DNA from: Pseudoalteromonas ulvae UL12
GTDB taxonomy: Bacteria > Pseudomonadota > Gammaproteobacteria > Enterobacterales > Alteromonadaceae
Assembly: GCF_014925405.1 (NCBI RefSeq)
Contig: NZ_AQHJ01000019.1
Coordinates: 1-64,000 of the forward strand
DNA length: 64,000 nucleotides
Direction of reading: 5' to 3'
A program made the position numbers and the translations under genes. The notes under the pieces were generated by a model. It was not told the origin of the DNA. It searched no databases and worked only from the letters and a program-made list of their open reading frames with translations. This document shows, piece by piece, positions 1 through 64,000 of this stretch. The first letter of the stretch is position 1. Each line of letters opens with the position of its first letter.

Positions 1-45
1 ATTCGACCTTCGCCTCGCTAAGCGTTGCTGTCTGCCGTCTCAGTG

Positions 46-110
46 GGGTCGCATTATAGGGAGATCCTTTTTTTGATCAAGCATTAATTTAAAAAAGTCA
101 TATAAAAAAG
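46..110 (-). promoter_or_regulatory. Leftward rRNA-operon P1-type promoter
   Basis: Read on the minus strand there is a TTGATC -35 (75-80), a 16-base spacer and a perfect TATAAT -10 (53-58), followed by a GC-rich discriminator and a leader that closely resembles the start of E. coli rrn P1 transcripts (TCCCTATAATGCG, then CACTGA-ACGGC). An A/T-rich stretch lies upstream of the -35, as expected for an UP element. The 16-base spacer and GC discriminator are typical of stringently controlled rRNA promoters. The 16S gene itself would lie beyond the left edge, so this is inference from promoter architecture. Confidence 0.75.
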
Positions 111-188
111 ATTATTCGTTTATATTTCATCCAAAACGGTTACTGATCAAACTAACAGAGATAAATACGGGCTCGTTTCTTATATTCC

Positions 189-220
189 GATAAACAGATA
201 AACAGATAAACAGATAAACA
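189..220. repeat. Short tandem repeat, 4 x GATAAACA
   Basis: Four perfect copies of the octamer GATAAACA are followed by a partial fifth. They lie between the putative rrn promoter and the rplQ terminator. No function is evident; it may be slippage-prone filler. Confidence 0.85.
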
Positions 221-240
221 GATTATAAAACTTTAGACAT

Positions 241-271
241 AAAAAAGCCGAGCTATTGCTCGGCTTTTTTT
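241..271 (-). terminator. Intrinsic terminator of the spc-alpha ribosomal operon
   Basis: A perfect GCCGAGC / GCTCGGC stem with a TATT loop is flanked by A and T runs. It lies just downstream of the rplQ stop on the minus strand. The A-stem-T symmetry means it could work in both directions. Confidence 0.85.
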
Positions 272-283
272 GTCATATCAGAC

Positions 284-685
284 TTACTCTGCAGACTGTG
301 CGTCTTCTTGAACTTCTTCAGTCGTAGAAACACGACCTACTAGTTCAACATAAGCCATTGGAGCATTGTCACCAGCACGGAAGCCACACTTCAAAATACG
401 AGTGTAACCACCAGGACGACCTTCAAAGCGAGGGCCTAGCTCGTTAAACAATTTACCAACAACTTCGTTATCACGCGTGCGAGCAAACGCTAAACGGCGA
501 TTTGCAACGCTATCAGTCTTAGCCAGTGTGATTAAAGGCTCAATTACACGACGCAACTCTTTAGCTTTTGGTAAAGTTGTTTTGATGATTTCGTGCTTCA
601 CCAAAGAACCTGCCATATTGCTAAACATCGCTTTACGATGGCTGCTATTGCGATTTAATTGACGACCACTCTTACGATGGCGCAT
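284..685 (-). CDS. rplQ: 50S ribosomal protein L17
   Basis: This 133-residue protein has the typical L17 start ([20 protein letters not shown]) and the GGYTRILK segment near residues 90-100. L17 binds 23S rRNA in the large subunit near the exit tunnel. It is the last gene of the alpha operon, following rpoA as in E. coli, and is closed by the terminator just downstream. Its acidic C-terminal tail ([12 protein letters not shown]) is a normal variable end. Identification is secure. Confidence 0.98.
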
Positions 686-725
686 TACCCTATCCTTCTA
701 ACTAAACTTAATTCAGTGAGTTATA

Positions 726-1712
726 TTATTCAGCAAGGCTTGCTGGCGGCCAATTCTCAAGGCGCATGCCTAGAGATAGACCACGAGAAGCTAGCACGTC
801 TTTAATTTCTGTTAGAGACTTCTTACCTAAATTAGGTGTTTTAAGAAGCTCAACTTCAGTGCGCTGAACTAAATCACCGATATATTGAATTTGCTCGGCT
901 TTCAAACAGTTCGCTGAACGTACAGTTAATTCAAGATCATCGACAGGACGAAGTAGAATCGGATCGAATTCTGGCTTCTCTTCTTTCGCTTCTGGCTCTG
1001 AAACATCACGTAAATCTACGAATGCATCTAGCTGTTCAGCTAAGATTGTTGAGGCACGACGGATCGCTTCTTCAGGATCCAGTGTACCGTTAGTTTCCAT
1101 GTCGATAATTAACTTATCTAAATCTGTACGTTGTTCAACACGAGCTGACTCAACCGAGTACGCAATACGCTCAACCGGGCTGAATGATGCATCAAGCAAC
1201 AAACGGCCTATTGGGCGCTCATCGTCATCAGAGGATAAACGGTTAGATGCAGGAACATAACCACGACCACGTTCAACACGTATACGCATGCTGATATTGC
1301 TGCTATCTGTCGTTAAGTGACAAATAACGTGATCTGGATTACAGATCGTAACATCACCATCATGCTGAATGTCTGCCGCAGTTACAGGGCCTACGCCTGA
1401 TTTTGTCAGGGTAAGGAAAACTTCATCTTTACCTTCTAGAGTAACCGCTAAACTTTTAAGGTTTAACAATATTTCAATGATGTCTTCTTGTACGCCTTCT
1501 TTCGCGCTGTACTCGTGCAATACGCCATCGATTTCGACTTCTGTCACTGCGCATCCTGGCATAGATGAAAGTAATATACGGCGTAAAGCGTTACCAAGAG
1601 TGTGACCAAAGCCACGCTCTAACGGCTCTAAAACAACTTTAGAGCGTGTTGGTGAGACTGCGTCGATTTCGACTAATCTTGGCTTTAGGAATTCGGTTAC
1701 AGAACCCTGCAT
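726..1712 (-). CDS. rpoA: DNA-directed RNA polymerase subunit alpha
   Basis: The 328-residue RpoA contains the N-terminal dimerisation and assembly domain (about 1-235, with [20 protein letters not shown]), an acidic linker, and the C-terminal domain (about 245-328, with [20 protein letters not shown]) that contacts UP elements and activators. It lies between rpsD and rplQ, the standard alpha-operon position. Length and motifs match gammaproteobacterial RpoA, and the sequence looks most like that of Pseudoalteromonas and relatives. Confidence 0.99.
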
Positions 1713-1735
1713 TTTATCCTCTCTTAACTCTTACT

Positions 1736-2356
1736 TTACTTAGAGTAAAGTTCGACGATTAGCTGTTCGTTAATATCTGCAGACAGATCAGAACGCTCTG
1801 GTAAACGTTTGAAAACGCCTTCCATTTTGCTACCGTCTACTTCAACCCAAGTTGGTTTTTCACGTTGTTCTGCTAACTCAAGAGCAGCAACAATACGTGC
1901 TTGCTTCTTAGCTTTCTCACGAATAACAACTACATCATCTGCAGTGATTCTGTAAGAAGGAATGTTAACAACAATACCGTTAACCATAACCGACTTGTGG
2001 CTTACAAGTTGACGTGCTTCAGCACGAGTACTTGCAAAACCCATACGGTATACAACATTATCTAGACGTTGTTCTAGAAGTTGTAAAAGGTTTTCGCCAG
2101 TGTTGCCTTTAATACGAGCAGCATCTTTATAGTAGTTGCGGAATTGCTTTTCTAATACACCGTAGATACGACGTACTTTTTGCTTTTCACGTAACTGCAA
2201 ACCGTAATCAGATAAACGACCTTTACGGGCGCCATGCTGACCAGGTGCTGTCTCTAGTTTACATTTAGAGTCAATCGCTCTAACGCCGCTTTTAAGGAAC
2301 AGGTCAGTACCTTCACGACGACTTAGCTTGAGCTTAGGGCCCAAATATCTAGCCAT
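1736..2356 (-). CDS. rpsD: 30S ribosomal protein S4
   Basis: The 206-residue S4 starts [20 protein letters not shown] and has an S4 RNA-binding domain around residues 96-160 ([20 protein letters not shown]). It is a primary 16S rRNA binder and, in E. coli, the translational repressor of the alpha operon. The matching leader is visible upstream of rpsM in this window, so autoregulation is likely conserved. Confidence 0.98.
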
Positions 2357-2379
2357 GTTCTTTCTCCACTAACCTATTG

Positions 2380-2766
2380 TTATACGCGACGTTTCTTCGG
2401 TGGACGACAACCATTATGAGGAATTGGCGTCACGTCAGTGATGTTTGTAATACGGTAACCTACAGCATTAAGAGCACGTACAGCAGACTCACGGCCTGGA
2501 CCTGGACCCTTAATGAAAACTTCTAGGTTTTTCAAACCGTACTCTTGAGCAGCAGTACCTGCACGCTCAGCAGCAACCTGTGCAGCGAATGGAGTAGATT
2601 TACGTGAACCACGGAAACCTGAACCACCTGCAGTTGCCCAAGATAAAGCATTACCTTGGCGATCTGTAATCGTTACAATAGTGTTGTTGAAAGATGCATG
2701 GACATGAGCCATACCATCAGCAACTTGCTTTTTAACCTTCTTACGACGAATTGGTGCTTTTGCCAT
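2380..2766 (-). CDS. rpsK: 30S ribosomal protein S11
   Basis: The 128-residue S11 has the [19 protein letters not shown] core and a C-terminus rich in basic residues ([12 protein letters not shown]). It is part of the small-subunit platform near the mRNA exit. Gene order rpsM-rpsK-rpsD is standard and the gap to rpsM is 11 bases. Confidence 0.98.
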
Positions 2767-2777
2767 TGTCTTTACCC

Positions 2778-3134
2778 TTATCGCTTAATAGGCTTACGAG
2801 GACCCTTACGAGTACGCGCGTTAGTCTTAGTTCTTTGACCACGAAGTGGTAAAGAGCGACGATGACGAAGACCACGATAGCAACCAAGGTCCATAAGACG
2901 TTTGATATTTAATGTGATTTCACGACGAAGATCACCTTCAACGGTGTACTTGCCTACTTCTTCACGAAGTACATCAAGTAATTCTTCGTTTAATTCGCCG
3001 ATTTTAGTTGTTTCAGCGATTCCTGTCGCAGCTAAGATAGCCTTAGAGCGAGTTTTACCAACACCATAAATAGCAGTTAATGCGATAACAGCATGTTTAT
3101 GATCAGGGACGTTAATGCCAGCAATACGGGCCAC
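2778..3134 (-). CDS. rpsM: 30S ribosomal protein S13
   Basis: S13 is 118 residues ([19 protein letters not shown]...[10 protein letters not shown]) and sits in the small-subunit head, contacting P-site tRNA. I place the start at GTG 3132-3134. An AGGAG lies eight bases upstream of it, whereas the in-frame GTG at 3138-3140 would be only two bases from that AGGAG. E. coli rpsM also starts with GTG followed by GCC-CGT. The start lies within the S4-responsive leader fold. Confidence 0.97.
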
Positions 3135-3206
3135 TAACACATCTCCTATATTAGAATTTGATTATATTCTGTTGAAAAGCCCGTTAGGATACTCAACCAA
3201 TAATCA
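3135..3206 (-). promoter_or_regulatory. Alpha-operon leader (S4-binding pseudoknot)
   Basis: The minus-strand sequence directly before rpsM reads TTGAGTATCCT, then ACGGGCTTTTCAAC, then an A/T stretch and AGGAG before the GTG start. These blocks match the E. coli alpha mRNA leader (Rfam Alpha_RBS family as I recall it), where S4 traps a pseudoknot and blocks initiation on rpsM. The blocks and their order are seen directly; the pseudoknot fold is inferred. Confidence 0.8.
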
Positions 3207-3222
3207 AACTTCAACCAAGAAC

Positions 3223-3252
3223 ACAGGCTGAGCATTTTTATACTCAGCCTGT
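3223..3252 (-). other. Perfect 10-bp hairpin between rpmJ and rpsM
   Basis: ACAGGCTGAG (3223-3232) and CTCAGCCTGT (3243-3252) form a perfect stem with a 10-base loop, just downstream of rpmJ and upstream of the alpha leader. No T-run follows on the minus strand. It is therefore more likely an RNA-processing or attenuation element at the spc/alpha boundary than a strong terminator. Confidence 0.55.
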
Positions 3253-3263
3253 ACGACTATTAC

Positions 3264-3377
3264 TTAGCCTTGCCTTTGCTTGTGCTTAGGCTCACTGCAA
3301 ATTACACGTACAACACCGGCACGTTTAATAACTTTACAGTTACGGCAAATTTTCTTAACGGAAGCACGAACTTTCAT
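3264..3377 (-). CDS. rpmJ: 50S ribosomal protein L36
   Basis: This is a 37-codon gene starting [20 protein letters not shown] and ending KHKQRQG. Cys11, Cys14, Cys27 and His32 give the zinc-binding (C+) form. It is the normal last gene of the spc operon, between secY and rpsM. Confidence 0.96.
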
Positions 3378-3399
3378 AACTCAACTCCGTAGACTGACC

Positions 3400-4728
3400 T
3401 TATCGACCGTAGCCTTTAAGGTTAGCTTTTTTCAGCACAGAATCATACTGATGTGACATCAGATGGGTCTGTACTTGTGCCATAAAGTCCATAATCACAA
3501 CAACGATAATCAAAATTGATGTACCGCCGAAATAGAATGGCGTTTGCCATGCCATTGTCATGAACTCGGGCACCAGACAGATAAAGGTAATGTACAAAGC
3601 ACCTGCCAATGTCAGGCGTGTCATCACTTTATCAATGTATTTCGATGTCTGCTCACCTGGACGAATACCTGGTATAAATGCACCAGACTTTTTCAGGTTA
3701 TCTGCTGTTTCACGTGGATTAAATACCAACGCTGTATAGAAAAAGCAGAAGAAGATAATTGCTGCAGCCAATACCATCGCATATAGCGGCTGTCCTGGAG
3801 ACAGAGCTAAAGAGATAGTTTGTAATGCATCAGCAACAGGACCTTCGCCCTGACCAAACCAGCTGGCAATTGTACCAGGGAACAGAATAATACTACTAGC
3901 AAAGATTGGTGGAATAACACCCGCCATATTTACTTTCAGTGGTAAATGCGTACTTTGTGCAGCAAACACCTGACGGCCTTGCTGACGTTTAGCGTAGTTC
4001 ACAACAATACGTCGTTGACCACGTTCAAAGAACACCACTAAGTAAGTTACAGCAAATACAATAACAGCAATTACTAACAGCATTAAAACATTCAAATCAC
4101 CTTGGCGCGCCATTTCGGCTGTCGAACCAATAGCAGACGGCAGGTTAGCAACAATACCAACAAATATTAGAACTGAGATACCGTTACCGATACCACGCTC
4201 AGTTATTTGTTCGCCCAACCACATCAAGAACATTGTACCAGTTACCAAGCTCACCACAGCGGTGAAATAAAATCCAAAACCTGGATTAACAACCAGACCT
4301 TGCATCATATTAGGTAAACCGGTTGCAATACCGATTGATTGTACAGTTGCTAGCACAAGCGTAGCATAACGAGTGTATTGACTGATCTTCTTACGACCTT
4401 GTTCACCTTCTTTCTTAAGCTCTATCATCGCAGGATGGATGTGCGTCAATAGCTGCATAATAATCGAAGCTGAGATGTAAGGCATGATACCTAATGCCAA
4501 TACCGATGCTCGCTCAAGCGCACCACCGCTGAACATGTTAAACATTTCAACTATGGTGCCCTTTTGTTGCTCGAAGAATTCGGCTAGTACAGCGGCGTCA
4601 ATACCAGGGATTGGCACAAAAGAACCTAAACGGTAAATGATTATAGCTCCGAGTACGAACAGTAAGCGACGCTTCAATTCCGCTAGACCACTTTGGGCAC
4701 TTTGCATATCTAGACCTGGTTTAGCCAT
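3400..4728 (-). CDS. secY: Preprotein translocase subunit SecY
   Basis: The 442-residue inner-membrane protein forms the SecYEG channel for export and membrane insertion. About ten hydrophobic segments are visible, with family-typical stretches such as [21 protein letters not shown] and GMQ-type loops, and the [15 protein letters not shown] cytoplasmic segment near residues 240-255. Length matches E. coli SecY (443). It lies between rplO and rpmJ as usual. Confidence 0.98.
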
Positions 4729-4741
4729 GGTACTTTCCTTA

Positions 4742-5176
4742 TTATTCTTCTACCTTGCCTCCGGCAGCTTCAATTGCTTCGCGAGCGCCCTTGGTCACTT
4801 TAAGACCCTTGACAGTCACAGCGCGTGAAACTTCGCCAGATTTAACTACTTTAACGAACAGAACGTTCTTCTTAACCAGACCAGCTGCTTGTAGTGTACT
4901 AAGCTCTACCACATCGCCTTCAACTTTAGCGATTTCATAAAGGTTTACTTCAGCAGATACTAATGATTTGCGTGATGTGAAACCGAATTTTGGTAGACGA
5001 CGTTGGATTGGCATTTGACCGCCTTCAAAACCAACGCGTACAGTACCGCCAGAACGAGATTTTTGACCTTTGTGACCACGGCCACCAGTCTTACCAAGAC
5101 CAGAACCGATACCACGACCTAGGCGTTTTTTCTCTGTTTTTGCACCAGCAGCAGGTGAAAGTGTATTCAGACGCAT
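4742..5176 (-). CDS. rplO: 50S ribosomal protein L15
   Basis: The 144-residue L15 starts [20 protein letters not shown], with the glycine-rich basic extension ([20 protein letters not shown]) typical of this large-subunit protein. It directly follows rpmD with a 3-base gap and precedes secY. Confidence 0.98.
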
Positions 5177-5179
5177 GAA

Positions 5180-5362
5180 TTACCCCTCAACCTTAACCAT
5201 GTAATAAACCTGGTTGATCATACCGCGCACACATGGAGTATCTTCTAACTCAACAGTGTGGTTGATACGACGTAAACCAAGACCACGTAATGTAGCTTTA
5301 TGCTTCGGTAAACGACCGATAGAGCTCTTTACTTGTGTTACTTTAACAGTTTGCTTAGCCAT
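5180..5362 (-). CDS. rpmD: 50S ribosomal protein L30
   Basis: The 60-residue L30 starts [20 protein letters not shown] and contains the [17 protein letters not shown] segment. It has normal length and the normal place between rpsE and rplO, with 3-base gaps on both sides that suggest translational coupling. Confidence 0.97.
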
Positions 5363-5365
5363 GGT

Positions 5366-5872
5366 TTACCCCTTGATCTGTTCTACGCTAAGACCACGCT
5401 TAGCTGCAACGCGTGCTGGAGAACTCATGTTCTCAAGCGCAGAAATAGTTGCGCGTACAACGTTGATCGGGTTAGTTGAACCGTAGCACTTTGATAATAC
5501 GTTATGTACACCAGTAACTTCTAACACTGCGCGCATTGCACCACCAGCGATGATACCAGTACCTTCAGAGGCTGGTTTCATGAATACTAATGAACCTGCA
5601 TGACGACCCTTTACAGGGTGTTGCAGTGTATTACCATTAAGGTCTACATTAATCATGTTACGGCGCGCTTTTTCCATTGCTTTTTGAATCGCAGCTGGAA
5701 CTTCGCGTGCTTTACCGTAACCAAAACCTACTTTACCTGCGCCATCGCCAACAACCGTTAGTGCTGTGAAGCTAAAGATACGACCACCTTTAACAACTTT
5801 AGACACACGGTTTACAGCAACTAGCTTCTCAGCTAAATCAGGCTGTTGTTGCTTTGCTTCTACGTTAGCCAT
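5366..5872 (-). CDS. rpsE: 30S ribosomal protein S5
   Basis: The 168-residue S5 has the double-stranded RNA-binding N-terminal domain ([20 protein letters not shown]) and the C-terminal domain with [19 protein letters not shown]. It acts in decoding accuracy on the small-subunit back. It has standard spc operon position. Confidence 0.98.
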
Positions 5873-5881
5873 CGTCTACTC

Positions 5882-6232
5882 CTAGAATTGCAAACCGGCT
5901 TCACGCGCTGCATCTGCAAGCGCCTTCACACGGCCGTGATATTTAAAGCCACTACGATCAAAAGAAATCTTTTCGATACCTTTGTCAGCTGCACGTTGAG
6001 CAACAGTTTTACCCACAGCTTGCGCTGCTTCGATGTTACCTGTGCCTTTAACTGTTTCGCTAATAGCTTTTTCAACTGTAGAAGCAGCAGCCAGTACAGT
6101 ACCCTCAGCAGTAACTACTTGAGCGTAAATGTGACGTGGCGTGCGGTGGATAACAAGACGCGTTACGCCTTGTTCAATATAATTTCTACGCGTACGTTTA
6201 GCACGACGTAGACGAGCAGTTCTTTTATCCAT
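5882..6232 (-). CDS. rplR: 50S ribosomal protein L18
   Basis: The 116-residue L18 starts [20 protein letters not shown] and ends in [13 protein letters not shown]. It binds 5S rRNA and anchors it in the central protuberance. It lies between rplF and rpsE. Confidence 0.98.
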
Positions 6233-6241
6233 CGTCTTACC

Positions 6242-6775
6242 TTACTTCTTCTTGGCTTCTTTACGACGCACATTTTCATCAGCATAACGAACACCTTTAC
6301 CTTTATAAGGCTCAGGTTTACGGTATGCGCGAATGTTAGCAGCTACTTGACCTACAAGCTGCTTATCTGCGCCTTTAACAAGAACTTCAGTTTGGCTAGG
6401 AGTTTCGATAGTGATCCCTTCAGGAACTTCGAAATTCACTGGGTGTGAGAAACCAAGAGTTAAGTCTAATACTTTACCTTTGGCTGCAGCACGATAACCA
6501 ACACCAACTAACTGAAGTTTACGTTCGTAACCTGCATCAACACCAACTAACATGTTGTTGATTAGAGCGCGAGCAGTACCTGCTTGAGCCCATGCATTTA
6601 CTACACCTTCACGAGGAAGAGTAGTGATTACGTTTTCGTTTACTACAACTTCAACTGCAGCATTGATTGTACGGCTTAACTCACCGTTTTTGCCTTTAAC
6701 TTTGATGTCCTGGCCGTTTAGTGTAACTTCTACACCGGCAGGAACATTGATTGGTGCCTTAGCAACACGAGACAT
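6242..6775 (-). CDS. rplF: 50S ribosomal protein L6
   Basis: The 177-residue L6 starts [20 protein letters not shown] and has the C-terminal signature region [15 protein letters not shown] near residues 152-166. It binds 23S rRNA near the factor-binding site. Length equals that of E. coli. Confidence 0.98.
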
Positions 6776-6787
6776 AGTTCCCTCCGA

Positions 6788-7180
6788 TTAAGCTACAAAG
6801 CCGATGATTTCACCACCAACGCCAGCACCACGTGCAGCACGGTCAGTCATCAAGCCTTTAGAAGTTGAAACGATAGCAATGCCTAAACCGCCCATTACTG
6901 TTGGTAAATCACCACGTTTCTTATAAATACGTAGACCTGGACGGCTAACGCGTTGAATTGTTTCGATAACAGCTTTGCCTTCGAAATATTTTAATTCAAC
7001 AGCTAGTTCAGGTTTAGCGTCGCCACTCACTGAAAAATCAGCGATGTAACCTTCGTCTTTAAGCACTTTTGCAACAGCAACTTTTAACTTTGAAGAAGGC
7101 ATAGATACTGAAACCTTTTTCGCTGTTTGGCCGTTACGAACACGTGTAAACATATCCGCGATTGGATCTTGCAAGCTCAT
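6788..7180 (-). CDS. rpsH: 30S ribosomal protein S8
   Basis: The 130-residue S8 starts [20 protein letters not shown] and ends with the conserved [20 protein letters not shown] region. In E. coli S8 binds 16S rRNA and represses spc operon translation at the rplE start. No mRNA mimic was examined in detail here. Confidence 0.98.
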
Positions 7181-7201
7181 TGTCTTACTCCCGAGATTCT
7201 A

Positions 7202-7507
7202 TTACCAGCTAGCCTTTTTAAGGCCAGGAATTTCACCGCGCATGGCTGCTTCGCGAGTTTTGATACGGCTTAAGCCGAACTTACGAAGGTAACCGTGTGG
7301 GCGGCCCGTAATGTTACAACGATTACGTTGACGTGCAGGGCTAGAATCACGCGGAAGGCTTTGTAGCTTTAATACCGCGTCCCAACGCTCTTCATCAGAA
7401 GTTTCAACACCGCTGATGATAGCTTTAAGAGCTGCGCGCTTTTCAGCGAACTTTACAACTAATTTAGCGCGTTTTTCTTCGCGCGCTTTCATTGAATTCT
7501 TTGCCAT
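7202..7507 (-). CDS. rpsN: 30S ribosomal protein S14
   Basis: The 101-residue S14 is the long form without zinc-binding cysteine pairs. Its C-terminus [20 protein letters not shown] is typical. It lies between rplE and rpsH. S14 sits in the small-subunit head. Confidence 0.98.
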
Positions 7508-7517
7508 AACCCTACCC

Positions 7518-8057
7518 TTATTTCTTAAATGGGAAGTTAAACGCAGTTAGCAACGCGCGGCCTTCCTCATCATTCTTAGCAGAAGTAGTGATTGTGATAT
7601 CCATACCGCGTACACGGTCGATTTTATCATAATCGATTTCTGGGAAGATAATTTGCTCACGTACGCCCATGCTGTAGTTACCACGTCCGTCAAAAGACTT
7701 AGCACTTACACCACGGAAATCGCGAATACGAGGCATGGCGATTGTTACCAAACGCTCAAGGAATTCCCACATACGCTCGCCACGTAGGGTTACTTTACAA
7801 CCGATCGGATAGCCTTCACGAACTTTAAAACCAGCAACTGATTTACGAGCTTTAGTGATCAATGCTTTCTGACCAGAGATTGCTTCTAGATCTGCAACAG
7901 CATTTTCTAGAATCTTTTTATCTGCAAGGGCTTCGCCCACACCCATATTCAGGGTGATTTTCTCTATTCGAGGGACTTGCATGACAGAGCTGAAACCGAA
8001 CTCTTTTTGAAGTTCAGCTACTACTTTGTCGTTATATACTTCATGCAGTTTCGCCAT
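7518..8057 (-). CDS. rplE: 50S ribosomal protein L5
   Basis: The 179-residue L5 starts [20 protein letters not shown] and includes [19 protein letters not shown] and the [19 protein letters not shown] segment. It binds 5S rRNA with L18. In E. coli the S8-responsive regulatory site overlaps the rplX-rplE junction; the 18-base gap here is compatible with that. Confidence 0.98.
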
Positions 8058-8075
8058 CGTCTACTCCAATAACTA

Positions 8076-8390
8076 TTAGATAGTTTTACCAGTAGATTTG
8101 AAGATACGTAATTTCTTACCGTCTTCAATCTTGAAACCAACACGATCCGCTTTACCAGTTTCCTGGTTGAAGATCGCAACGTTTGATACGTCGATAGACG
8201 CTTCTTTCTCAACAATACCACCAGCTTGGTTCAATTGTGGAACCGGACGCTGATGCTTTTTGATAAGATTGATGCCTTCGACAAATACTCTGCTAGATTC
8301 AGTTACAACTGAAAGCACTTTACCTTGCTTTCCTTTGTCTTTACCTGCAAGTATGACTACTTCGTCACCACGACGGATTTTTGCTGCCAT
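8076..8390 (-). CDS. rplX: 50S ribosomal protein L24
   Basis: The 104-residue L24 starts [20 protein letters not shown], a KOW-motif protein that initiates large-subunit assembly. It lies second in the operon behind rplN with a 10-base gap. Confidence 0.98.
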
Positions 8391-8400
8391 GATAGACTCC

Positions 8401-8769
8401 TTATAGTACTTCTGGGGCTAGTGAAACGATTTTCATGAACTTCTCTGTACGAAGTTCGCGAGTCACAGGACCGAAGATACGAGTACCTATAGGCTGTAGA
8501 TTTGCGTTTAACATTACAGCTGCATTACCATCGAAACGGATCAAAGAACCGTCAGGACGACGAACGCCTTTACGTGTACGCACTACTACTGCGTTTAGTA
8601 CATCACCTTTCTTCACTTTAGCGCGAGGAATTGCTTCTTTAACAGAAACTTTGATGATGTCGCCAATTGCAGCATAACGACGGTGCGAACCACCTAAGAC
8701 TTTAATACACTGCACTTTGCGAGCGCCGCTGTTACAAGCAACGTCCAGCTGAGTTTGCATTTGGATCAT
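8401..8769 (-). CDS. rplN: 50S ribosomal protein L14
   Basis: The 122-residue L14 starts [20 protein letters not shown] and contains [20 protein letters not shown] and [14 protein letters not shown]. It is the first gene of the spc operon. Upstream there is no rpsQ, rpmC or other S10-operon gene; instead a promoter and then the unrelated AsmA-like gene follow. Confidence 0.98.
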
Positions 8770-8869
8770 CTAAATGTGCTCCTGTGTAGTTTAGGAAACG
8801 CCTTAACTTACTAAGAAATCAAGACATATTGTTCAATTTCCCCTCAATTTTATCACTGGGACATCTCAA

Positions 8870-8890
8870 GGGCGGGCAATTGTACCAGCA
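8870..8890 (-). promoter_or_regulatory. Extended -10 promoter of the spc operon
   Basis: On the minus strand TGG directly precedes TACAAT (8879-8884), an extended -10, followed by the GC-rich discriminator TGCCCGCCC. No good -35 is seen at 16-18 bases. The leader to rplN would be about 100 bases. The same 15-base block recurs before the PepSY gene at 56474-56488. The remaining intergenic sequence, 8890-9060, shows nothing else recognisable. Confidence 0.6.
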
Positions 8891-9099
8891 AACATTGGAC
8901 AGTGGTAGGTTAAATTTTAATTAAATGGTGTATTTATGAATCAAAAATTAATCTACCTAGATCTTCTCTTTATCGGTCAAGTGTTTATTAAATGAACAGT
9001 CGTAAATCTTTTTACGATGTTACCTATATTGGGATAGTTATTTTCTTTTCAAGTATAAAAAAGCGCCTACTAAAGCGCCTGTTTATTGTGTTAGTACTG

Positions 9100-11034
9100 T
9101 TAACCAAACAATCCTTTTAGTTTATCTTTGATTTTATCTTTTGCTTTATTTTTAACTTCATCCTCAGCGGCTTTTCCCATATCTAGGTTAATCGACACAT
9201 CATGGAATGGACCTTTAATTTTAACTGGAATCTTAAAACCTGTACTGGTGTCTTTTGTTCCTTGCCCCTCAATAGAATCAACAATCCCTGTCACTAGACG
9301 ATACGAAAGTTGTGTCTTTGGTAAATCAACCGTTCCTGAGCCTGTAATACGAATAAGCGGGCTTGCTAAGTACAAATCTGTATTGTTACCTACACCATTG
9401 TTAAATTTCATGCTGCCAGTTAAAGCTGTAAAATCTGTTTGCTGCGACTTATCAAACCCAGCATTTAATCCATCTTTTACTGCGCTCAAATCACCTTTAA
9501 GCATTTCTTTAGCTTTACGAACGAGTGCCGCAATATTGGCGCCTTTTACAGCCCCATCATTAAAGCTAAATGATGCATCACCCGCCAATTGACTCATAAA
9601 CGCTTTTTGACTCTTGCCTTGTGTCGTAAGTTGCCAGTTTAACTCCCCTTTCCCCATTAACTTATCAAAACCAGCCGCGTCACTCAGTAAAGGTTCTGCA
9701 TCAATGCCTATGAGTTTAAAGTCTGTAGTGATTTTATACGGTGCTTGGTTTGCATTAACGATTACGCTACCTACACCTTTACCTGAATAAGCATTAAATT
9801 CAGTCATCGCTAATTTAGCGATGCCTTTATTAAGCTGCACCGAAAAGTCATTTTCACCTAAGGTAATCTTATTAGCGATTAATCCTGTTGATTTGACTTT
9901 AATGTCAGCATTTATCGCGTTTAACCCTGACAAATCCAGTTCTGTATCATCCCAAATTATAGGTTGAGCAACTTCAGATTGTTTTTCATTGTTATCTTCA
10001 TGAGCCTGCTCGACTGGCAAGTACGGATTTAAATCGAGCATACCTAAATCCATATTGGCACTAATTGAAGGCACAGCTGTTGTAACAATCGATGCGCTCC
10101 CCTTCATTGCTAATTCATCAAGCGCCATTTTAAAACTCGACAAAGTCAGCGTTTGTTCATAGCCATGTATTTGAGCGTCTAATTCAAATTGATTCAAAGC
10201 ATTCTCTTTTGCTTCAAGTGCAATATTTTGCCAACTCAAAATGTTTTTAACTGAGTTACCTTTGACATACATACTGCCTTTAAACTCTTTTCCCGCTTTT
10301 AAGATTTCACCACTAAAATTGGCACTTAATAAAGATGAGTTCATTTCACTTTTTACCGAAAAGTCATTACCTCTAATGACTTTCGCTGGCGTAGTTAATT
10401 GAGTATCAAGTTCGAAAGCTTCATTCAAGTAAGTGACTTGACCTTTAATTGTCAGGTCTTTAAAAAGAGATGGCAGTTCTATACTTACATTAACGGCGGT
10501 TAATTCGGTTTTGGTACCAGCTTGATGGTCAACATACTCTATTTCCCCATCGTATATCGCTACCTCACCGAGCATAATGTCAAAGCCTTCTGGAATATCA
10601 GCTGATTGTGGCGCTTCAGCTTTACTTGGTGTAGGGGTGGATGTTGGTTGGACTAATTGCCAATTAACCTGACCATCGCTCATTTTTTCCAATAAAATAC
10701 GTGGCTGTTGAATCACAAATTTTTCTAGTTCTACATCACCTGATAGCACTGAGAGGTAAGGAATATGAATGGCCAACTGCTTCATAGACACCATATCGGA
10801 CTCGTTGCTTGCTTTTAGATTTGCGAGGCGAACATCGTTGAGCTCTAATTTTAACGAAGGAAAGACAGACAGAGATTTTTCGCCTTTAATAGTAAGCGTA
10901 CGCCCCGTTGTTTGTTCTACAGATGTTGAAACCTTTTCGAAAATATAATCGACAGGAAGTAAAAAAGGGATCGCGATAATTAACAACACCAGCGCAACCA
11001 CGACTCCCGCGAAAATTTTTAGTAACGTTTTCAT
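9100..11034 (-). CDS. AsmA family protein
   Basis: This 644-residue protein has one N-terminal membrane segment (about 5-27) and a large periplasmic part. The start MKTLLKIFAGVVVALVLLII, the N-terminal AsmA-like FPSLKLELNDVRLAN region and the C-terminal LTGSMKFNNGVGNNTDLYLA followed by GSGTVDLPKTQLSYRL are typical of AsmA. AsmA proteins are related to TamB-like lipid-transfer proteins and affect outer-membrane homeostasis. The C-terminal 20 residues are lysine-rich. It is monocistronic; the E. coli member has a similar length (617). The precise role is inferred from family only. Confidence 0.9.
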   Translation of the reverse strand: MKTLLKIFAGVVVALVLLIIAIPFLLPVDYIFEKVSTSVEQTTGRTLTIKGEKSLSVFPSLKLELNDVRLANLKASNESDMVSMKQLAIHIPYLSVLSGDVELEKFVIQQPRILLEKMSDGQVNWQLVQPTSTPTPSKAEAPQSADIPEGFDIMLGEVAIYDGEIEYVDHQAGTKTELTAVNVSIELPSLFKDLTIKGQVTYLNEAFELDTQLTTPAKVIRGNDFSVKSEMNSSLLSANFSGEILKAGKEFKGSMYVKGNSVKNILSWQNIALEAKENALNQFELDAQIHGYEQTLTLSSFKMALDELAMKGSASIVTTAVPSISANMDLGMLDLNPYLPVEQAHEDNNEKQSEVAQPIIWDDTELDLSGLNAINADIKVKSTGLIANKITLGENDFSVQLNKGIAKLAMTEFNAYSGKGVGSVIVNANQAPYKITTDFKLIGIDAEPLLSDAAGFDKLMGKGELNWQLTTQGKSQKAFMSQLAGDASFSFNDGAVKGANIAALVRKAKEMLKGDLSAVKDGLNAGFDKSQQTDFTALTGSMKFNNGVGNNTDLYLASPLIRITGSGTVDLPKTQLSYRLVTGIVDSIEGQGTKDTSTGFKIPVKIKGPFHDVSINLDMGKAAEDEVKNKAKDKIKDKLKGLFG

Positions 11035-11286
11035 TTCATTCCCTTTTTACAATTTCACACAGCGTATCAATATTTTTTCTCAATTAAAGCTGCGCATTAG
11101 CCTATTAATTTTATTGATTATTTATATAAATAACCATTCCATAGTGTAACAAATATTAAGAATTTAAATTTGAAATAAATTTGACTATTTTATGTGTCAA
11201 GATTGAATCAAAAATAGAACTAGGTATGATGCACGACCCACTTTCAGTGGGCTTCCTATTAATTTTAGTCGAGTTGAATTTACTTA

Positions 11287-12459
11287 ATGAAAAAACTGCT
11301 TATCTCTCCATCACAAATGAACCTATCTGACGCTGATAACTCGTTGTATCAAAATATCCTTAAATTAGTACCAGATATCAGCTTGAACTTGATGGCAGTG
11401 AAAGTAGAAAACCACCCCAAGGATTTCGCCGGTTGGTGTGAAGAATTACTCGATGTATGTCAAAACAGAATTAATTTCGCCCTTTTAGAAGATAAGCAGT
11501 TACCTATCGTAAAAAAAATGGCGCAGCAATTACAGCAAGCATTGACGATACAACAACTAAAAATGTTACGAATTGCACCTTGGCCTGTATTGGCGACATT
11601 CATTAATAACAAAGCCGAGCAATTGGGCTTAAACGAACAGCTTGCCTTAATACACTACGTAAGCTCAATCAAAGCACAACCTCTCGAAAAAATGATTGAA
11701 GAAGATAAGCTTGCCTATGCTGGTAAACACACCGCGAATCACGATCCATCGGTGTATCAATTTGATGTTGAGTGGTTCTGCTCAACTAAAGCAGCCAAAG
11801 CTTTTCATTTAGCCCTAACTGAATGCCCTCATAAACTTGATAGCGCTCTTAGCCACATTCCACTTGAAGGCGATATTAGTTATGAGCAATACGCGGCATT
11901 TATTAGCGAATATTTAGCTGCATTTGTTGATTTAGATGATGATAAAGCAACACTTGCGCCAGCAACACGCTTACTAGCCATGCGTCGCCCGGATTTTTTC
12001 ATCACACTTAGTCAGGCAAAACTTGAGCTATTAAGCCAAGCATTGGGAGTGGTTAAACTAAACAATCGCGACTTTCAACGCTATTGGGATGATGTATTAA
12101 TGACTGTGCACACTATGCCTTGGTTCCAAAGCAGCCTCCCTGAATCAGAACAAGAACAGACACTTTGGCACATCAAAGCTTTACTGCCGAGTCTATTTTT
12201 CTACAGTGACCTACAACAAGCTGAAAACTCGAATTATCTAAAGTTACTCAATAAGCCAAAAAGAGCCTCTGCTACAGGTAACTTAAATAAAGGGCAAAAA
12301 CGCGGTAAGGATTCGGCTGAAATTTTAGTTGACCGCGCTTTAACTGCAGAGGACATTCCTGAGCATATTAAAAACATGCGTGATTCGATTGTTGCAGAAG
12401 TCGTTAAAGGACGTAGCGTTAATGAAACAATCGCATTAATGCGAACGATCTTCGGCTAA
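11287..12459 (+). CDS. Conserved protein of unknown function
   Basis: I do not recognise this 390-residue soluble protein with confidence. It lacks a signal peptide or membrane segments. The N-terminal two thirds are helical and leucine-rich. Residues about 225-315 (ATRLLAMRRPDFFITLSQAK, then NRDFQRYWDDVL and a TLWHIKALLPSLFF block) resemble, from memory, a segment found in some restriction- or defence-associated proteins where a phrase like RPD-F-x-LD-NR-GL is followed by YW-x-W. A basic glycine/lysine linker (SATGNLNKGQKRGKDSAEIL) precedes a short C-terminal helix pair. It stands alone with its own terminator, and the start has a weak Shine-Dalgarno site. Confidence 0.75.
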   Translation: MKKLLISPSQMNLSDADNSLYQNILKLVPDISLNLMAVKVENHPKDFAGWCEELLDVCQNRINFALLEDKQLPIVKKMAQQLQQALTIQQLKMLRIAPWPVLATFINNKAEQLGLNEQLALIHYVSSIKAQPLEKMIEEDKLAYAGKHTANHDPSVYQFDVEWFCSTKAAKAFHLALTECPHKLDSALSHIPLEGDISYEQYAAFISEYLAAFVDLDDDKATLAPATRLLAMRRPDFFITLSQAKLELLSQALGVVKLNNRDFQRYWDDVLMTVHTMPWFQSSLPESEQEQTLWHIKALLPSLFFYSDLQQAENSNYLKLLNKPKRASATGNLNKGQKRGKDSAEILVDRALTAEDIPEHIKNMRDSIVAEVVKGRSVNETIALMRTIFG

Positions 12460-12504
12460 CCTAAGTGATAACAATACGTTGCACGTTTATCATGCAACAA
12501 ATCT

Positions 12505-12533
12505 AAAAAACGCACCTAGATGGTGCGTTTTTT
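12505..12533 (+). terminator. Intrinsic terminator after the 390-residue unknown gene
   Basis: CGCACC / GGTGCG forms the stem with a 5-base loop, preceded by six A and followed by six T. Confidence 0.85.
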
Positions 12534-12677
12534 ATTACAGGCAACTTCAGAATTAATTGCAACCTCATGATTTTTATAGCTTAAAAGTCAACTTGCCAAC
12601 AAAAATGCTATTGGCTTACCTCTTGCTACGTCAAAGATGAATAAATTTTGCGCTACTTAAAAAATAAAGGAAAAACT

Positions 12678-13352
12678 ATGCAAATCAAACATCTCACAAC
12701 AGCCATTGCATTATCTTGCCTCTCACTGACGACTACAGCAAGTTATGCCGAAGTCACTGCAAATATCGCAGCAAGCTCGAACTACTTTTGGCGTGGCATA
12801 ACCCAAACAGCAGATCAAGCCGCCGTATCAGGTGGGATTGATTACAGCAACGAAAGCGGTTTTTATGCTGGCACCTGGGTGTCTAACATCGACTTTGGCA
12901 CGCAGACTAGTGCAAGCTATGAAATGGACTTTTATGCTGGTTTTAGCCAGTCTATGGGCGACTTTAGCTATGACGTCGGTTATGTTTACTACGCCTATCC
13001 CGATGCCGCTAGCTCAATTGATTTTGGTGAGTTATATGGTGCAGTTGCTTGGCAATGGCTAGAAGGAAAAGTGAGTTATCTGACTCATGCACAAAATGAC
13101 GCCAGTGCTGAAGAAGATATGCTTTACGTAGAGCTTAATGCCGCTTTTGAGATACTCAACGGTACTGAACTTGCTTTTCACTTAGGTCAGTCAAGCGGTG
13201 ATACAGTACAAGAGTGGTATGGTGAAGACCGTTATATAGATTATGGCGTCACGTTAGCAAAGGATGGCTTTAGCTTAGGTCTATTACAAACAGACTTAGA
13301 CGATGACGACTTTAAGGTTTTTGTCGGTTATAGCATCGACTTCACACTCTAA
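12678..13352 (+). CDS. TorF-like putative outer-membrane porin
   Basis: The 224-residue protein has a clear signal peptide (about 1-24, ending TTTASYA) and then alternating strands. EVTANIAASSNYFWRGITQT is the hallmark opening of the TorF / Gcw_chp family, and the C-terminus SYSIDFTL fits an outer-membrane barrel. I set the start at ATG 12678 because AAAGGA precedes it and the signal peptide begins there; an upstream TTG in frame would add an unlikely leader. A role in small-molecule passage is family-based inference; the substrate is unknown. Confidence 0.85.
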   Translation: MQIKHLTTAIALSCLSLTTTASYAEVTANIAASSNYFWRGITQTADQAAVSGGIDYSNESGFYAGTWVSNIDFGTQTSASYEMDFYAGFSQSMGDFSYDVGYVYYAYPDAASSIDFGELYGAVAWQWLEGKVSYLTHAQNDASAEEDMLYVELNAAFEILNGTELAFHLGQSSGDTVQEWYGEDRYIDYGVTLAKDGFSLGLLQTDLDDDDFKVFVGYSIDFTL

Positions 13353-13359
13353 TTTAAAA

Positions 13360-13385
13360 GGCGTGTGAATCAAAATTCACACGCC
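13360..13385. terminator. Shared terminator between convergent genes
   Basis: GGCGTGTGAAT / ATTCACACGCC is a perfect 11-bp stem with a CAAA loop. A TTTT run follows on the minus strand, serving the aldo/keto reductase gene, and it also lies directly after the porin stop. Confidence 0.75.
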
Positions 13386-13457
13386 CAATCTCTGACTGAG
13401 ACCTGCCGACTTAGCGGTTATGTGCATCCAACCTCGTATCACATCAATGATTTTACA

Positions 13458-14357
13458 TTAAGGAACACTGTGGCCTGTTGACGCTTGCCAAATACGATAC
13501 CACTGCTCTCTCGTTAACGATAATTGCCGAGAGTCAACAGCCGACGCAACTCGATCAATGTTACCTGTTCCTAAGACTACGGCTGGGCGACTAGGGTGTG
13601 TTAACAACCATGTATATACAACTTGATCTATTCCTTGCACGCCTAATTCATCTGCGATTTGAGTAAGCGTCGCACGCAAACGAATAGCCTTTTCGGTTTG
13701 CTCGTTAAACAAACGCCCACCAGCTAGAGGCGACCAACACATAGGTTTAATGTTTAAACGCTGGCATTGATCGAGCGAACCATCATCAAGTGCTTTCATT
13801 TCATAAGGTGAAAACTCAATTTGATTGGCAATTAAAGGAAAATCTAAGCGCGACTGTAATAGCTCAACCTGCGAAGGGGTAAAGTTAGAAACCCCAAATT
13901 GCAGCACATCACCATTTTTAGCTAGTTGCTGAAACGCTTCAGCCATTTCATCTGCACACATCAGATAATCAGGGCGGTGGATCAATAACACATCAAGACG
14001 ATCTGTTTGAAAATGACGTAATGACTGCTGTGCACAATTAATAATATGCGACGCTGATGAATCATAATGATTCACTTGTCCCTTTCTTAATTCGAACTGG
14101 CTGGCAGGTCGAATACCACATTTAGTGATAATTTTGATTTTATCGCGCACACTCGGCTCAAGTTTTAAGGCCTCACCTAATTGCGCCTCACATTGATGAC
14201 CACCATAAATATCAGCATGATCGGTCCAAGTCACACCTAATTCGATACTTTTATGTAAAAACGACAAACATTGCTGCGGTGTTAATTGCCAAGCTAGCAA
14301 GCGCCAAAAGCCCAAGACTAAATCATCCATCAGGTTTAAATCAGTGGCACTTTTCAT
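13458..14357 (-). CDS. Aldo/keto reductase, YdhF-like
   Basis: The 299-residue TIM-barrel oxidoreductase shows the catalytic context [10 protein letters not shown] (Asp and Tyr near residues 43-51), ITKCGI, and [11 protein letters not shown] with the active-site His about residue 127. [15 protein letters not shown] and the C-terminal ALGTGN NADPH-binding region are also typical. It resembles E. coli YdhF. Its start overlaps the purT stop by four bases (ATGA), so the two are co-transcribed and translationally coupled. The substrate is unknown. Confidence 0.92.
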
Positions 14358-15535
14358 AACGAGACCTCTACCGAACTAGAGACAAATTTTGCTGTTTCAA
14401 TCGCAGTATTCACATTATCTGCACGTGCTAAGCCAACCCCCATGCGACGAGTACCTTGCACATCAGGTTTGCCAAATAAACGTAAGTCTGTATTTGGTAA
14501 GCTTAGTGCTTGACCTAAATTACCAAAGCGCACAGTTGAGGACTCGCCAGTGACCAATATGACACTTGACGCTGAAGGCCCATGAAAATGAATGTTAGGG
14601 ATCGGCAACCCCAAAATAGCACGAGCATGCAAAGCAAACTCACTCAAATCTTGTGAAATCAGCGTCACCATTCCGGTATCGTGCGGCCGTGGCGATACTT
14701 CACTGAAATAAACATCATCACCTTTAATAAATAGCTCCACCCCAAACAATCCAAAACCACCGAGCGCTTGGGTCACTTTCATCGCAATATCTTGTGATTT
14801 TTGCAGTGCGGTTTCGCTCATCGCTTGAGGCTGCCAGCTTTGTTGATAATCACCATTCACTTGGACATGCCCAATTGGTTGACAAAAGCTGGTGCCATCG
14901 CGATGACGAACCGTTAAAAGGGTAATTTCATAATCAAAATCTACAAACCCCTCGACAATGACTCTCCCTTTACCAGCACGCCCACCTTCTTGGGCATACT
15001 GCCAAGCTGAGCTGACATCATTCACCGTTTTAACCACGCTTTGTCCTTTACCTGAAGAACTCATAATAGGTTTAACCACACAAGGAAAGCCAATGTGAGT
15101 AATAGCAGCAGCAAAATCAGCTTCATTGTCGACAAATTGATACTTGGAGGTAGGGATCGATAACGTTTCTGCAGCTAAGCGACGGATCCCTTCTCGGTTC
15201 ATGGTCAATTGTGTCGCTTTGGCGCTAGGCACCACAGTAAACCCTTCAGCCTCAAGCGCAACAAGAGTATCTGTGGCTATCGCTTCAATTTCAGGAACAA
15301 TTAAATCAGGTTTTTCACGCTCAATGATTGCACGCAGTGCGTCACCATCAAGCATAGACAAAACATGACTGCGGTCTGCTACCTGCATAGCAGGTGAATT
15401 TGCATAACGATCCAGTACTATCACTTCGCACCCAAGACGTTTGAGCTCAATGACCACTTCCTTGCCTAACTCACCTCCTCCACATAATAAAACACGCTTG
15501 GCTGTCTCTGAAAAAGGGGTGCCTAAAAATGTCAT
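14354..15535 (-). CDS. purT: Formate-dependent GAR transformylase
   Basis: PurT is a 393-residue ATP-grasp enzyme that makes formylglycinamide ribonucleotide from GAR, formate and ATP in purine synthesis, independent of folate. The start [20 protein letters not shown] aligns with E. coli PurT; the ATP-grasp core [20 protein letters not shown] and the metal-binding [20 protein letters not shown] are intact. I chose ATG 15533-15535, with AGGAAA upstream, rather than the in-frame codon seven residues earlier. It is followed by the overlapping reductase gene. Confidence 0.97.
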
Positions 15536-15570
15536 GTTATTTCCTATTGTTAGCAAATTTAAAAAAGGTA

Positions 15571-15585
15571 ACCGTTCGCAACGGT
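15571..15585. promoter_or_regulatory. Inverted repeat in the purT leader
   Basis: ACCGTT-CGC-AACGGT is a perfect 6-bp inverted repeat 36 bases upstream of purT, with a third ACCGTT at 15591-15596. It does not match the E. coli PurR operator as I know it. It may be an operator for an unidentified regulator. Confidence 0.35.
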
Positions 15586-15667
15586 ATTTTACCGTTTATC
15601 ATTTTTTTTTACAGTAAATGTAATCAGATGTTAATTTACCGCTACAAAAAAAAACAAGGGAAACATT

Positions 15668-16378
15668 ATGCAATCTACAAATCAATTTTCTGCTGGCCTC
15701 GATATCTTCATAGCTCCGAGCAAAGCTTTTGCGGGCTTAAAAGAAGGTAAAGGCTGGTTCTTATTACCATTAGTGTTTGTTTGTGGCTTAATTGCGGCTT
15801 CAATGTACGCTTACTACAGCAATGTAGATACTAATTTTCTAATTGAGCAACAAGTCGCTCAAGCTGGCGCTGATTTAACAACTGGCGAACAAAAAATGAT
15901 GCGAAACCAAATGGCAAGCACTGTAGACAGTCAATATCTGTTTGCCATGATTGGCGGTGTGATTGGTTTACTTATTATGAATGCAATTATCGCCGGTTAT
16001 TATACCTTTGTAGCTAAGCAAGATATGACAACAGACTACAAATATGGTGATTGGTATAGCTTCAGTCTTTGGACATTAATGCCAGCAGGTATTTCTGCAA
16101 TCGGCCTAATCGCCTTGGTTGCAACCGCGCAAACCGATCAACTACCACTGACAATGATGAGTTACGCTTCACTTAATCAACTGGTATTTGGTTTAGAAGC
16201 TGGACAACCTTTTGCAACATTACTTGAAAGCTTAAATATCTTCTCTTTTTGGAGCATTGCCCTCGCTGCAATTGGTTTGAAAACATGGACTAACTTCAGC
16301 ATGAATAAAGCCATTGTTTTTGCAGCACTACCAACTGTCGTTATTTATGTAATTTGGGCCATTATAGCTGCACTTTAA
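15668..16378 (+). CDS. Yip1-family membrane protein
   Basis: The 236-residue protein has about five membrane segments (near 30-50, 95-120, 138-155, 195-212, 215-235). The pattern SAGLDIFIAPSKAFAGLKEG followed by a helix, with GGVIGLLIMNAIIAGYYTFV, fits the bacterial Yip1 domain family. AAGGGA precedes the start at a normal distance. It is the first gene of a four-gene unit with a MacA/MacB-like exporter, from which it is separated by 26 bases. Bacterial Yip1 proteins have no settled function. Confidence 0.8.
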   Translation: MQSTNQFSAGLDIFIAPSKAFAGLKEGKGWFLLPLVFVCGLIAASMYAYYSNVDTNFLIEQQVAQAGADLTTGEQKMMRNQMASTVDSQYLFAMIGGVIGLLIMNAIIAGYYTFVAKQDMTTDYKYGDWYSFSLWTLMPAGISAIGLIALVATAQTDQLPLTMMSYASLNQLVFGLEAGQPFATLLESLNIFSFWSIALAAIGLKTWTNFSMNKAIVFAALPTVVIYVIWAIIAAL

Positions 16379-16404
16379 GTGCAGCTTTTTTAAAAGAGTT
16401 TGTT

Positions 16405-17586
16405 ATGAAAAAAGCCATTATTATCACCCTCGCCGTTGCTGGATTTATCGCTTTAATTGTCTCAAAACAAATTACAGGCAATAAAGAAGCAGTCGTGGTC
16501 GAAGTGCAATCCCCAAAAGTAGGTCAAATAGCAGACTCTATTCTTGCTTCGGGTAATTTAGTCTTTAACACCCAAGTGCAATTACGTTCTGAAGTCACTG
16601 GCCGAGTCGCTAAAGTGTTTGTCGAAGAAGGTCAAAGCGTACAAGAAAACGATATTTTAATGCAACTCGATACCCAAGCGTTCGAATCTGAAGTCGAACG
16701 TATTCAAGCGATTGTTCGCGCCAGTGAAATTGAAATAAAGCACGCAAAAACCCGCCTGATTAACTTTGAACGCCAGCTAAAACGTCAAAAAGAACTCTAT
16801 GATGTGGGTTTGGCGCAACAAGAAACTTTTGAAAACATCCAAAGTGCCCGTGATTTGGCCAAAATTGATATCGAAGCCCGTTACGAGTCACTCAACCAAG
16901 CCAAAGCGTCACTGTCTATTGCAGAAGATCGCCTAAGTAAAAGTGTATTTCGTGCACCTATGAGTGGATTATTGGCTTCGGTCAATATTAAAGAAGGCGA
17001 AACCGTGATAGCGGGCACAACAAACATTATCGGTTCTGACTTAATGCTTGTTGCTGATCCAAGTGCCATTTTGGCAGAGCTTCGTGTAGATGAAACGGAT
17101 ATTGCTAGCATTAAAATAGGTCAGATTGCTGATATTTATGCCGCTGCATATCCAAACAAACCATTCAAAGGTAAAGTCATTAACATTGGTACCTCAGCCA
17201 AAAACCAAGCTGGTTCACAAGGATTATCATTTCGAGTCAAAGTATTACTCGACCCAACTGAGCGCCAACTTTATGCAGGTATGAGCTGTCGAGCAGAAAT
17301 CGCATCTAGCATTGGTGAAAACATCCTAAAACTCCCTATTGAAGCGATTCAATCAGACGATGATGAAAAGTTTGTCTGGATTGTTAACAAAGACAATACC
17401 GTGAGTAAAAAAGTTGTCGAGTTAGGTATTTCATCTGATATTGAGCAGGCAATTAGTAGCGGAGTATCAGAACAAGATACAGTCGTGTTAGGCCCAGCTC
17501 GCCCTGTGAGCAAACTCAAAGAAGGCGATGTGATTACACGCAAGTCGGCCAACGATGACAAAGATGAAAATAAGGATGCCGCATAA
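16405..17586 (+). CDS. Periplasmic adaptor subunit of an ABC exporter, MacA/HlyD-like
   Basis: The 393-residue protein starts [20 protein letters not shown], a single N-terminal membrane anchor, followed by a biotinyl-lipoyl half ([20 protein letters not shown]), a coiled-coil hairpin about residues 85-170, the second lipoyl half ([20 protein letters not shown]) and a beta-barrel domain. It would link the inner-membrane ABC transporter to an outer-membrane channel. The start ATG 16405 was preferred over upstream in-frame codons because the membrane anchor begins there. The stop overlaps the ATPase start (TAATG). Confidence 0.92.
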
Positions 17587-18293
17587 TGGCTGCGGTAATC
17601 AAACTACATAATATTGAAAAACACTACACCATGGGTGAGCAAGTCTTCAAAGCACTCGATGGCATCAATATCGAAATTGCAGAGAACGACTATGTAGCGA
17701 TTATTGGCCCTTCAGGTTCAGGCAAATCAACCTTAATGAACTTAATTGGTTGCTTAGATATTCCGACCAATGGCGAGTACTTTTTGAAAGATAAGCTAGT
17801 CAAAAGCATGACCGAAACTGAGCTTGCACATCAACGCAATGAAAGTGTTGGTTTTATTTTTCAAAGTTTTAATTTACTGCCTCGAGCATCGGCTTTAGAA
17901 AATGTGATGCAACCACTCGTTTATCGCTTTATTCCAGCCAAAGAGCGTAAAGAAAAAGCCCTTGAAGCGCTCAAACGAGTTGGTTTGGCGGATAAAGTGA
18001 ATCATTTATCGAGTCAGCTGTCTGGAGGACAACGCCAACGTGTAGCGATTGCACGTGCCTTGGTGACCAAACCACATATTTTGTTGGGTGATGAACCTAC
18101 AGGAAATTTAGACAGCAAAACCACCAAAGAAATTATGGCCTTGTTTGATGAATTGCACCAAGAAGGTCACACCATTATTTTAGTCACCCATGAGCAAGAA
18201 ATTGCCGACCATTGCCAACGAGTGATTCGCTTGGTCGATGGGCAAGTTGTTGCAGATACGCGCAATAACCATGAGGAGAAACTCAATGTTTAA
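17586..18293 (+). CDS. ABC transporter ATP-binding protein, MacB/LolD-like
   Basis: The 235-residue ATPase has Walker A (GPSGSGKST, about 38-46), the Q-loop, signature [15 protein letters not shown] (about 141-155) and Walker [10 protein letters not shown]. The [20 protein letters not shown] motif is typical of MacB/LolD-type exporters. It is coupled to the adaptor before it by a one-base overlap and to the permease after it by eight bases. Confidence 0.95.
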
Positions 18294-19524
18294 ATCTCTG
18301 ATTGCAATTATGGAAGGCACAAAAGCTGCGCTTATGGCCATTAAGGCCAATGCCATGCGCAGTGCACTCACCTGTTTAGGCATTATTATCGGTGTGGCCG
18401 CCGTTATAACTGTGGTCGCTGTTATGCAAGGCTTTACCAAGCAAATTAACGATCAACTTGCTGATATGGCACCTGATGTCACCTCAATTAAGCCCTATAC
18501 CAGTGTTGAACAAGAAATGGTCGGTGTGAAAAGTAAGCTCACCTACGATGATTTTCTGGTACTGAAAAGTAAAATAAAAGAAGCCGAGACCATGACAGCA
18601 CTCATGTTTACATGGCGCTTTTCGGGAGGAGCTCAATATGGCAATAAAACCCATAACACCCGAGTAATGGGTACTGAACAAGATTATCAAAAAGCCTATC
18701 GTACTTACCCAGATAAAGGTCGTTTTATTCGCGCTGAAGATGATGAAAAGCGTCGCCGCGTCGCGTTTATCGGAGCATCAGTGATCGATAAACTGAACTT
18801 GCCTAAAAACCCTGTTGGTGAATATATTAAACTCGGTGGTGAATGGTTTCGCATCATTGGTGTGTCAGAAACCCAAGGGAGCTTTTTAGGATTCGACCAA
18901 GACGATTACATCAATATTCCTATTAGCACTATGAGTGCTCTTGAAGGTGCCAACAGCGCCAGTAATGTGCAAATCATGTTTCGCTTACAGCCCGAAGCAA
19001 ATGAAGAACAAGTAATGGCACAAATAACCCGTATTTTACGCCAGCGCCATAAAATTAAAGACGGCCAAGAGAACGATTTTGAATTTGAAACCGCTGAAAA
19101 AGCGCGGGCGAATGTCGACAAGTTTACCGGAAGCGCCACAGCAATCACCGCTGGGATTGTTGGGATCAGCTTGATAGTAGGTGGAATTGGCGTCATGAAC
19201 ATTATGCTTGTTTCAGTGACCGAGCGTACTCGTGTTATTGGTACATTAAAAGCATTAGGTGCGACACCTGGTTTTATCATGCTGCAATTTTTAGTTGAGG
19301 CGGTGGTATTGTCATTGTTTGGTGGGTTAATCGGACTCGCACTGGGTTATGGCATGGCGGCAACCATTTCGGCCATATTACCTGGTATGCCAGATGCCTA
19401 CATACCCGGCTGGGCAATCATGTTGTCATTTGGCTTTACTTCTATGATCGGAATTGTGTTTGGTTTAGCACCAGCGATTAAAGCTGCTCGCCTCAACCCA
19501 ATCGACGCCCTGAGATACGAGTAA
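18286..19524 (+). CDS. ABC transporter permease, MacB/FtsX-like
   Basis: The 412-residue permease has one N-terminal membrane helix ([20 protein letters not shown]), a large periplasmic MacB_PCD domain (about 60-270) and three C-terminal helices of the FtsX domain (from about 285). The [20 protein letters not shown] motif is diagnostic. The start [11 protein letters not shown] at 18286 has AGGAG eight bases upstream. Together with the two preceding genes it forms a tripartite exporter; the substrate (peptide, macrolide or lipid) cannot be read from the sequence. Confidence 0.94.
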
Positions 19525-19552
19525 AAGACACAATTAAAGAAAAGGCAGCCTC

Positions 19553-19814
19553 GGGGCTGCTGATCTTTCGTGATGATTTTTGCAGCGAATTGTTGGGTAT
19601 TTATACAAGGCAGTGCTTTTGTGGTGTAGCGAGCTACACGAAAAAGCGATAACGCAGTAGAAATACCCAACAAACGCTGCCCGAAGGGTTCGGCTAAAAG
19701 CGTATTTCTCTTTGTTGAGCAGTATTTGCTTAGAATGCTAGGCTACACACTACTCGCCGCGATAAATACGCTTTTATCTCGAACAAAATTTAATCATGAA
19801 AGATCAACAGCCCC
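19553..19814. mobile_element. MITE-like element, copy A
   Basis: This 262-bp non-coding element has terminal inverted repeats (GGGGCTGYTGATCTTTC on the left, and its complement ending AAAGATCAACAGCCCC on the right). An internal hairpin GTGTAGC/GCTACAC is present. A near-identical 263-bp copy is at 38212-38474 and a decayed end at about 33773-33859. There is no transposase, so it must be moved in trans. No clear target duplication is visible. It sits between the MacB-like operon and the Bor-like genes. Confidence 0.85.
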
Positions 19815-19851
19815 TGACAATAGGCAGCCTTTTTTGTCACTTACAAAAACG

Positions 19852-20178
19852 TTATTCCACCGCTAAAGGTACGATTGTATCAGCACATTTAGTTTTAACT
19901 GTTTTAGGATACCAAATAGGTGCGATAACGTTCGCGGCACTGCCTGCTAAACCGTTAATAAAAGACAGTTGAGTTTCAACACTTTGCCACTGCCCACCAT
20001 CACAGTTATCCTTTAAATTGACCGGCTCTGAACCTTCATATAATGCAAGTGCGAAGTTGTGATGCCATTGCTCTTTGGCTGCTTGATTGCTTTGTGCTGT
20101 GCCATTATCAAAGTGAATACTGGTGCAGCCAGTTGCTACACTCAAACACGCAGCTAACAAAACCGTTTTAGTTTGCAT
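19852..20178 (-). CDS. Bor-like lipoprotein (second of tandem pair)
   Basis: The 108-residue protein has a lipobox signal (LLAACLSVATGC, lipidated Cys at about 18). The body carries HHNFALALYEGSEPVNL, a DNCDGG cysteine and QLSFINGLAGSAANVIAPIW, ending in a KTKCA cysteine. The pattern HH-F ... C-GG ... F-NGL ... C matches the lambda Bor / Iss lipoprotein family. It overlaps the upstream paralogue by 11 bases, with GGAGG before ATG. Likely outer-membrane exposed; function in this organism is unknown. Confidence 0.7.
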   Translation of the reverse strand: MQTKTVLLAACLSVATGCTSIHFDNGTAQSNQAAKEQWHHNFALALYEGSEPVNLKDNCDGGQWQSVETQLSFINGLAGSAANVIAPIWYPKTVKTKCADTIVPLAVE

Positions 20179-20494
20179 TGTTTGCCTCCATTACTACTGA
20201 GCTTTGACTGTCACACCATACTTTCACTGTGTGAGGCGAATAAATACCAAGAGTGATTAAGCTTAAAGCACCATCACCAAAAGTGGCTTGCGATTGCATT
20301 TGTAACACTTTACCAGCTCCACAAACCGATTTCACATCGACACGCTGCTCACCGACTAATCCCCACAAGAAAAAAGGACGACTCTCTTGATGGGTTGGTT
20401 TTTCTGTTATTTTAGCGATACGCTCAGGCTGTATCGTCACCGACGAACATCCAGCTAACGCCACAAACAAACTTGCTGTCATCAGCTTTTTCAT
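20168..20494 (-). CDS. Bor-like lipoprotein (first of tandem pair)
   Basis: The 108-residue protein starts MKKLMTASLFVALAGCSSVT (lipobox LAGC). It contains QRVDVKSVCGAGKVLQMQSQ and GDGALSLITLGIYSPHTVKV followed by WC, a very Bor-like ending (compare FITLGIYTP in lambda Bor). The start at 20492-20494 follows GGGGTAAG; the longer in-frame N-terminus has no signal peptide logic. It is co-transcribed with the second copy. Confidence 0.75.
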   Translation of the reverse strand: MKKLMTASLFVALAGCSSVTIQPERIAKITEKPTHQESRPFFLWGLVGEQRVDVKSVCGAGKVLQMQSQATFGDGALSLITLGIYSPHTVKVWCDSQSSVVMEANNAN

Positions 20495-20683
20495 CTTACT
20501 TACCCCACGAATGTTGATTGCTCGCAGTGTAATCGTTTCGTACCGATGCAACAGTAAGAAAGTGTTAGTGAATTGTAGTGTGTTGAATAAAAACAAAAAT
20601 TTAACATGTATATACAAGAAAACATTGATCTTTTATGATGTAGCTGGCTAAACCAAAAGGCAATAGCGTAGCAAAGCACCCTT

Positions 20684-21349
20684 CTATATTAAATCGATCT
20701 CGCAAGTAGCCAGAAGCTGCCCTTGCAACAAGACCTGAAGTCGATCTCCTGACATTAACTGCCCGACGCCTTTCGGAGTTCCCGTTAACACGATATCACC
20801 TGGATGTAAGGTAAAATATTGGCTAATTTCCTTCAGCAAGAGTGGGATTGAAAAGACCATCAACGATGAACTTGCTTGTTGGCGAATGGCATCATTGATA
20901 CTGAGCGAAAACATAAGCTCGTTGAAATGTGTTGTTGGAGCAACGGGAACAAATGGGCTGATAATACAGCTGTTATCATACGCCTTTGCTTTTTCCCATG
21001 GGTGGCCACTTTCCTTTAAGCGTGATTGCAACTCGCGTAGGGTTAAATCAAGCCCAACACCCACACCTGCAATCTGTTGATGTAGATTTATCTCTGTCTC
21101 TGATGTGATAGTCTGCCCGATTAATAACGCCAACTCAGCCTCGTAGTGATGCGCACCTAAACGATTTGGCAACTTAACGTTATTCTCCATCGACACTAAA
21201 CTACTATTTGGCTTAATAAATAAGAGTGGTTCTGTAGGTATTTCATTATTAAGTTCTTGAGCATGCTCGACATAATTTCGCCCGACACACACCACCTTAC
21301 CCGCTTTAAACGCTATATTTTGACCATTATCCCAATGTAAATTCATCAT
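20684..21349 (-). CDS. Fumarylacetoacetate hydrolase-family protein, YcgM-like
   Basis: The protein is about 221 residues and has the FAH fold signature: KVVCVGRNYVEHAQEL, LFIKPNSSLV, the metal-binding AHHYEAELALLIG (His-x-Glu-x-Glu type, residues about 70-76) and DIVLTGTPKGVGQL. Members act as C-C bond hydrolases or oxaloacetate decarboxylases/tautomerases on 2-keto acids. Length is close to E. coli YcgM (219). Several ATG codons are in frame; I favour 21349, six bases after GAGAG, but 21361 and 21346 are possible. Confidence 0.9.
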   Translation of the reverse strand: MMNLHWDNGQNIAFKAGKVVCVGRNYVEHAQELNNEIPTEPLLFIKPNSSLVSMENNVKLPNRLGAHHYEAELALLIGQTITSETEINLHQQIAGVGVGLDLTLRELQSRLKESGHPWEKAKAYDNSCIISPFVPVAPTTHFNELMFSLSINDAIRQQASSSLMVFSIPLLLKEISQYFTLHPGDIVLTGTPKGVGQLMSGDRLQVLLQGQLLATCEIDLI

Positions 21350-21445
21350 ACTAACTCTCATTTGAAAACCAGAACATCAGTTTACAATACACTCCTTATC
21401 ACGCTTAATTTAATTGCATGATAACCAGCATTTTTACAACGCATA

Positions 21446-21475
21446 AAAAAGCCGCTGATCATTCAGCGGCATTTT
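21446..21475 (-). terminator. Terminator of the ABC-M1 operon
   Basis: GCCGCTGA / TCAGCGGC is a perfect 8-bp stem with a TCAT loop, flanked by A and T runs. It lies just after the stop of the M1-permease gene. Confidence 0.85.
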
Positions 21476-21481
21476 TCTCGC

Positions 21482-24400
21482 TTAAAGCTTTTTAATGTTA
21501 TCGCCGCTATCACGATCAACCAGTTTGATAAACGGATCGACACCTGCGTAAAGTGGCTTTTCTTTCACCTTTAATTCAATAACATTAGTACCCGATTGGA
21601 TTGCGTGCTTTTTCAAATACAAAACTGGATTATCAGCTGTTAAATCATCAGGATCGGCGCTAAACAAACCAATATCAATGCTATCACTGAATGGCACTTC
21701 TGTTTCCTGACCTTGTCCATCAGCACGCTGCAACTTAGCCTCAACAGTCATTGCGACATTATAATACCCATTTTCATCCGCTTGCTCAGCGATCACAACT
21801 TCTGTTGTTTTAAGATCGTATAACGTGATGTGTTCAAATAGATTGCTGACAAACTGCTGTTCTTGTTCATTCGTATCTTGATTGATGTAACGAACTAAGT
21901 CGACCGTCGTTGGGTATGGCGCACTCTGATATTTATATTCTTGTAGAAACCCTTGAAGTGCTTTATTTAAGCGGGCTTCACCTAAGCGATCTTTGAGTGA
22001 CATCATCACCACTGAGCCTTTACGGTAATGGATATATTGCTGATTTTCGCTACGCATCAATGGCATTTCTTCCAAAAACTCCACTGTGCGGCCACGTAAA
22101 TAACGATCCAGCTCATATTTTAAGAATTTACGAATTTTATCTTCGCCATATTTCTTTTCCATCACCATCAATGCACTGTACTGAGACAAGCTTTCTGAAA
22201 TAATCGCACTGCCTTGGACATTAGCGGCTCCGACTTGATGTCCCCACCATTGGTGAGCAACTTCATGTGCGGTGACGTAATAAACCGGGTCAATATTTTC
22301 AGGGTCGCGTAAATCGGTGATAAAGCCAATTTTTTCTGAGTAAGGCACTGTATTAGCAAAGCTTTGTGCAAACGTTTGATAACCTGGAAACTCAATAATA
22401 CGCATCTGTTTATGCTGGTAAGGGCCAAAGTTCAATGTAAAGTAGTCAATCGAATCACGTACAGACTCAATCATACGATCAATATTCATATGGTGGTCTT
22501 TGTGATAATACACTTCAATATCGATCCCCTGATATTGTTCATGTTTGCGTTCTAATTTTGCTGACATCACAGAGTAGAAGTTCACCATTGGCGCATCCAT
22601 TTTATAATGGAAAGTCCGGCGACCCTCTTTAACCGTCTCTGACTGCAAATAGCCCGGCGCTATGGCAAATTGATCTTCAGCTGTAGTAACCGTCGCTTCA
22701 AACTCAATGAACCCCACTCCTTTACCAAAGAAGCTTTCATTATAATACGCTGTGTCTTCGAGTTTATTAGCACGCTGTAGAGGCTCTAGATCATGTTGAC
22801 GACGCTTGTGGCGATCAGTCAGCTGATAACTATTTACGTAACCAAAATTAGGAAAAATCTCATAGTTATTTAGAAATGTGCCATTTTCGACTAATTTAAC
22901 GTCCTCTCCTGCATCGGCAAATCCGTTATTTTCACGTTTGGAAATTAGCAAACCTTGGCGTTGCTCACCGGGTAATAACGGCTGTTCAAACTCAAACCAT
23001 GCTAAGTTAAATTGCTCATCATGCTCAACGAGTTTACCGCCGTCAATTTGTACATCCCATTGCATTGTATTACTACTCGGGCGGGACACCAAAAAGCGCT
23101 CTATAACTTGCTCTGAGGTATTTTTAACGACGATTTTTGCCTCTGCAGATAACTTACGCTGATACGGATAGATATCAACATTTACATTAGTGGCAATAAT
23201 TGTTGGGATCTGTGCATCTTTGTATTGCACATATTTTTTCTCATAATCGGCTTGCAGTTGCTCACGATCATCTTGCACCATAAACTCATTCAGTACCCGC
23301 GTGTTGTAATGAATGTAACTTCCCGAAGCAATAAATACAGCGACACTTGCAGCAACTGCTAACTTACCCGGTAAAGCTAATTGGTACCCTAGCTGACTAA
23401 AGCGTACTTTCAATGGTTGTGATGGACCTCGATGCCATAGCGCATAACCAAGTACGCCTAAAATCACCGTAAACGCTCCCCAGTACAATAAATACCAAGA
23501 ATGAGCCGTTAAATAAGTACCAAAGCCATTAATATCAGAATATAAGACTGTCGGTGCCTGACCAAAATGGAACATATTATGACTAAAACCAAAATTACTC
23601 AGCACAATTGTGCTAATGATGTATAAGACAAATAACATCATGCCGACGTATTTATTTGGGCTGATAATCTGTAAGAAAAACGCCAATACAGCTGTCATAA
23701 ATAATGGGAGTAAATAGACATAACCTAAACGTGCCACATATTGGCTGAGTTCGATATTGCTATATCCTTGAATAAATTGGTTACTGACCGTTACCAGCAT
23801 GCCAAATACATATAACAGCACCATCACCAAGCAAATTGCCACTAATTTTGATAACCAAAATGTGATATTTTTTACTGGCATAGAATCAATAATATCGCCC
23901 ATCCCAGAGCTGCGTTCACGCCAAACTATTTCAGCACTGTAGTACGCCAGCACTATCAGCATCAACATGCCTGTTGAGCCAGCAATATGTTCTACCATCA
24001 TTTGTGTTAATGGCCAGTTTGGCGTACCAAACATGCCTGTCGGGTCAACTAAAGGGGCAACTAATAAAAAGACTGTTAGCGCACCAAGAATCAGAAATGG
24101 CGCACTAAATACAACTTGTCTCACTTCAAAACGAGTGCGGTGTAACAACTGGCTGAAAGTATTTTCGCCTTGACTACGATGCTTTAGATTATTACCAAGC
24201 AAGTGGGTAAAATCTGTTTGCACAGTTTTCACTTTTTTGGCTTTTTTCTGTTTTGGTAAGCGCTCTAAGTTTCTAAACCCACCAAATAACGCCATAATCA
24301 CCACGCCTACGACAATCCAAAGCAAGCGGTTTTCAAGTAAAACACCTGACATTTCAATCACCGTATTGTTTTTATCAAACATGGTCCAATAACGGGTGAT

Positions 24401-25063
24401 CTCCCCTAAGGTATTAAATGCAAATGGATCTGCAAGCGCTGCGATAGCACGATATTCTGGCTCTGATAAAAACTGCCCTGATATCGTATACAGAATGAAT
24501 AAACCGACAGCGGAAAGATACACAGCCATCATTGAACGAAAGCGAATCGCTACCGCATAAAAAAAGCACGATAAAACAAACAATGTCGGTAATGATAAGT
24601 AAAAGAAAGCCGTCAGGTAATAGCTTAAATGTGTCTCACCTAAGCGCTCTACATCAACCCAGCCTGTGACACCGCCAATTAAGGTGCCCATTAAAATTCC
24701 TAAAGGCACAAAACTAAATACGGTCAATACCACAGCAAATGAGCCTAAAAAGCGACCAAGTTGATAGGTGGTTGGATTAATTGGCTTGCTATAAAGCAGC
24801 TCTGACATTTTAGAGGTATCGTTGCGAGTTGCAGTGCTGGCCACAAAGTTGACCACCAAAAACATCGCAAACAATCCCATAATGACTAAGGTTTGTGCGA
24901 TTGAAAAAGGGCCGTTATAGAGAACGTTTCCGCCGCCACCTATTTGTACATTCTCACTGACCGTAGCAAAAAAAGTCAGAAAGAAAAAAATCAAACTAGT
25001 GACATAAAATGAAGGCTGACGCACAAAGTAACGCCATTCAAACATAAACATTTTAGTTAACAT
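21482..25063 (-). CDS. ABC permease fused to M1-family aminopeptidase
   Basis: This 1193-residue protein has about twelve membrane segments in the first 600 residues, in two blocks of ABC-2 type, followed by a soluble M1 gluzincin domain. The zinc motif HEVAHQWWGHQ starts at His933; a Glu 20 residues after the second His lies in SESLSQYSALMVMEK. The peptidase domain would sit in the periplasm. The ATPase partner is the next upstream gene, with an 11-base gap. Fusions of this type are known in Alteromonadales and Bacteroidota, but substrate and role are unclear. Confidence 0.92.
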   Translation of the reverse strand: MLTKMFMFEWRYFVRQPSFYVTSLIFFFLTFFATVSENVQIGGGGNVLYNGPFSIAQTLVIMGLFAMFLVVNFVASTATRNDTSKMSELLYSKPINPTTYQLGRFLGSFAVVLTVFSFVPLGILMGTLIGGVTGWVDVERLGETHLSYYLTAFFYLSLPTLFVLSCFFYAVAIRFRSMMAVYLSAVGLFILYTISGQFLSEPEYRAIAALADPFAFNTLGEITRYWTMFDKNNTVIEMSGVLLENRLLWIVVGVVIMALFGGFRNLERLPKQKKAKKVKTVQTDFTHLLGNNLKHRSQGENTFSQLLHRTRFEVRQVVFSAPFLILGALTVFLLVAPLVDPTGMFGTPNWPLTQMMVEHIAGSTGMLMLIVLAYYSAEIVWRERSSGMGDIIDSMPVKNITFWLSKLVAICLVMVLLYVFGMLVTVSNQFIQGYSNIELSQYVARLGYVYLLPLFMTAVLAFFLQIISPNKYVGMMLFVLYIISTIVLSNFGFSHNMFHFGQAPTVLYSDINGFGTYLTAHSWYLLYWGAFTVILGVLGYALWHRGPSQPLKVRFSQLGYQLALPGKLAVAASVAVFIASGSYIHYNTRVLNEFMVQDDREQLQADYEKKYVQYKDAQIPTIIATNVNVDIYPYQRKLSAEAKIVVKNTSEQVIERFLVSRPSSNTMQWDVQIDGGKLVEHDEQFNLAWFEFEQPLLPGEQRQGLLISKRENNGFADAGEDVKLVENGTFLNNYEIFPNFGYVNSYQLTDRHKRRQHDLEPLQRANKLEDTAYYNESFFGKGVGFIEFEATVTTAEDQFAIAPGYLQSETVKEGRRTFHYKMDAPMVNFYSVMSAKLERKHEQYQGIDIEVYYHKDHHMNIDRMIESVRDSIDYFTLNFGPYQHKQMRIIEFPGYQTFAQSFANTVPYSEKIGFITDLRDPENIDPVYYVTAHEVAHQWWGHQVGAANVQGSAIISESLSQYSALMVMEKKYGEDKIRKFLKYELDRYLRGRTVEFLEEMPLMRSENQQYIHYRKGSVVMMSLKDRLGEARLNKALQGFLQEYKYQSAPYPTTVDLVRYINQDTNEQEQQFVSNLFEHITLYDLKTTEVVIAEQADENGYYNVAMTVEAKLQRADGQGQETEVPFSDSIDIGLFSADPDDLTADNPVLYLKKHAIQSGTNVIELKVKEKPLYAGVDPFIKLVDRDSGDNIKKL

Positions 25064-25074
25064 AATCCGCTCCC

Positions 25075-25950
25075 TTAAGCCGCACTACGGTGCTTATGAA
25101 GCGTTGAAAAATAGACGTCTTCTAAGTTGGCGGGTGCTTTTTCAAAGCCCGATGGCGCATCTTCGGCCATTACATGGATAATCGTTTTACCTGCAAATAA
25201 ACGCTTTGAAATCACCGGCATCGCTGCTTCAATTTCTTGCACTTCTTGCTGAGACACCGTTTTGCGCCAAATCTGACCTTGTAACTTATCAGTCAATAAA
25301 ATCGGGTTCCCTTCCAGAATAATTTGTCCCGAAGCTAAAACCGCCATATTAGGACAAAGCTCAGACACATCCTCAACAATATGTGTAGATAGAATAATGA
25401 CTTTTTCTTCGCCCAAGCTTACCAGCAAATTATGAAAACGATTGCGCTCTTCAGGGTCGAGTCCTGCGGTTGGTTCATCAACAATTAATAAATCAGGATC
25501 TCCTAATAGAGCTTGAGCAATCCCAAAACGCTGGCGCATTCCTCCAGAAAAACCACTCACTGCATTTTTTCGATGCTGATATAAATTGGTATGGGCTAGC
25601 AACCCTTCTACGGCTTCTTTTCTCTGGGCTGCATTATGAAGGCCCTTAAGGATCGCCATATGGTCAAGTAGCTCATAAGCACTAATGCGTGGATACACAC
25701 CAAAGTCTTGCGGTAAATAACCTAAGCGCTGGCGTAATGCCTGTGGGTCGTTCAATACATCAACGCCTGCAAAATCAATTTTCCCTTCATCGGCTTGCTG
25801 CAACGTCGAAATAGTACGCATCAGCGATGACTTGCCCGCACCATTTGGACCTAACAGCCCAAACATTCCTTTTGGAATATTTAAATTCACATTATTCAGT
25901 GCTTTAACACCGTTATCATAGGTTTTTGATAAACCTTCAATTTTTAACAT
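25075..25950 (-). CDS. ABC transporter ATP-binding protein
   Basis: The 291-residue ATPase has Walker A GPNGAGKSSL (about 34-43), signature GFSGGMRQRFGIAQALL and Walker B LLIVDEPTAGLDPEE, followed by an H-loop in ILSTHIVEDV. The C-terminal 75 residues are a variable extension as in CcmA/NatA-type subunits. It is the first gene of the two-gene operon with the M1-fused permease. The 255 bases upstream contain no other gene. Confidence 0.94.
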   Translation of the reverse strand: MLKIEGLSKTYDNGVKALNNVNLNIPKGMFGLLGPNGAGKSSLMRTISTLQQADEGKIDFAGVDVLNDPQALRQRLGYLPQDFGVYPRISAYELLDHMAILKGLHNAAQRKEAVEGLLAHTNLYQHRKNAVSGFSGGMRQRFGIAQALLGDPDLLIVDEPTAGLDPEERNRFHNLLVSLGEEKVIILSTHIVEDVSELCPNMAVLASGQIILEGNPILLTDKLQGQIWRKTVSQQEVQEIEAAMPVISKRLFAGKTIIHVMAEDAPSGFEKAPANLEDVYFSTLHKHRSAA

Positions 25951-26205
25951 AATTTCAGCCTCATAGTTTTATTATTGTAAATTTGATTGAGCATATTTCA
26001 CTCTAGAGGTTAAAACGATTTTATAGCTAACACTAAGGGAAGGTGATTAACGGTAAATAAAAATGATGAATGGTACAAAGCGACTCTTAGGGGAATAATA
26101 AGGAAGAGAATGATAAGAGGGATATAAAAAAGCACATGTAATATTCAGAAAAACATGCACTTTTAATATATAAAGATGAACATAATACGAATATGATTCT
26201 TACAG

Positions 26206-26628
26206 CTACGCATAGAGATTCAACGTGCTTTCATGCCCACTTTTATATACTGCGATCAAGCTTTGTTGGTGTGCTTTATGCTCTTTAGCGACAAAAGCTT
26301 GGCGAACATCTTCATTATTTTTGAGGATATACGCTTCAGTTAATGATAATTTGCCATTGTTAAGATTACTCACCGCTTGATAAGTCGCGATAGATTTTTT
26401 GACCTCAACAAATTGCGCCAACTTTTCACCTTGATTAGGCAGACTAGGCTGATTGGGCTCCATCGGGTGCATAATATCATCAGCCCGAAGGTTCATTCGA
26501 GCTTGCGACGAAATATTAACCGTCTCACTCGATGCCATCGCCTTATTATTGACAGGCTGTGTCAGCTGACTAGGTGTTGATGAACCAATCATTGGCAAAT
26601 TAGTTGTCATTGAATTGATATTTATCAT
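26206..26628 (-). CDS. Hypothetical protein
   Basis: I do not recognise this 140-residue protein. It has no signal peptide or membrane segment. The first half is Ser/Thr/Asn/Pro-rich and disordered, and the second half is helical. The SSETVNISSQARMNL phrase (about 33-47) resembles short disordered segments of flagellum-associated proteins such as FlgM, which is weak evidence. The start ATG 26626-26628 follows GGGAG at eight bases and is preferred over the GTG three codons earlier. It is monocistronic. Confidence 0.7.
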   Translation of the reverse strand: MININSMTTNLPMIGSSTPSQLTQPVNNKAMASSETVNISSQARMNLRADDIMHPMEPNQPSLPNQGEKLAQFVEVKKSIATYQAVSNLNNGKLSLTEAYILKNNEDVRQAFVAKEHKAHQQSLIAVYKSGHESTLNLYA

Positions 26629-26817
26629 TCGAGTCACTCCCGTTTCATTGATGTTGATAGCATATAAAAATCATCTGAATAGAAAGTGAACACCGCTCAA
26701 AATTCACTCTATTGAGCGCCTTGTTTAGAGTTATTCATCTAGATTTAATACTTGCGTGTGCTGATTAAGCTCGGTATAAAACGGCTAAACTCAATACAAA
26801 TTAGAAGCGAAAAGCCA

Positions 26818-27495
26818 ATGAAAGATCACCAAAATGTGCCACTGAACGACTTTATCGAATACCCAGTAAACGAAATGCAAACACGAGCGAATGACTTTCT
26901 CGCTAACAGCCAACGTCGCCATTCTATTCGTTCATTTTCCGACAGAGCAGTACCAAAAGAAGTCATCGAAGCATGTATAAAAGCGGCAGGCACTGCGCCA
27001 AGTGGTGCCAATCATCAACCTTGGCATTTTGTGGCAATTAATAGCCAAGATGTGAAACAGAAAATCCGCCAAGCAGCTGAAGATTTAGAGCGTTCTTTTT
27101 ATGAAGGCCGAGCCGGCGAAGAATGGCTGGATGCACTCAAACCATTAGGCACAGATGCCAACAAACCTTACCTAGAGCACGCGCCGTGGTTGATTGCTAT
27201 TTTCAGCCAAAAGAAAGGCGGCATTCACGCCGAAGATAAAAATACCAATTATTATGTCCATGAGAGCGTAGGTATTGCTACAGGATTTTTAATTCAAGCA
27301 CTGCATCATGCTGGTCTAGTAACATTGACACATACACCTAAACCGATGAGCTTTTTAAGTGATATTTGTGGTCGTGACCGTGATAATGAGCGCCCTTATA
27401 TGCTGTTAATTGCAGGCTACCCAGCAGCTGACGCCACAGTGCCAGAACATGCTTTGGTCAAAAAAGACATCGCGGAAATCGCTACTTTTTTATAA
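26818..27495 (+). CDS. Nitroreductase-family protein, iodotyrosine-deiodinase-like
   Basis: The 225-residue FMN enzyme contains RRHSIRSFSDRAVPKEVIEA, then AAGTAPSGANHQPWHFVAIN, and the C-terminal block LIQALHHAGLVTLTHTP followed by YMLLIAGYPAADATVPEHAL. This order and wording matches iodotyrosine deiodinase (IYD) rather than generic NfsA/NfsB. The IYD active-site lid has Glu, Tyr and Lys that grip the tyrosine zwitterion; here FYEGRAGEEW and DANKPYL supply candidates. Such enzymes reductively dehalogenate iodo- and bromotyrosine. The start ATG 26818 is chosen from homology. It is monocistronic and a hairpin follows. Confidence 0.85.
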   Translation: MKDHQNVPLNDFIEYPVNEMQTRANDFLANSQRRHSIRSFSDRAVPKEVIEACIKAAGTAPSGANHQPWHFVAINSQDVKQKIRQAAEDLERSFYEGRAGEEWLDALKPLGTDANKPYLEHAPWLIAIFSQKKGGIHAEDKNTNYYVHESVGIATGFLIQALHHAGLVTLTHTPKPMSFLSDICGRDRDNERPYMLLIAGYPAADATVPEHALVKKDIAEIATFL

Positions 27496-27520
27496 AAATC
27501 AACGTAAAAAGCTGTATATA

Positions 27521-27552
27521 CAAGTAATCAACACATCAGTATTGATTACTTG
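27521..27552. terminator. Hairpin between convergent nitroreductase and RND adaptor genes
   Basis: CAAGTAATCAA (27521-27531) and TTGATTACTTG (27542-27552) form a perfect 11-bp stem with a 10-base loop. A short T-rich stretch follows on the plus strand. It is probably a terminator of moderate strength. Confidence 0.55.
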
Positions 27553-27558
27553 CTACTT

Positions 27559-28614
27559 TTACTGGCGTGCAATTAAATCCCCTACAGCCAAGCCAGAAAT
27601 AACCACAACATGTTGATTATCGACAGATTGCCCAGTACGAATATAACGGCGCTCTAACAAACCGTTATTAACTACCTGAACCATTTCTAATTGCCCATAT
27701 GGGATCACTAATGACGAAGGGATGACTAACTGCTGTTCACGCTGCGCGGGCAACTTAACTTTGCTATACATGCCCGGCATTAATCGCCTATCTTGACTAA
27801 TATCTAACTTGACTAAAAAGCTACGTGCGCTGCTATCAGCAACAGGCACAATTTCGGCAATCGTCGCTGTTGTCATCAATCCTATTGATGCAACCTCAAC
27901 ATCTAACGTTTGGCCAATGCCCAACTGCACCGCTTTTTGCTCACGAACAGAAGCTTCAATTTGCATTGAGGCCGGGTTATAAATAGATAATAACACTTGC
28001 CCAGGGCTTACCATGTCACCCGGCTCGGCCATTCTGTCGACTACTTTCCCATCAATCGGTGACACTATTTGGCTATAAGACAACATCACTTTCGCTTGCG
28101 CCAATCCTTGTTCAGCACGTGTTTTACTGGCACTTAATTGTTCAAAATCTGTTCGCGCTTCATCTAAATCGTTAACAGCAATGAGCCCTTCAGCTTGTAA
28201 CTTCATCGCTCGGGTTAACTGCAAGTGAGCTTGTGTTAATTGTGTATTCACCACTGCTAACTGAGCTTGAGCTTGCGCCACTTGCGTTTGTAACTCGTTA
28301 TCATCCAAGGTCATTAACATATCACCTTGGCGAACTATTTGCCCCGCTCTCACTTTTAAGTCACTGATGGGCGCTAAAATACGACTCGATACTAGTGTAT
28401 TTTGCTGAGCAATAATGGTCGCGGGGACATTTTCTGATTCAGCAACTGGCTGAAAGGTAACCGAGTAGGTGTCTCCTGAAAATTCTGTTTTAGGTAGCAA
28501 CACCTCAGGGGTTATTTTATGGTTAAACAGTCCGGCCATCGCTGCAATCATCACCAACAAGCCAGCTATTGCAATGAGTGGCATCAACCACTTTTTGTTT
28601 ACTGAAACTGTCAC
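27559..28614 (-). CDS. RND efflux periplasmic adaptor
   Basis: The 351-residue membrane-fusion protein has an N-terminal anchor (LMPLIAIAGLLVMIAAMAGL), two lipoyl halves (ISDLKVRAGQIVRQGDMLMT and SPIDGKVVDRMAEPGDMVSP) flanking an alpha-hairpin about residues 105-165, and a beta-barrel. It starts at GTG with AGGAG seven bases before, four bases after the RND pump stop. It is the last gene of the BigR-like operon. No TolC-type gene is nearby. Confidence 0.93.
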   Translation of the reverse strand: MTVSVNKKWLMPLIAIAGLLVMIAAMAGLFNHKITPEVLLPKTEFSGDTYSVTFQPVAESENVPATIIAQQNTLVSSRILAPISDLKVRAGQIVRQGDMLMTLDDNELQTQVAQAQAQLAVVNTQLTQAHLQLTRAMKLQAEGLIAVNDLDEARTDFEQLSASKTRAEQGLAQAKVMLSYSQIVSPIDGKVVDRMAEPGDMVSPGQVLLSIYNPASMQIEASVREQKAVQLGIGQTLDVEVASIGLMTTATIAEIVPVADSSARSFLVKLDISQDRRLMPGMYSKVKLPAQREQQLVIPSSLVIPYGQLEMVQVVNNGLLERRYIRTGQSVDNQHVVVISGLAVGDLIARQ

Positions 28615-28618
28615 ACTC

Positions 28619-31600
28619 TCACTCCTTCACAACGTGATTGACCGATGAGTCAAAAACTAAAAAATACACCAAAGGCACAACAAATAATGAAAATAATGTA
28701 GACGCAATAATGCCAAAAATAATCGCCAAAGCGAGCCCACTAAATACAGGGTCCAGTGTGATCACTAAATTACCCAATAAAGTTGTGCCAGCAGTGAGTA
28801 AAACAGGCCTAATTCTGACCGCTCCAGCTTGCACAAGGGCTTCTTTAATCGCCATACCTTGATTACGCGCCAAAGAAATAAACTCAACTAGAATTAATGA
28901 ATTACGCACCACAATTCCCGCCAAAGCAATCATGCCGATCATCGCCGTTGCGGTAAATAATACCGGCTCTGGGGCGCCCACTATGACCCGATCGCCAAAT
29001 TGATTCATCAACCAAAAACCAGGCATGATACCGATAATAGTCAATGGAATAGCCGACATAATAATCAACGACAATGCCACCGACTGAGTCTGTAACCTAA
29101 GCAAAATAAAAATAGCCGTCAGCGCAAATGCAAACGCAATCCCCATATCACGAAAAACACGAATCGTGATCCGCCATTCACCTTCCCCACTAAAACTCAA
29201 ATGTGTACCTTTGGGCAATTGCCACCAATCATTCGCGCCAGCATTGAGGTAATGCCGATTTTGCCAGTCAAGATTAACTGACTCTGATTGCAAAGGTGGT
29301 GCAGTGACTAAATCATGACTGAGGTCGCTAATTACTTCTGCGGGGGTGCGTCCGTTGAGTTCAGCCATTACATAAATCACTTTTTTAAGATCTTTGCGCA
29401 TAATCACTTGCTCACTTTGATACACTTCAAACTGCCCAAGTTCTGATAACGCAACAAGCGGCTGAGGAGCTGTTTCTAAGCCAAGCCCTTGCTGCGTATA
29501 ACTCATGCCCGCACGGCCTTTTACTTGCAAACTCAATAAGGTGGCCAGTTGATTGCGTTCGCTATAAGGCAATTGAAGATTGATTGTTAAGGGTTCGCTC
29601 TCGGTAGGTACATAAATAATTCCGCCAGTTACTCCACCACTGGCCAACTGCAAGGTTTGCTTGATATCTTGCTTTGACACCCCAGATAACGCGGCTTTTT
29701 CTTGATCAGTGACAAAGCGGTAAATAGCTTGCTCTGCCGTTAATGTTGAGTCCACTTCGACAACATGTGGCTCACGTTTGAATCGGGCCATGACTTGCTG
29801 AGCAGCTTGACGGTGTAAATCAGCTCCAACAAATGGATCTGCATATATTTCTGCTACCAGCGTGCTCAGTACAGGTGGGCCGGGCGGAACTTCAACCACC
29901 TTAATCACCACTCCGTTTTGATTTAGGTCAGCCAGTAAAGCACGCATCCGCAAGACTACAGCATGAGATTGATGCTCACGCTCGCTTTTATCAACTAACA
30001 ACACCCGCACCTCAGCTAAATGAGCGGCTTGGCGTTGATAATAACGCCTAACCATTCCGTTAAAATCAATCGGTGAGGGCTCACCAACATAAGCTGCTAG
30101 CGTTGTCACCTCAGGGAATGCTTTCAGGCGCTGAACAACTGTTTGCGCCAAGGCTGCACTTTGCTCTAACGTGGCAGATTCGGGCAAATCAATTAACACC
30201 TGCACTTCATTTTTGTTGTCATATGGTAATAATTTTAATGGTACCGCTCTAAAAATAGGTAATGCCGCACTCACTATAAATAAAACCAGTACTAACCAGA
30301 GCCCGAGCTTTGCACGTCGTTTATTTACAAGTAACGGCATCAGCAAGCGACCATACAAGCCACCACCAGACACTTGTTCATCGTTGCTTAACACCTCGCC
30401 CGGTTTAAGCAATTTAGCCGCTAACCACGGCGTGACTAAAAAAGCGACTAAGGTCGAAACAAGCACACTAACAGGAACATTAAATGCCATGGGTGCCATA
30501 TAAGGCCCCATCATTCCGGTGATATAAGCCAGTGGAATAAAAGCCAACATAATGGTCAGCGTCGACATTACCAACGCCCCCCGAATTTCAGACATCGCAG
30601 CAACGATATTGGACGTCTTATCGCCTTTTTTGTTTAAAAATCGCGAGATATTATCAATGCCCGTAATTGGATCATCAACCAAGAGTCCAAGTGACAAAAT
30701 CAATGCAAACAGCGTGACTCGATTGATGGTGTATCCCAGCGCCATATCCAAAAATAGCGTGATGCCGTAACAAATTGGCACAGCTAAACCAACCACTATC
30801 GCAGGGCGCCAACCTAAGAACACGCCAACAAAAATCACCACGGTCAAAACCGCAAATGCCAAGCTTGAGGCTAAATTATTGACTTTCTCGTCCGCTGTTT
30901 GACCATAATCTCTTAAAATCTGATACTGCACTTCGGGCGGTAAAAAAGTGCGCTTTAACTCAGCCATTTGCGCAATAACAGTTTCAGTCAAGGCAACTGC
31001 ATTACTGCCTGCTTGCTTGGCAACACTAATCGTCACCATAGGGTATTGTTGGTCAAATTGAGCAAGCGATTGATGATGGGTGTTGAAGCTTAACCATTGA
31101 TACTGAGCAGGCTCAGCGGGGCCATCGATGATTGTTGCCAACTCATTAAGATAAACCGCTTTCCCATTGATAACATTGACTACTAGCTGACCTAGCTGCT
31201 CAGCGGTTCGCAGCACATCACCCGCTTCTACCACAACAGAGTGCGTGCCTGTGACCTGTTGACCAACCTGCGCTAATTGATTTGAGACACTCAGAGCATT
31301 GAGGATATCGGCCATCGTGGTATTGCGCGCAGCCAAAGCTGTGGTGTCTATTTGCACTTGCACCTGACGCTTTCGTCCACCAACCACGTTGACTTCACTG
31401 CTATCGGCAATGGCTTGTAAATCGAGCGCGATTTCATCTGCAAAGCGGCGCAATTCAAAATCACTATAAAGCTGTGGCGCATCACTCCACAGCCCAAGCA
31501 TCATCACAGGCACATCATCCACTTCAATCGGCTTGACTTGCCAATTGCTGACAATGCTAGGCATCGAGTCTTGGTTGGCATGGAGCTTATTGTAAGTATT

Positions 31601-31939
31601 TAAAATAGCATTTTCACGATTCTCACCGACATAAAACCTAAGAGTGACTGCAGCCCTCCCTTGCGATGTGCTTGAGTAAACATGCTCAACACCAGGGATC
31701 TGCGCAAGTAGTTTTTCAAGCGGGATCGTGACTTGTCTTTCAACTTGAGTGGCACTGACATTCGGAACTTTAACCAAAATATCCAGCATAGGGACGACAA
31801 TTTGTGGCTCTTCTTCACGCGCTGTGAAATTAAGTGCCAAAGCTCCTAAAATCAACGCAGCTATGAAGATTAAAAGCGGCAATCCACCTTGCAGAGACTT
31901 AGCTATCGCTTTATCAAACGGATTATTAAACTTCGCCAC
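28619..31939 (-). CDS. RND-superfamily efflux pump permease
   Basis: The protein is about 1106 residues with twelve expected membrane helices, two large periplasmic loops, and the AcrB-like opening (REEEPQIVVPMLDILVKVPN). The first membrane bundle includes LALILSLGLLVDDPITGIDN, with the paired Asp residues seen in proton-driven pumps. I place the start at GTG 31937-31939, with AAGGAA seven bases upstream and directly after the regulator's stop. It belongs to the cation/organic RND group without an obvious substrate signature. The upstream repressor suggests induction by sulfane sulfur or oxidants. Confidence 0.93.
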   Translation of the reverse strand: MAKFNNPFDKAIAKSLQGGLPLLIFIAALILGALALNFTAREEEPQIVVPMLDILVKVPNVSATQVERQVTIPLEKLLAQIPGVEHVYSSTSQGRAAVTLRFYVGENRENAILNTYNKLHANQDSMPSIVSNWQVKPIEVDDVPVMMLGLWSDAPQLYSDFELRRFADEIALDLQAIADSSEVNVVGGRKRQVQVQIDTTALAARNTTMADILNALSVSNQLAQVGQQVTGTHSVVVEAGDVLRTAEQLGQLVVNVINGKAVYLNELATIIDGPAEPAQYQWLSFNTHHQSLAQFDQQYPMVTISVAKQAGSNAVALTETVIAQMAELKRTFLPPEVQYQILRDYGQTADEKVNNLASSLAFAVLTVVIFVGVFLGWRPAIVVGLAVPICYGITLFLDMALGYTINRVTLFALILSLGLLVDDPITGIDNISRFLNKKGDKTSNIVAAMSEIRGALVMSTLTIMLAFIPLAYITGMMGPYMAPMAFNVPVSVLVSTLVAFLVTPWLAAKLLKPGEVLSNDEQVSGGGLYGRLLMPLLVNKRRAKLGLWLVLVLFIVSAALPIFRAVPLKLLPYDNKNEVQVLIDLPESATLEQSAALAQTVVQRLKAFPEVTTLAAYVGEPSPIDFNGMVRRYYQRQAAHLAEVRVLLVDKSEREHQSHAVVLRMRALLADLNQNGVVIKVVEVPPGPPVLSTLVAEIYADPFVGADLHRQAAQQVMARFKREPHVVEVDSTLTAEQAIYRFVTDQEKAALSGVSKQDIKQTLQLASGGVTGGIIYVPTESEPLTINLQLPYSERNQLATLLSLQVKGRAGMSYTQQGLGLETAPQPLVALSELGQFEVYQSEQVIMRKDLKKVIYVMAELNGRTPAEVISDLSHDLVTAPPLQSESVNLDWQNRHYLNAGANDWWQLPKGTHLSFSGEGEWRITIRVFRDMGIAFAFALTAIFILLRLQTQSVALSLIIMSAIPLTIIGIMPGFWLMNQFGDRVIVGAPEPVLFTATAMIGMIALAGIVVRNSLILVEFISLARNQGMAIKEALVQAGAVRIRPVLLTAGTTLLGNLVITLDPVFSGLALAIIFGIIASTLFSLFVVPLVYFLVFDSSVNHVVKE

Positions 31940-31941
31940 CG

Positions 31942-32247
31942 CTAGTTTCCTTGGCAAAAAATCTGATAAAGCTGCGATAAAATTGCCACTACCCGCGGAT
32001 CATCAACACGATAATAGATTGTTTGAGCTTCACGACGAGTCGAAACAAGCCCTGATTTTCGTAAACTCGCAAGATGCTGAGATAAGGCTGATTGCGCTAA
32101 AGGCACTCGACTGTTCAATTGAGAAACACTCAACTCACCTTGTTGTAACGTGCATAAAATCATCAGCCGATTTTTGTTTGCCAATAATTTTAAAAACGCC
32201 TCAGCTTGTTCTGCATTTTGCGTTAGCTGCGCCATATCTAGTTGCAT
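31942..32247 (-). CDS. bigR: ArsR-family repressor, BigR/SqrR-like persulfide sensor
   Basis: The 101-residue winged-helix protein contains FLKLLANKNRLMILCTLQQG, the recognition region LAQSALSQHLASLRKSGLVS and TRREAQTIYYRV, ending LYQIFCQGN. Cys32 and Cys98 are 66 residues apart, the same spacing as Cys42 and Cys108 of Xylella BigR as I recall, which form the persulfide/tetrasulfide switch. It lacks the ArsR metal motif ELCVCDL. Downstream on the same strand is an RND pump; divergently there are DUF2892 and rhodanese genes. Three operator-like palindromes lie upstream. Confidence 0.85.
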   Translation of the reverse strand: MQLDMAQLTQNAEQAEAFLKLLANKNRLMILCTLQQGELSVSQLNSRVPLAQSALSQHLASLRKSGLVSTRREAQTIYYRVDDPRVVAILSQLYQIFCQGN

Positions 32248-32290
32248 TTTACCCCTCCACTAATCAAGTGATGTGAGTATAGATAGATAC

Positions 32291-32337
32291 ATTAGAAAAG
32301 TCTAATATTAGTAATTGCTAAATTAATAAAAACTAAT
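32291..32337. promoter_or_regulatory. Three tandem ATTAG-N6-CTAAT operator-like palindromes
   Basis: Box 1 (32291-32306) is perfect ATTAG-N6-CTAAT; box 2 (32307-32322) and box 3 (32322-32337) each have one mismatch. They abut in a 47-bp tract in the divergent promoter region between the BigR-like gene and the DUF2892/rhodanese genes. BigR-type repressors bind AT-rich palindromes of this kind, so repression of both directions is likely. The boxes are seen directly; the regulator assignment is inferred. Confidence 0.7.
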
Positions 32338-32379
32338 ATACTGAAAATAACATCGATTCTTACACATGAGGATTTAGTT

Positions 32380-32568
32380 ATGACAGTTAACGATGCGTTA
32401 CGACTGATTGCAGGTATGATGATTATTGTTTCTGTATTACTCAGCTATTTTATCCACCCATACTGGGTCTTTTTCACTTTGTTTATTGCCCTAAACTTAA
32501 TCCAGTCGGCATTTTCAAAGTGGTGCCCTATGATTAGCTTTCTTCGCTCTCTTGGATTTAAGGATTAG
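32380..32568 (+). CDS. DUF2892 small membrane protein
   Basis: The 62-residue protein has two hydrophobic helices (about 7-24 and 28-45) with CPMI after the second helix. The MTVNDALRLIAGMMIIVSVL opening and the NLIQSAFSKWCPMISFL ending with its single conserved cysteine are typical of DUF2892. Such proteins are repeatedly found beside rhodaneses and BigR/SqrR regulators in sulfide-oxidation clusters. GAGGA precedes the start. The next gene, a rhodanese, begins five bases downstream. Confidence 0.88.
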   Translation: MTVNDALRLIAGMMIIVSVLLSYFIHPYWVFFTLFIALNLIQSAFSKWCPMISFLRSLGFKD

Positions 32569-32573
32569 CAACT

Positions 32574-32924
32574 ATGCTCAAAACAATACCTGATTTAATC
32601 ACTGAAGTAGCGGCCACGACTCGCCGTATTACCGCTGCACAAGCTAAAACTGAAATGGCTGATAATAACGGCTTACTGATCGATGTGCGTGAACCAGCCG
32701 AGCATGCTGCCATGCCTGCCTATGGCGCGATAAATATCCCGCGCGGTTTATTAGAAATGAAGTTGATGGAAATCGAAAAAGATCCAGCAAAACCTATATA
32801 CCTTCACTGTGCAACCGCAGCTCGTGCGACGTTAAGTGCTGAGCAACTAACACGTATTGGCTATGAAAATGTTACTGTGATTACCTGTAAAGCACCTGAC
32901 ATTCAAGCAACTTACCAACCATAA
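32574..32924 (+). CDS. Rhodanese-like sulfurtransferase
   Basis: The 116-residue single-domain protein has the rhodanese core (LLIDVREPAEHAAMPAYGAI) and an active-site loop YLHCATAARATLSAEQL, where the Cys near residue 82 should carry the persulfide. It has no signal peptide. It pairs with the DUF2892 gene in a two-gene unit facing the BigR-like repressor, which suggests a job in sulfane sulfur handling. Confidence 0.93.
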   Translation: MLKTIPDLITEVAATTRRITAAQAKTEMADNNGLLIDVREPAEHAAMPAYGAINIPRGLLEMKLMEIEKDPAKPIYLHCATAARATLSAEQLTRIGYENVTVITCKAPDIQATYQP

Positions 32925-32928
32925 AAAA

Positions 32929-32954
32929 AGCCAATGTACCTGTGTACATTGGCT
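32929..32954. terminator. Bidirectional terminator between rhodanese and OmpA-like genes
   Basis: AGCCAATGTAC / GTACATTGGCT is a perfect 11-bp stem with a CTGT loop. A runs precede it and T-rich sequence follows. Confidence 0.8.
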
Positions 32955-32973
32955 ATTTTCAATGATCGAATAA

Positions 32974-33603
32974 TTAAGCTTTATTAGGCACTATTTGAAT
33001 TTCAACTCGACGATTTAACGCTCGACCTGAGGCCGATTGATTACTCGCTATTGGGCGAGACTCACCTAATCCCATTGTCGCAATTCGCGCAGCTAAAATT
33101 TGTTGATTCAATAAATAGTTTTTAACACTCAAGGCACGTTGCTCTGAAAGAGCTTGGTTATACTCTGTTTTACCTGTGCTATCGGTATGCCCTTCAATGC
33201 TCAAATACGTTTTTTCATATTTGTTCATCACTTTAGCAATCGCATCTAATGTGCCATGAAAGCCGCTAGAAATATAAGACTGATCCGTCGCAAACGTAAT
33301 ATTCGATGGCATAACAAGACGAAGGTTATCACCCTCTCGAATCACTTCTACACCAGAGCCCGCGAGCTCATCACGAAAAGCTTGCTCTTGCTGATCCATA
33401 TAGCTACCAATAGCAGCTCCAGCAATCGCCCCAATTGCAGCACCATACACTAAACGCTTATCTTTATGATTACTGGTTGATTTTCCGAGGATAGCCCCAG
33501 TCACGGCACCGATTGCGGCCCCTTTTTCTGCATTTGTTGACGCACAGCCGCTCAAAATTAATGGCAAAATTATTGCTGGGAGGAGTAGAGTTGCTTGTTT
33601 CAT
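32974..33603 (-). CDS. OmpA-family lipoprotein, YiaD-like
   Basis: The 209-residue protein has a lipobox (LPLILSGC, Cys about 19), two glycine-zipper hairpins (KGAAIGAVTGAILGKST and YGAAIGAIAGAAIGSYM) and a C-terminal OmpA/peptidoglycan-binding domain (about 95-209) with YLSIEGHTDSTGKTEYNQAL and ALNRRVEIQI. This is the YiaD-like arrangement that ties the outer membrane to peptidoglycan. I set the start at ATG 33601-33603, where the signal peptide begins. TGTATATACAAG lies 14 bases upstream of the start codon. Confidence 0.92.
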   Translation of the reverse strand: MKQATLLLPAIILPLILSGCASTNAEKGAAIGAVTGAILGKSTSNHKDKRLVYGAAIGAIAGAAIGSYMDQQEQAFRDELAGSGVEVIREGDNLRLVMPSNITFATDQSYISSGFHGTLDAIAKVMNKYEKTYLSIEGHTDSTGKTEYNQALSEQRALSVKNYLLNQQILAARIATMGLGESRPIASNQSASGRALNRRVEIQIVPNKA

Positions 33604-33772
33604 ATGTTTTTTCTCATGTATATACAAGTGTGATGACCTATTATGCCGTAATTTGATTTGGCAAACAGGTAATTTAATGTCACTGAGTGTAATCAATTAA
33701 GCTGAATAGAAAATGAAAGGGAAATGATATTCTGAACAACAAGTACTCGAAAAGTAAATCACTGCAGTTTAA

Positions 33773-33859
33773 AATAGGCTCTAGTGAACTTGCACACTCG
33801 CCACGCGTAATTTGTATTTATCTCGAACAAGATTCAACCAGTAAAGATCAACATCCCTA
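33773..33859. mobile_element. Decayed right end of the MITE
   Basis: About 85 bases align to the right end of the MITE-like copies, sharing TTTATCTCGAACAA, ATT-AACCA and AAAGATCAACA-CCCT with mismatches. No left end is visible. It lies between the OmpA-like and solute-binding genes. Confidence 0.65.
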
Positions 33860-33865
33860 AAAAGG

Positions 33866-34666
33866 TTAATTTACACTTTGCGAAGCATCGGGCGTAGCAA
33901 TAATTGGCAAGTTATATCGAGCTAAGATCTCATCAAAACGCCCTTGCTGTGCAAATCGTTGATAAGTTATTTTAAATTTGTCCGCTAATGGACTCGCAGC
34001 AAACTTTTTAGACATCACTGCATGACCTAAAATCTCATCTTTATAGCGATATTCCAGTTTCTTTAGGCGTTGAGAAGGTTGATTTAACACTCCCATACTT
34101 TGATCTGCGGTTGCTTCAACTGAAATCGCCAAGTCAACCCGCCCTTTAAGTAGCATTTCGACGACAATCCGCTCTGTATCTAAAGGCACTTTTTGCAAAG
34201 CCTTATCTTGATCAAATTTGGGGAAATAAGCGGCACCTCGCATCACAGCGATGCGTTTATTACTCAGTTGTTGATAATTATCGACTTTTATATCGCTGTT
34301 ATGCAGGGCGTAAAAAACAAACGATGAATGCAAGACCATATAAGCCGGATAAACATATTCAAGCTCTTGCGCTCGATCTTCTGTATAAATGAGCTCACCC
34401 AGTAAGTCGATCTCGCCCTCTTTCACCATCTTTAAACATCTTGGGAATGGACAAGGGATAATCTGCAAAGAAAAATCCAACTCTTTTGCAAGTACATCTA
34501 ATATATCAATAATTAAGCCAGAAGGCCTAGCTTGGTTGTCTGCATACGACAAAGGCGGCGCGTGATGAATACCGATAGAAATTCGCTGAGGAAAGTTTTG
34601 CTGAGCATACGTAGCCCCGCAAAAAAATAACAAGATTACAAAAAGTCGAATAAAGGTGTTTATCAC
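33866..34666 (-). CDS. Periplasmic solute-binding protein family 3
   Basis: The 266-residue protein has a signal peptide (about 1-21, ending CGATYA) and the bacterial type-3 solute-binding domain (RISIGIHHAPPLSYADNQAR, then ILDVLAKELDFSLQIIPCPF and LSNKRIAVMRGAAYF). Such stand-alone proteins in marine gammaproteobacteria often bind amino acids or act as sensors; there is no ABC permease here. It starts with GTG. The cysteine pair CPFPRC at about 59-64 may form a disulfide. Confidence 0.85.
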   Translation of the reverse strand: MINTFIRLFVILLFFCGATYAQQNFPQRISIGIHHAPPLSYADNQARPSGLIIDILDVLAKELDFSLQIIPCPFPRCLKMVKEGEIDLLGELIYTEDRAQELEYVYPAYMVLHSSFVFYALHNSDIKVDNYQQLSNKRIAVMRGAAYFPKFDQDKALQKVPLDTERIVVEMLLKGRVDLAISVEATADQSMGVLNQPSQRLKKLEYRYKDEILGHAVMSKKFAASPLADKFKITYQRFAQQGRFDEILARYNLPIIATPDASQSVN

Positions 34667-34895
34667 TTAATCATTATCCTCTAGATAAATGCCAACATCC
34701 TTTTACTACTCGCTGTGGTCAATTTTGATTTTAATACACTTACCTGTGTTTGTCTTTATCTGGATCTGGTTAATGAGGAACAATTTAGCGCCTGCCTATG
34801 CTGACTCTTTTTATGACAATTAACGTTTACGACTTTTCATTAAAAGCAAATAAAGTAAGATGTTACCTACACAACATTGAGCGAAAAGAGCATTC

Positions 34896-36032
34896 ATGAA
34901 TACGCTTAAAATTTTTGGGTTATTTTTAAAACTGGGTTGCGCAAGCTTTGGTGGCCCTGCAGCACATTTAGGTTTTTTTCAACAAGTGTTTGTGGAACAA
35001 AAACGTTGGCTAACCACCGAACAATACGCCCAACTCATCGCGTTATCGCAGTTTTTGCCCGGGCCTAGCTCAAGCCAGGTCGGATTTGCGATTGGCTTAC
35101 ATAAAGGCGGCATACTGGGCGCTTGCGCTGCATTTGTAGGGTTCACGCTTCCTTCATTTTTACTCTTGTATTTTTTAGCCACAGTACCAAATAGCGATAA
35201 CGCCTATTTACTGGCCGCAACAACGGGGTTAAAGCTTTTTGCTGTAGCCGTTGTGCTCGATGCAGTGATCACTATGGGTAAAAATTTTTGCACCACTCAA
35301 ACTTCAGTGCTTGTATGCCTACTAACCACCGTTATGATTCTGGTCATCCCCCATCCACAAACGCAGCTACTAGCCCTATGTTGTGCAGCCGTATTTGGTT
35401 ATGTGACTTGCAAAGAGCAATCCGCGTCTCCTATTAGCCTAAAAGCCCTACGCCCCAACAAAGTCCCTCTTTTATTATTTATAATATTGAGCGCTGCGGC
35501 CTTGTTCGCTTGGGATGATTTAAGCCAATTAATTGCCTCTTTTTATTATGCAGGCTTATTTGTATTTGGTGGCGGCCATGTCGTTTTGCCTCTTTTACAA
35601 GCGGCTGTACCGCACGTCTCTGAGGACAGTTTTTTAGTTGCCTACTCTGCTGCGCAGGCTGTACCGGGCCCAATGTTCAGTATCGCAACATATTTAGGTG
35701 CCATTGCCGAGCCCACGAATGCGCTATTGGTCGCGACACTTGCCACGTTAGCTATTTTCTTACCTGGCTTTTTATTGCTATTAATTGTACGTGAAAGTTG
35801 GCACACACTGAGTCAGCACCCTCGATTTGCTCATGCGATGTCACTGGTCAATGCGTCCGTTGTTGGGTTATTGTTAGCCGCGCTTTACCAGCCAATATTT
35901 ACTTCTTCAGTTCAGCAACCACTAGATTTAGCGATTGTTTTAATTGGTTTTATTTGTTTACGATTTTTAAAAGTTAAAATACTGTTTTTGGTACTCGCCT
36001 TTGTTACACTGGGCTTTGTATTGCACCAATAA
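34896..36032 (+). CDS. chrA: Chromate transporter family protein
   Basis: The 378-residue membrane protein has two homologous CHR halves. Half one holds KLGCASFGGPAAHLGFFQ and LSQFLPGPSSSQVGFAIG; half two holds YYAGLFVFGGGHVVLPLLQ and AYSAAQAVPGPMFSIATYLG. About ten helices are seen. ChrA exports chromate, but marine homologues may carry other oxyanions. The next gene follows after 31 bases and starts with GTG, so they may share a transcript. Confidence 0.93.
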   Translation: MNTLKIFGLFLKLGCASFGGPAAHLGFFQQVFVEQKRWLTTEQYAQLIALSQFLPGPSSSQVGFAIGLHKGGILGACAAFVGFTLPSFLLLYFLATVPNSDNAYLLAATTGLKLFAVAVVLDAVITMGKNFCTTQTSVLVCLLTTVMILVIPHPQTQLLALCCAAVFGYVTCKEQSASPISLKALRPNKVPLLLFIILSAAALFAWDDLSQLIASFYYAGLFVFGGGHVVLPLLQAAVPHVSEDSFLVAYSAAQAVPGPMFSIATYLGAIAEPTNALLVATLATLAIFLPGFLLLLIVRESWHTLSQHPRFAHAMSLVNASVVGLLLAALYQPIFTSSVQQPLDLAIVLIGFICLRFLKVKILFLVLAFVTLGFVLHQ

Positions 36033-36063
36033 AAAGCGATAAACGCAGTCATCAGGAAAAGTC

Positions 36064-37257
36064 GTGTTTGAACTAATTCGCCAGCATCGGGTATTAATCT
36101 GTGTTCAAGTGTCTTTAACACTTTTACTCGCATTGAGTACTATAGGTATTCCTGAGTCGCTCAAAGATATAAATACCAGTGCATGCGTTAGTTTTCTACA
36201 CCACTTTGTACAAGTTGTGGCTATACCATGTTTGCTAATTTATTTGCCGCTCAACCTTTTATTGTACAGAAAAAAGAATAGTCGAAAGCGCATTTACTTA
36301 TTATCTCTTGTGTTTGGCTTTCTAGCTGGGTTTGGTAGCGCGACATATACTCATACAATCAGCTCCCCAGGTTCATTTTTATTAAAGTTACACGCAGAAA
36401 AATCCACCAAAGACACCTCACCCACTGCAGCTCAAGATTTAGAAACCACAACATCCAGCCAGCACTTAGTTAATCAAGAAGACGACGAGGAAACATCGGT
36501 CTCCTTTGGTATTCATTTAAATGGTTCAGCAGCAGGCTATGAAACCTCTACAGGTGTCGGGATATTTTTTGCTGAAATGTTTGTCCATGGTCTCTTTTAT
36601 TGTTTATTGGCTCTTATTTTACTGCAGTACCAAGCACTTAGGCACAAGCATCAACTTAAAAAGCAATTAAAAAAGCAGCAGCTGGATATCTTAACCTATC
36701 AATTAAATCCCCATTTCTTATTTAACTCGCTCAATAGCATTCGCGGCATGCTTTATGAAGATACCGAAGAAGCCAAAACGCTTTTGAGGCAATTTAGAGC
36801 ACTGTTTAAACACCACTTTGAAAATAAACAACATCTACAAACACTCGAAAAGGAAATTGAGCTGTGCCAGCTGTATTTAGAGTTGGAAAAAGTGCGTTTC
36901 GAAGAGCGTTTAGTGCTGGTTTGGCTCGTTGATCAAAAAGCATTAAACGCCATTTTACCAACAATGAGTTTGTTTACCTTTATCGAAAATGCGATAAAAC
37001 ATGGCATTACACCGCTTATCTATGGTGGTAAAATCACCATACGAGCTCGAGTTTATCGCGGAAAATTAACCGTCGAAGTAATAAACCCGATTAAACCAGG
37101 CCATCAAGCAGATGGAACTAAAACCGGACTTGCCAATTTATCCCAACGACTCGACCTTATTTATGGAAAAAACAGTAAATTGTCTTCGCAGATTATTGAT
37201 GAAGCCTGTTACAAAGTCTCGTTAGTAATTCCTTTCTCGGTGAAAAAACATGACTAG
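36064..37257 (+). CDS. LytS/YehU-type sensor histidine kinase
   Basis: The 397-residue kinase has about four N-terminal membrane segments (about 9-30, 42-65, 78-100, 170-195), a coiled-coil, the His_kinase domain with QLNPHFLFNSLNSIRGML (His217), and an ATPase domain with an N-box in FIENAIKHGITPLIYGG and a G-box near TGLANLSQRLDLIYG. It begins at GTG with AGGAAA upstream. No LytTR response regulator is adjacent. Instead the next gene is a defective paralogue overlapping by eight bases. Confidence 0.9.
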   Translation: MFELIRQHRVLICVQVSLTLLLALSTIGIPESLKDINTSACVSFLHHFVQVVAIPCLLIYLPLNLLLYRKKNSRKRIYLLSLVFGFLAGFGSATYTHTISSPGSFLLKLHAEKSTKDTSPTAAQDLETTTSSQHLVNQEDDEETSVSFGIHLNGSAAGYETSTGVGIFFAEMFVHGLFYCLLALILLQYQALRHKHQLKKQLKKQQLDILTYQLNPHFLFNSLNSIRGMLYEDTEEAKTLLRQFRALFKHHFENKQHLQTLEKEIELCQLYLELEKVRFEERLVLVWLVDQKALNAILPTMSLFTFIENAIKHGITPLIYGGKITIRARVYRGKLTVEVINPIKPGHQADGTKTGLANLSQRLDLIYGKNSKLSSQIIDEACYKVSLVIPFSVKKHD

Positions 37258-38173
37258 AATGACCGACTACTGGCTAGCACAAGCCGTGATTTTTTTGCTG
37301 GTGTGTACGTTCCCGCTCATCTCATTGGCGGTGGTCGAGCCAAGTAAGATTTTTATCTACACCCATGATTGGGTTATCTATGTATCGATTTGTTTAGCCT
37401 GTTGGCATTTTGTTGCAAGGACCATAATAAAAAAAATCGCTCACCGACATATAGTGTCATTTTTTGTCGCATTGACATTAACCTCATTGGCTGCAACGGC
37501 GCCTCTTTATCTATTAAGCCTGATTTGGGAAACAGACAACAAATCGCAAAGTAGTTTATTTGGCAGCTTGTTTGGGTTGAATATTTTACTTAATATAATT
37601 TGGGTTATTGGCTATCGGCTCGCTTTAAGTGCCCGAGAACGCGGCCGCCTAGAATCACAATACCAAGAAATGAATCTCAAATTACTCACCCAGCAAATCC
37701 AACCGCAGTTGCTCTACCAAAGCTTAGATAAAATAGAACAGCTGATGGATACCGATCGCGATGCAGCTTGTGATTCAATTACCGACTTAGCTGAGCTATT
37801 ACGCTATAAACTCAAAGCAAGCAAACAAGACGAAGTTCATTTAAAGGATGAGCTTAATGCCGTGCACTTTATGCAACATTTAGCCGATGCTGGTGATATT
37901 TTTATTGAAGAAATTGATGAGCAATTAATTGCAGATATTGAAGTGCCGCCTCTGTGCATTTACCATTTATGTTACCTGCTGAATCGGAAAATCGACCAAC
38001 CCCTGCATGTGAAATTTGCGCGCGACCAGCATCAGTGGAGCCTTTCAATTAGTGGGGTGTACAGTTACCCCCGAGTCATTAAACGCAAACTCAGTAAGCA
38101 ATACCCACAGTTTTTTAATCAGCATGCGCTGCTAGATTACTCAGACAATACAGTCGTACTGACGGTTCGTTAA
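37250..38173 (+). CDS. Degenerate LytS-type kinase paralogue lacking the phosphoacceptor His
   Basis: The 307-residue protein has about four membrane segments (about 8-30, 38-58, 70-92, 104-125) and then the kinase-like segment QIQPQLLYQSLDKIEQLM. In it Gln153 replaces the His of the PHFLFNSLN motif. The region LLRYKLKASKQDEVHLKDELN still matches the family, but the ATPase half has no recognisable N-box or G-box. It overlaps the active kinase by eight bases. A regulatory partner of that kinase is a reasonable inference, as is ongoing decay. A MITE follows the stop. Confidence 0.8.
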   Translation: MTRMTDYWLAQAVIFLLVCTFPLISLAVVEPSKIFIYTHDWVIYVSICLACWHFVARTIIKKIAHRHIVSFFVALTLTSLAATAPLYLLSLIWETDNKSQSSLFGSLFGLNILLNIIWVIGYRLALSARERGRLESQYQEMNLKLLTQQIQPQLLYQSLDKIEQLMDTDRDAACDSITDLAELLRYKLKASKQDEVHLKDELNAVHFMQHLADAGDIFIEEIDEQLIADIEVPPLCIYHLCYLLNRKIDQPLHVKFARDQHQWSLSISGVYSYPRVIKRKLSKQYPQFFNQHALLDYSDNTVVLTVR

Positions 38174-38211
38174 ATAATCTGGATACAGAATAAATTAGCC
38201 AACAAACTCTA

Positions 38212-38474
38212 GGGGCTGTTGATCTTTCGTGATGATTTTTGCAGCGAATTGTTGGGTATTTATACAAGACAGCGCTTTTGTGGTGTAGCGAGCTACACGA
38301 AAAAGCGATAACGCAGTAGAAAGACCCAACAAACGCTGCCCGAAGGGTTCGGCTAAAAGCGTATTTCTCTTTGTTGAGCAGTATTTGCTTAGAATGACTA
38401 GGCTACACACTTCTCGCCGTGATAAAAACGCTTTTATCTCGAACAAAATTTAACCACGAAAGATCAACAGCCCC
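38212..38474. mobile_element. MITE-like element, copy B
   Basis: This 263-bp copy is nearly identical to 19553-19814, differing at scattered bases and one single-base indel. The ends read GGGGCTGTTGATCTTTCGTG and the reverse complement CACGAAAGATCAACAGCCCC. CTAG occurs at both outer ends, which could be a 4-bp target duplication or part of the repeat. It lies between the degenerate kinase and the YbdG-like channel, about 20 bases from the latter's stop. Confidence 0.85.
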
Positions 38475-38494
38475 TAGCAACACACATTTAGACA

Positions 38495-39688
38495 TTAACT
38501 GTCAGACTGAGCAAGACCGCCCGTTAGATGCTGAAAAGGCCGTAAGCCAAACAAAGGCAGCACAGCTAAATAATGGTCGATTATGGCCGCTTGAAGATGC
38601 TCATAGGGTATCCAACGCTGATCATCACTAAAGCAATAAAACTCAACGGGTAAACCCATCGCAGTTGGCTGAAGCTCACGAACCATTAATGTCATAGTGT
38701 GATTCAACGCACTATGCTGCTTCAAATAGAACTCTGCATACTGACGAAAGAGGGTGACATTGGTCAGTCCTACCGAACTGACATCAGTTTGTGCTAAAAA
38801 ATCAGCAAATACTGGCTGTTGCTGTAATCGTTCCATCACCACATTATCAACCAAACCAATCGTATGCATATCAATATTGAGTGAACGCTTAATTCTTCGG
38901 CCACCTGATTCTTGCATGCCGCGCCAATTTTTGAACGAATGGGCAATTAACGCATAGGTTGGAATACTGGTGATGGTTTTATCCCAATTACGGACCTTAA
39001 CAGTGTTAAGGCCTAAACTTTCGACTTCACCATCGGCGCCATATTGGTCAAACTGAATCCAATCACCGTGAGTCACCAATCTATTTGCTGCAATTTGAAT
39101 ACTCGCCACAAAGCCTAAAATAGTGTCTTTAAACACCAGTAGCAACACAGCTGCAAGCGCACCAAACCCAGATAAAATATAAGTAGGTGACTTATCCATA
39201 ACCAAGCTAACAGATAAAACAGCGACGACAATAAAAGTCATCAGCTTAATAAGCTGTATAACCCCTTGAATAGGAACATCTTTAGCGAAATCTAACTGGT
39301 TGTATATACCACCCAAAATATTAATGAGTGCACTAAAAATCAACCCGCCATAAATCAACATCACTAACTGGCCAGCAAAGCGCATTAAATCAATCACAAA
39401 CTCAGAAAAAGGAAAAACCAGCGTAAGAGTACTTAAATAAATCACACAGCAGAGCATCACCGCAAGCCGACCATTAAATTTATCGAGTAACGGCCGAAGG
39501 CTGCCTGCCTTGTTAGGCGACAGATAAATAACAACACGTTGAATACTCGGTAAAAATAAGCGCTTAGCAAATAAATAAATAACCACTAGGCTCATCAAAC
39601 CAATACAGGTTGCTGCAACATCAGTGATTACTGACGCATGACTCACTGGCTCAATCCAATCTGACAGCGTTGCTTTTAATTGACTCAC
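38495..39688 (-). CDS. ybdG: Mechanosensitive channel, YbdG/MscM-like
   Basis: The 397-residue protein has about five membrane helices followed by the MscS pore helix and beta domain (ALAAVLLLVFKDTILGFVAS, then THGDWIQFDQYGADGEVESL and VKVRNWDKTITSIPTYALIA). The FKNWRGMQESGGRRIKRSLN stretch is specific to the YbdG-like miniconductance branch. It opens at high tension or under osmotic downshock. It starts with GTG after AGGAG. Confidence 0.92.
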   Translation of the reverse strand: MSQLKATLSDWIEPVSHASVITDVAATCIGLMSLVVIYLFAKRLFLPSIQRVVIYLSPNKAGSLRPLLDKFNGRLAVMLCCVIYLSTLTLVFPFSEFVIDLMRFAGQLVMLIYGGLIFSALINILGGIYNQLDFAKDVPIQGVIQLIKLMTFIVVAVLSVSLVMDKSPTYILSGFGALAAVLLLVFKDTILGFVASIQIAANRLVTHGDWIQFDQYGADGEVESLGLNTVKVRNWDKTITSIPTYALIAHSFKNWRGMQESGGRRIKRSLNIDMHTIGLVDNVVMERLQQQPVFADFLAQTDVSSVGLTNVTLFRQYAEFYLKQHSALNHTMTLMVRELQPTAMGLPVEFYCFSDDQRWIPYEHLQAAIIDHYLAVLPLFGLRPFQHLTGGLAQSDS

Positions 39689-39697
39689 TCCATTCTC

Positions 39698-40615
39698 CTA
39701 AGTCGCACTTTCGTCCATTTTACTGTGGAACTGTGGCTGCGGTTGTCGCTTCATTTGAGCAATATGCTGATCTTTTGCATGCCATATTTGATTCAGCTTG
39801 TCTTGAAACTCCATACGAAATTGTCGATCGCTTTGATAATCGCCAATCAAACTCGTATCTATCGGCATCACGTCAATATCAACCTGAATCGATGACAATT
39901 TACCCGTAAAAAAATCATTCAAAATCGAACCAGATACACCTGTATATACAACTGAAGTGTTGAGCATAGCATCAAATTGTGACCCCAATACTTCTAACGC
40001 AAACGCAATACCGCCTGCTTTAGGGCGCAGTAAATGGGTAAACTCACTTTGCTGTTGCGCATGTTTTTGTGCAGAGAAACGAGAACCTTCGACAAAATTA
40101 ATGATGGTGGTGGGATGCGTGCGAAAGTAACGACAACTTTGTTTGGTCCGTTCAACATCCATGCCTTTTAGTTTTGGGTTTTTCGCCAGCTTTTCTTTAC
40201 TGACGCGTTTCATAAATGGCATGTCCATCGCCCACGCCCCCATGCCTACAAAAGGCACAAACTTCAGCTCATCTTTTAAAAAAAACTTCGGTGCAGGCAA
40301 TTGACCTAACGCCGTTAATAACACAATATCTAAACTAGACTGATGATTGGCGATTAACAGATACCAAGCATCTGCTTTTAAAGTCCCTTTTACATTCACA
40401 TGCAACTCTGTACAGGCCGCTTTTATTGCCCACGCATTGCCAATACACCAACCTTTATACGCCAAGTGCAATAACACACTAACAGGTCGCACGCGAAACA
40501 CCAGCTTGATTAACCCGAGTGTGAAAACAATTAACCCCCACACCACCAAGTTCATCAATAAGCCCAAAAAAACAACACAAGCCAGTAAAGGAGCTGGTAA
40601 CCAACGCGCCAGCAT
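39698..40615 (-). CDS. Acyltransferase, YihG-like (second copy)
   Basis: This 305-residue membrane-linked LPLAT protein has a hydrophobic N-terminus (about 8-40) and the catalytic NHQSSLDIVL (HxxxxD, about 92-97), a FLKDELKFVPFVGMGAW segment and the phosphate-binding NFVEGSRFS (about 176-184). It transfers acyl groups to lysophosphatidic acid-type acceptors, matching E. coli YihG. It starts directly at the stop of its paralogue (TAATG overlap), so the pair is an operon. Confidence 0.9.
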   Translation of the reverse strand: MLARWLPAPLLACVVFLGLLMNLVVWGLIVFTLGLIKLVFRVRPVSVLLHLAYKGWCIGNAWAIKAACTELHVNVKGTLKADAWYLLIANHQSSLDIVLLTALGQLPAPKFFLKDELKFVPFVGMGAWAMDMPFMKRVSKEKLAKNPKLKGMDVERTKQSCRYFRTHPTTIINFVEGSRFSAQKHAQQQSEFTHLLRPKAGGIAFALEVLGSQFDAMLNTSVVYTGVSGSILNDFFTGKLSSIQVDIDVMPIDTSLIGDYQSDRQFRMEFQDKLNQIWHAKDQHIAQMKRQPQPQFHSKMDESAT

Positions 40616-41508
40616 TAAGCTTGTTCCTTATGAGCCAAACGGTTGATTTGCTGATCTTTCTCTTGCCAAATCTGATTTAACTCTTGCTGAAATTTAACTC
40701 TGAATTCATTGTCATTGATGTAATCACCAATAAAATGCTCTGAGACAGGCATGACATTAACGGCCACTTGCACTTCTTTCACTCGGCCAGCCAAAAAATC
40801 AACAAAAGTAGGAATGCCTTGCGGATAATGAATCGTAATATTAACCACTTGCGCTAATTGCTCCCCCATTGCCTGCATCACAAATGCCACACCGCCAGCT
40901 TTGGGTTTTAGTAAGTAGTTGAATGGACTGTTTTGCCTTTGATGTTTTTTCTTTGTAAAGCGAGTGCCTTCGACAAAATTCACTATACTGACTGGCGTTT
41001 CTTTAAATTTTTCACAGGCTTTACGGGTAGTTTCCATGTCTTTGCCACGTAAGGCTGGGTTTTTCTTCAATTGTGCTTTGCTGGTGCGTTTCATAAATGG
41101 AAAATCGAGCGCCCACCACGCCAAACCAAGAAACGGCACATAGATTAATTCTTGCTTCAAAAAGAAGTTCAAAAATGGGATCCGCTTGTGTAATAACCGC
41201 TGCATGACCAAAATATCAACCCAGCTTTGATGATTAGCAATCACTAAATACCAATCTTTCTTTTTTAGACTCTCAAGCCCGCTCACTGATAACGTAAAGG
41301 GAGTGAAAATATTTTGGATAACACTATTACAGCCAACCCAAAAACTCGCGCAGCTTTTAGCGAGCCAACTCATGGCTTTTTGCCACGGCTTAATTGGAAT
41401 TAACTTTAAGAGTCCACATAAAAAAATGGGGCCGACCCAGACTAAGGTATTAAGGCAATAAAACATGCCTGCAATGATGATTCTGAAACTGGAGAGCACA
41501 ACAGCCAC
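40615..41508 (-). CDS. Acyltransferase, YihG-like (first copy)
   Basis: This 297-residue paralogue of the next gene has NHQSWVDILVMQRL, then FLKQELIYVPFLGLAWWALD and VNFVEGTRFTKKKHQ. Both HxxxxD and EGTR motifs are intact. It starts with GTG after AGGAG. The two copies probably arose by tandem duplication and diverged, which might reflect different acyl-chain preferences. Confidence 0.9.
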   Translation of the reverse strand: MAVVLSSFRIIIAGMFYCLNTLVWVGPIFLCGLLKLIPIKPWQKAMSWLAKSCASFWVGCNSVIQNIFTPFTLSVSGLESLKKKDWYLVIANHQSWVDILVMQRLLHKRIPFLNFFLKQELIYVPFLGLAWWALDFPFMKRTSKAQLKKNPALRGKDMETTRKACEKFKETPVSIVNFVEGTRFTKKKHQRQNSPFNYLLKPKAGGVAFVMQAMGEQLAQVVNITIHYPQGIPTFVDFLAGRVKEVQVAVNVMPVSEHFIGDYINDNEFRVKFQQELNQIWQEKDQQINRLAHKEQA

Positions 41509-41721
41509 TACTCGCTCCTTGATGAAATAACTAAATAATAGCGCCTAAAAAAACAGCTTATTATACCCATTTAAAGGTAAATTGCGAATAAACAACCCTA
41601 ATAAGAATGCGGTTAAACACACAGCAAACTCGCCGATTTAAAAAAGGGCTAACGACTCAATGCCAGTTAACCCTTATTGGTATCTATAAAACCCATGTCG
41701 ACTTTCTAAATAGTATCAACA

Positions 41722-43602
41722 TCAATCCTCAAAATAGGTGTAACCGCTCAAGCCCAGTTTTAATTCATCTAAATACTGCTGCTTAATGGACGAACTAATT
41801 GCAAGTTTATCAATTTGCTTGGCATAGGCTGTTTCGAGTTTCTTGGCATCAAAGTGAACAAACTTCAACACATCTGCCACACTGTCGCCTTTAATCGCCG
41901 AAGTCAGCTGATAACCTTGCTCTGTTAACTCAACATGCACCGAATCTGTATCACCAAACAAATTATGTAAATCACCTAAAATTTCTTGATATGCCCCGAC
42001 CATAAACATACCAATATGGTACTGCTGACCCGGAGTGTATTGCGGCATAGGTAAGCTCGACTCAATACCCGCACCATCAACATACTCTCTGATTTGCCCA
42101 TCAGAATCACAGGTTATATCTTGTAAGATTGCACGCTGAGTCAGAGGCTGATCTAAGTTTTCGATAGGCATAATAGGGAACAATTGCTCAATCCCCCACA
42201 CATCAGGCATTGATTGGAACAACGAGAAGTTCACAAATAGTTTATCTGCGAGCTTTTCGTTTAAATCATCGAGTACTTCTCGGTGCGAGCGAGAATTGAC
42301 ATCTAATTGAGCTCTGACTTTATGTAACGTACTGAAATACAGCAACTCTACTTGTGCCCAATCATTCAAACTTAATAGGCCGTGCACATACTGCCCATGA
42401 GCCTCACTGAACAAGTGCATCACATCATGGTAGGTTTCAATCGCCATACGTGGGCTAATTTGATTAAAGCTATGCCAAATTTCTGTCAAAATCGCCGCAG
42501 CATCTGCTGCAGGAGGCGTTGGAGCCATCTCTTTAGGTGCTTTTTCGATATCAATCACATCCGTGATCAACACAGCATGATGTGCAGTCAGCGCACGGCC
42601 AGACTCAGTAATAATATTTGGATGAGGCAAATTATTTTGTTCACACACATCTGCAAATGCCCCGACCACATTACGCGCATACTCCGCAACACTGTAATTC
42701 ATTGAGCACGCACTGCGAGAGCTAGACCCTTCGTAGTCAACCCCTAGTCCGCCACCGACATCGACGATTGTCAAAGGAACGCCCATTTGCGACAGCTCAG
42801 CAAAATGACGAGCACATTCTCGAAGCGCGCGATGAATATCGCGAATATTAGCCACTTGAGAACCAATATGAAAATGCACTAGCTGCATAAGATGCAGCTT
42901 ACCCGCCGCTTTTAATGTGTTAACAGCCGACAAAACTTGCCCTGCAGTTAAACCAAACTTGCCTTTTTCGCCGCCGGTATTTTGCCATTTCCCTTTTCCG
43001 ACGGAATTTAGCTTAATGCGAATACCAATCGAAGGTTCGACCCCTAAGTCATCAATTTCACTCAATAAAGTGGTTAATTCTGATAATTTTTCCACCACAA
43101 TATTGACCTGATGGCCCATCGCTTGCCCAATACATGCAAGGCGTAAGAATTCGCTATCTTTATAACCATTACACACAATTGTTAACGGGCGCTGCGCAAC
43201 GCCTAAAATGGCCATTAGTTCTGGTTTTGACCCAGCCTCTAATCCGACTTTGTTACTTGGGTGGTCAATCAGCTTTTTAACTACTGAATACTGCTGATTC
43301 ACCTTAATCGGATACACTGCCGTATACACACCTTGGTAATCACGCGCCGCTTTGGCTTGATCAAAGGCGCCAACTAAGTTATCGACCCGATTTTGTAAGA
43401 TGTCAGTAAAACGTACCAATACCGGTAATGTAAGACCTTGCTCTTTGAATTGTTCAGTTAAGGTATGAAATGAAATCCCATTTTTACTTTGATCTCGGTC
43501 AGGATAAGCAACTAAGTGCCCCGATGCATCAACGTCAAAATATCCTTCACTCCAATGAGCAACATTGTACGTTGCTTTTGCTTTTTCTGAACCCCAAGTC
43601 AT
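41722..43602 (-). CDS. speA: Biosynthetic arginine decarboxylase
   Basis: The 626-residue PLP enzyme converts arginine to agmatine, the first step of the arginine route to putrescine. The PLP-lysine lies in VYPIKVNQQYSVVKKLI (about residue 99), the glycine-rich phosphate loop in VDVGGGLGVDYEGS, and the fold-III domain extends to the C-terminus. Length is close to E. coli SpeA. It is divergent from speE; no agmatinase (speB) or agmatine deiminase gene is in the window. Confidence 0.97.
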   Translation of the reverse strand: MTWGSEKAKATYNVAHWSEGYFDVDASGHLVAYPDRDQSKNGISFHTLTEQFKEQGLTLPVLVRFTDILQNRVDNLVGAFDQAKAARDYQGVYTAVYPIKVNQQYSVVKKLIDHPSNKVGLEAGSKPELMAILGVAQRPLTIVCNGYKDSEFLRLACIGQAMGHQVNIVVEKLSELTTLLSEIDDLGVEPSIGIRIKLNSVGKGKWQNTGGEKGKFGLTAGQVLSAVNTLKAAGKLHLMQLVHFHIGSQVANIRDIHRALRECARHFAELSQMGVPLTIVDVGGGLGVDYEGSSSRSACSMNYSVAEYARNVVGAFADVCEQNNLPHPNIITESGRALTAHHAVLITDVIDIEKAPKEMAPTPPAADAAAILTEIWHSFNQISPRMAIETYHDVMHLFSEAHGQYVHGLLSLNDWAQVELLYFSTLHKVRAQLDVNSRSHREVLDDLNEKLADKLFVNFSLFQSMPDVWGIEQLFPIMPIENLDQPLTQRAILQDITCDSDGQIREYVDGAGIESSLPMPQYTPGQQYHIGMFMVGAYQEILGDLHNLFGDTDSVHVELTEQGYQLTSAIKGDSVADVLKFVHFDAKKLETAYAKQIDKLAISSSIKQQYLDELKLGLSGYTYFED

Positions 43603-43821
43603 GGCAGTCTCTATCGTTAAATTCGTTATCGAGGCATTTTAAGCGGATAACAAAAATCACGCCAATGAAAATCCCCTCTAATTTATTCCTAATCTCTACA
43701 AATCGAATCTTTTACACAATAAATTACGACTAATTTCAATTTTGACTAAAATTTGATTGAGCTCATTGGCAAGCACTGGCAAAATTGCCGCAATTTTTAC
43801 CACCACCATAGTGATAACGAC

Positions 43822-44682
43822 ATGGCTAACTTAGACCAAGATAAATGGTTCACTGAAATCAGTGACCGTGATGGCAGCGCATTTTCTTTGCGTATCAACA
43901 AAAAGCTCGATGAAAAGCAATCTCCATTTCAAAAAGTAGAAATGTATGACACCACAGACTTCGGTAATTTAATGATTATTGATGGCTGCACTATGGTCAC
44001 AACTCGCGAAAACTTTTTTTATCACGAAATGATCAGCCATCCTGCATTGTATAGCCATCCGAATCCTAAAAATGTCGTGATCATTGGTGGCGGCGACTGC
44101 GGTACATTACGCGAAGTCCTTAAACACCCAAGTATTGAAACTGCTCATCAAATTGATATTGATGAAGTCGTGACTGAAATGTCACTTAAGTACTTTCCTG
44201 AGTTGTGCGAATCAAATGCTGATCCACGTGCAGAAGTGATGTTCGACGACGGTATTAAATACATGGCAGAAGCCGCGCCAGAATCAATTGATGTAATTAT
44301 TGTCGATGGAACGGATCCAGTTGGGCCAGGTGAAGGTTTGTTTAACCATGCCTTTTATACCAGCTGTTTAAAAGCATTGCGTTCAGGCGGAATATTAGTA
44401 CAACAAAGTGAATCTCCTTTGATGCACATGCCTTTATTAGTTGAGATGCGCCAAGCAATGCTGGATGTTGGGTTTGTTGATTTGCAAACTCTGCCATTCC
44501 CACAGCCAATCTACCCATCCGGTCTCTGGTCTGTCACTTTGGCTCGTAAAGATGAAAAGTTCGCAAGCTTTCGTGAAGGTGATGCCCAACAAGCACCATT
44601 TGAAACTGAGTATTATAATGCCGGTATTCACCACGGAGCTCTCTCCACACCAGGCTTTATGAAGCGCGCGTTTAATAAATAA
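43822..44682 (+). CDS. speE: Spermidine synthase
   Basis: The 286-residue aminopropyltransferase moves the aminopropyl group of decarboxylated SAM to putrescine. It starts MANLDQDKWFTEISDRDG, with the SAM motif VVIIGGGDCGTLREVL, DGTDPVGPGEGLFN and HSYF-like YHEMISHPAL segments. The in-frame ATG at 43753 would add residues without homology, so 43822 is chosen although no strong ribosome binding site is evident. It is divergent from speA across 219 bases. Confidence 0.95.
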   Translation: MANLDQDKWFTEISDRDGSAFSLRINKKLDEKQSPFQKVEMYDTTDFGNLMIIDGCTMVTTRENFFYHEMISHPALYSHPNPKNVVIIGGGDCGTLREVLKHPSIETAHQIDIDEVVTEMSLKYFPELCESNADPRAEVMFDDGIKYMAEAAPESIDVIIVDGTDPVGPGEGLFNHAFYTSCLKALRSGGILVQQSESPLMHMPLLVEMRQAMLDVGFVDLQTLPFPQPIYPSGLWSVTLARKDEKFASFREGDAQQAPFETEYYNAGIHHGALSTPGFMKRAFNK

Positions 44683-44696
44683 CCTAAGTGCATTAT

Positions 44697-44724
44697 AAAA
44701 AACGCAGCTGATGCTGCGTTTTTT
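44697..44724. terminator. Bidirectional terminator between speE and the porin gene
   Basis: CGCAGC / GCTGCG with a TGAT loop is flanked by six A and six T, a perfect 12-bp palindrome including the runs. It serves speE on the plus strand and the convergent porin gene on the minus strand. Confidence 0.9.
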
Positions 44725-44727
44725 ATT

Positions 44728-45951
44728 TTAAAAGCGGTATTGAATATTACCTTGCCATTGCTGTTGTGATTCGTTTTGTGGCCACGCCCATAAATTGCGG
44801 TTTTCAACAAACGTATCTAATACGCTAATTTCCAATCCTACCTGCCAATTTTCTTTTAGATTATATCGCCAAGCAAGCGTCCAAGATTGCCCATCACTGT
44901 CATTTGGATCCCACGGCCAATGATCTCGCTCAGTCACCGAAAAATCATCGAAGCGCGCACTGACTCGATGTGCATTATGTTGATAACTCATTAACACATA
45001 GTAAGCGCTAAAATCTGTATCCACCCCGCGATTTTTTCCCATCGCGGTATTGCCTATCATGGCTTGGGTGATCAGCCGCCATTGCTGATTAAACTTATAT
45101 TGCCAAGCCACTGAGGTAAATTTGGTATCCCACGAATATTGACCTGTACGTGTATTAACCACACTAGGATCGCCGTTATTATCGTAATAATACACACGTA
45201 ATTGCGACTGCTTAAAATAGTCCCAATGTACGCCAACATATGCACCAAATCGACCATCGATTTCTTCAAATGGCCTGACATTGCTTGCTTGTAAATGCAA
45301 TGGCGAATCTTTAAAACTCGGTAGTTCTGCAAATGGAATGACTTCATTTAAACTGGTTTGACGGTCATGAATCGCAAATCCTCGCCAAGCCAGTAAAGTA
45401 CCAGCCGGATCGTTGCCTTTAAACACTGAAGCAACAAAATTAAAACTATGTGCACTGGCAAATTGCCTGCCCGGACGACTGATTTCAAGCTCTGCACCAA
45501 TCGTTTTTATTTCCTCACCTAACCACGAGTTTATCGCCGAGTTGCTGTAGGTATAAGGTGATAACCAAGCAATATCAGGATTTTCTAATGACATTCTCGG
45601 ATAAAATAACCCTGTTTGTAGCTGCCATTTGTAGCGTGTGTTGCTGAGCGGCTTATATTTAAAATACGCTTGTGTGAACCCAATGCTAGCTTTAGGATCA
45701 TCGTTATAATTAACAACAGCATGACCTGTCAGCCCACCATCAAAATCCTGCTCAATATTTAATAACGCTTGGCCAATACTGACCCCACTGCGTTTATCAT
45801 CATAACGATACCCGCCAGTCCCTTGATACAACCAAGACTTTGGATTATCGGTTTGGTTATATCGAACTTGCATTAAACCTGATATATCGGCAGCAATACA
45901 ATTGACGCTTAATGCCAATAAACCCCCATAGCTAAGCTTTCGTAATCGCAC
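44728..45951 (-). CDS. Outer-membrane beta-barrel protein (porin-like)
   Basis: The 407-residue protein has a signal peptide (about 1-20, ending SVNCIAA) and many amphipathic strands ending in IQYRF with the C-terminal Phe needed for BAM insertion. Internal GVHWDYFKQSQLRVYYYDN and VGLEISVLDTFVENRNLWAW are barrel-like. It starts with GTG, with AGGAG inside the end of the upstream gene. It is the third gene of the cupredoxin and GGDEF-EAL operon. The substrate is unknown. Confidence 0.8.
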   Translation of the reverse strand: MRLRKLSYGGLLALSVNCIAADISGLMQVRYNQTDNPKSWLYQGTGGYRYDDKRSGVSIGQALLNIEQDFDGGLTGHAVVNYNDDPKASIGFTQAYFKYKPLSNTRYKWQLQTGLFYPRMSLENPDIAWLSPYTYSNSAINSWLGEEIKTIGAELEISRPGRQFASAHSFNFVASVFKGNDPAGTLLAWRGFAIHDRQTSLNEVIPFAELPSFKDSPLHLQASNVRPFEEIDGRFGAYVGVHWDYFKQSQLRVYYYDNNGDPSVVNTRTGQYSWDTKFTSVAWQYKFNQQWRLITQAMIGNTAMGKNRGVDTDFSAYYVLMSYQHNAHRVSARFDDFSVTERDHWPWDPNDSDGQSWTLAWRYNLKENWQVGLEISVLDTFVENRNLWAWPQNESQQQWQGNIQYRF

Positions 45952-45952
45952 C

Positions 45953-48319
45953 TTACTCTCCTTGAGAAATTTGCTTAATTAACTCAATAGGATCCCACCA
46001 ATCATTAAAACTCTGAACTGTCATCGGTTTAGCAATAAAATACCCTTGTGCAGTATCACAACCAAATGCAGACAATTTATTCAAGGTCGCTAAATCTTCA
46101 ACCCCTTCAGCGACAACCGACAACGACAGGTTATGCGCCAATTCAATGGTTGATTTCACAATCACTTCATCGTCTTCGTCATGATTGAGGTCTAAAACAA
46201 ATGATTTATCTATTTTAAGCTCATCCAATGGCATTTTTTTGAGCTGCGCCATTGAAGAAAACCCTGTGCCGAAATCATCTATCGATAACTTAATGCCCAT
46301 TTGATTTAACATACATAACGCACGCAATGCCTGTTCTGGCTCGGCCATGACTGCACTTTCGGTCACTTCGAGCTTTAAGGCATTGGGCTGTAACCCATAA
46401 CGTGTCATCAATTGCGCCACATATGCGGGCAGTTTTAAGTCGATTAAATCAACGGCGGAGATATTCACTGCCATCTGCACATCAATATCTTGCTTTAACC
46501 ATAATTTTTTTTGCTTTAATGCTGTGTCTATGGCCCATTCTGTCAATGCCCGTATATGGCCACTTTGCTCCGCTAATGGAATAAAATCATCGGGTTGAAT
46601 AAAGCCATGCTCTGGGTGATGCCAACGAACTAAACATTCAACACTGACGATTTTTTGCTGGATAAGGTCAAGCTTTGGTTGATAAAACAATTCCAATTGA
46701 TCATCGTTAATAGCGCTGCGTAACTCAGACATCAAGCTCAAACGTAACAAGGAATGTTTGTTTAATTGCGGATAGTACACCACATGATGAACATGTTTGC
46801 CTTTGCATGCATGCATCGCAATATCTGTGCACTGCAACAATTTACCCGATGTATCGCCGTGTTCAGGGTAAAGAGACACCCCAAAACTCGCGTCGATATC
46901 CAACGCCACATCATCAACACTAAATGACCATGTAAATAACTTTTCAAACTGCCCAATAACACTATCTAATTGATGAACATCGATATCAGGCAAAATTAGA
47001 CCAAATTCATCAGCAGCAAAATGTGCAATGAAAGCGTGTGGGTACACAAAGGTTTGCAGCCTTTTTGCCACAACTTTGAGTAACGCATCCCCAAAGGCAT
47101 GGCCTAACGTATCATTCACTTCTTTAAACCGATCAAGGTCTAGCTGCAACACAGCAAGGGTCAATCCTTGTTGTTGGTGCTCTGCAATAACTTTATTTAA
47201 GTGCGATACAAAATGGTTACGATTTGGAAGCTCAGTTAATTTATCAAAATACGCTAATTGGTTAATTTCCACTTCACGCTCTTCAATACTGTGCTGCATG
47301 GTATTAAGTGCCAACGATAATGAGTCAACCTCACGGGTTGATGACTCTGGCAACGAGTTGCTGTAATCGCCTTTTTGAATATTCTCCGCGATTTTCATTA
47401 AAGAAGTGAGAGGCTTAGTCACACTTTTAGAGACAAAAAATGCAGCTATAAACGCCAGTATCACAGAAAAAATAATCAGTACTGATAATTGCACAATCAA
47501 AGTGTTAAACGAAACAAATGCATGAGCCTTGTCTGTCGTTAACAACATGTAGAGCCTTTGATCTTTCACAAACCCCAGTTCAAATAGGCCTGCAACAAAC
47601 TTTTGCTCTGCCAAGTCAAATGACGCTACCTCATCATTAAAGCTCAAGCCGCTCTCAATTAAGTTTTGATAATTATCTTTCGCCATCGTAGAAGCTAAAT
47701 AATTTGCCTTTTGAGGCGCTAAAACCACACTGACGTTAAATCCTGCAAGCTCAACAATGCGCTCATTAACAAGGCTATCAATATTGATCCCCATCACCAT
47801 CCACGCATTAACGCCACTGGCACTTTCAACAAACTTTACTGGGGCTATTTTTGTCAGGTAGTAGTGATTTGCCAGCTCAATCAATCTGATCTGATGATCA
47901 CTGTAGTTAGATAAATCAAAATCAAAATCAGCATCTTGTGTAAATTCTGTCGTCCCTGCTATGATTTTTTGATCTTGGTTTAGCACCAGTGCAAAATCCG
48001 CTTTTAAGCGCCGTTTATGATTACTAAGTGCTGACTCTAAAGAAGCTGGATCATCAGCACCACTTGCTATTAACTGCTTAACTGAAAAATCTTTAACCAA
48101 TGTATTTAAAGATCGTAGTAAAACATCCGCATCAGCAACAAACTTAAACCGTACAACATTAGCCGACGTCGCCATGCGTTGCTCAAGTTGCTGTTGAGAG
48201 TGTTGATAGGTCTGTCCAAGCACTGTCGCCATCGCAACAGCAAGCACTGAGATCAGTAAAAATACAAACAGAGTTAATATTTTTACCTGTAAAGATTGGC
48301 TACGTTTATTCATAGGCAT
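45953..48319 (-). CDS. Membrane GGDEF-EAL protein with periplasmic sensor and HAMP
   Basis: The protein is about 788 residues, with an N-terminal helix (about 12-34), a periplasmic sensor (about 35-275), a second helix (about 278-300) and HAMP (LTSLMKIAENIQKGDY). The GGDEF domain has the active-site motif altered to AADEF, so cyclase activity is doubtful. In the EAL domain the EAL motif reads ECL, but NISAVDL, EVTESAVM, DDFGTGFSS and VAEGVED are kept, so phosphodiesterase activity is plausible. It overlaps the upstream cupredoxin gene by about 14 bases; the start codon is ambiguous between two nearby ATGs. Confidence 0.92.
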   Translation of the reverse strand: MPMNKRSQSLQVKILTLFVFLLISVLAVAMATVLGQTYQHSQQQLEQRMATSANVVRFKFVADADVLLRSLNTLVKDFSVKQLIASGADDPASLESALSNHKRRLKADFALVLNQDQKIIAGTTEFTQDADFDFDLSNYSDHQIRLIELANHYYLTKIAPVKFVESASGVNAWMVMGINIDSLVNERIVELAGFNVSVVLAPQKANYLASTMAKDNYQNLIESGLSFNDEVASFDLAEQKFVAGLFELGFVKDQRLYMLLTTDKAHAFVSFNTLIVQLSVLIIFSVILAFIAAFFVSKSVTKPLTSLMKIAENIQKGDYSNSLPESSTREVDSLSLALNTMQHSIEEREVEINQLAYFDKLTELPNRNHFVSHLNKVIAEHQQQGLTLAVLQLDLDRFKEVNDTLGHAFGDALLKVVAKRLQTFVYPHAFIAHFAADEFGLILPDIDVHQLDSVIGQFEKLFTWSFSVDDVALDIDASFGVSLYPEHGDTSGKLLQCTDIAMHACKGKHVHHVVYYPQLNKHSLLRLSLMSELRSAINDDQLELFYQPKLDLIQQKIVSVECLVRWHHPEHGFIQPDDFIPLAEQSGHIRALTEWAIDTALKQKKLWLKQDIDVQMAVNISAVDLIDLKLPAYVAQLMTRYGLQPNALKLEVTESAVMAEPEQALRALCMLNQMGIKLSIDDFGTGFSSMAQLKKMPLDELKIDKSFVLDLNHDEDDEVIVKSTIELAHNLSLSVVAEGVEDLATLNKLSAFGCDTAQGYFIAKPMTVQSFNDWWDPIELIKQISQGE

Positions 48320-48959
48320 CAAATTTGTCAGTCTGTCTATATTGGCGTAAGTCTGGCAGCAAAGGCTGCGTAATTGTGATTATTTGCTCTGTTTTTGAGT
48401 TATCAATAGTATAAGTGAGCGGCAGTTGCTTATTTTCAAATCTTGGATGCCATACCTTCAACTCAGTTGCGTTATTCGTTTGTTCAAGTGTGACTAAGCC
48501 ATTTTGGTCTGATGTAGCCAAAATATGACTTTGCACCACTAAAATATAACCCAGCATCCAGTCATGGATATTACAACCTAGCTCCACAACGCCAGATTTA
48601 TTGAACACTAACGGTTGATGATTCGACCCTTTATACAATTTTAATTCAAAAGGTTTCGCCGCAGAAAAGGAATACACATGGTGCTTGATTGAATCTGAAT
48701 TTGGAAACATCACATCGCTGTTCATAGGCACAGCTAACACATAAGGGTCAAACTGCTTATTTATCTGATCCATAATAAAAGGTTGTAACTTTGCAGGTTG
48801 AGATGCAATGAACTCCTCTTCACTTTGTTCAACCCAAATAACTGCATTTTCTAGTGGTTGTTTGTCTTGGTCTTGAACTTGTATAGACAAGGTTTTAGCG
48901 CCAGCCAGTAATGGAAATAAGCTCACAATCGTAATGGCAAATAAAACACTCTTGTACAT
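48306..48959 (-). CDS. Periplasmic cupredoxin-like protein
   Basis: The 217-residue exported protein has a signal peptide (about 1-21, ending LLAGAKT) and a cupredoxin-like core. SDSIKHHVYSFSAAKPFELK and VVELGCNIHDWMLGYILV present His, Cys, His and Met in the order expected for a type-1 copper site. It resembles proteins annotated as methylamine utilization protein. It is the first gene of an operon with a GGDEF-EAL protein and a porin, which hints at redox- or copper-linked signalling. Confidence 0.8.
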   Translation of the reverse strand: MYKSVLFAITIVSLFPLLAGAKTLSIQVQDQDKQPLENAVIWVEQSEEEFIASQPAKLQPFIMDQINKQFDPYVLAVPMNSDVMFPNSDSIKHHVYSFSAAKPFELKLYKGSNHQPLVFNKSGVVELGCNIHDWMLGYILVVQSHILATSDQNGLVTLEQTNNATELKVWHPRFENKQLPLTYTIDNSKTEQIITITQPLLPDLRQYRQTDKFDAYE

Positions 48960-49115
48960 AAGATTCCCTTAACTTAACCAAACAGCTAGTAGCAATTTTT
49001 CATCTAATAAACAATTAAATACAGCCTTAATTAATAGCCTAAAATGATTATTTAACAAGCCAAATTAATTGTCCTTGAACGTAGCAGACCTTCCTTTTTT
49101 AAATTTACTTTCACT

Positions 49116-49183
49116 CTGTGTTTCATATATTAAAAAAGGCCTGTTAGTAAGCTAACAGGCCTTTTTTAATATATGAAACACAG
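49116..49183. terminator. Perfect 68-bp palindrome with terminator core
   Basis: Two perfect 32-base arms (49116-49147 and 49152-49183) flank a TAAG loop. The inner part AAAAAAGGCCTGTTAG / CTAACAGGCCTTTTTT is a classic two-way terminator. The outer 16 bases (CTGTGTTTCATATATT) extend the stem well beyond need. It lies immediately after the stop of the periplasmic protein gene on the minus strand. Confidence 0.9.
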
Positions 49184-49193
49184 AAATCAACAG

Positions 49194-50921
49194 TTATAGG
49201 CTATTTGTTCGTAGTTCACTGCTGAACTCAATGCCCTTAGTGCTAAAGTCCGTATTAAAATAAAGCTGCATATTGGCTTCTTTTAGCATTTCCAATTCAG
49301 GCGGAATGGTTTCACCCGTTGTTTCTAAAAACTGGAATACAGGATTAAAGAATGCCTGATAATCAACAGCCAAATTACTAAATCCATTCGTATCGAGCGC
49401 TTGATTCGTTAATGAATCAGCCAATGTTTGAGCTTGCTGACCACGATACAACACTAAGTGTTCGCCCTTTACAGCTAATTCAAGCGACTGGCTCAACTGT
49501 AATGGTAAGTCGATGTATTGTTCCAATTTAATACTCGAACCATCTGCGGGTAATTTAACGTCCATCAAAGGTGGATAGAAACTTTTCACACTATTAAATA
49601 GCGCGACCGGATTAGCCGCAGAAATAGTCACGATACCATCGAGCTTATCAATATTTGGCTGGCCTTGTTGCTCACTTAAGGCAAAATCAAGTAATGACAA
49701 ACTGACACCTTTGACTCCTGTTGCCATACTGGTTGCCATCGTCAACATCATTGGGTTTGTTTGTTTGATCTGCTGCTGTGCCGAAACAAGTGGTTCGCAC
49801 TGATAAGTAGCCTCAGTAAAATCGGTCCATATCGACGTCACTGCAGGAGATAGTTTTGCAGCATCAATACCAAACGCAATACTGGCAATTTTGTTTTGTG
49901 CGCTAGTGGTAAAATCAGGTAAAAACCCACGCATGCTCGCAAGCGCTTTTAAAACAGTGCTATTGCTTTCGATTACCATTTTCGCGTTCAACTCAACACT
50001 TTCATTGGTGATAACCATTTTCTGTGTGCCGAACGCCGTACGTGGCCAGTGATTGGCAATATCTGCAAAATCATTTTGGCACGCCTCAGTACGCAGCTCT
50101 GCCATTTCAACGTCAATTTCATTGCCGCCTAGTTGGTTAAGCATTTGACTAAATTGATTATCATCTTTGCCTGTTAAACCATTAATAAGCGCGACATGGT
50201 TCACAAAACCAAGATATTTAGCATCAAACTGATGCTGAGTTGTCATGGTCTGCAAAGTATCTGTTTGCGCTAAAGACTGTACTGGCTTTTCAATCGCAAG
50301 TGCTTGTAATAAATCAGCCGGCTGGTTGAAGTTCGTATTCGCCGTAATCGTTGCCCAACCATTATTAACGGAAACAACTAACTCTAACTCAGCGTCATTT
50401 TCTGCTATAAGAGTATATTTAGTGACATCCACGCCTTTTAACTGCTCTTTTTTCGCAACCAAACCTGATTCTTGCTCAGCTTTTTCAAGCATTTTCCACA
50501 GAGCGTCAGGTTGAGCAATTTCATAGCGAAGCACCGGCAGCAGTCCAACCATATAAAACAAACCTTTCATTTGATCTGCTAAACCAAATGTCTCGACAAA
50601 CTGGTCAGGTGATGCGACAGCTTGTGCATATTGACGAGATAAACTAGCAATAAAGCGAGCTGCAGGTTCCTTCGACTGACCTAACTCGAGCTCTAACTCA
50701 GCAGATAAATCGTCAGGATAACTTGGTGAAAAATACGTTAAGTACTGTTTGACCGGAAAACGGGTCAACTGACCAGCAAAAAACAAAGTATCAGCAGGAA
50801 CATAAGCAAGCTCTGATACTTGCGGCACTTGTGCATGATTTGATGATGTTGAATCTTGTTGGTATAGGTAAGCCGTTACGCCTGCGGCAATAACAGCGGT
50901 TGCAATCAGGGCTTTTTTCAT
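49194..50921 (-). CDS. Periplasmic protein of unknown function (DUF3352-like)
   Basis: The 575-residue protein has a signal peptide or anchor (MKKALIATAVIAAGVTAYLY). The mature part begins VSELAYVPADTLFFAGQLTR, reminiscent of DUF3352 proteins where LPADT is the first phrase. It contains repeated YVPADT-like strands and a cysteine pair, but no catalytic motif that I can identify. GGAG nine bases before ATG 50921 supports that start over the ATG five codons earlier. It is monocistronic with the palindrome at its end. The function is unknown. Confidence 0.7.
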   Translation of the reverse strand: MKKALIATAVIAAGVTAYLYQQDSTSSNHAQVPQVSELAYVPADTLFFAGQLTRFPVKQYLTYFSPSYPDDLSAELELELGQSKEPAARFIASLSRQYAQAVASPDQFVETFGLADQMKGLFYMVGLLPVLRYEIAQPDALWKMLEKAEQESGLVAKKEQLKGVDVTKYTLIAENDAELELVVSVNNGWATITANTNFNQPADLLQALAIEKPVQSLAQTDTLQTMTTQHQFDAKYLGFVNHVALINGLTGKDDNQFSQMLNQLGGNEIDVEMAELRTEACQNDFADIANHWPRTAFGTQKMVITNESVELNAKMVIESNSTVLKALASMRGFLPDFTTSAQNKIASIAFGIDAAKLSPAVTSIWTDFTEATYQCEPLVSAQQQIKQTNPMMLTMATSMATGVKGVSLSLLDFALSEQQGQPNIDKLDGIVTISAANPVALFNSVKSFYPPLMDVKLPADGSSIKLEQYIDLPLQLSQSLELAVKGEHLVLYRGQQAQTLADSLTNQALDTNGFSNLAVDYQAFFNPVFQFLETTGETIPPELEMLKEANMQLYFNTDFSTKGIEFSSELRTNSL

Positions 50922-51110
50922 AGTGCCAAACTCCATTTTAAATGTGCTTGAACTATAAACAAATTTTGTTCGGATGTCCCACTATCTGATAAATTGTTAC
51001 ATAAAAGATGTCGCTACAATTAAGACAAACTATCCCTTTTTTTCCCAAACATCCACCTTAGTTTTACCAAAATAAGTTTCACTAAAATAAGGTTCAATAG
51101 AAAATGGCAT

Positions 51111-51135
51111 AAAAAAAGCCAGCAAGATGCTGGCT
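51111..51135 (-). terminator. Orphan leftward terminator
   Basis: AGCCAGCA / TGCTGGCT forms a perfect stem with an AGA loop, followed on the minus strand by seven T. No annotated leftward gene ends here. The next sequence to the right, up to the first Fur box, would be the only candidate transcript. Confidence 0.7.
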
Positions 51136-51153
51136 AAATTACTTAAGGGTCAT

Positions 51154-51240
51154 TCAGGGGTATATCTGCAAACTGAGTGAGTAAAACGTGAAGTCGACTC
51201 GCTTTGTTTGAGAGTACTTTACCGAGTGAGTGTTAAACAT
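51154..51240 (-). CDS. Possible 28-residue small ORF
   Basis: ATG at 51238-51240 opens a short frame, MFNTHSVKYSQTKR..., ending in a TGA about 20 bases before the orphan terminator. It has no strong ribosome binding site and no recognisable family, so it may be chance. It is divergent from the first Fur-box unit and is listed because the terminator predicts a leftward transcript across this stretch. Confidence 0.2.
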   Translation of the reverse strand: MFNTHSVKYSQTKRVDFTFYSLSLQIYP

Positions 51241-51285
51241 TTATGACGAACTAAACAGAGTTGTACTATTTTTCACTCAAAAGAT

Positions 51286-51342
51286 CTAAATGATAATTAT
51301 TATCAAAAAAGTATTGACCTCTGATTTAATCTAATTAATAAT
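51286..51342 (+). promoter_or_regulatory. Fur-box-like site and promoter of sRNA unit 1
   Basis: The 19-mer at 51286-51304 (core AATGATAATTATTATC) matches 15 of 19 positions of the Fur consensus. Ten bases further is TTGACC (51314-51319), a 17-base spacer and an AATAAT -10 (51337-51342). Units 2 and 3 have the same layout. Fur binding here would block the promoter under iron sufficiency. Confidence 0.75.
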
Positions 51343-51348
51343 CAATCT

Positions 51349-51553
51349 CATTAAAGCACGAGATGCTTCACTTATTTAAATCTCTTTCTCGACCCTGGAA
51401 GACGTTTCGCAGTACGTTAACTGCCTGGCGACTGTTACGAAGAATTCTAACGCCCCTGAACCATTCGTAACAGGAGTCGACCCATTTACTTGCTACATTG
51501 CTCATATCGGTGACGGTAGATATGAAACCAAAAAGCCCTAACGGGCTTTTTTT
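51349..51553 (+). ncRNA. RyhB-like small RNA, copy 1
   Basis: A transcript of about 205 bases is predicted from just after the -10 to the T-run of an intrinsic terminator (GCCC-TAAC-GGGC then seven T, 51535-51553). It contains ACATTGCTCA (51495-51504), identical to part of the E. coli RyhB core as I recall it, followed by a CATATC/GATATG hairpin. The 5' portion differs from copies 2 and 3, but blocks such as TTCTCGACCCT, GAAGACGT, CAGTACGTTAACTG and CGCCCCTGA are shared. Length fits the long RyhB of Vibrio. It probably silences iron-using proteins under iron limitation; targets are not determined. Confidence 0.7.
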
Positions 51554-51682
51554 ATGTCTAAAAAATGACTCTTCAACCAAGTAGAAGCTGAAAAGATACT
51601 GTCTCACCCAATTACCCAGTTTTGTTGGTATTAAAACAATTCACATTACTGCCTCAACCTTACCTAAAATAAAACCACAAAA

Positions 51683-51739
51683 AAAAATGAGAATTATTAT
51701 CAAAAAGGTATTGACCTGAATAAGTTTCTAATTGATAAT
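51683..51739 (+). promoter_or_regulatory. Fur-box-like site and promoter of sRNA unit 2
   Basis: AAAAATGAGAATTATTATC (51683-51701) matches 15 of 19 Fur consensus positions. TTGACC is at 51711-51716 with a 17-base spacer to GATAAT (51734-51739). Confidence 0.75.
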
Positions 51740-51745
51740 CAATCT

Positions 51746-51956
51746 CAACAAGACAGTTAACGACGTAACACAACTGACTAAACCAACTTCTCGACCCTAG
51801 AAGACGTCCAACAGTACGTTAACTGATTAGGCCACTGTAGCCTTTGTCTCTATCGCCCCTGAGCCATAAATTACGGTGGCCAACCTATTTACTTGCTACA
51901 TTGCTCATATCGGTGACGGTAGATATGAAACCAAAAAGCCCTAACGGGCTTTTTTT
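51746..51956 (+). ncRNA. RyhB-like small RNA, copy 2
   Basis: The predicted transcript is about 211 bases, ending in the same GCCC-TAAC-GGGC plus T-run terminator (T-run 51950-51956). ACATTGCTCA is at 51898-51907. Apart from the copy-1 differences upstream of position 51887 it shares all conserved blocks with copy 1, and it is identical to copy 3. No ORF of note is present. Confidence 0.72.
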
Positions 51957-52085
51957 ATGTCTAAAAAATGACTCTTCAACCAAGTAGAAGCTGAAAAGAT
52001 ACTGTCTCACCCAATTACCCAGTTTTGTTGGTATTAAAACAATTCACATTACTGCCTCAACCTTACCTAAAATAAAACCACAAAA

Positions 52086-52142
52086 AAAAATGAGAATTAT
52101 TATCAAAAAGGTATTGACCTGAATAAGTTTCTAATTGATAAT
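52086..52142 (+). promoter_or_regulatory. Fur-box-like site and promoter of sRNA unit 3
   Basis: This is an exact 403-base shift of unit 2: the Fur-like 19-mer at 52086-52104, TTGACC at 52114-52119 and GATAAT at 52137-52142. Confidence 0.75.
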
Positions 52143-52148
52143 CAATCT

Positions 52149-52359
52149 CAACAAGACAGTTAACGACGTAACACAACTGACTAAACCAACTTCTCGACCC
52201 TAGAAGACGTCCAACAGTACGTTAACTGATTAGGCCACTGTAGCCTTTGTCTCTATCGCCCCTGAGCCATAAATTACGGTGGCCAACCTATTTACTTGCT
52301 ACATTGCTCATATCGGTGACGGTAGATATGAAACCAAAAAGCCCTAACGGGCTTTTTTT
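52149..52359 (+). ncRNA. RyhB-like small RNA, copy 3
   Basis: The predicted transcript is identical to copy 2, with ACATTGCTCA at 52301-52310 and the terminator T-run at 52353-52359. An extra copy would raise dosage of the RNA. Sequence diverges from copy 2 immediately after the terminator, from position 52363. Confidence 0.72.
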
Positions 52360-52425
52360 ATGCCTATCAAATAATCACTTTTCATTTTTGTCTGTAGATA
52401 AAGATTTTTGAGTGGACGGGTTATT

Positions 52426-53163
52426 TTACAAATAAGTGATTGCTTTAAGTTCTGCCTGCCCTCTGTCGAGCCAAGCATTATGAAGGCTGCGTAATAATTG
52501 ATTGCACGCTCCTCCTTGAGTCGCAGGTCCATGCATAGTGGCAATTAAAGAGACTGGAAGTTGCGCTAATTGCTGAGTAACTTTACTCACACTGCCACCA
52601 TGGGCAATAAAACCACCTTGCTGCATAAATGTGAGCATCTCATCAGCTAATGGTTCTTCAACCACAGCTGGGTGGATGCCACCTAAACTACAATAATCAG
52701 AACTAAACAACCATTGCTGCTGTGTTTCATACCACAAATGGCCATCCCAATTATGGGGAAAATGAGGTGTGTTAATTAAACGAAGTTGATAAGCACCCAA
52801 ATTCAACGTTTGTTGATCATCAAGAATAAGAGGAGGTTGGTGCAACATCTCTTTCAACGAGATCGCTGCGACTTTATTACATACCACCTGACATTGCGGA
52901 TAAGCCTGCAGCAAAGCAGCGAGCGCACCACATTCATCCGCCTCAACATGAGAAAACAACACATAATCCAGTGTTTTACCGGCTAATATCTCTTTAAGCA
53001 ATGAAAGAGTCGCCGAAAATTGAGACGGCTTTCCAGTGTGGATCAAGGCTGTTTTTTGTGCGGCAATCACATAACAATTAAACGCGAAATGGGATGTCTC
53101 TGCGGTAGTAATTTGCCATAAATCTTGACGTAATTGAGTGCTGCGCTCCAAACATAATGCCAT
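52426..53163 (-). CDS. Metallo-beta-lactamase-fold protein, flavodiiron-like
   Basis: The 245-residue protein resembles the MBL domain of flavodiiron proteins: SHFAFNCYVIAAQKTALIHT, then VLFSHVEADECGALAALLQ and SSDYCSLGG. The diiron motif HxExDH reads H72-V-E74-A-D76-E77, with Glu replacing the last His. There is no flavodoxin domain. AGGAG six bases before ATG 53161-53163 sets the start. It lies downstream of the DUF4124 gene, overlapping its stop region. The catalytic activity is unproven. Confidence 0.85.
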   Translation of the reverse strand: MALCLERSTQLRQDLWQITTAETSHFAFNCYVIAAQKTALIHTGKPSQFSATLSLLKEILAGKTLDYVLFSHVEADECGALAALLQAYPQCQVVCNKVAAISLKEMLHQPPLILDDQQTLNLGAYQLRLINTPHFPHNWDGHLWYETQQQWLFSSDYCSLGGIHPAVVEEPLADEMLTFMQQGGFIAHGGSVSKVTQQLAQLPVSLIATMHGPATQGGACNQLLRSLHNAWLDRGQAELKAITYL

Positions 53164-53173
53164 CTGGCACTCC

Positions 53174-53557
53174 TTAACAACCAAGTTCTTTGAGCTTTTT
53201 CTTTAATTGCTCATTAAACAGCGTTTTAACACTATCAAATTCCGCTTGTTTATTTTGCGCCAACTGCGTCATTTTTTGTTGAATTGACTGGCATTGCTGA
53301 CTCACAGTTTCGGCCCCTGCAGGTGATTTAGTTGCTTGGCTCACATCGCTAAGCCCGAGTGATTCTGTTGAATTTGATTTAGAGACATTGGCCACTTTTA
53401 ATTCAACTTTCACCGCTTTGCTGTCGTGAGGACGATCAGAGAAATGCACTACGCCTTTCTCATCTGTCCATTTAAAAATATCACCGGCAGTTACTTGACC
53501 ACTTATCCCTAAACTTGCCATTAAAACACACATCACAACACCCGTTGCTCTGCTCAT
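53174..53557 (-). CDS. DUF4124 domain-containing periplasmic protein
   Basis: The 127-residue protein has a signal peptide (about 1-24) and the DUF4124 domain (GDIFKWTDEKGVVHFSDRPH), then a Ser/Lys-rich linker and a C-terminal helical coiled-coil region (QSIQQKMTQLAQNKQAEFDS) ending in Cys. Such proteins are exported and of unknown function. AAGGAA supports ATG 53555-53557. It follows the RbgA gene. Confidence 0.88.
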   Translation of the reverse strand: MSRATGVVMCVLMASLGISGQVTAGDIFKWTDEKGVVHFSDRPHDSKAVKVELKVANVSKSNSTESLGLSDVSQATKSPAGAETVSQQCQSIQQKMTQLAQNKQAEFDSVKTLFNEQLKKKLKELGC

Positions 53558-53611
53558 GTGCCGTTCCTTCATCATAATAAAAACGAATGCCAGCAGTGGC
53601 TGGCTAAACAT

Positions 53612-54556
53612 TTAGCGTCGATTTTTACGTGCTCGAGCACGACGCTCCTTTTTCTCTTGTTCTTTTGCTGCTTTTTTTGCCTCTGCTGCTGCTCGCAACT
53701 GCGCGACCATCACTTCTTCTTCGTCACGCATCGCCGGCGTTTCCATAGTGATACGGCCAATAATGCCATCTCGCAATTCATTAATCAGAATTTCAGACAT
53801 TTTATGTGTATCAACTTGGTTACCTTGACGGATACAACCGCGCTTTTTACCTGCCATTTCAACAAACTGCCAATCTTGCTCTGGCAACTCATCAATTTTA
53901 TAACGCTGTTTTAATAGCTCAGGATAAGTAACAAGCAAATATTCAGCGGTGTAACTTGCTACGTCTTCGTACTCAATGGCCGTATCACGAATGGCACCTG
54001 TTGCTGCTAATCGGTAGCCAGAATTTTCGTTTTCTACTTTTGGCCATAACATCCCTGGTGTGTCATACAACATGATGCCATCTTCAAGCTTTATACGTTG
54101 CTGCGCTTTTGTCACCGCAGGTTCATTACCTGTTTTTGCAACAATACGCCCAGCAAGGGTATTAATCAATGTCGATTTCCCAACATTGGGGATCCCCATA
54201 ATCATGGCTTTTATTTGCTTATCTGCACCCACTTTATGCGGAACTAACTTTTTACAGATTTCGTTTATTTTGTGTACTTCAGCAGCTTTGTCATGGCCAA
54301 AAGCAATCGCTTTGACGCCATTTTCTTGCTCAAAGTAAGTCATCCAAGCTTGAGTAAGCTTAGGATCAGCAAGATCTGCTTTATTTAATATTTTAATCAC
54401 TGGTTTATCAGCACGTAGTGCTGTCACCATTGGATTTTCACTACTGTAAGGAATACGCGCATCGAGAACTTCGATAATCACATCCATTTGCGGCATGATT
54501 TCTTTAATTTCGTTGCGGGCCTTATTCATGTGGCCAGGGAACCATTGGATCGCCAT
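53612..54556 (-). CDS. ylqF: Ribosome biogenesis GTPase YlqF/RbgA-like
   Basis: The 314-residue circularly permuted GTPase starts MAIQWFPGHMNKARNEIKEI. The G4 motif KILNKADLAD precedes G1 GIPNVGKSTLINTLAG (about 125-140), and G3 DTPGMLWPK follows. The C-terminal ANTAR-like domain and a lysine/arginine-rich tail follow. It acts in late large-subunit assembly. It starts an operon with DUF4124 and the MBL protein. Confidence 0.94.
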   Translation of the reverse strand: MAIQWFPGHMNKARNEIKEIMPQMDVIIEVLDARIPYSSENPMVTALRADKPVIKILNKADLADPKLTQAWMTYFEQENGVKAIAFGHDKAAEVHKINEICKKLVPHKVGADKQIKAMIMGIPNVGKSTLINTLAGRIVAKTGNEPAVTKAQQRIKLEDGIMLYDTPGMLWPKVENENSGYRLAATGAIRDTAIEYEDVASYTAEYLLVTYPELLKQRYKIDELPEQDWQFVEMAGKKRGCIRQGNQVDTHKMSEILINELRDGIIGRITMETPAMRDEEEVMVAQLRAAAEAKKAAKEQEKKERRARARKNRR

Positions 54557-54661
54557 TGTTTACTCCTCAGTATAAATTCGCTGCTATTTTAGCTGGCCAA
54601 AGCAAGCCCCGTCACCTTTATTCAGGTATACTTGGCAAAATTTTTAAAATAACCAGCAATC

Positions 54662-55198
54662 ATGGCTCTAAAAGCAACCATAATCAAAGCACATGTCACC
54701 TTAAGTGATATGGATACCCACAACTACCAAGATCTCAGCCTTACACTCGCGCAGCATCCATCAGAAACAGAGCAACGCTTGATGATTCGAGTGCTCGCTT
54801 ATGCACTCAATGCATGTGAAAATTTAGAGTTCACTAAAGGCCTATGTGCTGATGATGAGCCTGAGATTTGGCATAAAAACTACTCAGGTGAAATCGAATT
54901 ATGGATTGAGCTAGGTTTGCCTGATGAAAAGCGTCTCAAAAAAGCGCTCGGTCGCGCCAAAAAGGTCATCGTGTACGCCTACGGAGAAGGCGCTCAAGAT
55001 ATCTGGTGGCAAAAAAACGCACCAAAACTCAATCAGCAAAGAAATTTATCTGTTATTTCACTGCCTTCGCAAGCAACTCAACAATTGGCCAATATGGCCA
55101 AACGCAATATGCAGCTTAACATCACAGTACAAGATGGTGATGTTTGGCTCTCAGACGAGCAAAGCAGCCTCGAAATAAAACCAATAGTGTTACTTTAA
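54662..55198 (+). CDS. yaeQ: YaeQ family protein
   Basis: The 178-residue protein has the YaeQ pattern: MALKATIIKAHVTLSDMDTH, then LTLAQHPSETEQRLMIRVLA and the LGLPDEKRLKKALGRAKKVI block. It has a PD-(D/E)XK nuclease-like fold according to the family; activity is unknown. It is monocistronic, with a weak ribosome binding site. Confidence 0.93.
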   Translation: MALKATIIKAHVTLSDMDTHNYQDLSLTLAQHPSETEQRLMIRVLAYALNACENLEFTKGLCADDEPEIWHKNYSGEIELWIELGLPDEKRLKKALGRAKKVIVYAYGEGAQDIWWQKNAPKLNQQRNLSVISLPSQATQQLANMAKRNMQLNITVQDGDVWLSDEQSSLEIKPIVLL

Positions 55199-55261
55199 AC
55201 TGTGATTGTATGTGAGGTTGCCCTATGCGCCTCACATAACAGCTAACAGCACATAACTAGG

Positions 55262-56452
55262 TTATAAAACAGGCGACACTACGGGCCAACCGCGATAAGG
55301 CATATCTTCACTGAGCTGGTATAACCCATATACTGCAAGCCCAAAGACAACCCCATTTAAGCTGATGACTGTCAAAAATACGGCCACACCCGCTTGGCGC
55401 TTGATTTTGCTTAGGTATCGCCATGATGCAAAACAAATAGCCATCGCCAACACTACACCGCTCAATGCAAACATCCACATCAACCAAGGGGTTTCACCAT
55501 AATGAATAAAACGCATTAAATCAGCCCACCAAGCTAATCCCTCAACATCATCAGGTAAAACAACATGAATGAGCTCACCAGTAAAGGCATTAAAGTGCAG
55601 CTGATGCGCCCGATAGTATACCCAAGGTTGTGAGGATTGGAGCAACACTGAAAATGTACCTGTTGGGCTTGAAGGGTAACCCGCAAAACGAATATTCGCA
55701 TCCGGTGCGACTTGCTCAACACGGGCCATTAAGTCACTCAGCGGTAACGCTACGTCGCTCACTGTGCCATCCGATTTTGGTAAATTAGGGTAGACGGCAA
55801 CATTTTGTTGCCACAAGATCCGCTCAGCGAAAAACCAACTGGCACTAAGCGCAATCATTAAACTAAGAGGCAGTAACCAAGCCATTAGCCATGCATGAGT
55901 TTTACTTACATGCTGATTATTTACTCGCCATAACCTTGTTAATCGATGTCTGTACTGATACACGCTCATTATGATTACGGCTAACCACAGAGGCGCAGAC
56001 ACTAACACCCACGTTGAGAGTGATCTCTGCATCGTCACGTTGCGATGAAAACGACTCACCTTATCTAGCCAATTTTCCTGATGTTGCTTATCTAAAAGAG
56101 CGGCTGTAGCGCGATCGAAGAATACCTCAACTTTGCGAGCAGGCTGATGCTCAGTCTTGGCCTGCATCAAAGCGACCTTAGCAGCCAAATATGGCTCTTT
56201 AGGTAAAGTCACTGCGTAAATTTGTAAGCGAGGATAGTGTTTTGCGAGTTCTGATTCTAAGCGTGTCCACGGCACTTTTTTTTCGCTCGGAGTCTGTATT
56301 TGAGTAGGCATAAATACCGCAGTCAATGGCGCTTTAAGCACAGCAACAACCCCACTCAATAAAAATAACACCAGTAAGACACTTAGCTGAAACCCCAACC
56401 AATGATGTATCAACCATTTTTTATTCTGTCGTGCCACTTCGCATTCACCCAC
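55262..56452 (-). CDS. PepSY-domain membrane protein
   Basis: The 396-residue protein has about four membrane segments (near 20-42, 140-160, 190-212, 330-385) and periplasmic PepSY regions, as in PiuB-type iron-uptake membrane proteins. NKKWLIHHWLGFQLSVLLVL is the standard opening. I place the start at GTG 56450-56452, seven bases after AAGGAA and downstream of the TACAAT promoter at 56481-56486. The longer frame begins upstream of that promoter. The role in iron or reductase assembly is only inferred. Confidence 0.85.
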   Translation of the reverse strand: MGECEVARQNKKWLIHHWLGFQLSVLLVLFLLSGVVAVLKAPLTAVFMPTQIQTPSEKKVPWTRLESELAKHYPRLQIYAVTLPKEPYLAAKVALMQAKTEHQPARKVEVFFDRATAALLDKQHQENWLDKVSRFHRNVTMQRSLSTWVLVSAPLWLAVIIMSVYQYRHRLTRLWRVNNQHVSKTHAWLMAWLLPLSLMIALSASWFFAERILWQQNVAVYPNLPKSDGTVSDVALPLSDLMARVEQVAPDANIRFAGYPSSPTGTFSVLLQSSQPWVYYRAHQLHFNAFTGELIHVVLPDDVEGLAWWADLMRFIHYGETPWLMWMFALSGVVLAMAICFASWRYLSKIKRQAGVAVFLTVISLNGVVFGLAVYGLYQLSEDMPYRGWPVVSPVL

Positions 56453-56473
56453 GTTTAGATTCCTTTTCAAATA

Positions 56474-56488
56474 GCGGGCAATTGTACC
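56474..56488 (-). promoter_or_regulatory. TACAAT promoter of the PepSY gene
   Basis: GCGGGCAATTGTACC on the plus strand (TACAAT followed by TGCCCGC on the minus strand) is identical over 15 bases to the spc operon promoter at 8872-8886. It places the transcript start about 20 bases before the GTG start codon. Confidence 0.55.
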
Positions 56489-56671
56489 TTTGGGAGCATA
56501 ATTTGCAGCGATTTTTATCATCAACACTATTTTATTGGATATTTAACAAGCCCAATACTGATGATACAAAAGAAAATCACATTCCCAGTGTGTAATTATT
56601 TCTGTCCAATTCAGTTTCGATTCAGTGGTAAAGCGCTTTTATTAATACATGCCAATAATGAGATCGTCACT

Positions 56672-57712
56672 ATGAAACAACTTCTAGCTATTTATTTACT
56701 CATAATCAGCCCTTTATTGTGCGCCAATGCTTTTGCGGAGCAATCAGGGCAATCAACAACACGTAAAGCAATTAAAACATCGCAAATAAACGCAGAGCTA
56801 ACCGCCCTATCTGCCGAGCAACAAACCCAAAAAATACACACAGCCAGTAAAGCTCAAGGTGACATTTGGGTGTATCAATTAGAGACCGATCTTCAGCAAG
56901 ATCATGACCAGGATGGTTTTTATCAAAATTTAACCTTAAGGCTTGATCTCGATACACGCTATCAAGACCAGCAGGTCGCAGTGCTGTTTTATCTAACCCA
57001 TCCTTCGGGTCAAATAAGCCCCCTTCTCCAGAGCAATTATTTTTCTTTATCGGGCAATCTCAGCGACGATAGTCAAATATTTGAATTTCAATTCTTATCA
57101 CCTCTAGACAGCGGTTATTATCAGGTCTCATTTGATGTCGTTGATAGACAAGGTCATACTTTATTACACGCAGCAAACGATCAATTTAGTGCTTTACAAG
57201 ATTTAGCATTTGAGAGCCGACAGTTCGACCAAGATACATCACTCTCTATCTATTCGATTCAATTAGATCTCGAAAGAGACAGAGATATTGATGGCTATTA
57301 TGAAACATTTACCTTGCACCTTGATGCCGATAGCCAATATCAAAGCCAACGCGTCATCGCAGAGTTAGTCATTGATAATCAACTTGTGTATACAAGCAAC
57401 CCATTTACCCTGTATGGCCACTCTAGCCAAGATAAGCAACATTTTTCTGTCGCGCTAAAACAAGGATTCTATCCTGCGCACTATGACGTTGAACTACTGA
57501 TCCGCGATGCATCATATGGGAATCAAATTCACTATTTAAATGCCAGTGCATGGGCAAGTTTAGGCCATATCCCCTTAGAATCAGAGAGTTACGTCACTAC
57601 TCACAACGATGTTTACATTGAAGTTGAACACAGCGCGGGCTCACTGACTTGGCTTATCGTGATCTTACTTTTTGGGTTAGGTTTCAAACGCCTCAATCAA
57701 CAAGGGCGATGA
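56672..57712 (+). CDS. Choice-of-anchor H family-like exported protein
   Basis: The 346-residue protein has a signal peptide (about 1-22, ending ANAFA), two similar beta-rich segments (each with a D-D-DG-Y phrase such as DHDQDGFYQNLTLRLDLDT and DRDIDGYYETFTLHLDADS) and a C-terminal anchor SLTWLIVILLFGLGFKRLN. The repeat-plus-anchor layout resembles gammaproteobacterial choice-of-anchor / GlyGly-CTERM proteins. The glycine pair is reduced to SAG, so rhombosortase processing is uncertain. The start ATG 56672 is chosen by the signal peptide. Confidence 0.75.
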   Translation: MKQLLAIYLLIISPLLCANAFAEQSGQSTTRKAIKTSQINAELTALSAEQQTQKIHTASKAQGDIWVYQLETDLQQDHDQDGFYQNLTLRLDLDTRYQDQQVAVLFYLTHPSGQISPLLQSNYFSLSGNLSDDSQIFEFQFLSPLDSGYYQVSFDVVDRQGHTLLHAANDQFSALQDLAFESRQFDQDTSLSIYSIQLDLERDRDIDGYYETFTLHLDADSQYQSQRVIAELVIDNQLVYTSNPFTLYGHSSQDKQHFSVALKQGFYPAHYDVELLIRDASYGNQIHYLNASAWASLGHIPLESESYVTTHNDVYIEVEHSAGSLTWLIVILLFGLGFKRLNQQGR

Positions 57713-57763
57713 CAGTTCAATCATCTATGGTTACACTGCAACAGTGAAATAAGAGAGGGACTC

Positions 57764-58369
57764 ATGGCAGTTAAACGAATAATTGTATTGCATGGTTTAT
57801 ACATGTCAGGGTTTGTGATGCGCCCGTTATGTTATCAGCTCAAAAAAGCGGGCTATGATATTTTAAACCTCACCTACAACAGCTTATCTCCAGATAAAGG
57901 AGAGATTTTCCAACAAATCGATGCCTTTATTGATGGACAAAGCGCCGCGTTAGTGTGTCACTCTCTTGGTGGCTTAATTGCCCGTGCTTATCTTGAACAC
58001 CAAAGCGAACAATCAGCTCATATCGAAAAGGTCATCACACTAGGCACTCCCCATAAGGGCAGTCACATTGCCCAGCACATGCACGACAAAGGATTCGAGC
58101 GCTTACTAAAGAACAGTGTGGAGTTTTTATTATCAAATAATGCCGACTGGCCTTTTAAAGCAAAGCTCTTTAGTGTTGCTGGCGACTTACCTTTAGGCCT
58201 AATGCCTATCCTTAGAAAAGGCAGTGAGTCTGATGGCACTGTGTTACTCGATGAAACACGTTTACATGGCATGGCTGAACATCAAGTTTTTCATCTAAGC
58301 CACACCAGTATGATTTATTCTCGCCAAGTACTTGAGTATATTCTCAACACCTTAGCAACCAAGCACTAA
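57764..58369 (+). CDS. Alpha/beta-hydrolase, lipase/esterase-like
   Basis: The 201-residue hydrolase has the oxyanion-loop HGLYMSGFVM, nucleophile elbow CHSLGGLIARAYLE (Ser about 67), an ESDGTV acid and LSHTSM histidine. ITLGTPHKGSHIAQHM is typical of the PGAP1/lipase-like group. It has no signal peptide. GAGAGGG precedes ATG. The substrate is unknown. Confidence 0.9.
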   Translation: MAVKRIIVLHGLYMSGFVMRPLCYQLKKAGYDILNLTYNSLSPDKGEIFQQIDAFIDGQSAALVCHSLGGLIARAYLEHQSEQSAHIEKVITLGTPHKGSHIAQHMHDKGFERLLKNSVEFLLSNNADWPFKAKLFSVAGDLPLGLMPILRKGSESDGTVLLDETRLHGMAEHQVFHLSHTSMIYSRQVLEYILNTLATKH

Positions 58370-58482
58370 CCAATCTATTTTACCGAACAGTGCAATCAAA
58401 ATTAATCAATTTATTAATTCAATCATTCTCGGCATTATAGCGTTAACAGCAAAACATTTACCGATAACAAGAGGGAAGAATA

Positions 58483-58956
58483 ATGACACAACTTACATCA
58501 ATTGGATTAAACATCACACAAAGTGAAGCATTAACAAAACAACTCAATACGTTATTAAGTAGCTACCAAATTCAATACATGAATGCTCGCGGCTTTCATT
58601 GGAATATTAAAGGACGACAATTCTTCGAGTTACATTTAAAATTTGAAGAAATTTACAACGACTTATTGCTCAAAGTAGATGAAGTGGCAGAGCGAATTTT
58701 AACCTTAGGTGGTCAACCCAAACACGCTTATTCTGAATATATGTCACTGAGCAATATCAGCGAAGCGCAAGGTATTTCAGACGGTGCAACAGCGGTGAAT
58801 AATTTACTTGCAGGCTTTGAACAATTGATCAGCCATCAGCGCATCATTTTAGCTCAAGCAAGTGAAGCGTCTGATGAAGGTACCGCCTCGTTAATGAGTG
58901 ACTACATCAAAGAACAAGAAAAGCTTATTTGGATGTTAAAAGCATACTTAGCATAA
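58483..58956 (+). CDS. dps: Dps-family DNA-protecting ferritin
   Basis: The 157-residue four-helix protein has the Dps ferroxidase segments ARGFHWNIKGRQFFELHLKF and YNDLLLKVDEVAERILTLGG. It would oxidise and store iron in a dodecamer and protect DNA in starvation. GAGGGA precedes the start. Only loosely near the iron sRNA locus (6 kb). Confidence 0.94.
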   Translation: MTQLTSIGLNITQSEALTKQLNTLLSSYQIQYMNARGFHWNIKGRQFFELHLKFEEIYNDLLLKVDEVAERILTLGGQPKHAYSEYMSLSNISEAQGISDGATAVNNLLAGFEQLISHQRIILAQASEASDEGTASLMSDYIKEQEKLIWMLKAYLA

Positions 58957-58998
58957 GCTTCAATCGCAAAGGGCTTCAGACCCTTAGCGCACTAAAAT

Positions 58999-59028
58999 CA
59001 CATGCCGCCAAAACCAAGGCGGCATGTG
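58999..59028. terminator. Bidirectional hairpin after dps
   Basis: CACATGCCGCC / GGCGGCATGTG is a perfect 11-bp stem with an 8-base loop. TTTT follows on the minus strand, so it fits the convergent small membrane gene and dps. Confidence 0.7.
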
Positions 59029-59073
59029 AAAATCCACGAAATGGCTCATTTGATGATATCTTTTTAGTTAAGT

Positions 59074-59289
59074 TTAATGATCAGATGAGCTTTTGCGTTC
59101 AGCAGCTTGCGCGTATTTATACGCAACAAAGGCAACAAGGCCAACAATTAAAGGAGTGGGCGCGGCAATATAACCAAACGCATTAGAATTGGCGTAACTT
59201 GCCGCGGCTAAATGGCCAACCACACCCACTACAAATACCAGCACTGCAATCACCAACACAACTATTTCACTTTTTTTAACCGTATTCAT
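59074..59289 (-). CDS. Small two-helix membrane protein
   Basis: The 71-residue protein has two hydrophobic helices (about 9-30 and 41-60) and a charged C-terminal tail. GAGGG lies a normal distance from the ATG, and a hairpin follows, so I judge it a real gene. No family is recognised. Confidence 0.7.
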   Translation of the reverse strand: MNTVKKSEIVVLVIAVLVFVVGVVGHLAAASYANSNAFGYIAAPTPLIVGLVAFVAYKYAQAAERKSSSDH

Positions 59290-59444
59290 AATAATCCCTC
59301 ATGATGTTTTATTACTTTAACGTCTGAAGTATTAATCAATTTCACCAACGAAAATTGACCTATATCAAACTAGGCAACTGCTCATTATTTCAACGATTAA
59401 AAATTTGTTTTAAAACAAGTTAGCGGGCTATTTTTGTTTTTGCA

Positions 59445-59476
59445 TAAAAAAATGGCGCAATTTATGCGCCATTTTT
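59445..59476 (-). terminator. Terminator of the NatAB-like ABC operon
   Basis: ATGGCGCA / TGCGCCAT is a perfect stem with an ATTTA loop, flanked by A and T runs, 15 bases after the permease stop. Confidence 0.88.
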
Positions 59477-59491
59477 GAAGTACCGAAGCTG

Positions 59492-60679
59492 TTACGAAAA
59501 AGCCCACTTAAACATTTGTTTGTAACTGGGCTCTTTGCCATACATCACCATGCCCATTTTGAACATGCGACCCGCTACGCGGCGCACGAACCAGCAAGTA
59601 CAAACGGTGATGGCAATTGACAATAATGGCTGCCAAAGGCTGACTTCAACTAAAGCCATTTTTACGGGCATGGCAGCAAATGCAGTCAATGGCAGATAAC
59701 TTAATACCGTTAATGCCAAACCGCTTGGGCTATCCATTACAATAAAAGTTAATATCATGGGCACCAATGGCAACAGCATAAATGAAGATTTACCACTGTG
59801 ATTAGGGTCATCAATGGCCGCAGCGACAGCCGCCATAAACGCAGTAGCTAAATAAAGACCCAAGCTTGCAAACACCAACACCCAAGGGAGCAATGACCAA
59901 TCAATAATGCTTAAATCCAAGCTTTGGCCGCGAATAACAACTTGAGTAAAGCTATAAAATAAAACCATCGAAATCAACGTGCCTGCCATCGCTTTGAGTG
60001 CTAACAACATTTGACCAATTATTTTTCCGTCTATCCAAGTTTGCGCATTCATGCACGCATAAAGCTGCTCAGTCACTCGCTGTTGCTTTTCGCCGGTGAT
60101 AGAGACAAAAATTTGTGCAAATGACACAAAAATACCAATCGCCATTAATGCCAACACACCAATGGCTGTCAAACTCGACGTTTTTGCCTCCGTTTTAATT
60201 TGGTTATCAAGATACTGATTAAATATTTGAACCGGACTTTGCAATTGCTGTAATTGCGCCGGTGTTAAACCCAATTGCTGAGTGACCTGTTGTGCATAAT
60301 GCTGCTCAATAATTGCGGCTAAGTCATTTTGCCAGCCATGTTTACCTTGGCTATAGACATCTAACGCCGTGGCATCTGAGCCTTCGTTTTTAGCAACGAT
60401 TAACGCGTCTATGTCGCCCGCTTGCAGCATCGTCATTAATGTTTCTTGATTGGTTTGTGCCCGAGTAAAGATAAAGTCACCGATTTGACCATCAGGTGCA
60501 TTTTTCGCTATGACACTAACCTTATAATCAGTTGCGACAAACTCTTGGCTCGAATGCCAAAAAAACACCACTGCAGCAATGGCCAGCATCACTAATTTAC
60601 TTATTAGCTCTTGTTTCCACTTAAAGAAATGCATGAACTCCCACTTAGCAACAAGCCATGTTTTATTAAGCTGCGACAT
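59492..60679 (-). CDS. ABC-2 type exporter permease, NatB-like
   Basis: The 395-residue protein has an N-terminal helix (about 25-44), a periplasmic loop and about five C-terminal helices. MSQLNKTWLVAKWEFMHFFK and TGEKQQRVTEQLYACMNAQT resemble NatB sodium-exporter permeases. It overlaps the ATPase gene by 14 bases. Whether it exports sodium or another solute is unclear. Confidence 0.88.
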   Translation of the reverse strand: MSQLNKTWLVAKWEFMHFFKWKQELISKLVMLAIAAVVFFWHSSQEFVATDYKVSVIAKNAPDGQIGDFIFTRAQTNQETLMTMLQAGDIDALIVAKNEGSDATALDVYSQGKHGWQNDLAAIIEQHYAQQVTQQLGLTPAQLQQLQSPVQIFNQYLDNQIKTEAKTSSLTAIGVLALMAIGIFVSFAQIFVSITGEKQQRVTEQLYACMNAQTWIDGKIIGQMLLALKAMAGTLISMVLFYSFTQVVIRGQSLDLSIIDWSLLPWVLVFASLGLYLATAFMAAVAAAIDDPNHSGKSSFMLLPLVPMILTFIVMDSPSGLALTVLSYLPLTAFAAMPVKMALVEVSLWQPLLSIAITVCTCWFVRRVAGRMFKMGMVMYGKEPSYKQMFKWAFS

Positions 60680-61604
60680 AATCGGGTGCTCCTTGATGAT
60701 CTGAAATAGCTTTAAGATACAGCTGATGTAAGTCCATTTTTTTACTTTCTAGTTTGGTGATATGACCAAGGGTCAACAACTGGGTTAACGCTTCATTGAC
60801 TTGTGATGCGCTGGCTAAATTCACCTCCAACAGATGATGCTCATTGAAGCTGAATTCAAAATTTTGCAGAGCCATCGCAATGGTTTCAACTTTAGGTAAC
60901 TCCTCAAACTCCACCAACAGTTGCGCCCCAACTCCGATTTGTTGTTGGATGTCATTTAAACTGCCGTACAACACGACTTCACCATGGTTCATCAATAACA
61001 TACGATCAGCCAGTTTTTCGACCATCGACATTTGGTGTGCACTTAAAATAACTGTCATGCCTTGTTGTTTTAGCTCAGCTAAAAACACCACCACTTTCTC
61101 TTGATTAATTGGGTCTAAACCCGAAAAAGGCTCATCTAAAATAACAATTTTAGGTTGATGCAATACCGCATTCACTAATTGCACCTTTTGCTGATTCCCT
61201 TTTGAGAGGGACTTAAGTGGCTGATCTTTTCTGTCTAATAATTCAAATCGCTCTAGCCAATAGTCCATTCTTTCTTTTGCTGTAGACTTATCTAATCCAT
61301 GAAGCGCAGCAAAATACAGTAAGTTTTGACTCACGGTTTTTTCTGCATATAACCCTCTGTCTTCTGGTAAATAACCCAGCTCATCATTGGGTATCGCCCC
61401 ATATTCTTGATCGTTAAGATGAACCGCTATGCGCCCCTCATCGGCATGTGTAAAGCCAACCAGCATTCGTACTAATGATGATTTTCCCGCACCATTAGGG
61501 CCCAACAACGCAAAAATTTCACCTTCGTTGACAATAAAGCTCATTCCTTTGACTGCTTTTACATGGGCGTAACTTTTGACCACTCCTTCGACAGAAATCT
61601 GCAT
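60666..61604 (-). CDS. ABC transporter ATP-binding protein, NatA-like
   Basis: The 312-residue ATPase has Walker A GPNGAGKSSLVRML (about 36-49), signature LSKGNQQKVQLVNAVLHQ, Walker B IVILDEPFSGLDP and a C-terminal extension. The LSKGNQQKVQ signature is common to NatA-type subunits. AGGAG five bases before ATG 61602-61604 sets the start. It faces the sigma54 activator gene divergently. Confidence 0.94.
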   Translation of the reverse strand: MQISVEGVVKSYAHVKAVKGMSFIVNEGEIFALLGPNGAGKSSLVRMLVGFTHADEGRIAVHLNDQEYGAIPNDELGYLPEDRGLYAEKTVSQNLLYFAALHGLDKSTAKERMDYWLERFELLDRKDQPLKSLSKGNQQKVQLVNAVLHQPKIVILDEPFSGLDPINQEKVVVFLAELKQQGMTVILSAHQMSMVEKLADRMLLMNHGEVVLYGSLNDIQQQIGVGAQLLVEFEELPKVETIAMALQNFEFSFNEHHLLEVNLASASQVNEALTQLLTLGHITKLESKKMDLHQLYLKAISDHQGAPDYVAA

Positions 61605-61752
61605 TATCACTCCTTACTCTTTTTAGTAGTGCAATAATAACGCTATGATAATAAAAATTTTTACCAACAATCATTTTATATTGCCGTTTATCACTTTCTT
61701 TTCATGCATAAACACGCAACAATGAACGCACGATATTTCGTGGTCTATTTTT

Positions 61753-63189
61753 ATGCACTCTTTAAAAGATTTACTCGCCGATTCAGATTTATTACTCAAT
61801 GCCGCAGGTGAAGGTATTTATGGTTTTGATTTAGAAGGCAATGCCGTCTTTATTAATCCTGCTGCAGAGCGAATGACAGGCTGGAAAAGTCAGGAGTTAC
61901 TCGGTAAAAAAATCCACCAATATCATCACCACAGCCACAAAAATGGTCAATGTTACCCTGCCCATGAATGCCAAATTTACGCTACCCTGCAAGATGGCCA
62001 ACCTCGCCATGTCAACAATGAGGTATTTTGGCGTAAAGATGGCAGCTACTTTGATGTCGAATACACCTCAACACCCGTTTATCATCAAGGTGAAATTGTC
62101 GGTGCAGTGGCACTTTTTCGCGATGTCAGCCAGCAAAAACAAACAGAGCAAGCGTTGCGAGATGCCCTTAAAGAAATACAAGCCCTCAGTGAAAAGCTGC
62201 AAGCCGAAAACGTTTATTTACAAAGAGAGCTTTCTGAGAATTGGCCTGATTCAGGGCTGGTTGGCCAAAGCCAGATTTTTCAAACAATGCTCAATCAGTT
62301 AGCGTTGGTCAGTAAAACAGACAGCACAGTGCTGATATTGGGCGAAAATGGCACAGGAAAAGAACTCGTCGCCCGCAATGTTCACCAGCTGAGCCAACGA
62401 AAGCACGCCCCCCTCGTTAAAGTTAATTGCGCAGCCTTCAGCGACAACCTCTTAGAATCTGAGTTATTTGGCCATGAAAAGGGCTCATTTACCGGCGCCA
62501 ATGAGCGACGTAAAGGCCGTTTTGAACTAGCCAATAAAGGGACTTTATTTCTGGATGAAATTGGCGAGTTATCATTAGCGGCACAAAGCAAATTACTTCG
62601 TGTACTTCAAGAGCAAGAATTTGAACGCGTTGGCGGTAACCAGACTATCCACGTCGACATTCGCATCATTGCTGCGACCAATCGAAATTTACTCGAAATG
62701 GTTGAGCAAGGTCGGTTTCGCATGGATTTGTATTACCGGTTAAACGTCTTTCCGATTCAAGTTCCAGCACTGCGTGAACGCAAGGAAGATATTCCAATGC
62801 TTTGTTTGAATATTTTGCAAAGCCTCAACAAAAAGCTCGGTAAACATATAGACAGTATCAGCCAGCAAAGCTTAACAAAGCTCAGCGGCTATTCGTGGCC
62901 AGGAAACATCCGTGAACTGCAAAACATTCTTGAGCGTGAAGCTATTTTATCCCAACGCAGCACATTGAATATTAGTCAGAAATTACACCATGTTCACTCC
63001 TCTACAGATCCTCACTTCATCTCTTTAGACGAAGTACAAAAAAACTATATTGTACAAGTTCTTAACCATTGCAATTGGGTCATTGGTGGCGAAAAAGGCG
63101 CAGCCAAACAACTTAATTTAGCAGACAGCACACTGCGCTCAAAAATGCAGAAACTAGATATTAAACGTTCAAAAACAAGACATTCGTAA
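61753..63189 (+). CDS. PAS-containing sigma54-dependent activator
   Basis: The 478-residue activator has an N-terminal PAS domain (about 12-125), a coiled linker, an AAA+ domain (Walker A GENGTGKELVARNV about 200-213, with the sigma54 loop reading GSFTGA, and Walker B LFLDEIGEL), and a C-terminal Fis-type helix-turn-helix (about 425-475). A HCXC-like cluster is absent. It contacts sigma54-RNA polymerase. The divergent ABC operon is a candidate target, though no -24/-12 promoter was identified. Confidence 0.93.
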   Translation: MHSLKDLLADSDLLLNAAGEGIYGFDLEGNAVFINPAAERMTGWKSQELLGKKIHQYHHHSHKNGQCYPAHECQIYATLQDGQPRHVNNEVFWRKDGSYFDVEYTSTPVYHQGEIVGAVALFRDVSQQKQTEQALRDALKEIQALSEKLQAENVYLQRELSENWPDSGLVGQSQIFQTMLNQLALVSKTDSTVLILGENGTGKELVARNVHQLSQRKHAPLVKVNCAAFSDNLLESELFGHEKGSFTGANERRKGRFELANKGTLFLDEIGELSLAAQSKLLRVLQEQEFERVGGNQTIHVDIRIIAATNRNLLEMVEQGRFRMDLYYRLNVFPIQVPALRERKEDIPMLCLNILQSLNKKLGKHIDSISQQSLTKLSGYSWPGNIRELQNILEREAILSQRSTLNISQKLHHVHSSTDPHFISLDEVQKNYIVQVLNHCNWVIGGEKGAAKQLNLADSTLRSKMQKLDIKRSKTRHS

Positions 63190-63320
63190 AGATCCAAAAA
63201 ACTGTTCTATTATTGTTCAATATTATGCGAATATGTGACTCATAATAAAATTCGCGTGCAACAGCTAATCTGTAATACTTACAGTATGCGTGCCACAAAA
63301 AGTGATAATGTCAGCCTTAT

Positions 63321-64000
63321 ATGAATATAAAAAAACGGACCTTTTTAGCTGTTATTTTTTGCGCTCTGAGCATTTTCAGTGTTATATCACTCGCCTATAT
63401 TCTCAATAACCATGTACAAAAAACAGAATCAATCTGGACAGAATTCGTTTCTTTAGAAATAGAAAAAGCACAAATAATGCAAGAGATTGGCTATGGATTT
63501 GGCTATGGCGGGTTTATTCACAATTTCAAAAACTATGTGTTAAGACAAGAAAAAAAGACGTATTTAGCTGCAAAAAGCAATGCCTTACTCACGCTTAATG
63601 CCATTGAGCAATACAAAGCACTCAACACCCAGTCCGATACCTTAGAGCAACTCAAAATATTAGAAACGACGGTGCTAAATTACCAAAAAAACTTAGAGAT
63701 TGCGCACCGTCTAATTTCCAAAGGCGCTTCAGCTAATGACATCGACAAACAAGTCAAAATTGACGATAGAGCCACCATTGCGGCCATTGCGAAACTGCGG
63801 TTGACCATCCAAAATAGCGCGGCCTATACAGTAAGCTTAGCCAAAACAAACCTTAACAGCACACAAGCGACATTGGTATTTGGCTTTGCCTTTATTGTCA
63901 CTTTACTTTTAATTTCATGTACTTACATTGTTTACAACTTATATTTGATGCAAATAAAATTTAAAGAAGTCGATACCTTATTTGATTCCTCTCCCTATGC
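63321..64000 (+). CDS. Membrane sensor protein, partial at window edge
   Basis: The frame begins MNIKKRTFLAVIFCALSIFS and runs open to the right edge (226 residues seen). It has an N-terminal helix (about 8-30), a periplasmic part with GYGFGYGGFIHNFKNYVLRQ, a second helix (about 175-200) and the start of a cytoplasmic, PAS-like segment (FDSSPY). The GYGGFIHNFKNYVLR phrase occurs in sensor regions of some diguanylate cyclases and kinases. The output domain is beyond the window. Confidence 0.8.
   Translation, partial: MNIKKRTFLAVIFCALSIFSVISLAYILNNHVQKTESIWTEFVSLEIEKAQIMQEIGYGFGYGGFIHNFKNYVLRQEKKTYLAAKSNALLTLNAIEQYKALNTQSDTLEQLKILETTVLNYQKNLEIAHRLISKGASANDIDKQVKIDDRATIAAIAKLRLTIQNSAAYTVSLAKTNLNSTQATLVFGFAFIVTLLLISCTYIVYNLYLMQIKFKEVDTLFDSSPY

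Follow-up and report, generated by a model that had tools for sequence, protein, structure and literature searches.

A tandem array of three putative Fur-repressed small RNA genes, predicted functional counterparts of RyhB, in Pseudoalteromonas ulvae

Marine bacteria often face scarce iron. In the 64,000-nucleotide stretch of the Pseudoalteromonas ulvae UL12 genome analysed here (contig NZ_AQHJ01000019.1, hereafter the window), an intergenic gap holds three consecutive units that an original prediction had read as iron-regulated, RyhB-like small RNAs (sRNAs), and the locus raises the question of whether this genus possesses an iron-sparing RNA and, if so, whether that RNA is RyhB. No RyhB-type RNA of Pseudoalteromonas is named in the titles or abstract openings of the open-licence papers listed, which is not proof of absence, and none is mentioned for the genus in the available portions of PMC11277574, PMC12096840 and PMC11882849; the last describes Csr sRNAs, and the word ryhb does not occur in its main text as available. 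We consider it likely that the array consists of three copies of a Fur-repressed, trans-acting, iron-sparing sRNA, a functional counterpart of RyhB, a reading drawn from features visible in the DNA itself: units, promoters, Fur sites, terminators, RNA structure, conservation and complementarity to sdhC. Iron would probably be spared by shutting down iron-rich enzymes, as by RyhB in Escherichia coli.

The array lies on the forward strand at 51286-52362, where, as had been predicted, three same-strand units follow one another, each made up of a Fur site, a −35/−10 promoter and a predicted RNA of about 205-212 nt that ends in a terminator. The TTGACC −35 hexamer, 17-base spacer and −10 described earlier were found at all three: the hexamers read TTGACC-17-AATAAT in unit 1 (51314-51342) and TTGACC-17-GATAAT in units 2 and 3 (51711-51739 and 52114-52142). 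With starts placed from the −10 and predicted ends, the RNAs would extend over 51349-51553 (unit 1), 51746-51957 (unit 2) and 52149-52360 (unit 3, of the same sequence as unit 2). Each unit closes with AAAAAGCCCTAACGGGCTTTTTTT after about 205-212 nt, in agreement with the expected length of about 205-211 bases and an end of GCCC-TAAC-GGGC plus a T run. Intrinsic terminators are placed at 51530-51553 and 51933-51957 by the forward-strand scan, which lists units 1 and 2, and at 52336-52360 by the identity of unit 3 to unit 2 through the T run. Terminator-like sites on both strands number 8, compared with 0.8 in shuffles; promoter-like sites taken alone show no excess (4 versus 3.5 expected from shuffles). 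The only open reading frames of at least 60 residues in the gap are one of 79 residues on the minus strand across unit 1 and the edge of one of 66 residues; neither resembles a gene, in line with the earlier claim of a gap free of protein-coding genes. The array sequence occurs three times in the genome, solely at this place. A gene for an MBL-fold protein and a DUF4124 gene sit between the array and a minus-strand GTPase gene (53612-54556; Pfam MMR_HSR1), which we take to be of the RbgA/YlqF type.

A Fur-box-like 19-mer scoring 15/19, the score reported earlier, was recovered in each of the three units (51286-51304 in unit 1); among 4972 random 280-nt windows drawn from the fetched loci, 92 had a best score of at least 15. 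A stricter search used the 7-1-7 form, which we take to be the Fur consensus. This form is perfect at 51291-51305 in unit 1 and has one mismatch each at 51688-51702 in unit 2 and 52091-52105 in unit 3. Further sites with two mismatches overlap the −10 of units 2 and 3 (51733-51747 and 52136-52150), so that their promoter regions extend over 51711-51747 and 52114-52150, and a weaker Fur-like repeat with more than two mismatches covers the −10 of unit 1. All five sites with at most two mismatches in the 64-kb window fall within the array; ten shuffles of the window contained no perfect and no one-mismatch site and 11 two-mismatch sites. A 1.2-Mb sample of the same genome holds 1 perfect site, 4 with a single mismatch and 25 with two, and the genome encodes a C-terminal half of Fur (65% over 55 amino acids).

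To place the array among its relatives, 174 distinct units were kept from the fetched loci, those within 330 nt of the start or 110 nt of the end of a locus being dropped, and most unit counts below refer to the 115 that share less than 85% identity. A −10 was not found for 14 of these 115. Two classes were distinguished: class B units have the same core as class A units and lack the CGCCCC hairpin described below. A subset, A2, comprises 31 of the 91 class A units. A recognisable promoter is present in 89 of the 91 class A units; in 79 of these 89 the start of the best Fur match ahead of the −35 lies exactly 23 nt upstream of that hexamer, and in raw counts without a shuffled control, matches with at most two mismatches were found before the −35 in 52 and over the −10 in 83. 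The same promoter layout was seen in 22 of 24 class B units.

The predicted RNA of unit 1 contains a hairpin with a CUCGACCC loop (51383-51402), delineated by conservation and folding, and a large hairpin with a conserved CGCCCC loop (51427-51478; about 51830-51881 in unit 2). These are followed by a conserved core of about 41 nt (51485-51525, 51888-51928 and 52291-52331 in units 1, 2 and 3), which comprises the seed UUUACUUGCUACAUUGCUC and, after it, a CAUAUC/GAUAUG hairpin. In the folds listed, the seed is unpaired or partly paired and precedes this short hairpin and the terminator. Folding z-scores are −3.97 for unit 1 and −3.78 for unit 2, and for neither was any of 200 shuffles as stable. 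The parts conserved across the 115 diverse units are the Fur box together with the promoter, GTTTCTCGACCCTGAAAC, ACGCCCC, and TTTACTTGCTACATTGCTCATATCGGTGACGGTAGATATGA together with the terminator. In 90 of the 91 class A units, GCCCC belongs to an apical loop enclosed by at least six pairs, compared with 12 of 91 when the flanks were shuffled; the stem around it varies in sequence. In 31 of these units the C-rich hairpin gave a covariation score of 0.631 versus 0.250 after shuffling (0 of 500) and 0.09-0.21 when slid, and all ten tested pairs change on both sides, compared with 7.9 in shuffles. The constancy of the apical loop together with the covariation indicates that the RNA has been selected as a structure. 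The CGCCCC and CUCGACCC loops are strongly conserved across the genus, and no partner was found for either. The C-rich loops were also considered as blockers of gene starts, which was rejected: their complements occur in 1-5 gene starts each, those of reversed controls in 0-6.

The core was scored by duplex energy, which ignores mRNA folding, against gene starts in the window and 1.2 Mb of the same genome (a 1.26-Mb sample in which 985 of the 986 starts given by a simple reading-frame caller were scored). The previously suggested target sdhC gained support from a predicted pairing at its translation start in ten of ten Pseudoalteromonas sequences. In the present genome the duplex ranks 6 of 985, a result equalled by 4 of 1000 shuffled cores; five gene starts outscore sdhC and, by eye, mostly lack a link to iron. 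Across the ten Pseudoalteromonas sequences sdhC ranks 0-14 of 985, or 0-5 when only positions −45 to +15 were scored. In all ten, GGGCAAGTAAC stands at −12 before GTGAAAAAGCAA, which carries the GTG start, and falls within the best duplex; when a longer stretch was scored, one locus (L272) formed a better duplex elsewhere. Two sdhC starts from other families (L263 and L264) lack GGGCAAGTAAC and rank 60 and 97, so some pairing exists without that site; in the longer stretch their duplexes are also fairly good (−21.5 and −21.1). For two other targets suggested earlier the outcome was negative: the sodB duplexes rank 383 and 603 of 985, and aconitase ranks 342 here and 79-907 over 12 starts from the genus. 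Both were dropped because duplex energy gave no consistent pairing.

Pattern searches were less specific to sdhC. The exact site TGAGCAA-N-GCAAGTA was found at sdhC in only some genomes among the matches listed. The looser pattern TGAGCAA-N(2-9)-GCAAGTA occurs in 108 of 108 genomes of the genus, mostly, among the matches listed, in the sRNA genes themselves or in scattered places, and because many of these matches are sRNA genes it provides no evidence for sdhC. The seed complement TGAGCAATGTAGC has 168 sites with at most two mismatches in the P. ulvae genome, including the three units, compared with 75 for the reversed pattern. At rank 13 of 985 for core pairing stands a gene start (L306:15300) whose product appears by eye to be CydA-like (cytochrome bd subunit I). 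By eye, the pairing site at the sdhC starts L265-L275 overlies a short ATGGGCAAGTAA reading frame that closes immediately ahead of the GTG; this frame perhaps reflects translational coupling.

From these features we propose the following mechanism. When iron is plentiful, iron-loaded Fur would occupy both boxes, one upstream of the −35 and the other over the −10, and block transcription. When iron is short, each promoter would give rise to an RNA of about 205-212 nt ending at its own terminator, and UUUACUUGCUACAUUGCUC would pair with the translation start of sdhC, leading to repression and a saving of iron. Other mRNAs for iron-using proteins would probably be paired and repressed through the same seed. 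The RNA may depend on Hfq; a search of the sampled 27% of the genome did not find this protein, a result that says little. Additional copies may provide a higher dose.

A covariance model, R1, was built from the 3′ part of 45 units and matches 107 of 108 Pseudoalteromonas genomes, the present one included, in 1-5 copies. The exception, G016, is matched by neither the unit nor R1; its assembly is a draft in about 180 contigs and has one match to the looser pattern above. A named scan for the core yielded 105 stretches, and among the matches listed 80 of 80 are from Pseudoalteromonas. A search of the order with R1 found matches in 4 of 394 genomes, all Pseudoalteromonas, a weak negative for other genera given the strict filters and the nine candidates scored per genome. 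Among 39 genomes of the family, a strong match was present only in P. ulvae and in one other member of the genus (G050); this search, laxer than that of the order, listed numerous matches with E up to 1, of which the strongest from another genus had an E of 0.0039. With unit 1 DNA as the query, weak matches were obtained in three genomes of other families out of 119 relatives (E from 7.5e-5 to 6.6e-4). As far as these samples reach, the units appear restricted to the genus and nothing convincing was seen outside it, absence there being weakly tested. In other genera of the family, 38 weak loci matching R1 or the Rfam RyhB model (RF00057) were inspected, all of which lack the ten bases shared with RyhB (see below); they were rejected as relatives for this reason and because most look like bare terminators. 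Two of the 38, L206 and L214, have a Fur-like 19-mer of 14/19 upstream. In L214, from G517, this 19-mer lies 92 nt upstream of an RF00057 match of 24.4 bits with a terminator, and the locus is possibly a RyhB-like gene in another genus.

The genomic surroundings differ between the two classes. In stretches of at most 8 kb, a length at which neighbours can escape detection, the RbgA-type GTPase was found in 56 of 72 with class A units versus 2 of 33 with class B units only, and a YaeQ gene often follows. In other Pseudoalteromonas, class B units form a single-copy second locus between genes for DUF6279 and Sel1-repeat proteins (for example L111:4005 and L103). An aldehyde dehydrogenase gene lies beyond these neighbours, the arrangement being alike in both loci examined. 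No fourth match above 24.2 bits was present in the P. ulvae genome, and the class B locus was not found there.

Units 2 and 3 are an exact tandem duplication (51484-52362, forward strand): 476 bp are identical at an offset of 403, 51484-51959 being equal to 51887-52362. The identical block begins at the core of unit 1. The duplication looks recent, and such a starting point is what unequal crossing-over between cores would produce. The assembly is a draft in 34 contigs, which calls for caution about the third copy. A hand tally of R1 matches in the 108 genomes of the genus gave no copy in 1, one in 11, two in 38, three in 33, four in 21 and five in 4. Tandem cores were found in 45 of the 105 named stretches (two cores in 26 and three in 19, spaced 245-675 nt apart), and four cores stand in a row in genomes such as G029 and G120. 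The three-unit array had been thought notable in this lineage; it is real, but in Pseudoalteromonas such arrays, with two to four copies, are a common feature. For 64 of the 71 units in 30 arrays, the nearest relative is in another array, and for 56 of these the two positions agree when counted from the 3′ end, a tally made with no null model and including several strains of one species. Most copies thus look old and distinct. The array described here is an exception, units 2 and 3 being exact copies.

The relation to RyhB itself is less direct. The ten bases ACATTGCTCA occur in every unit and in E. coli RyhB, which bears out the earlier statement that part of the units is identical to the RyhB core; of the pairing core ACATTGCTCACATTGCTTCC of E. 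coli and its relatives, these ten bases are all that the units have in common. A shared decamer arose in 57 of 3000 shuffles of the unit and in 34 of 20,000 core-versus-core shuffles, a chance of 0.2-2%, which makes a coincidence no more than moderately unlikely. RF00057 gave no match to the array at the gathering cut-off or at E up to 10, the 55-bit covariance threshold not being reached, and none anywhere in the genome at the E limits used. The Rfam models of PrrF and CsrB were likewise absent from the 19 array matches at E up to 10. Other Rfam matches, with E from 0.2 to 10 and including STnc50 on the minus strand and several snoRNAs, were rejected as lying far below the cut-offs. The array neighbours (MBL-fold, DUF4124, RbgA-type GTPase) differ from the yhhX-ryhB-yhhY arrangement of E. 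coli, although the neighbourhoods of known RyhBs vary too. Because of the missing RF00057 match, the other neighbourhood, the lack of sodB pairing and the chance level of the decamer, we do not file the units as members of RyhB; on present evidence, the Fur sites and the sdhC pairing suggest that they work like RyhB. Of the original prediction, a tandem array of Fur-box sRNA genes, which proved to be conserved through the genus, and sdhC as a predicted target are supported; membership in the Rfam RyhB or PrrF families and the targets sodB and aconitase are not.

The units resemble E. coli RyhB in the putative Fur box, a RyhB feature present at all the array promoters, in ACATTGCTCA within the pairing core, in the terminator and in a predicted sdh target, SdhABCD being named as a RyhB target in PMC2964681, as far as the available text goes. 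They differ in length (about 205-212 nt versus an annotated 95 nt), in the extra hairpins with C-rich loops, in the lack of an Rfam match and of sodB pairing, in their neighbours and in their tandem copies. According to the same text, the RyhB of Shewanella oneidensis, which has a Fur box of 15/19 and the RyhB core, was missed by Rfam and BLAST and found through synteny and the core, and does not control TCA genes; Shewanella amazonensis has two tandem RyhB copies, at most two being reported (PMC2964681). These RNAs belong to another genus and another locus and are likened here by description, not by sequence, but they call for caution and lower the novelty of the present array. PrrF1 and PrrF2 of Pseudomonas aeruginosa are likewise tandem, iron-responsive sRNAs, as portrayed in the portion available of PMC4211561, with an iron-sparing role given in an abstract, and their tandem layout of Fur-box sRNA genes appears to be present in the array; unlike them, the units have no Rfam PrrF match, and in Pseudoalteromonas they reach four in tandem. 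The Csr sRNAs Pf1-Pf3 of Pseudoalteromonas fuliginea are also several siblings in one genus (PMC11882849 and PMC9927453, in part); they bind CsrA (PMC11882849). CsrA-binding RNAs carry many GGA motifs. Unit 1 has two of these and unit 2 has none, so the CsrB-type trait is absent. In a genome of another family (G072), two RyhB-type cores with the canonical CATTGCTCACATTGCTTCC lie 366 nt apart (L150:1644 and L150:2010) and score 36.1 and 32.6 bits, under the Rfam cut-off; other parts of the order thus also have RyhB in tandem.

Two origins are compatible with an iron-sparing counterpart of RyhB. We give nearly an even chance to a true, much diverged RyhB ortholog that moved and grew, with only the decamer and the Fur box left unchanged. 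The decamer falls in the most conserved part of the units, and 15 of the 119 relatives, every one from another family of the order, have an RF00057 match with E no higher than 0.001 (above the cut-off in 9); two of the three other-family genomes weakly matched by unit 1 are among the carriers of RF00057 matches, and the Shewanella RyhB likewise escaped Rfam and BLAST (PMC2964681, in part). Against such descent stand the silence of RF00057 on the array at E up to 10, the unlike neighbours and the chance level of the decamer. Moreover, when unit DNA was compared with the 15 loci around the other-family RF00057 matches, the Fur box, terminator-like sequence and scattered short pieces aligned and the RNA body did not, and the 39 family genomes contain no intermediate: none has an RF00057 match above the cut-off, and 18 have weak ones at E up to 0.1. 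Somewhat less probable, in our view, is a separate origin, in which the genus evolved an iron-sparing sRNA independently and this RNA came to do the work of RyhB, as the genus-restricted occurrence in our samples, the architecture with C-rich loops, the different locus and the lack of GGGCAAGTAAC at the two outgroup sdhC starts would suggest. This origin has to accommodate a shared decamer that falls exactly in the conserved seed, a weakly tested absence outside the genus and, within the family, the weak RF00057 match with its Fur-like 19-mer at L214. A fuller version, in which Pseudoalteromonas lost the RyhB of its order and evolved its own iron-sparing sRNA out of a different source, with old, position-specific tandem copies and a second locus, double Fur boxes and a seed co-evolved with the sdhC box, is more doubtful still; if it were true, the C-rich loops may read a second class of targets.

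Two other readings would change the function itself. The units could be Fur-regulated RNAs with another main role, such as control of siderophores or the envelope, or C-rich loops acting on a protein, the sdhC pairing then being incidental. The two conserved loops, for which we have no explanation, and the five gene starts that pair better than sdhC would fit this, but a pairing at one fixed site in ten of ten species makes it improbable. That the units encode small proteins or dual-function RNAs is very improbable: a 35-codon reading frame can be seen by eye in unit 1, but in units 2 and 3 this frame is interrupted by a stop codon, also by eye, and over 101 units the longest frame varies from 7 to 44 residues, its length not being conserved.

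As an iron-sparing counterpart of RyhB, a genus-wide family present in 107 of 108 genomes and invisible to Rfam would supply Pseudoalteromonas with a missing iron-sparing regulator. Its arrays would constitute a natural experiment on what leads bacteria to retain several sibling sRNAs, and the family would allow a test of co-evolution between an sRNA and sdhC while the rest of the RNA gets replaced. Elsewhere in the window, positions 3102-3211 match the alpha operon ribosome binding site (RF00140) at 93.2 bits, which is an unremarkable leader of ribosomal-protein genes.
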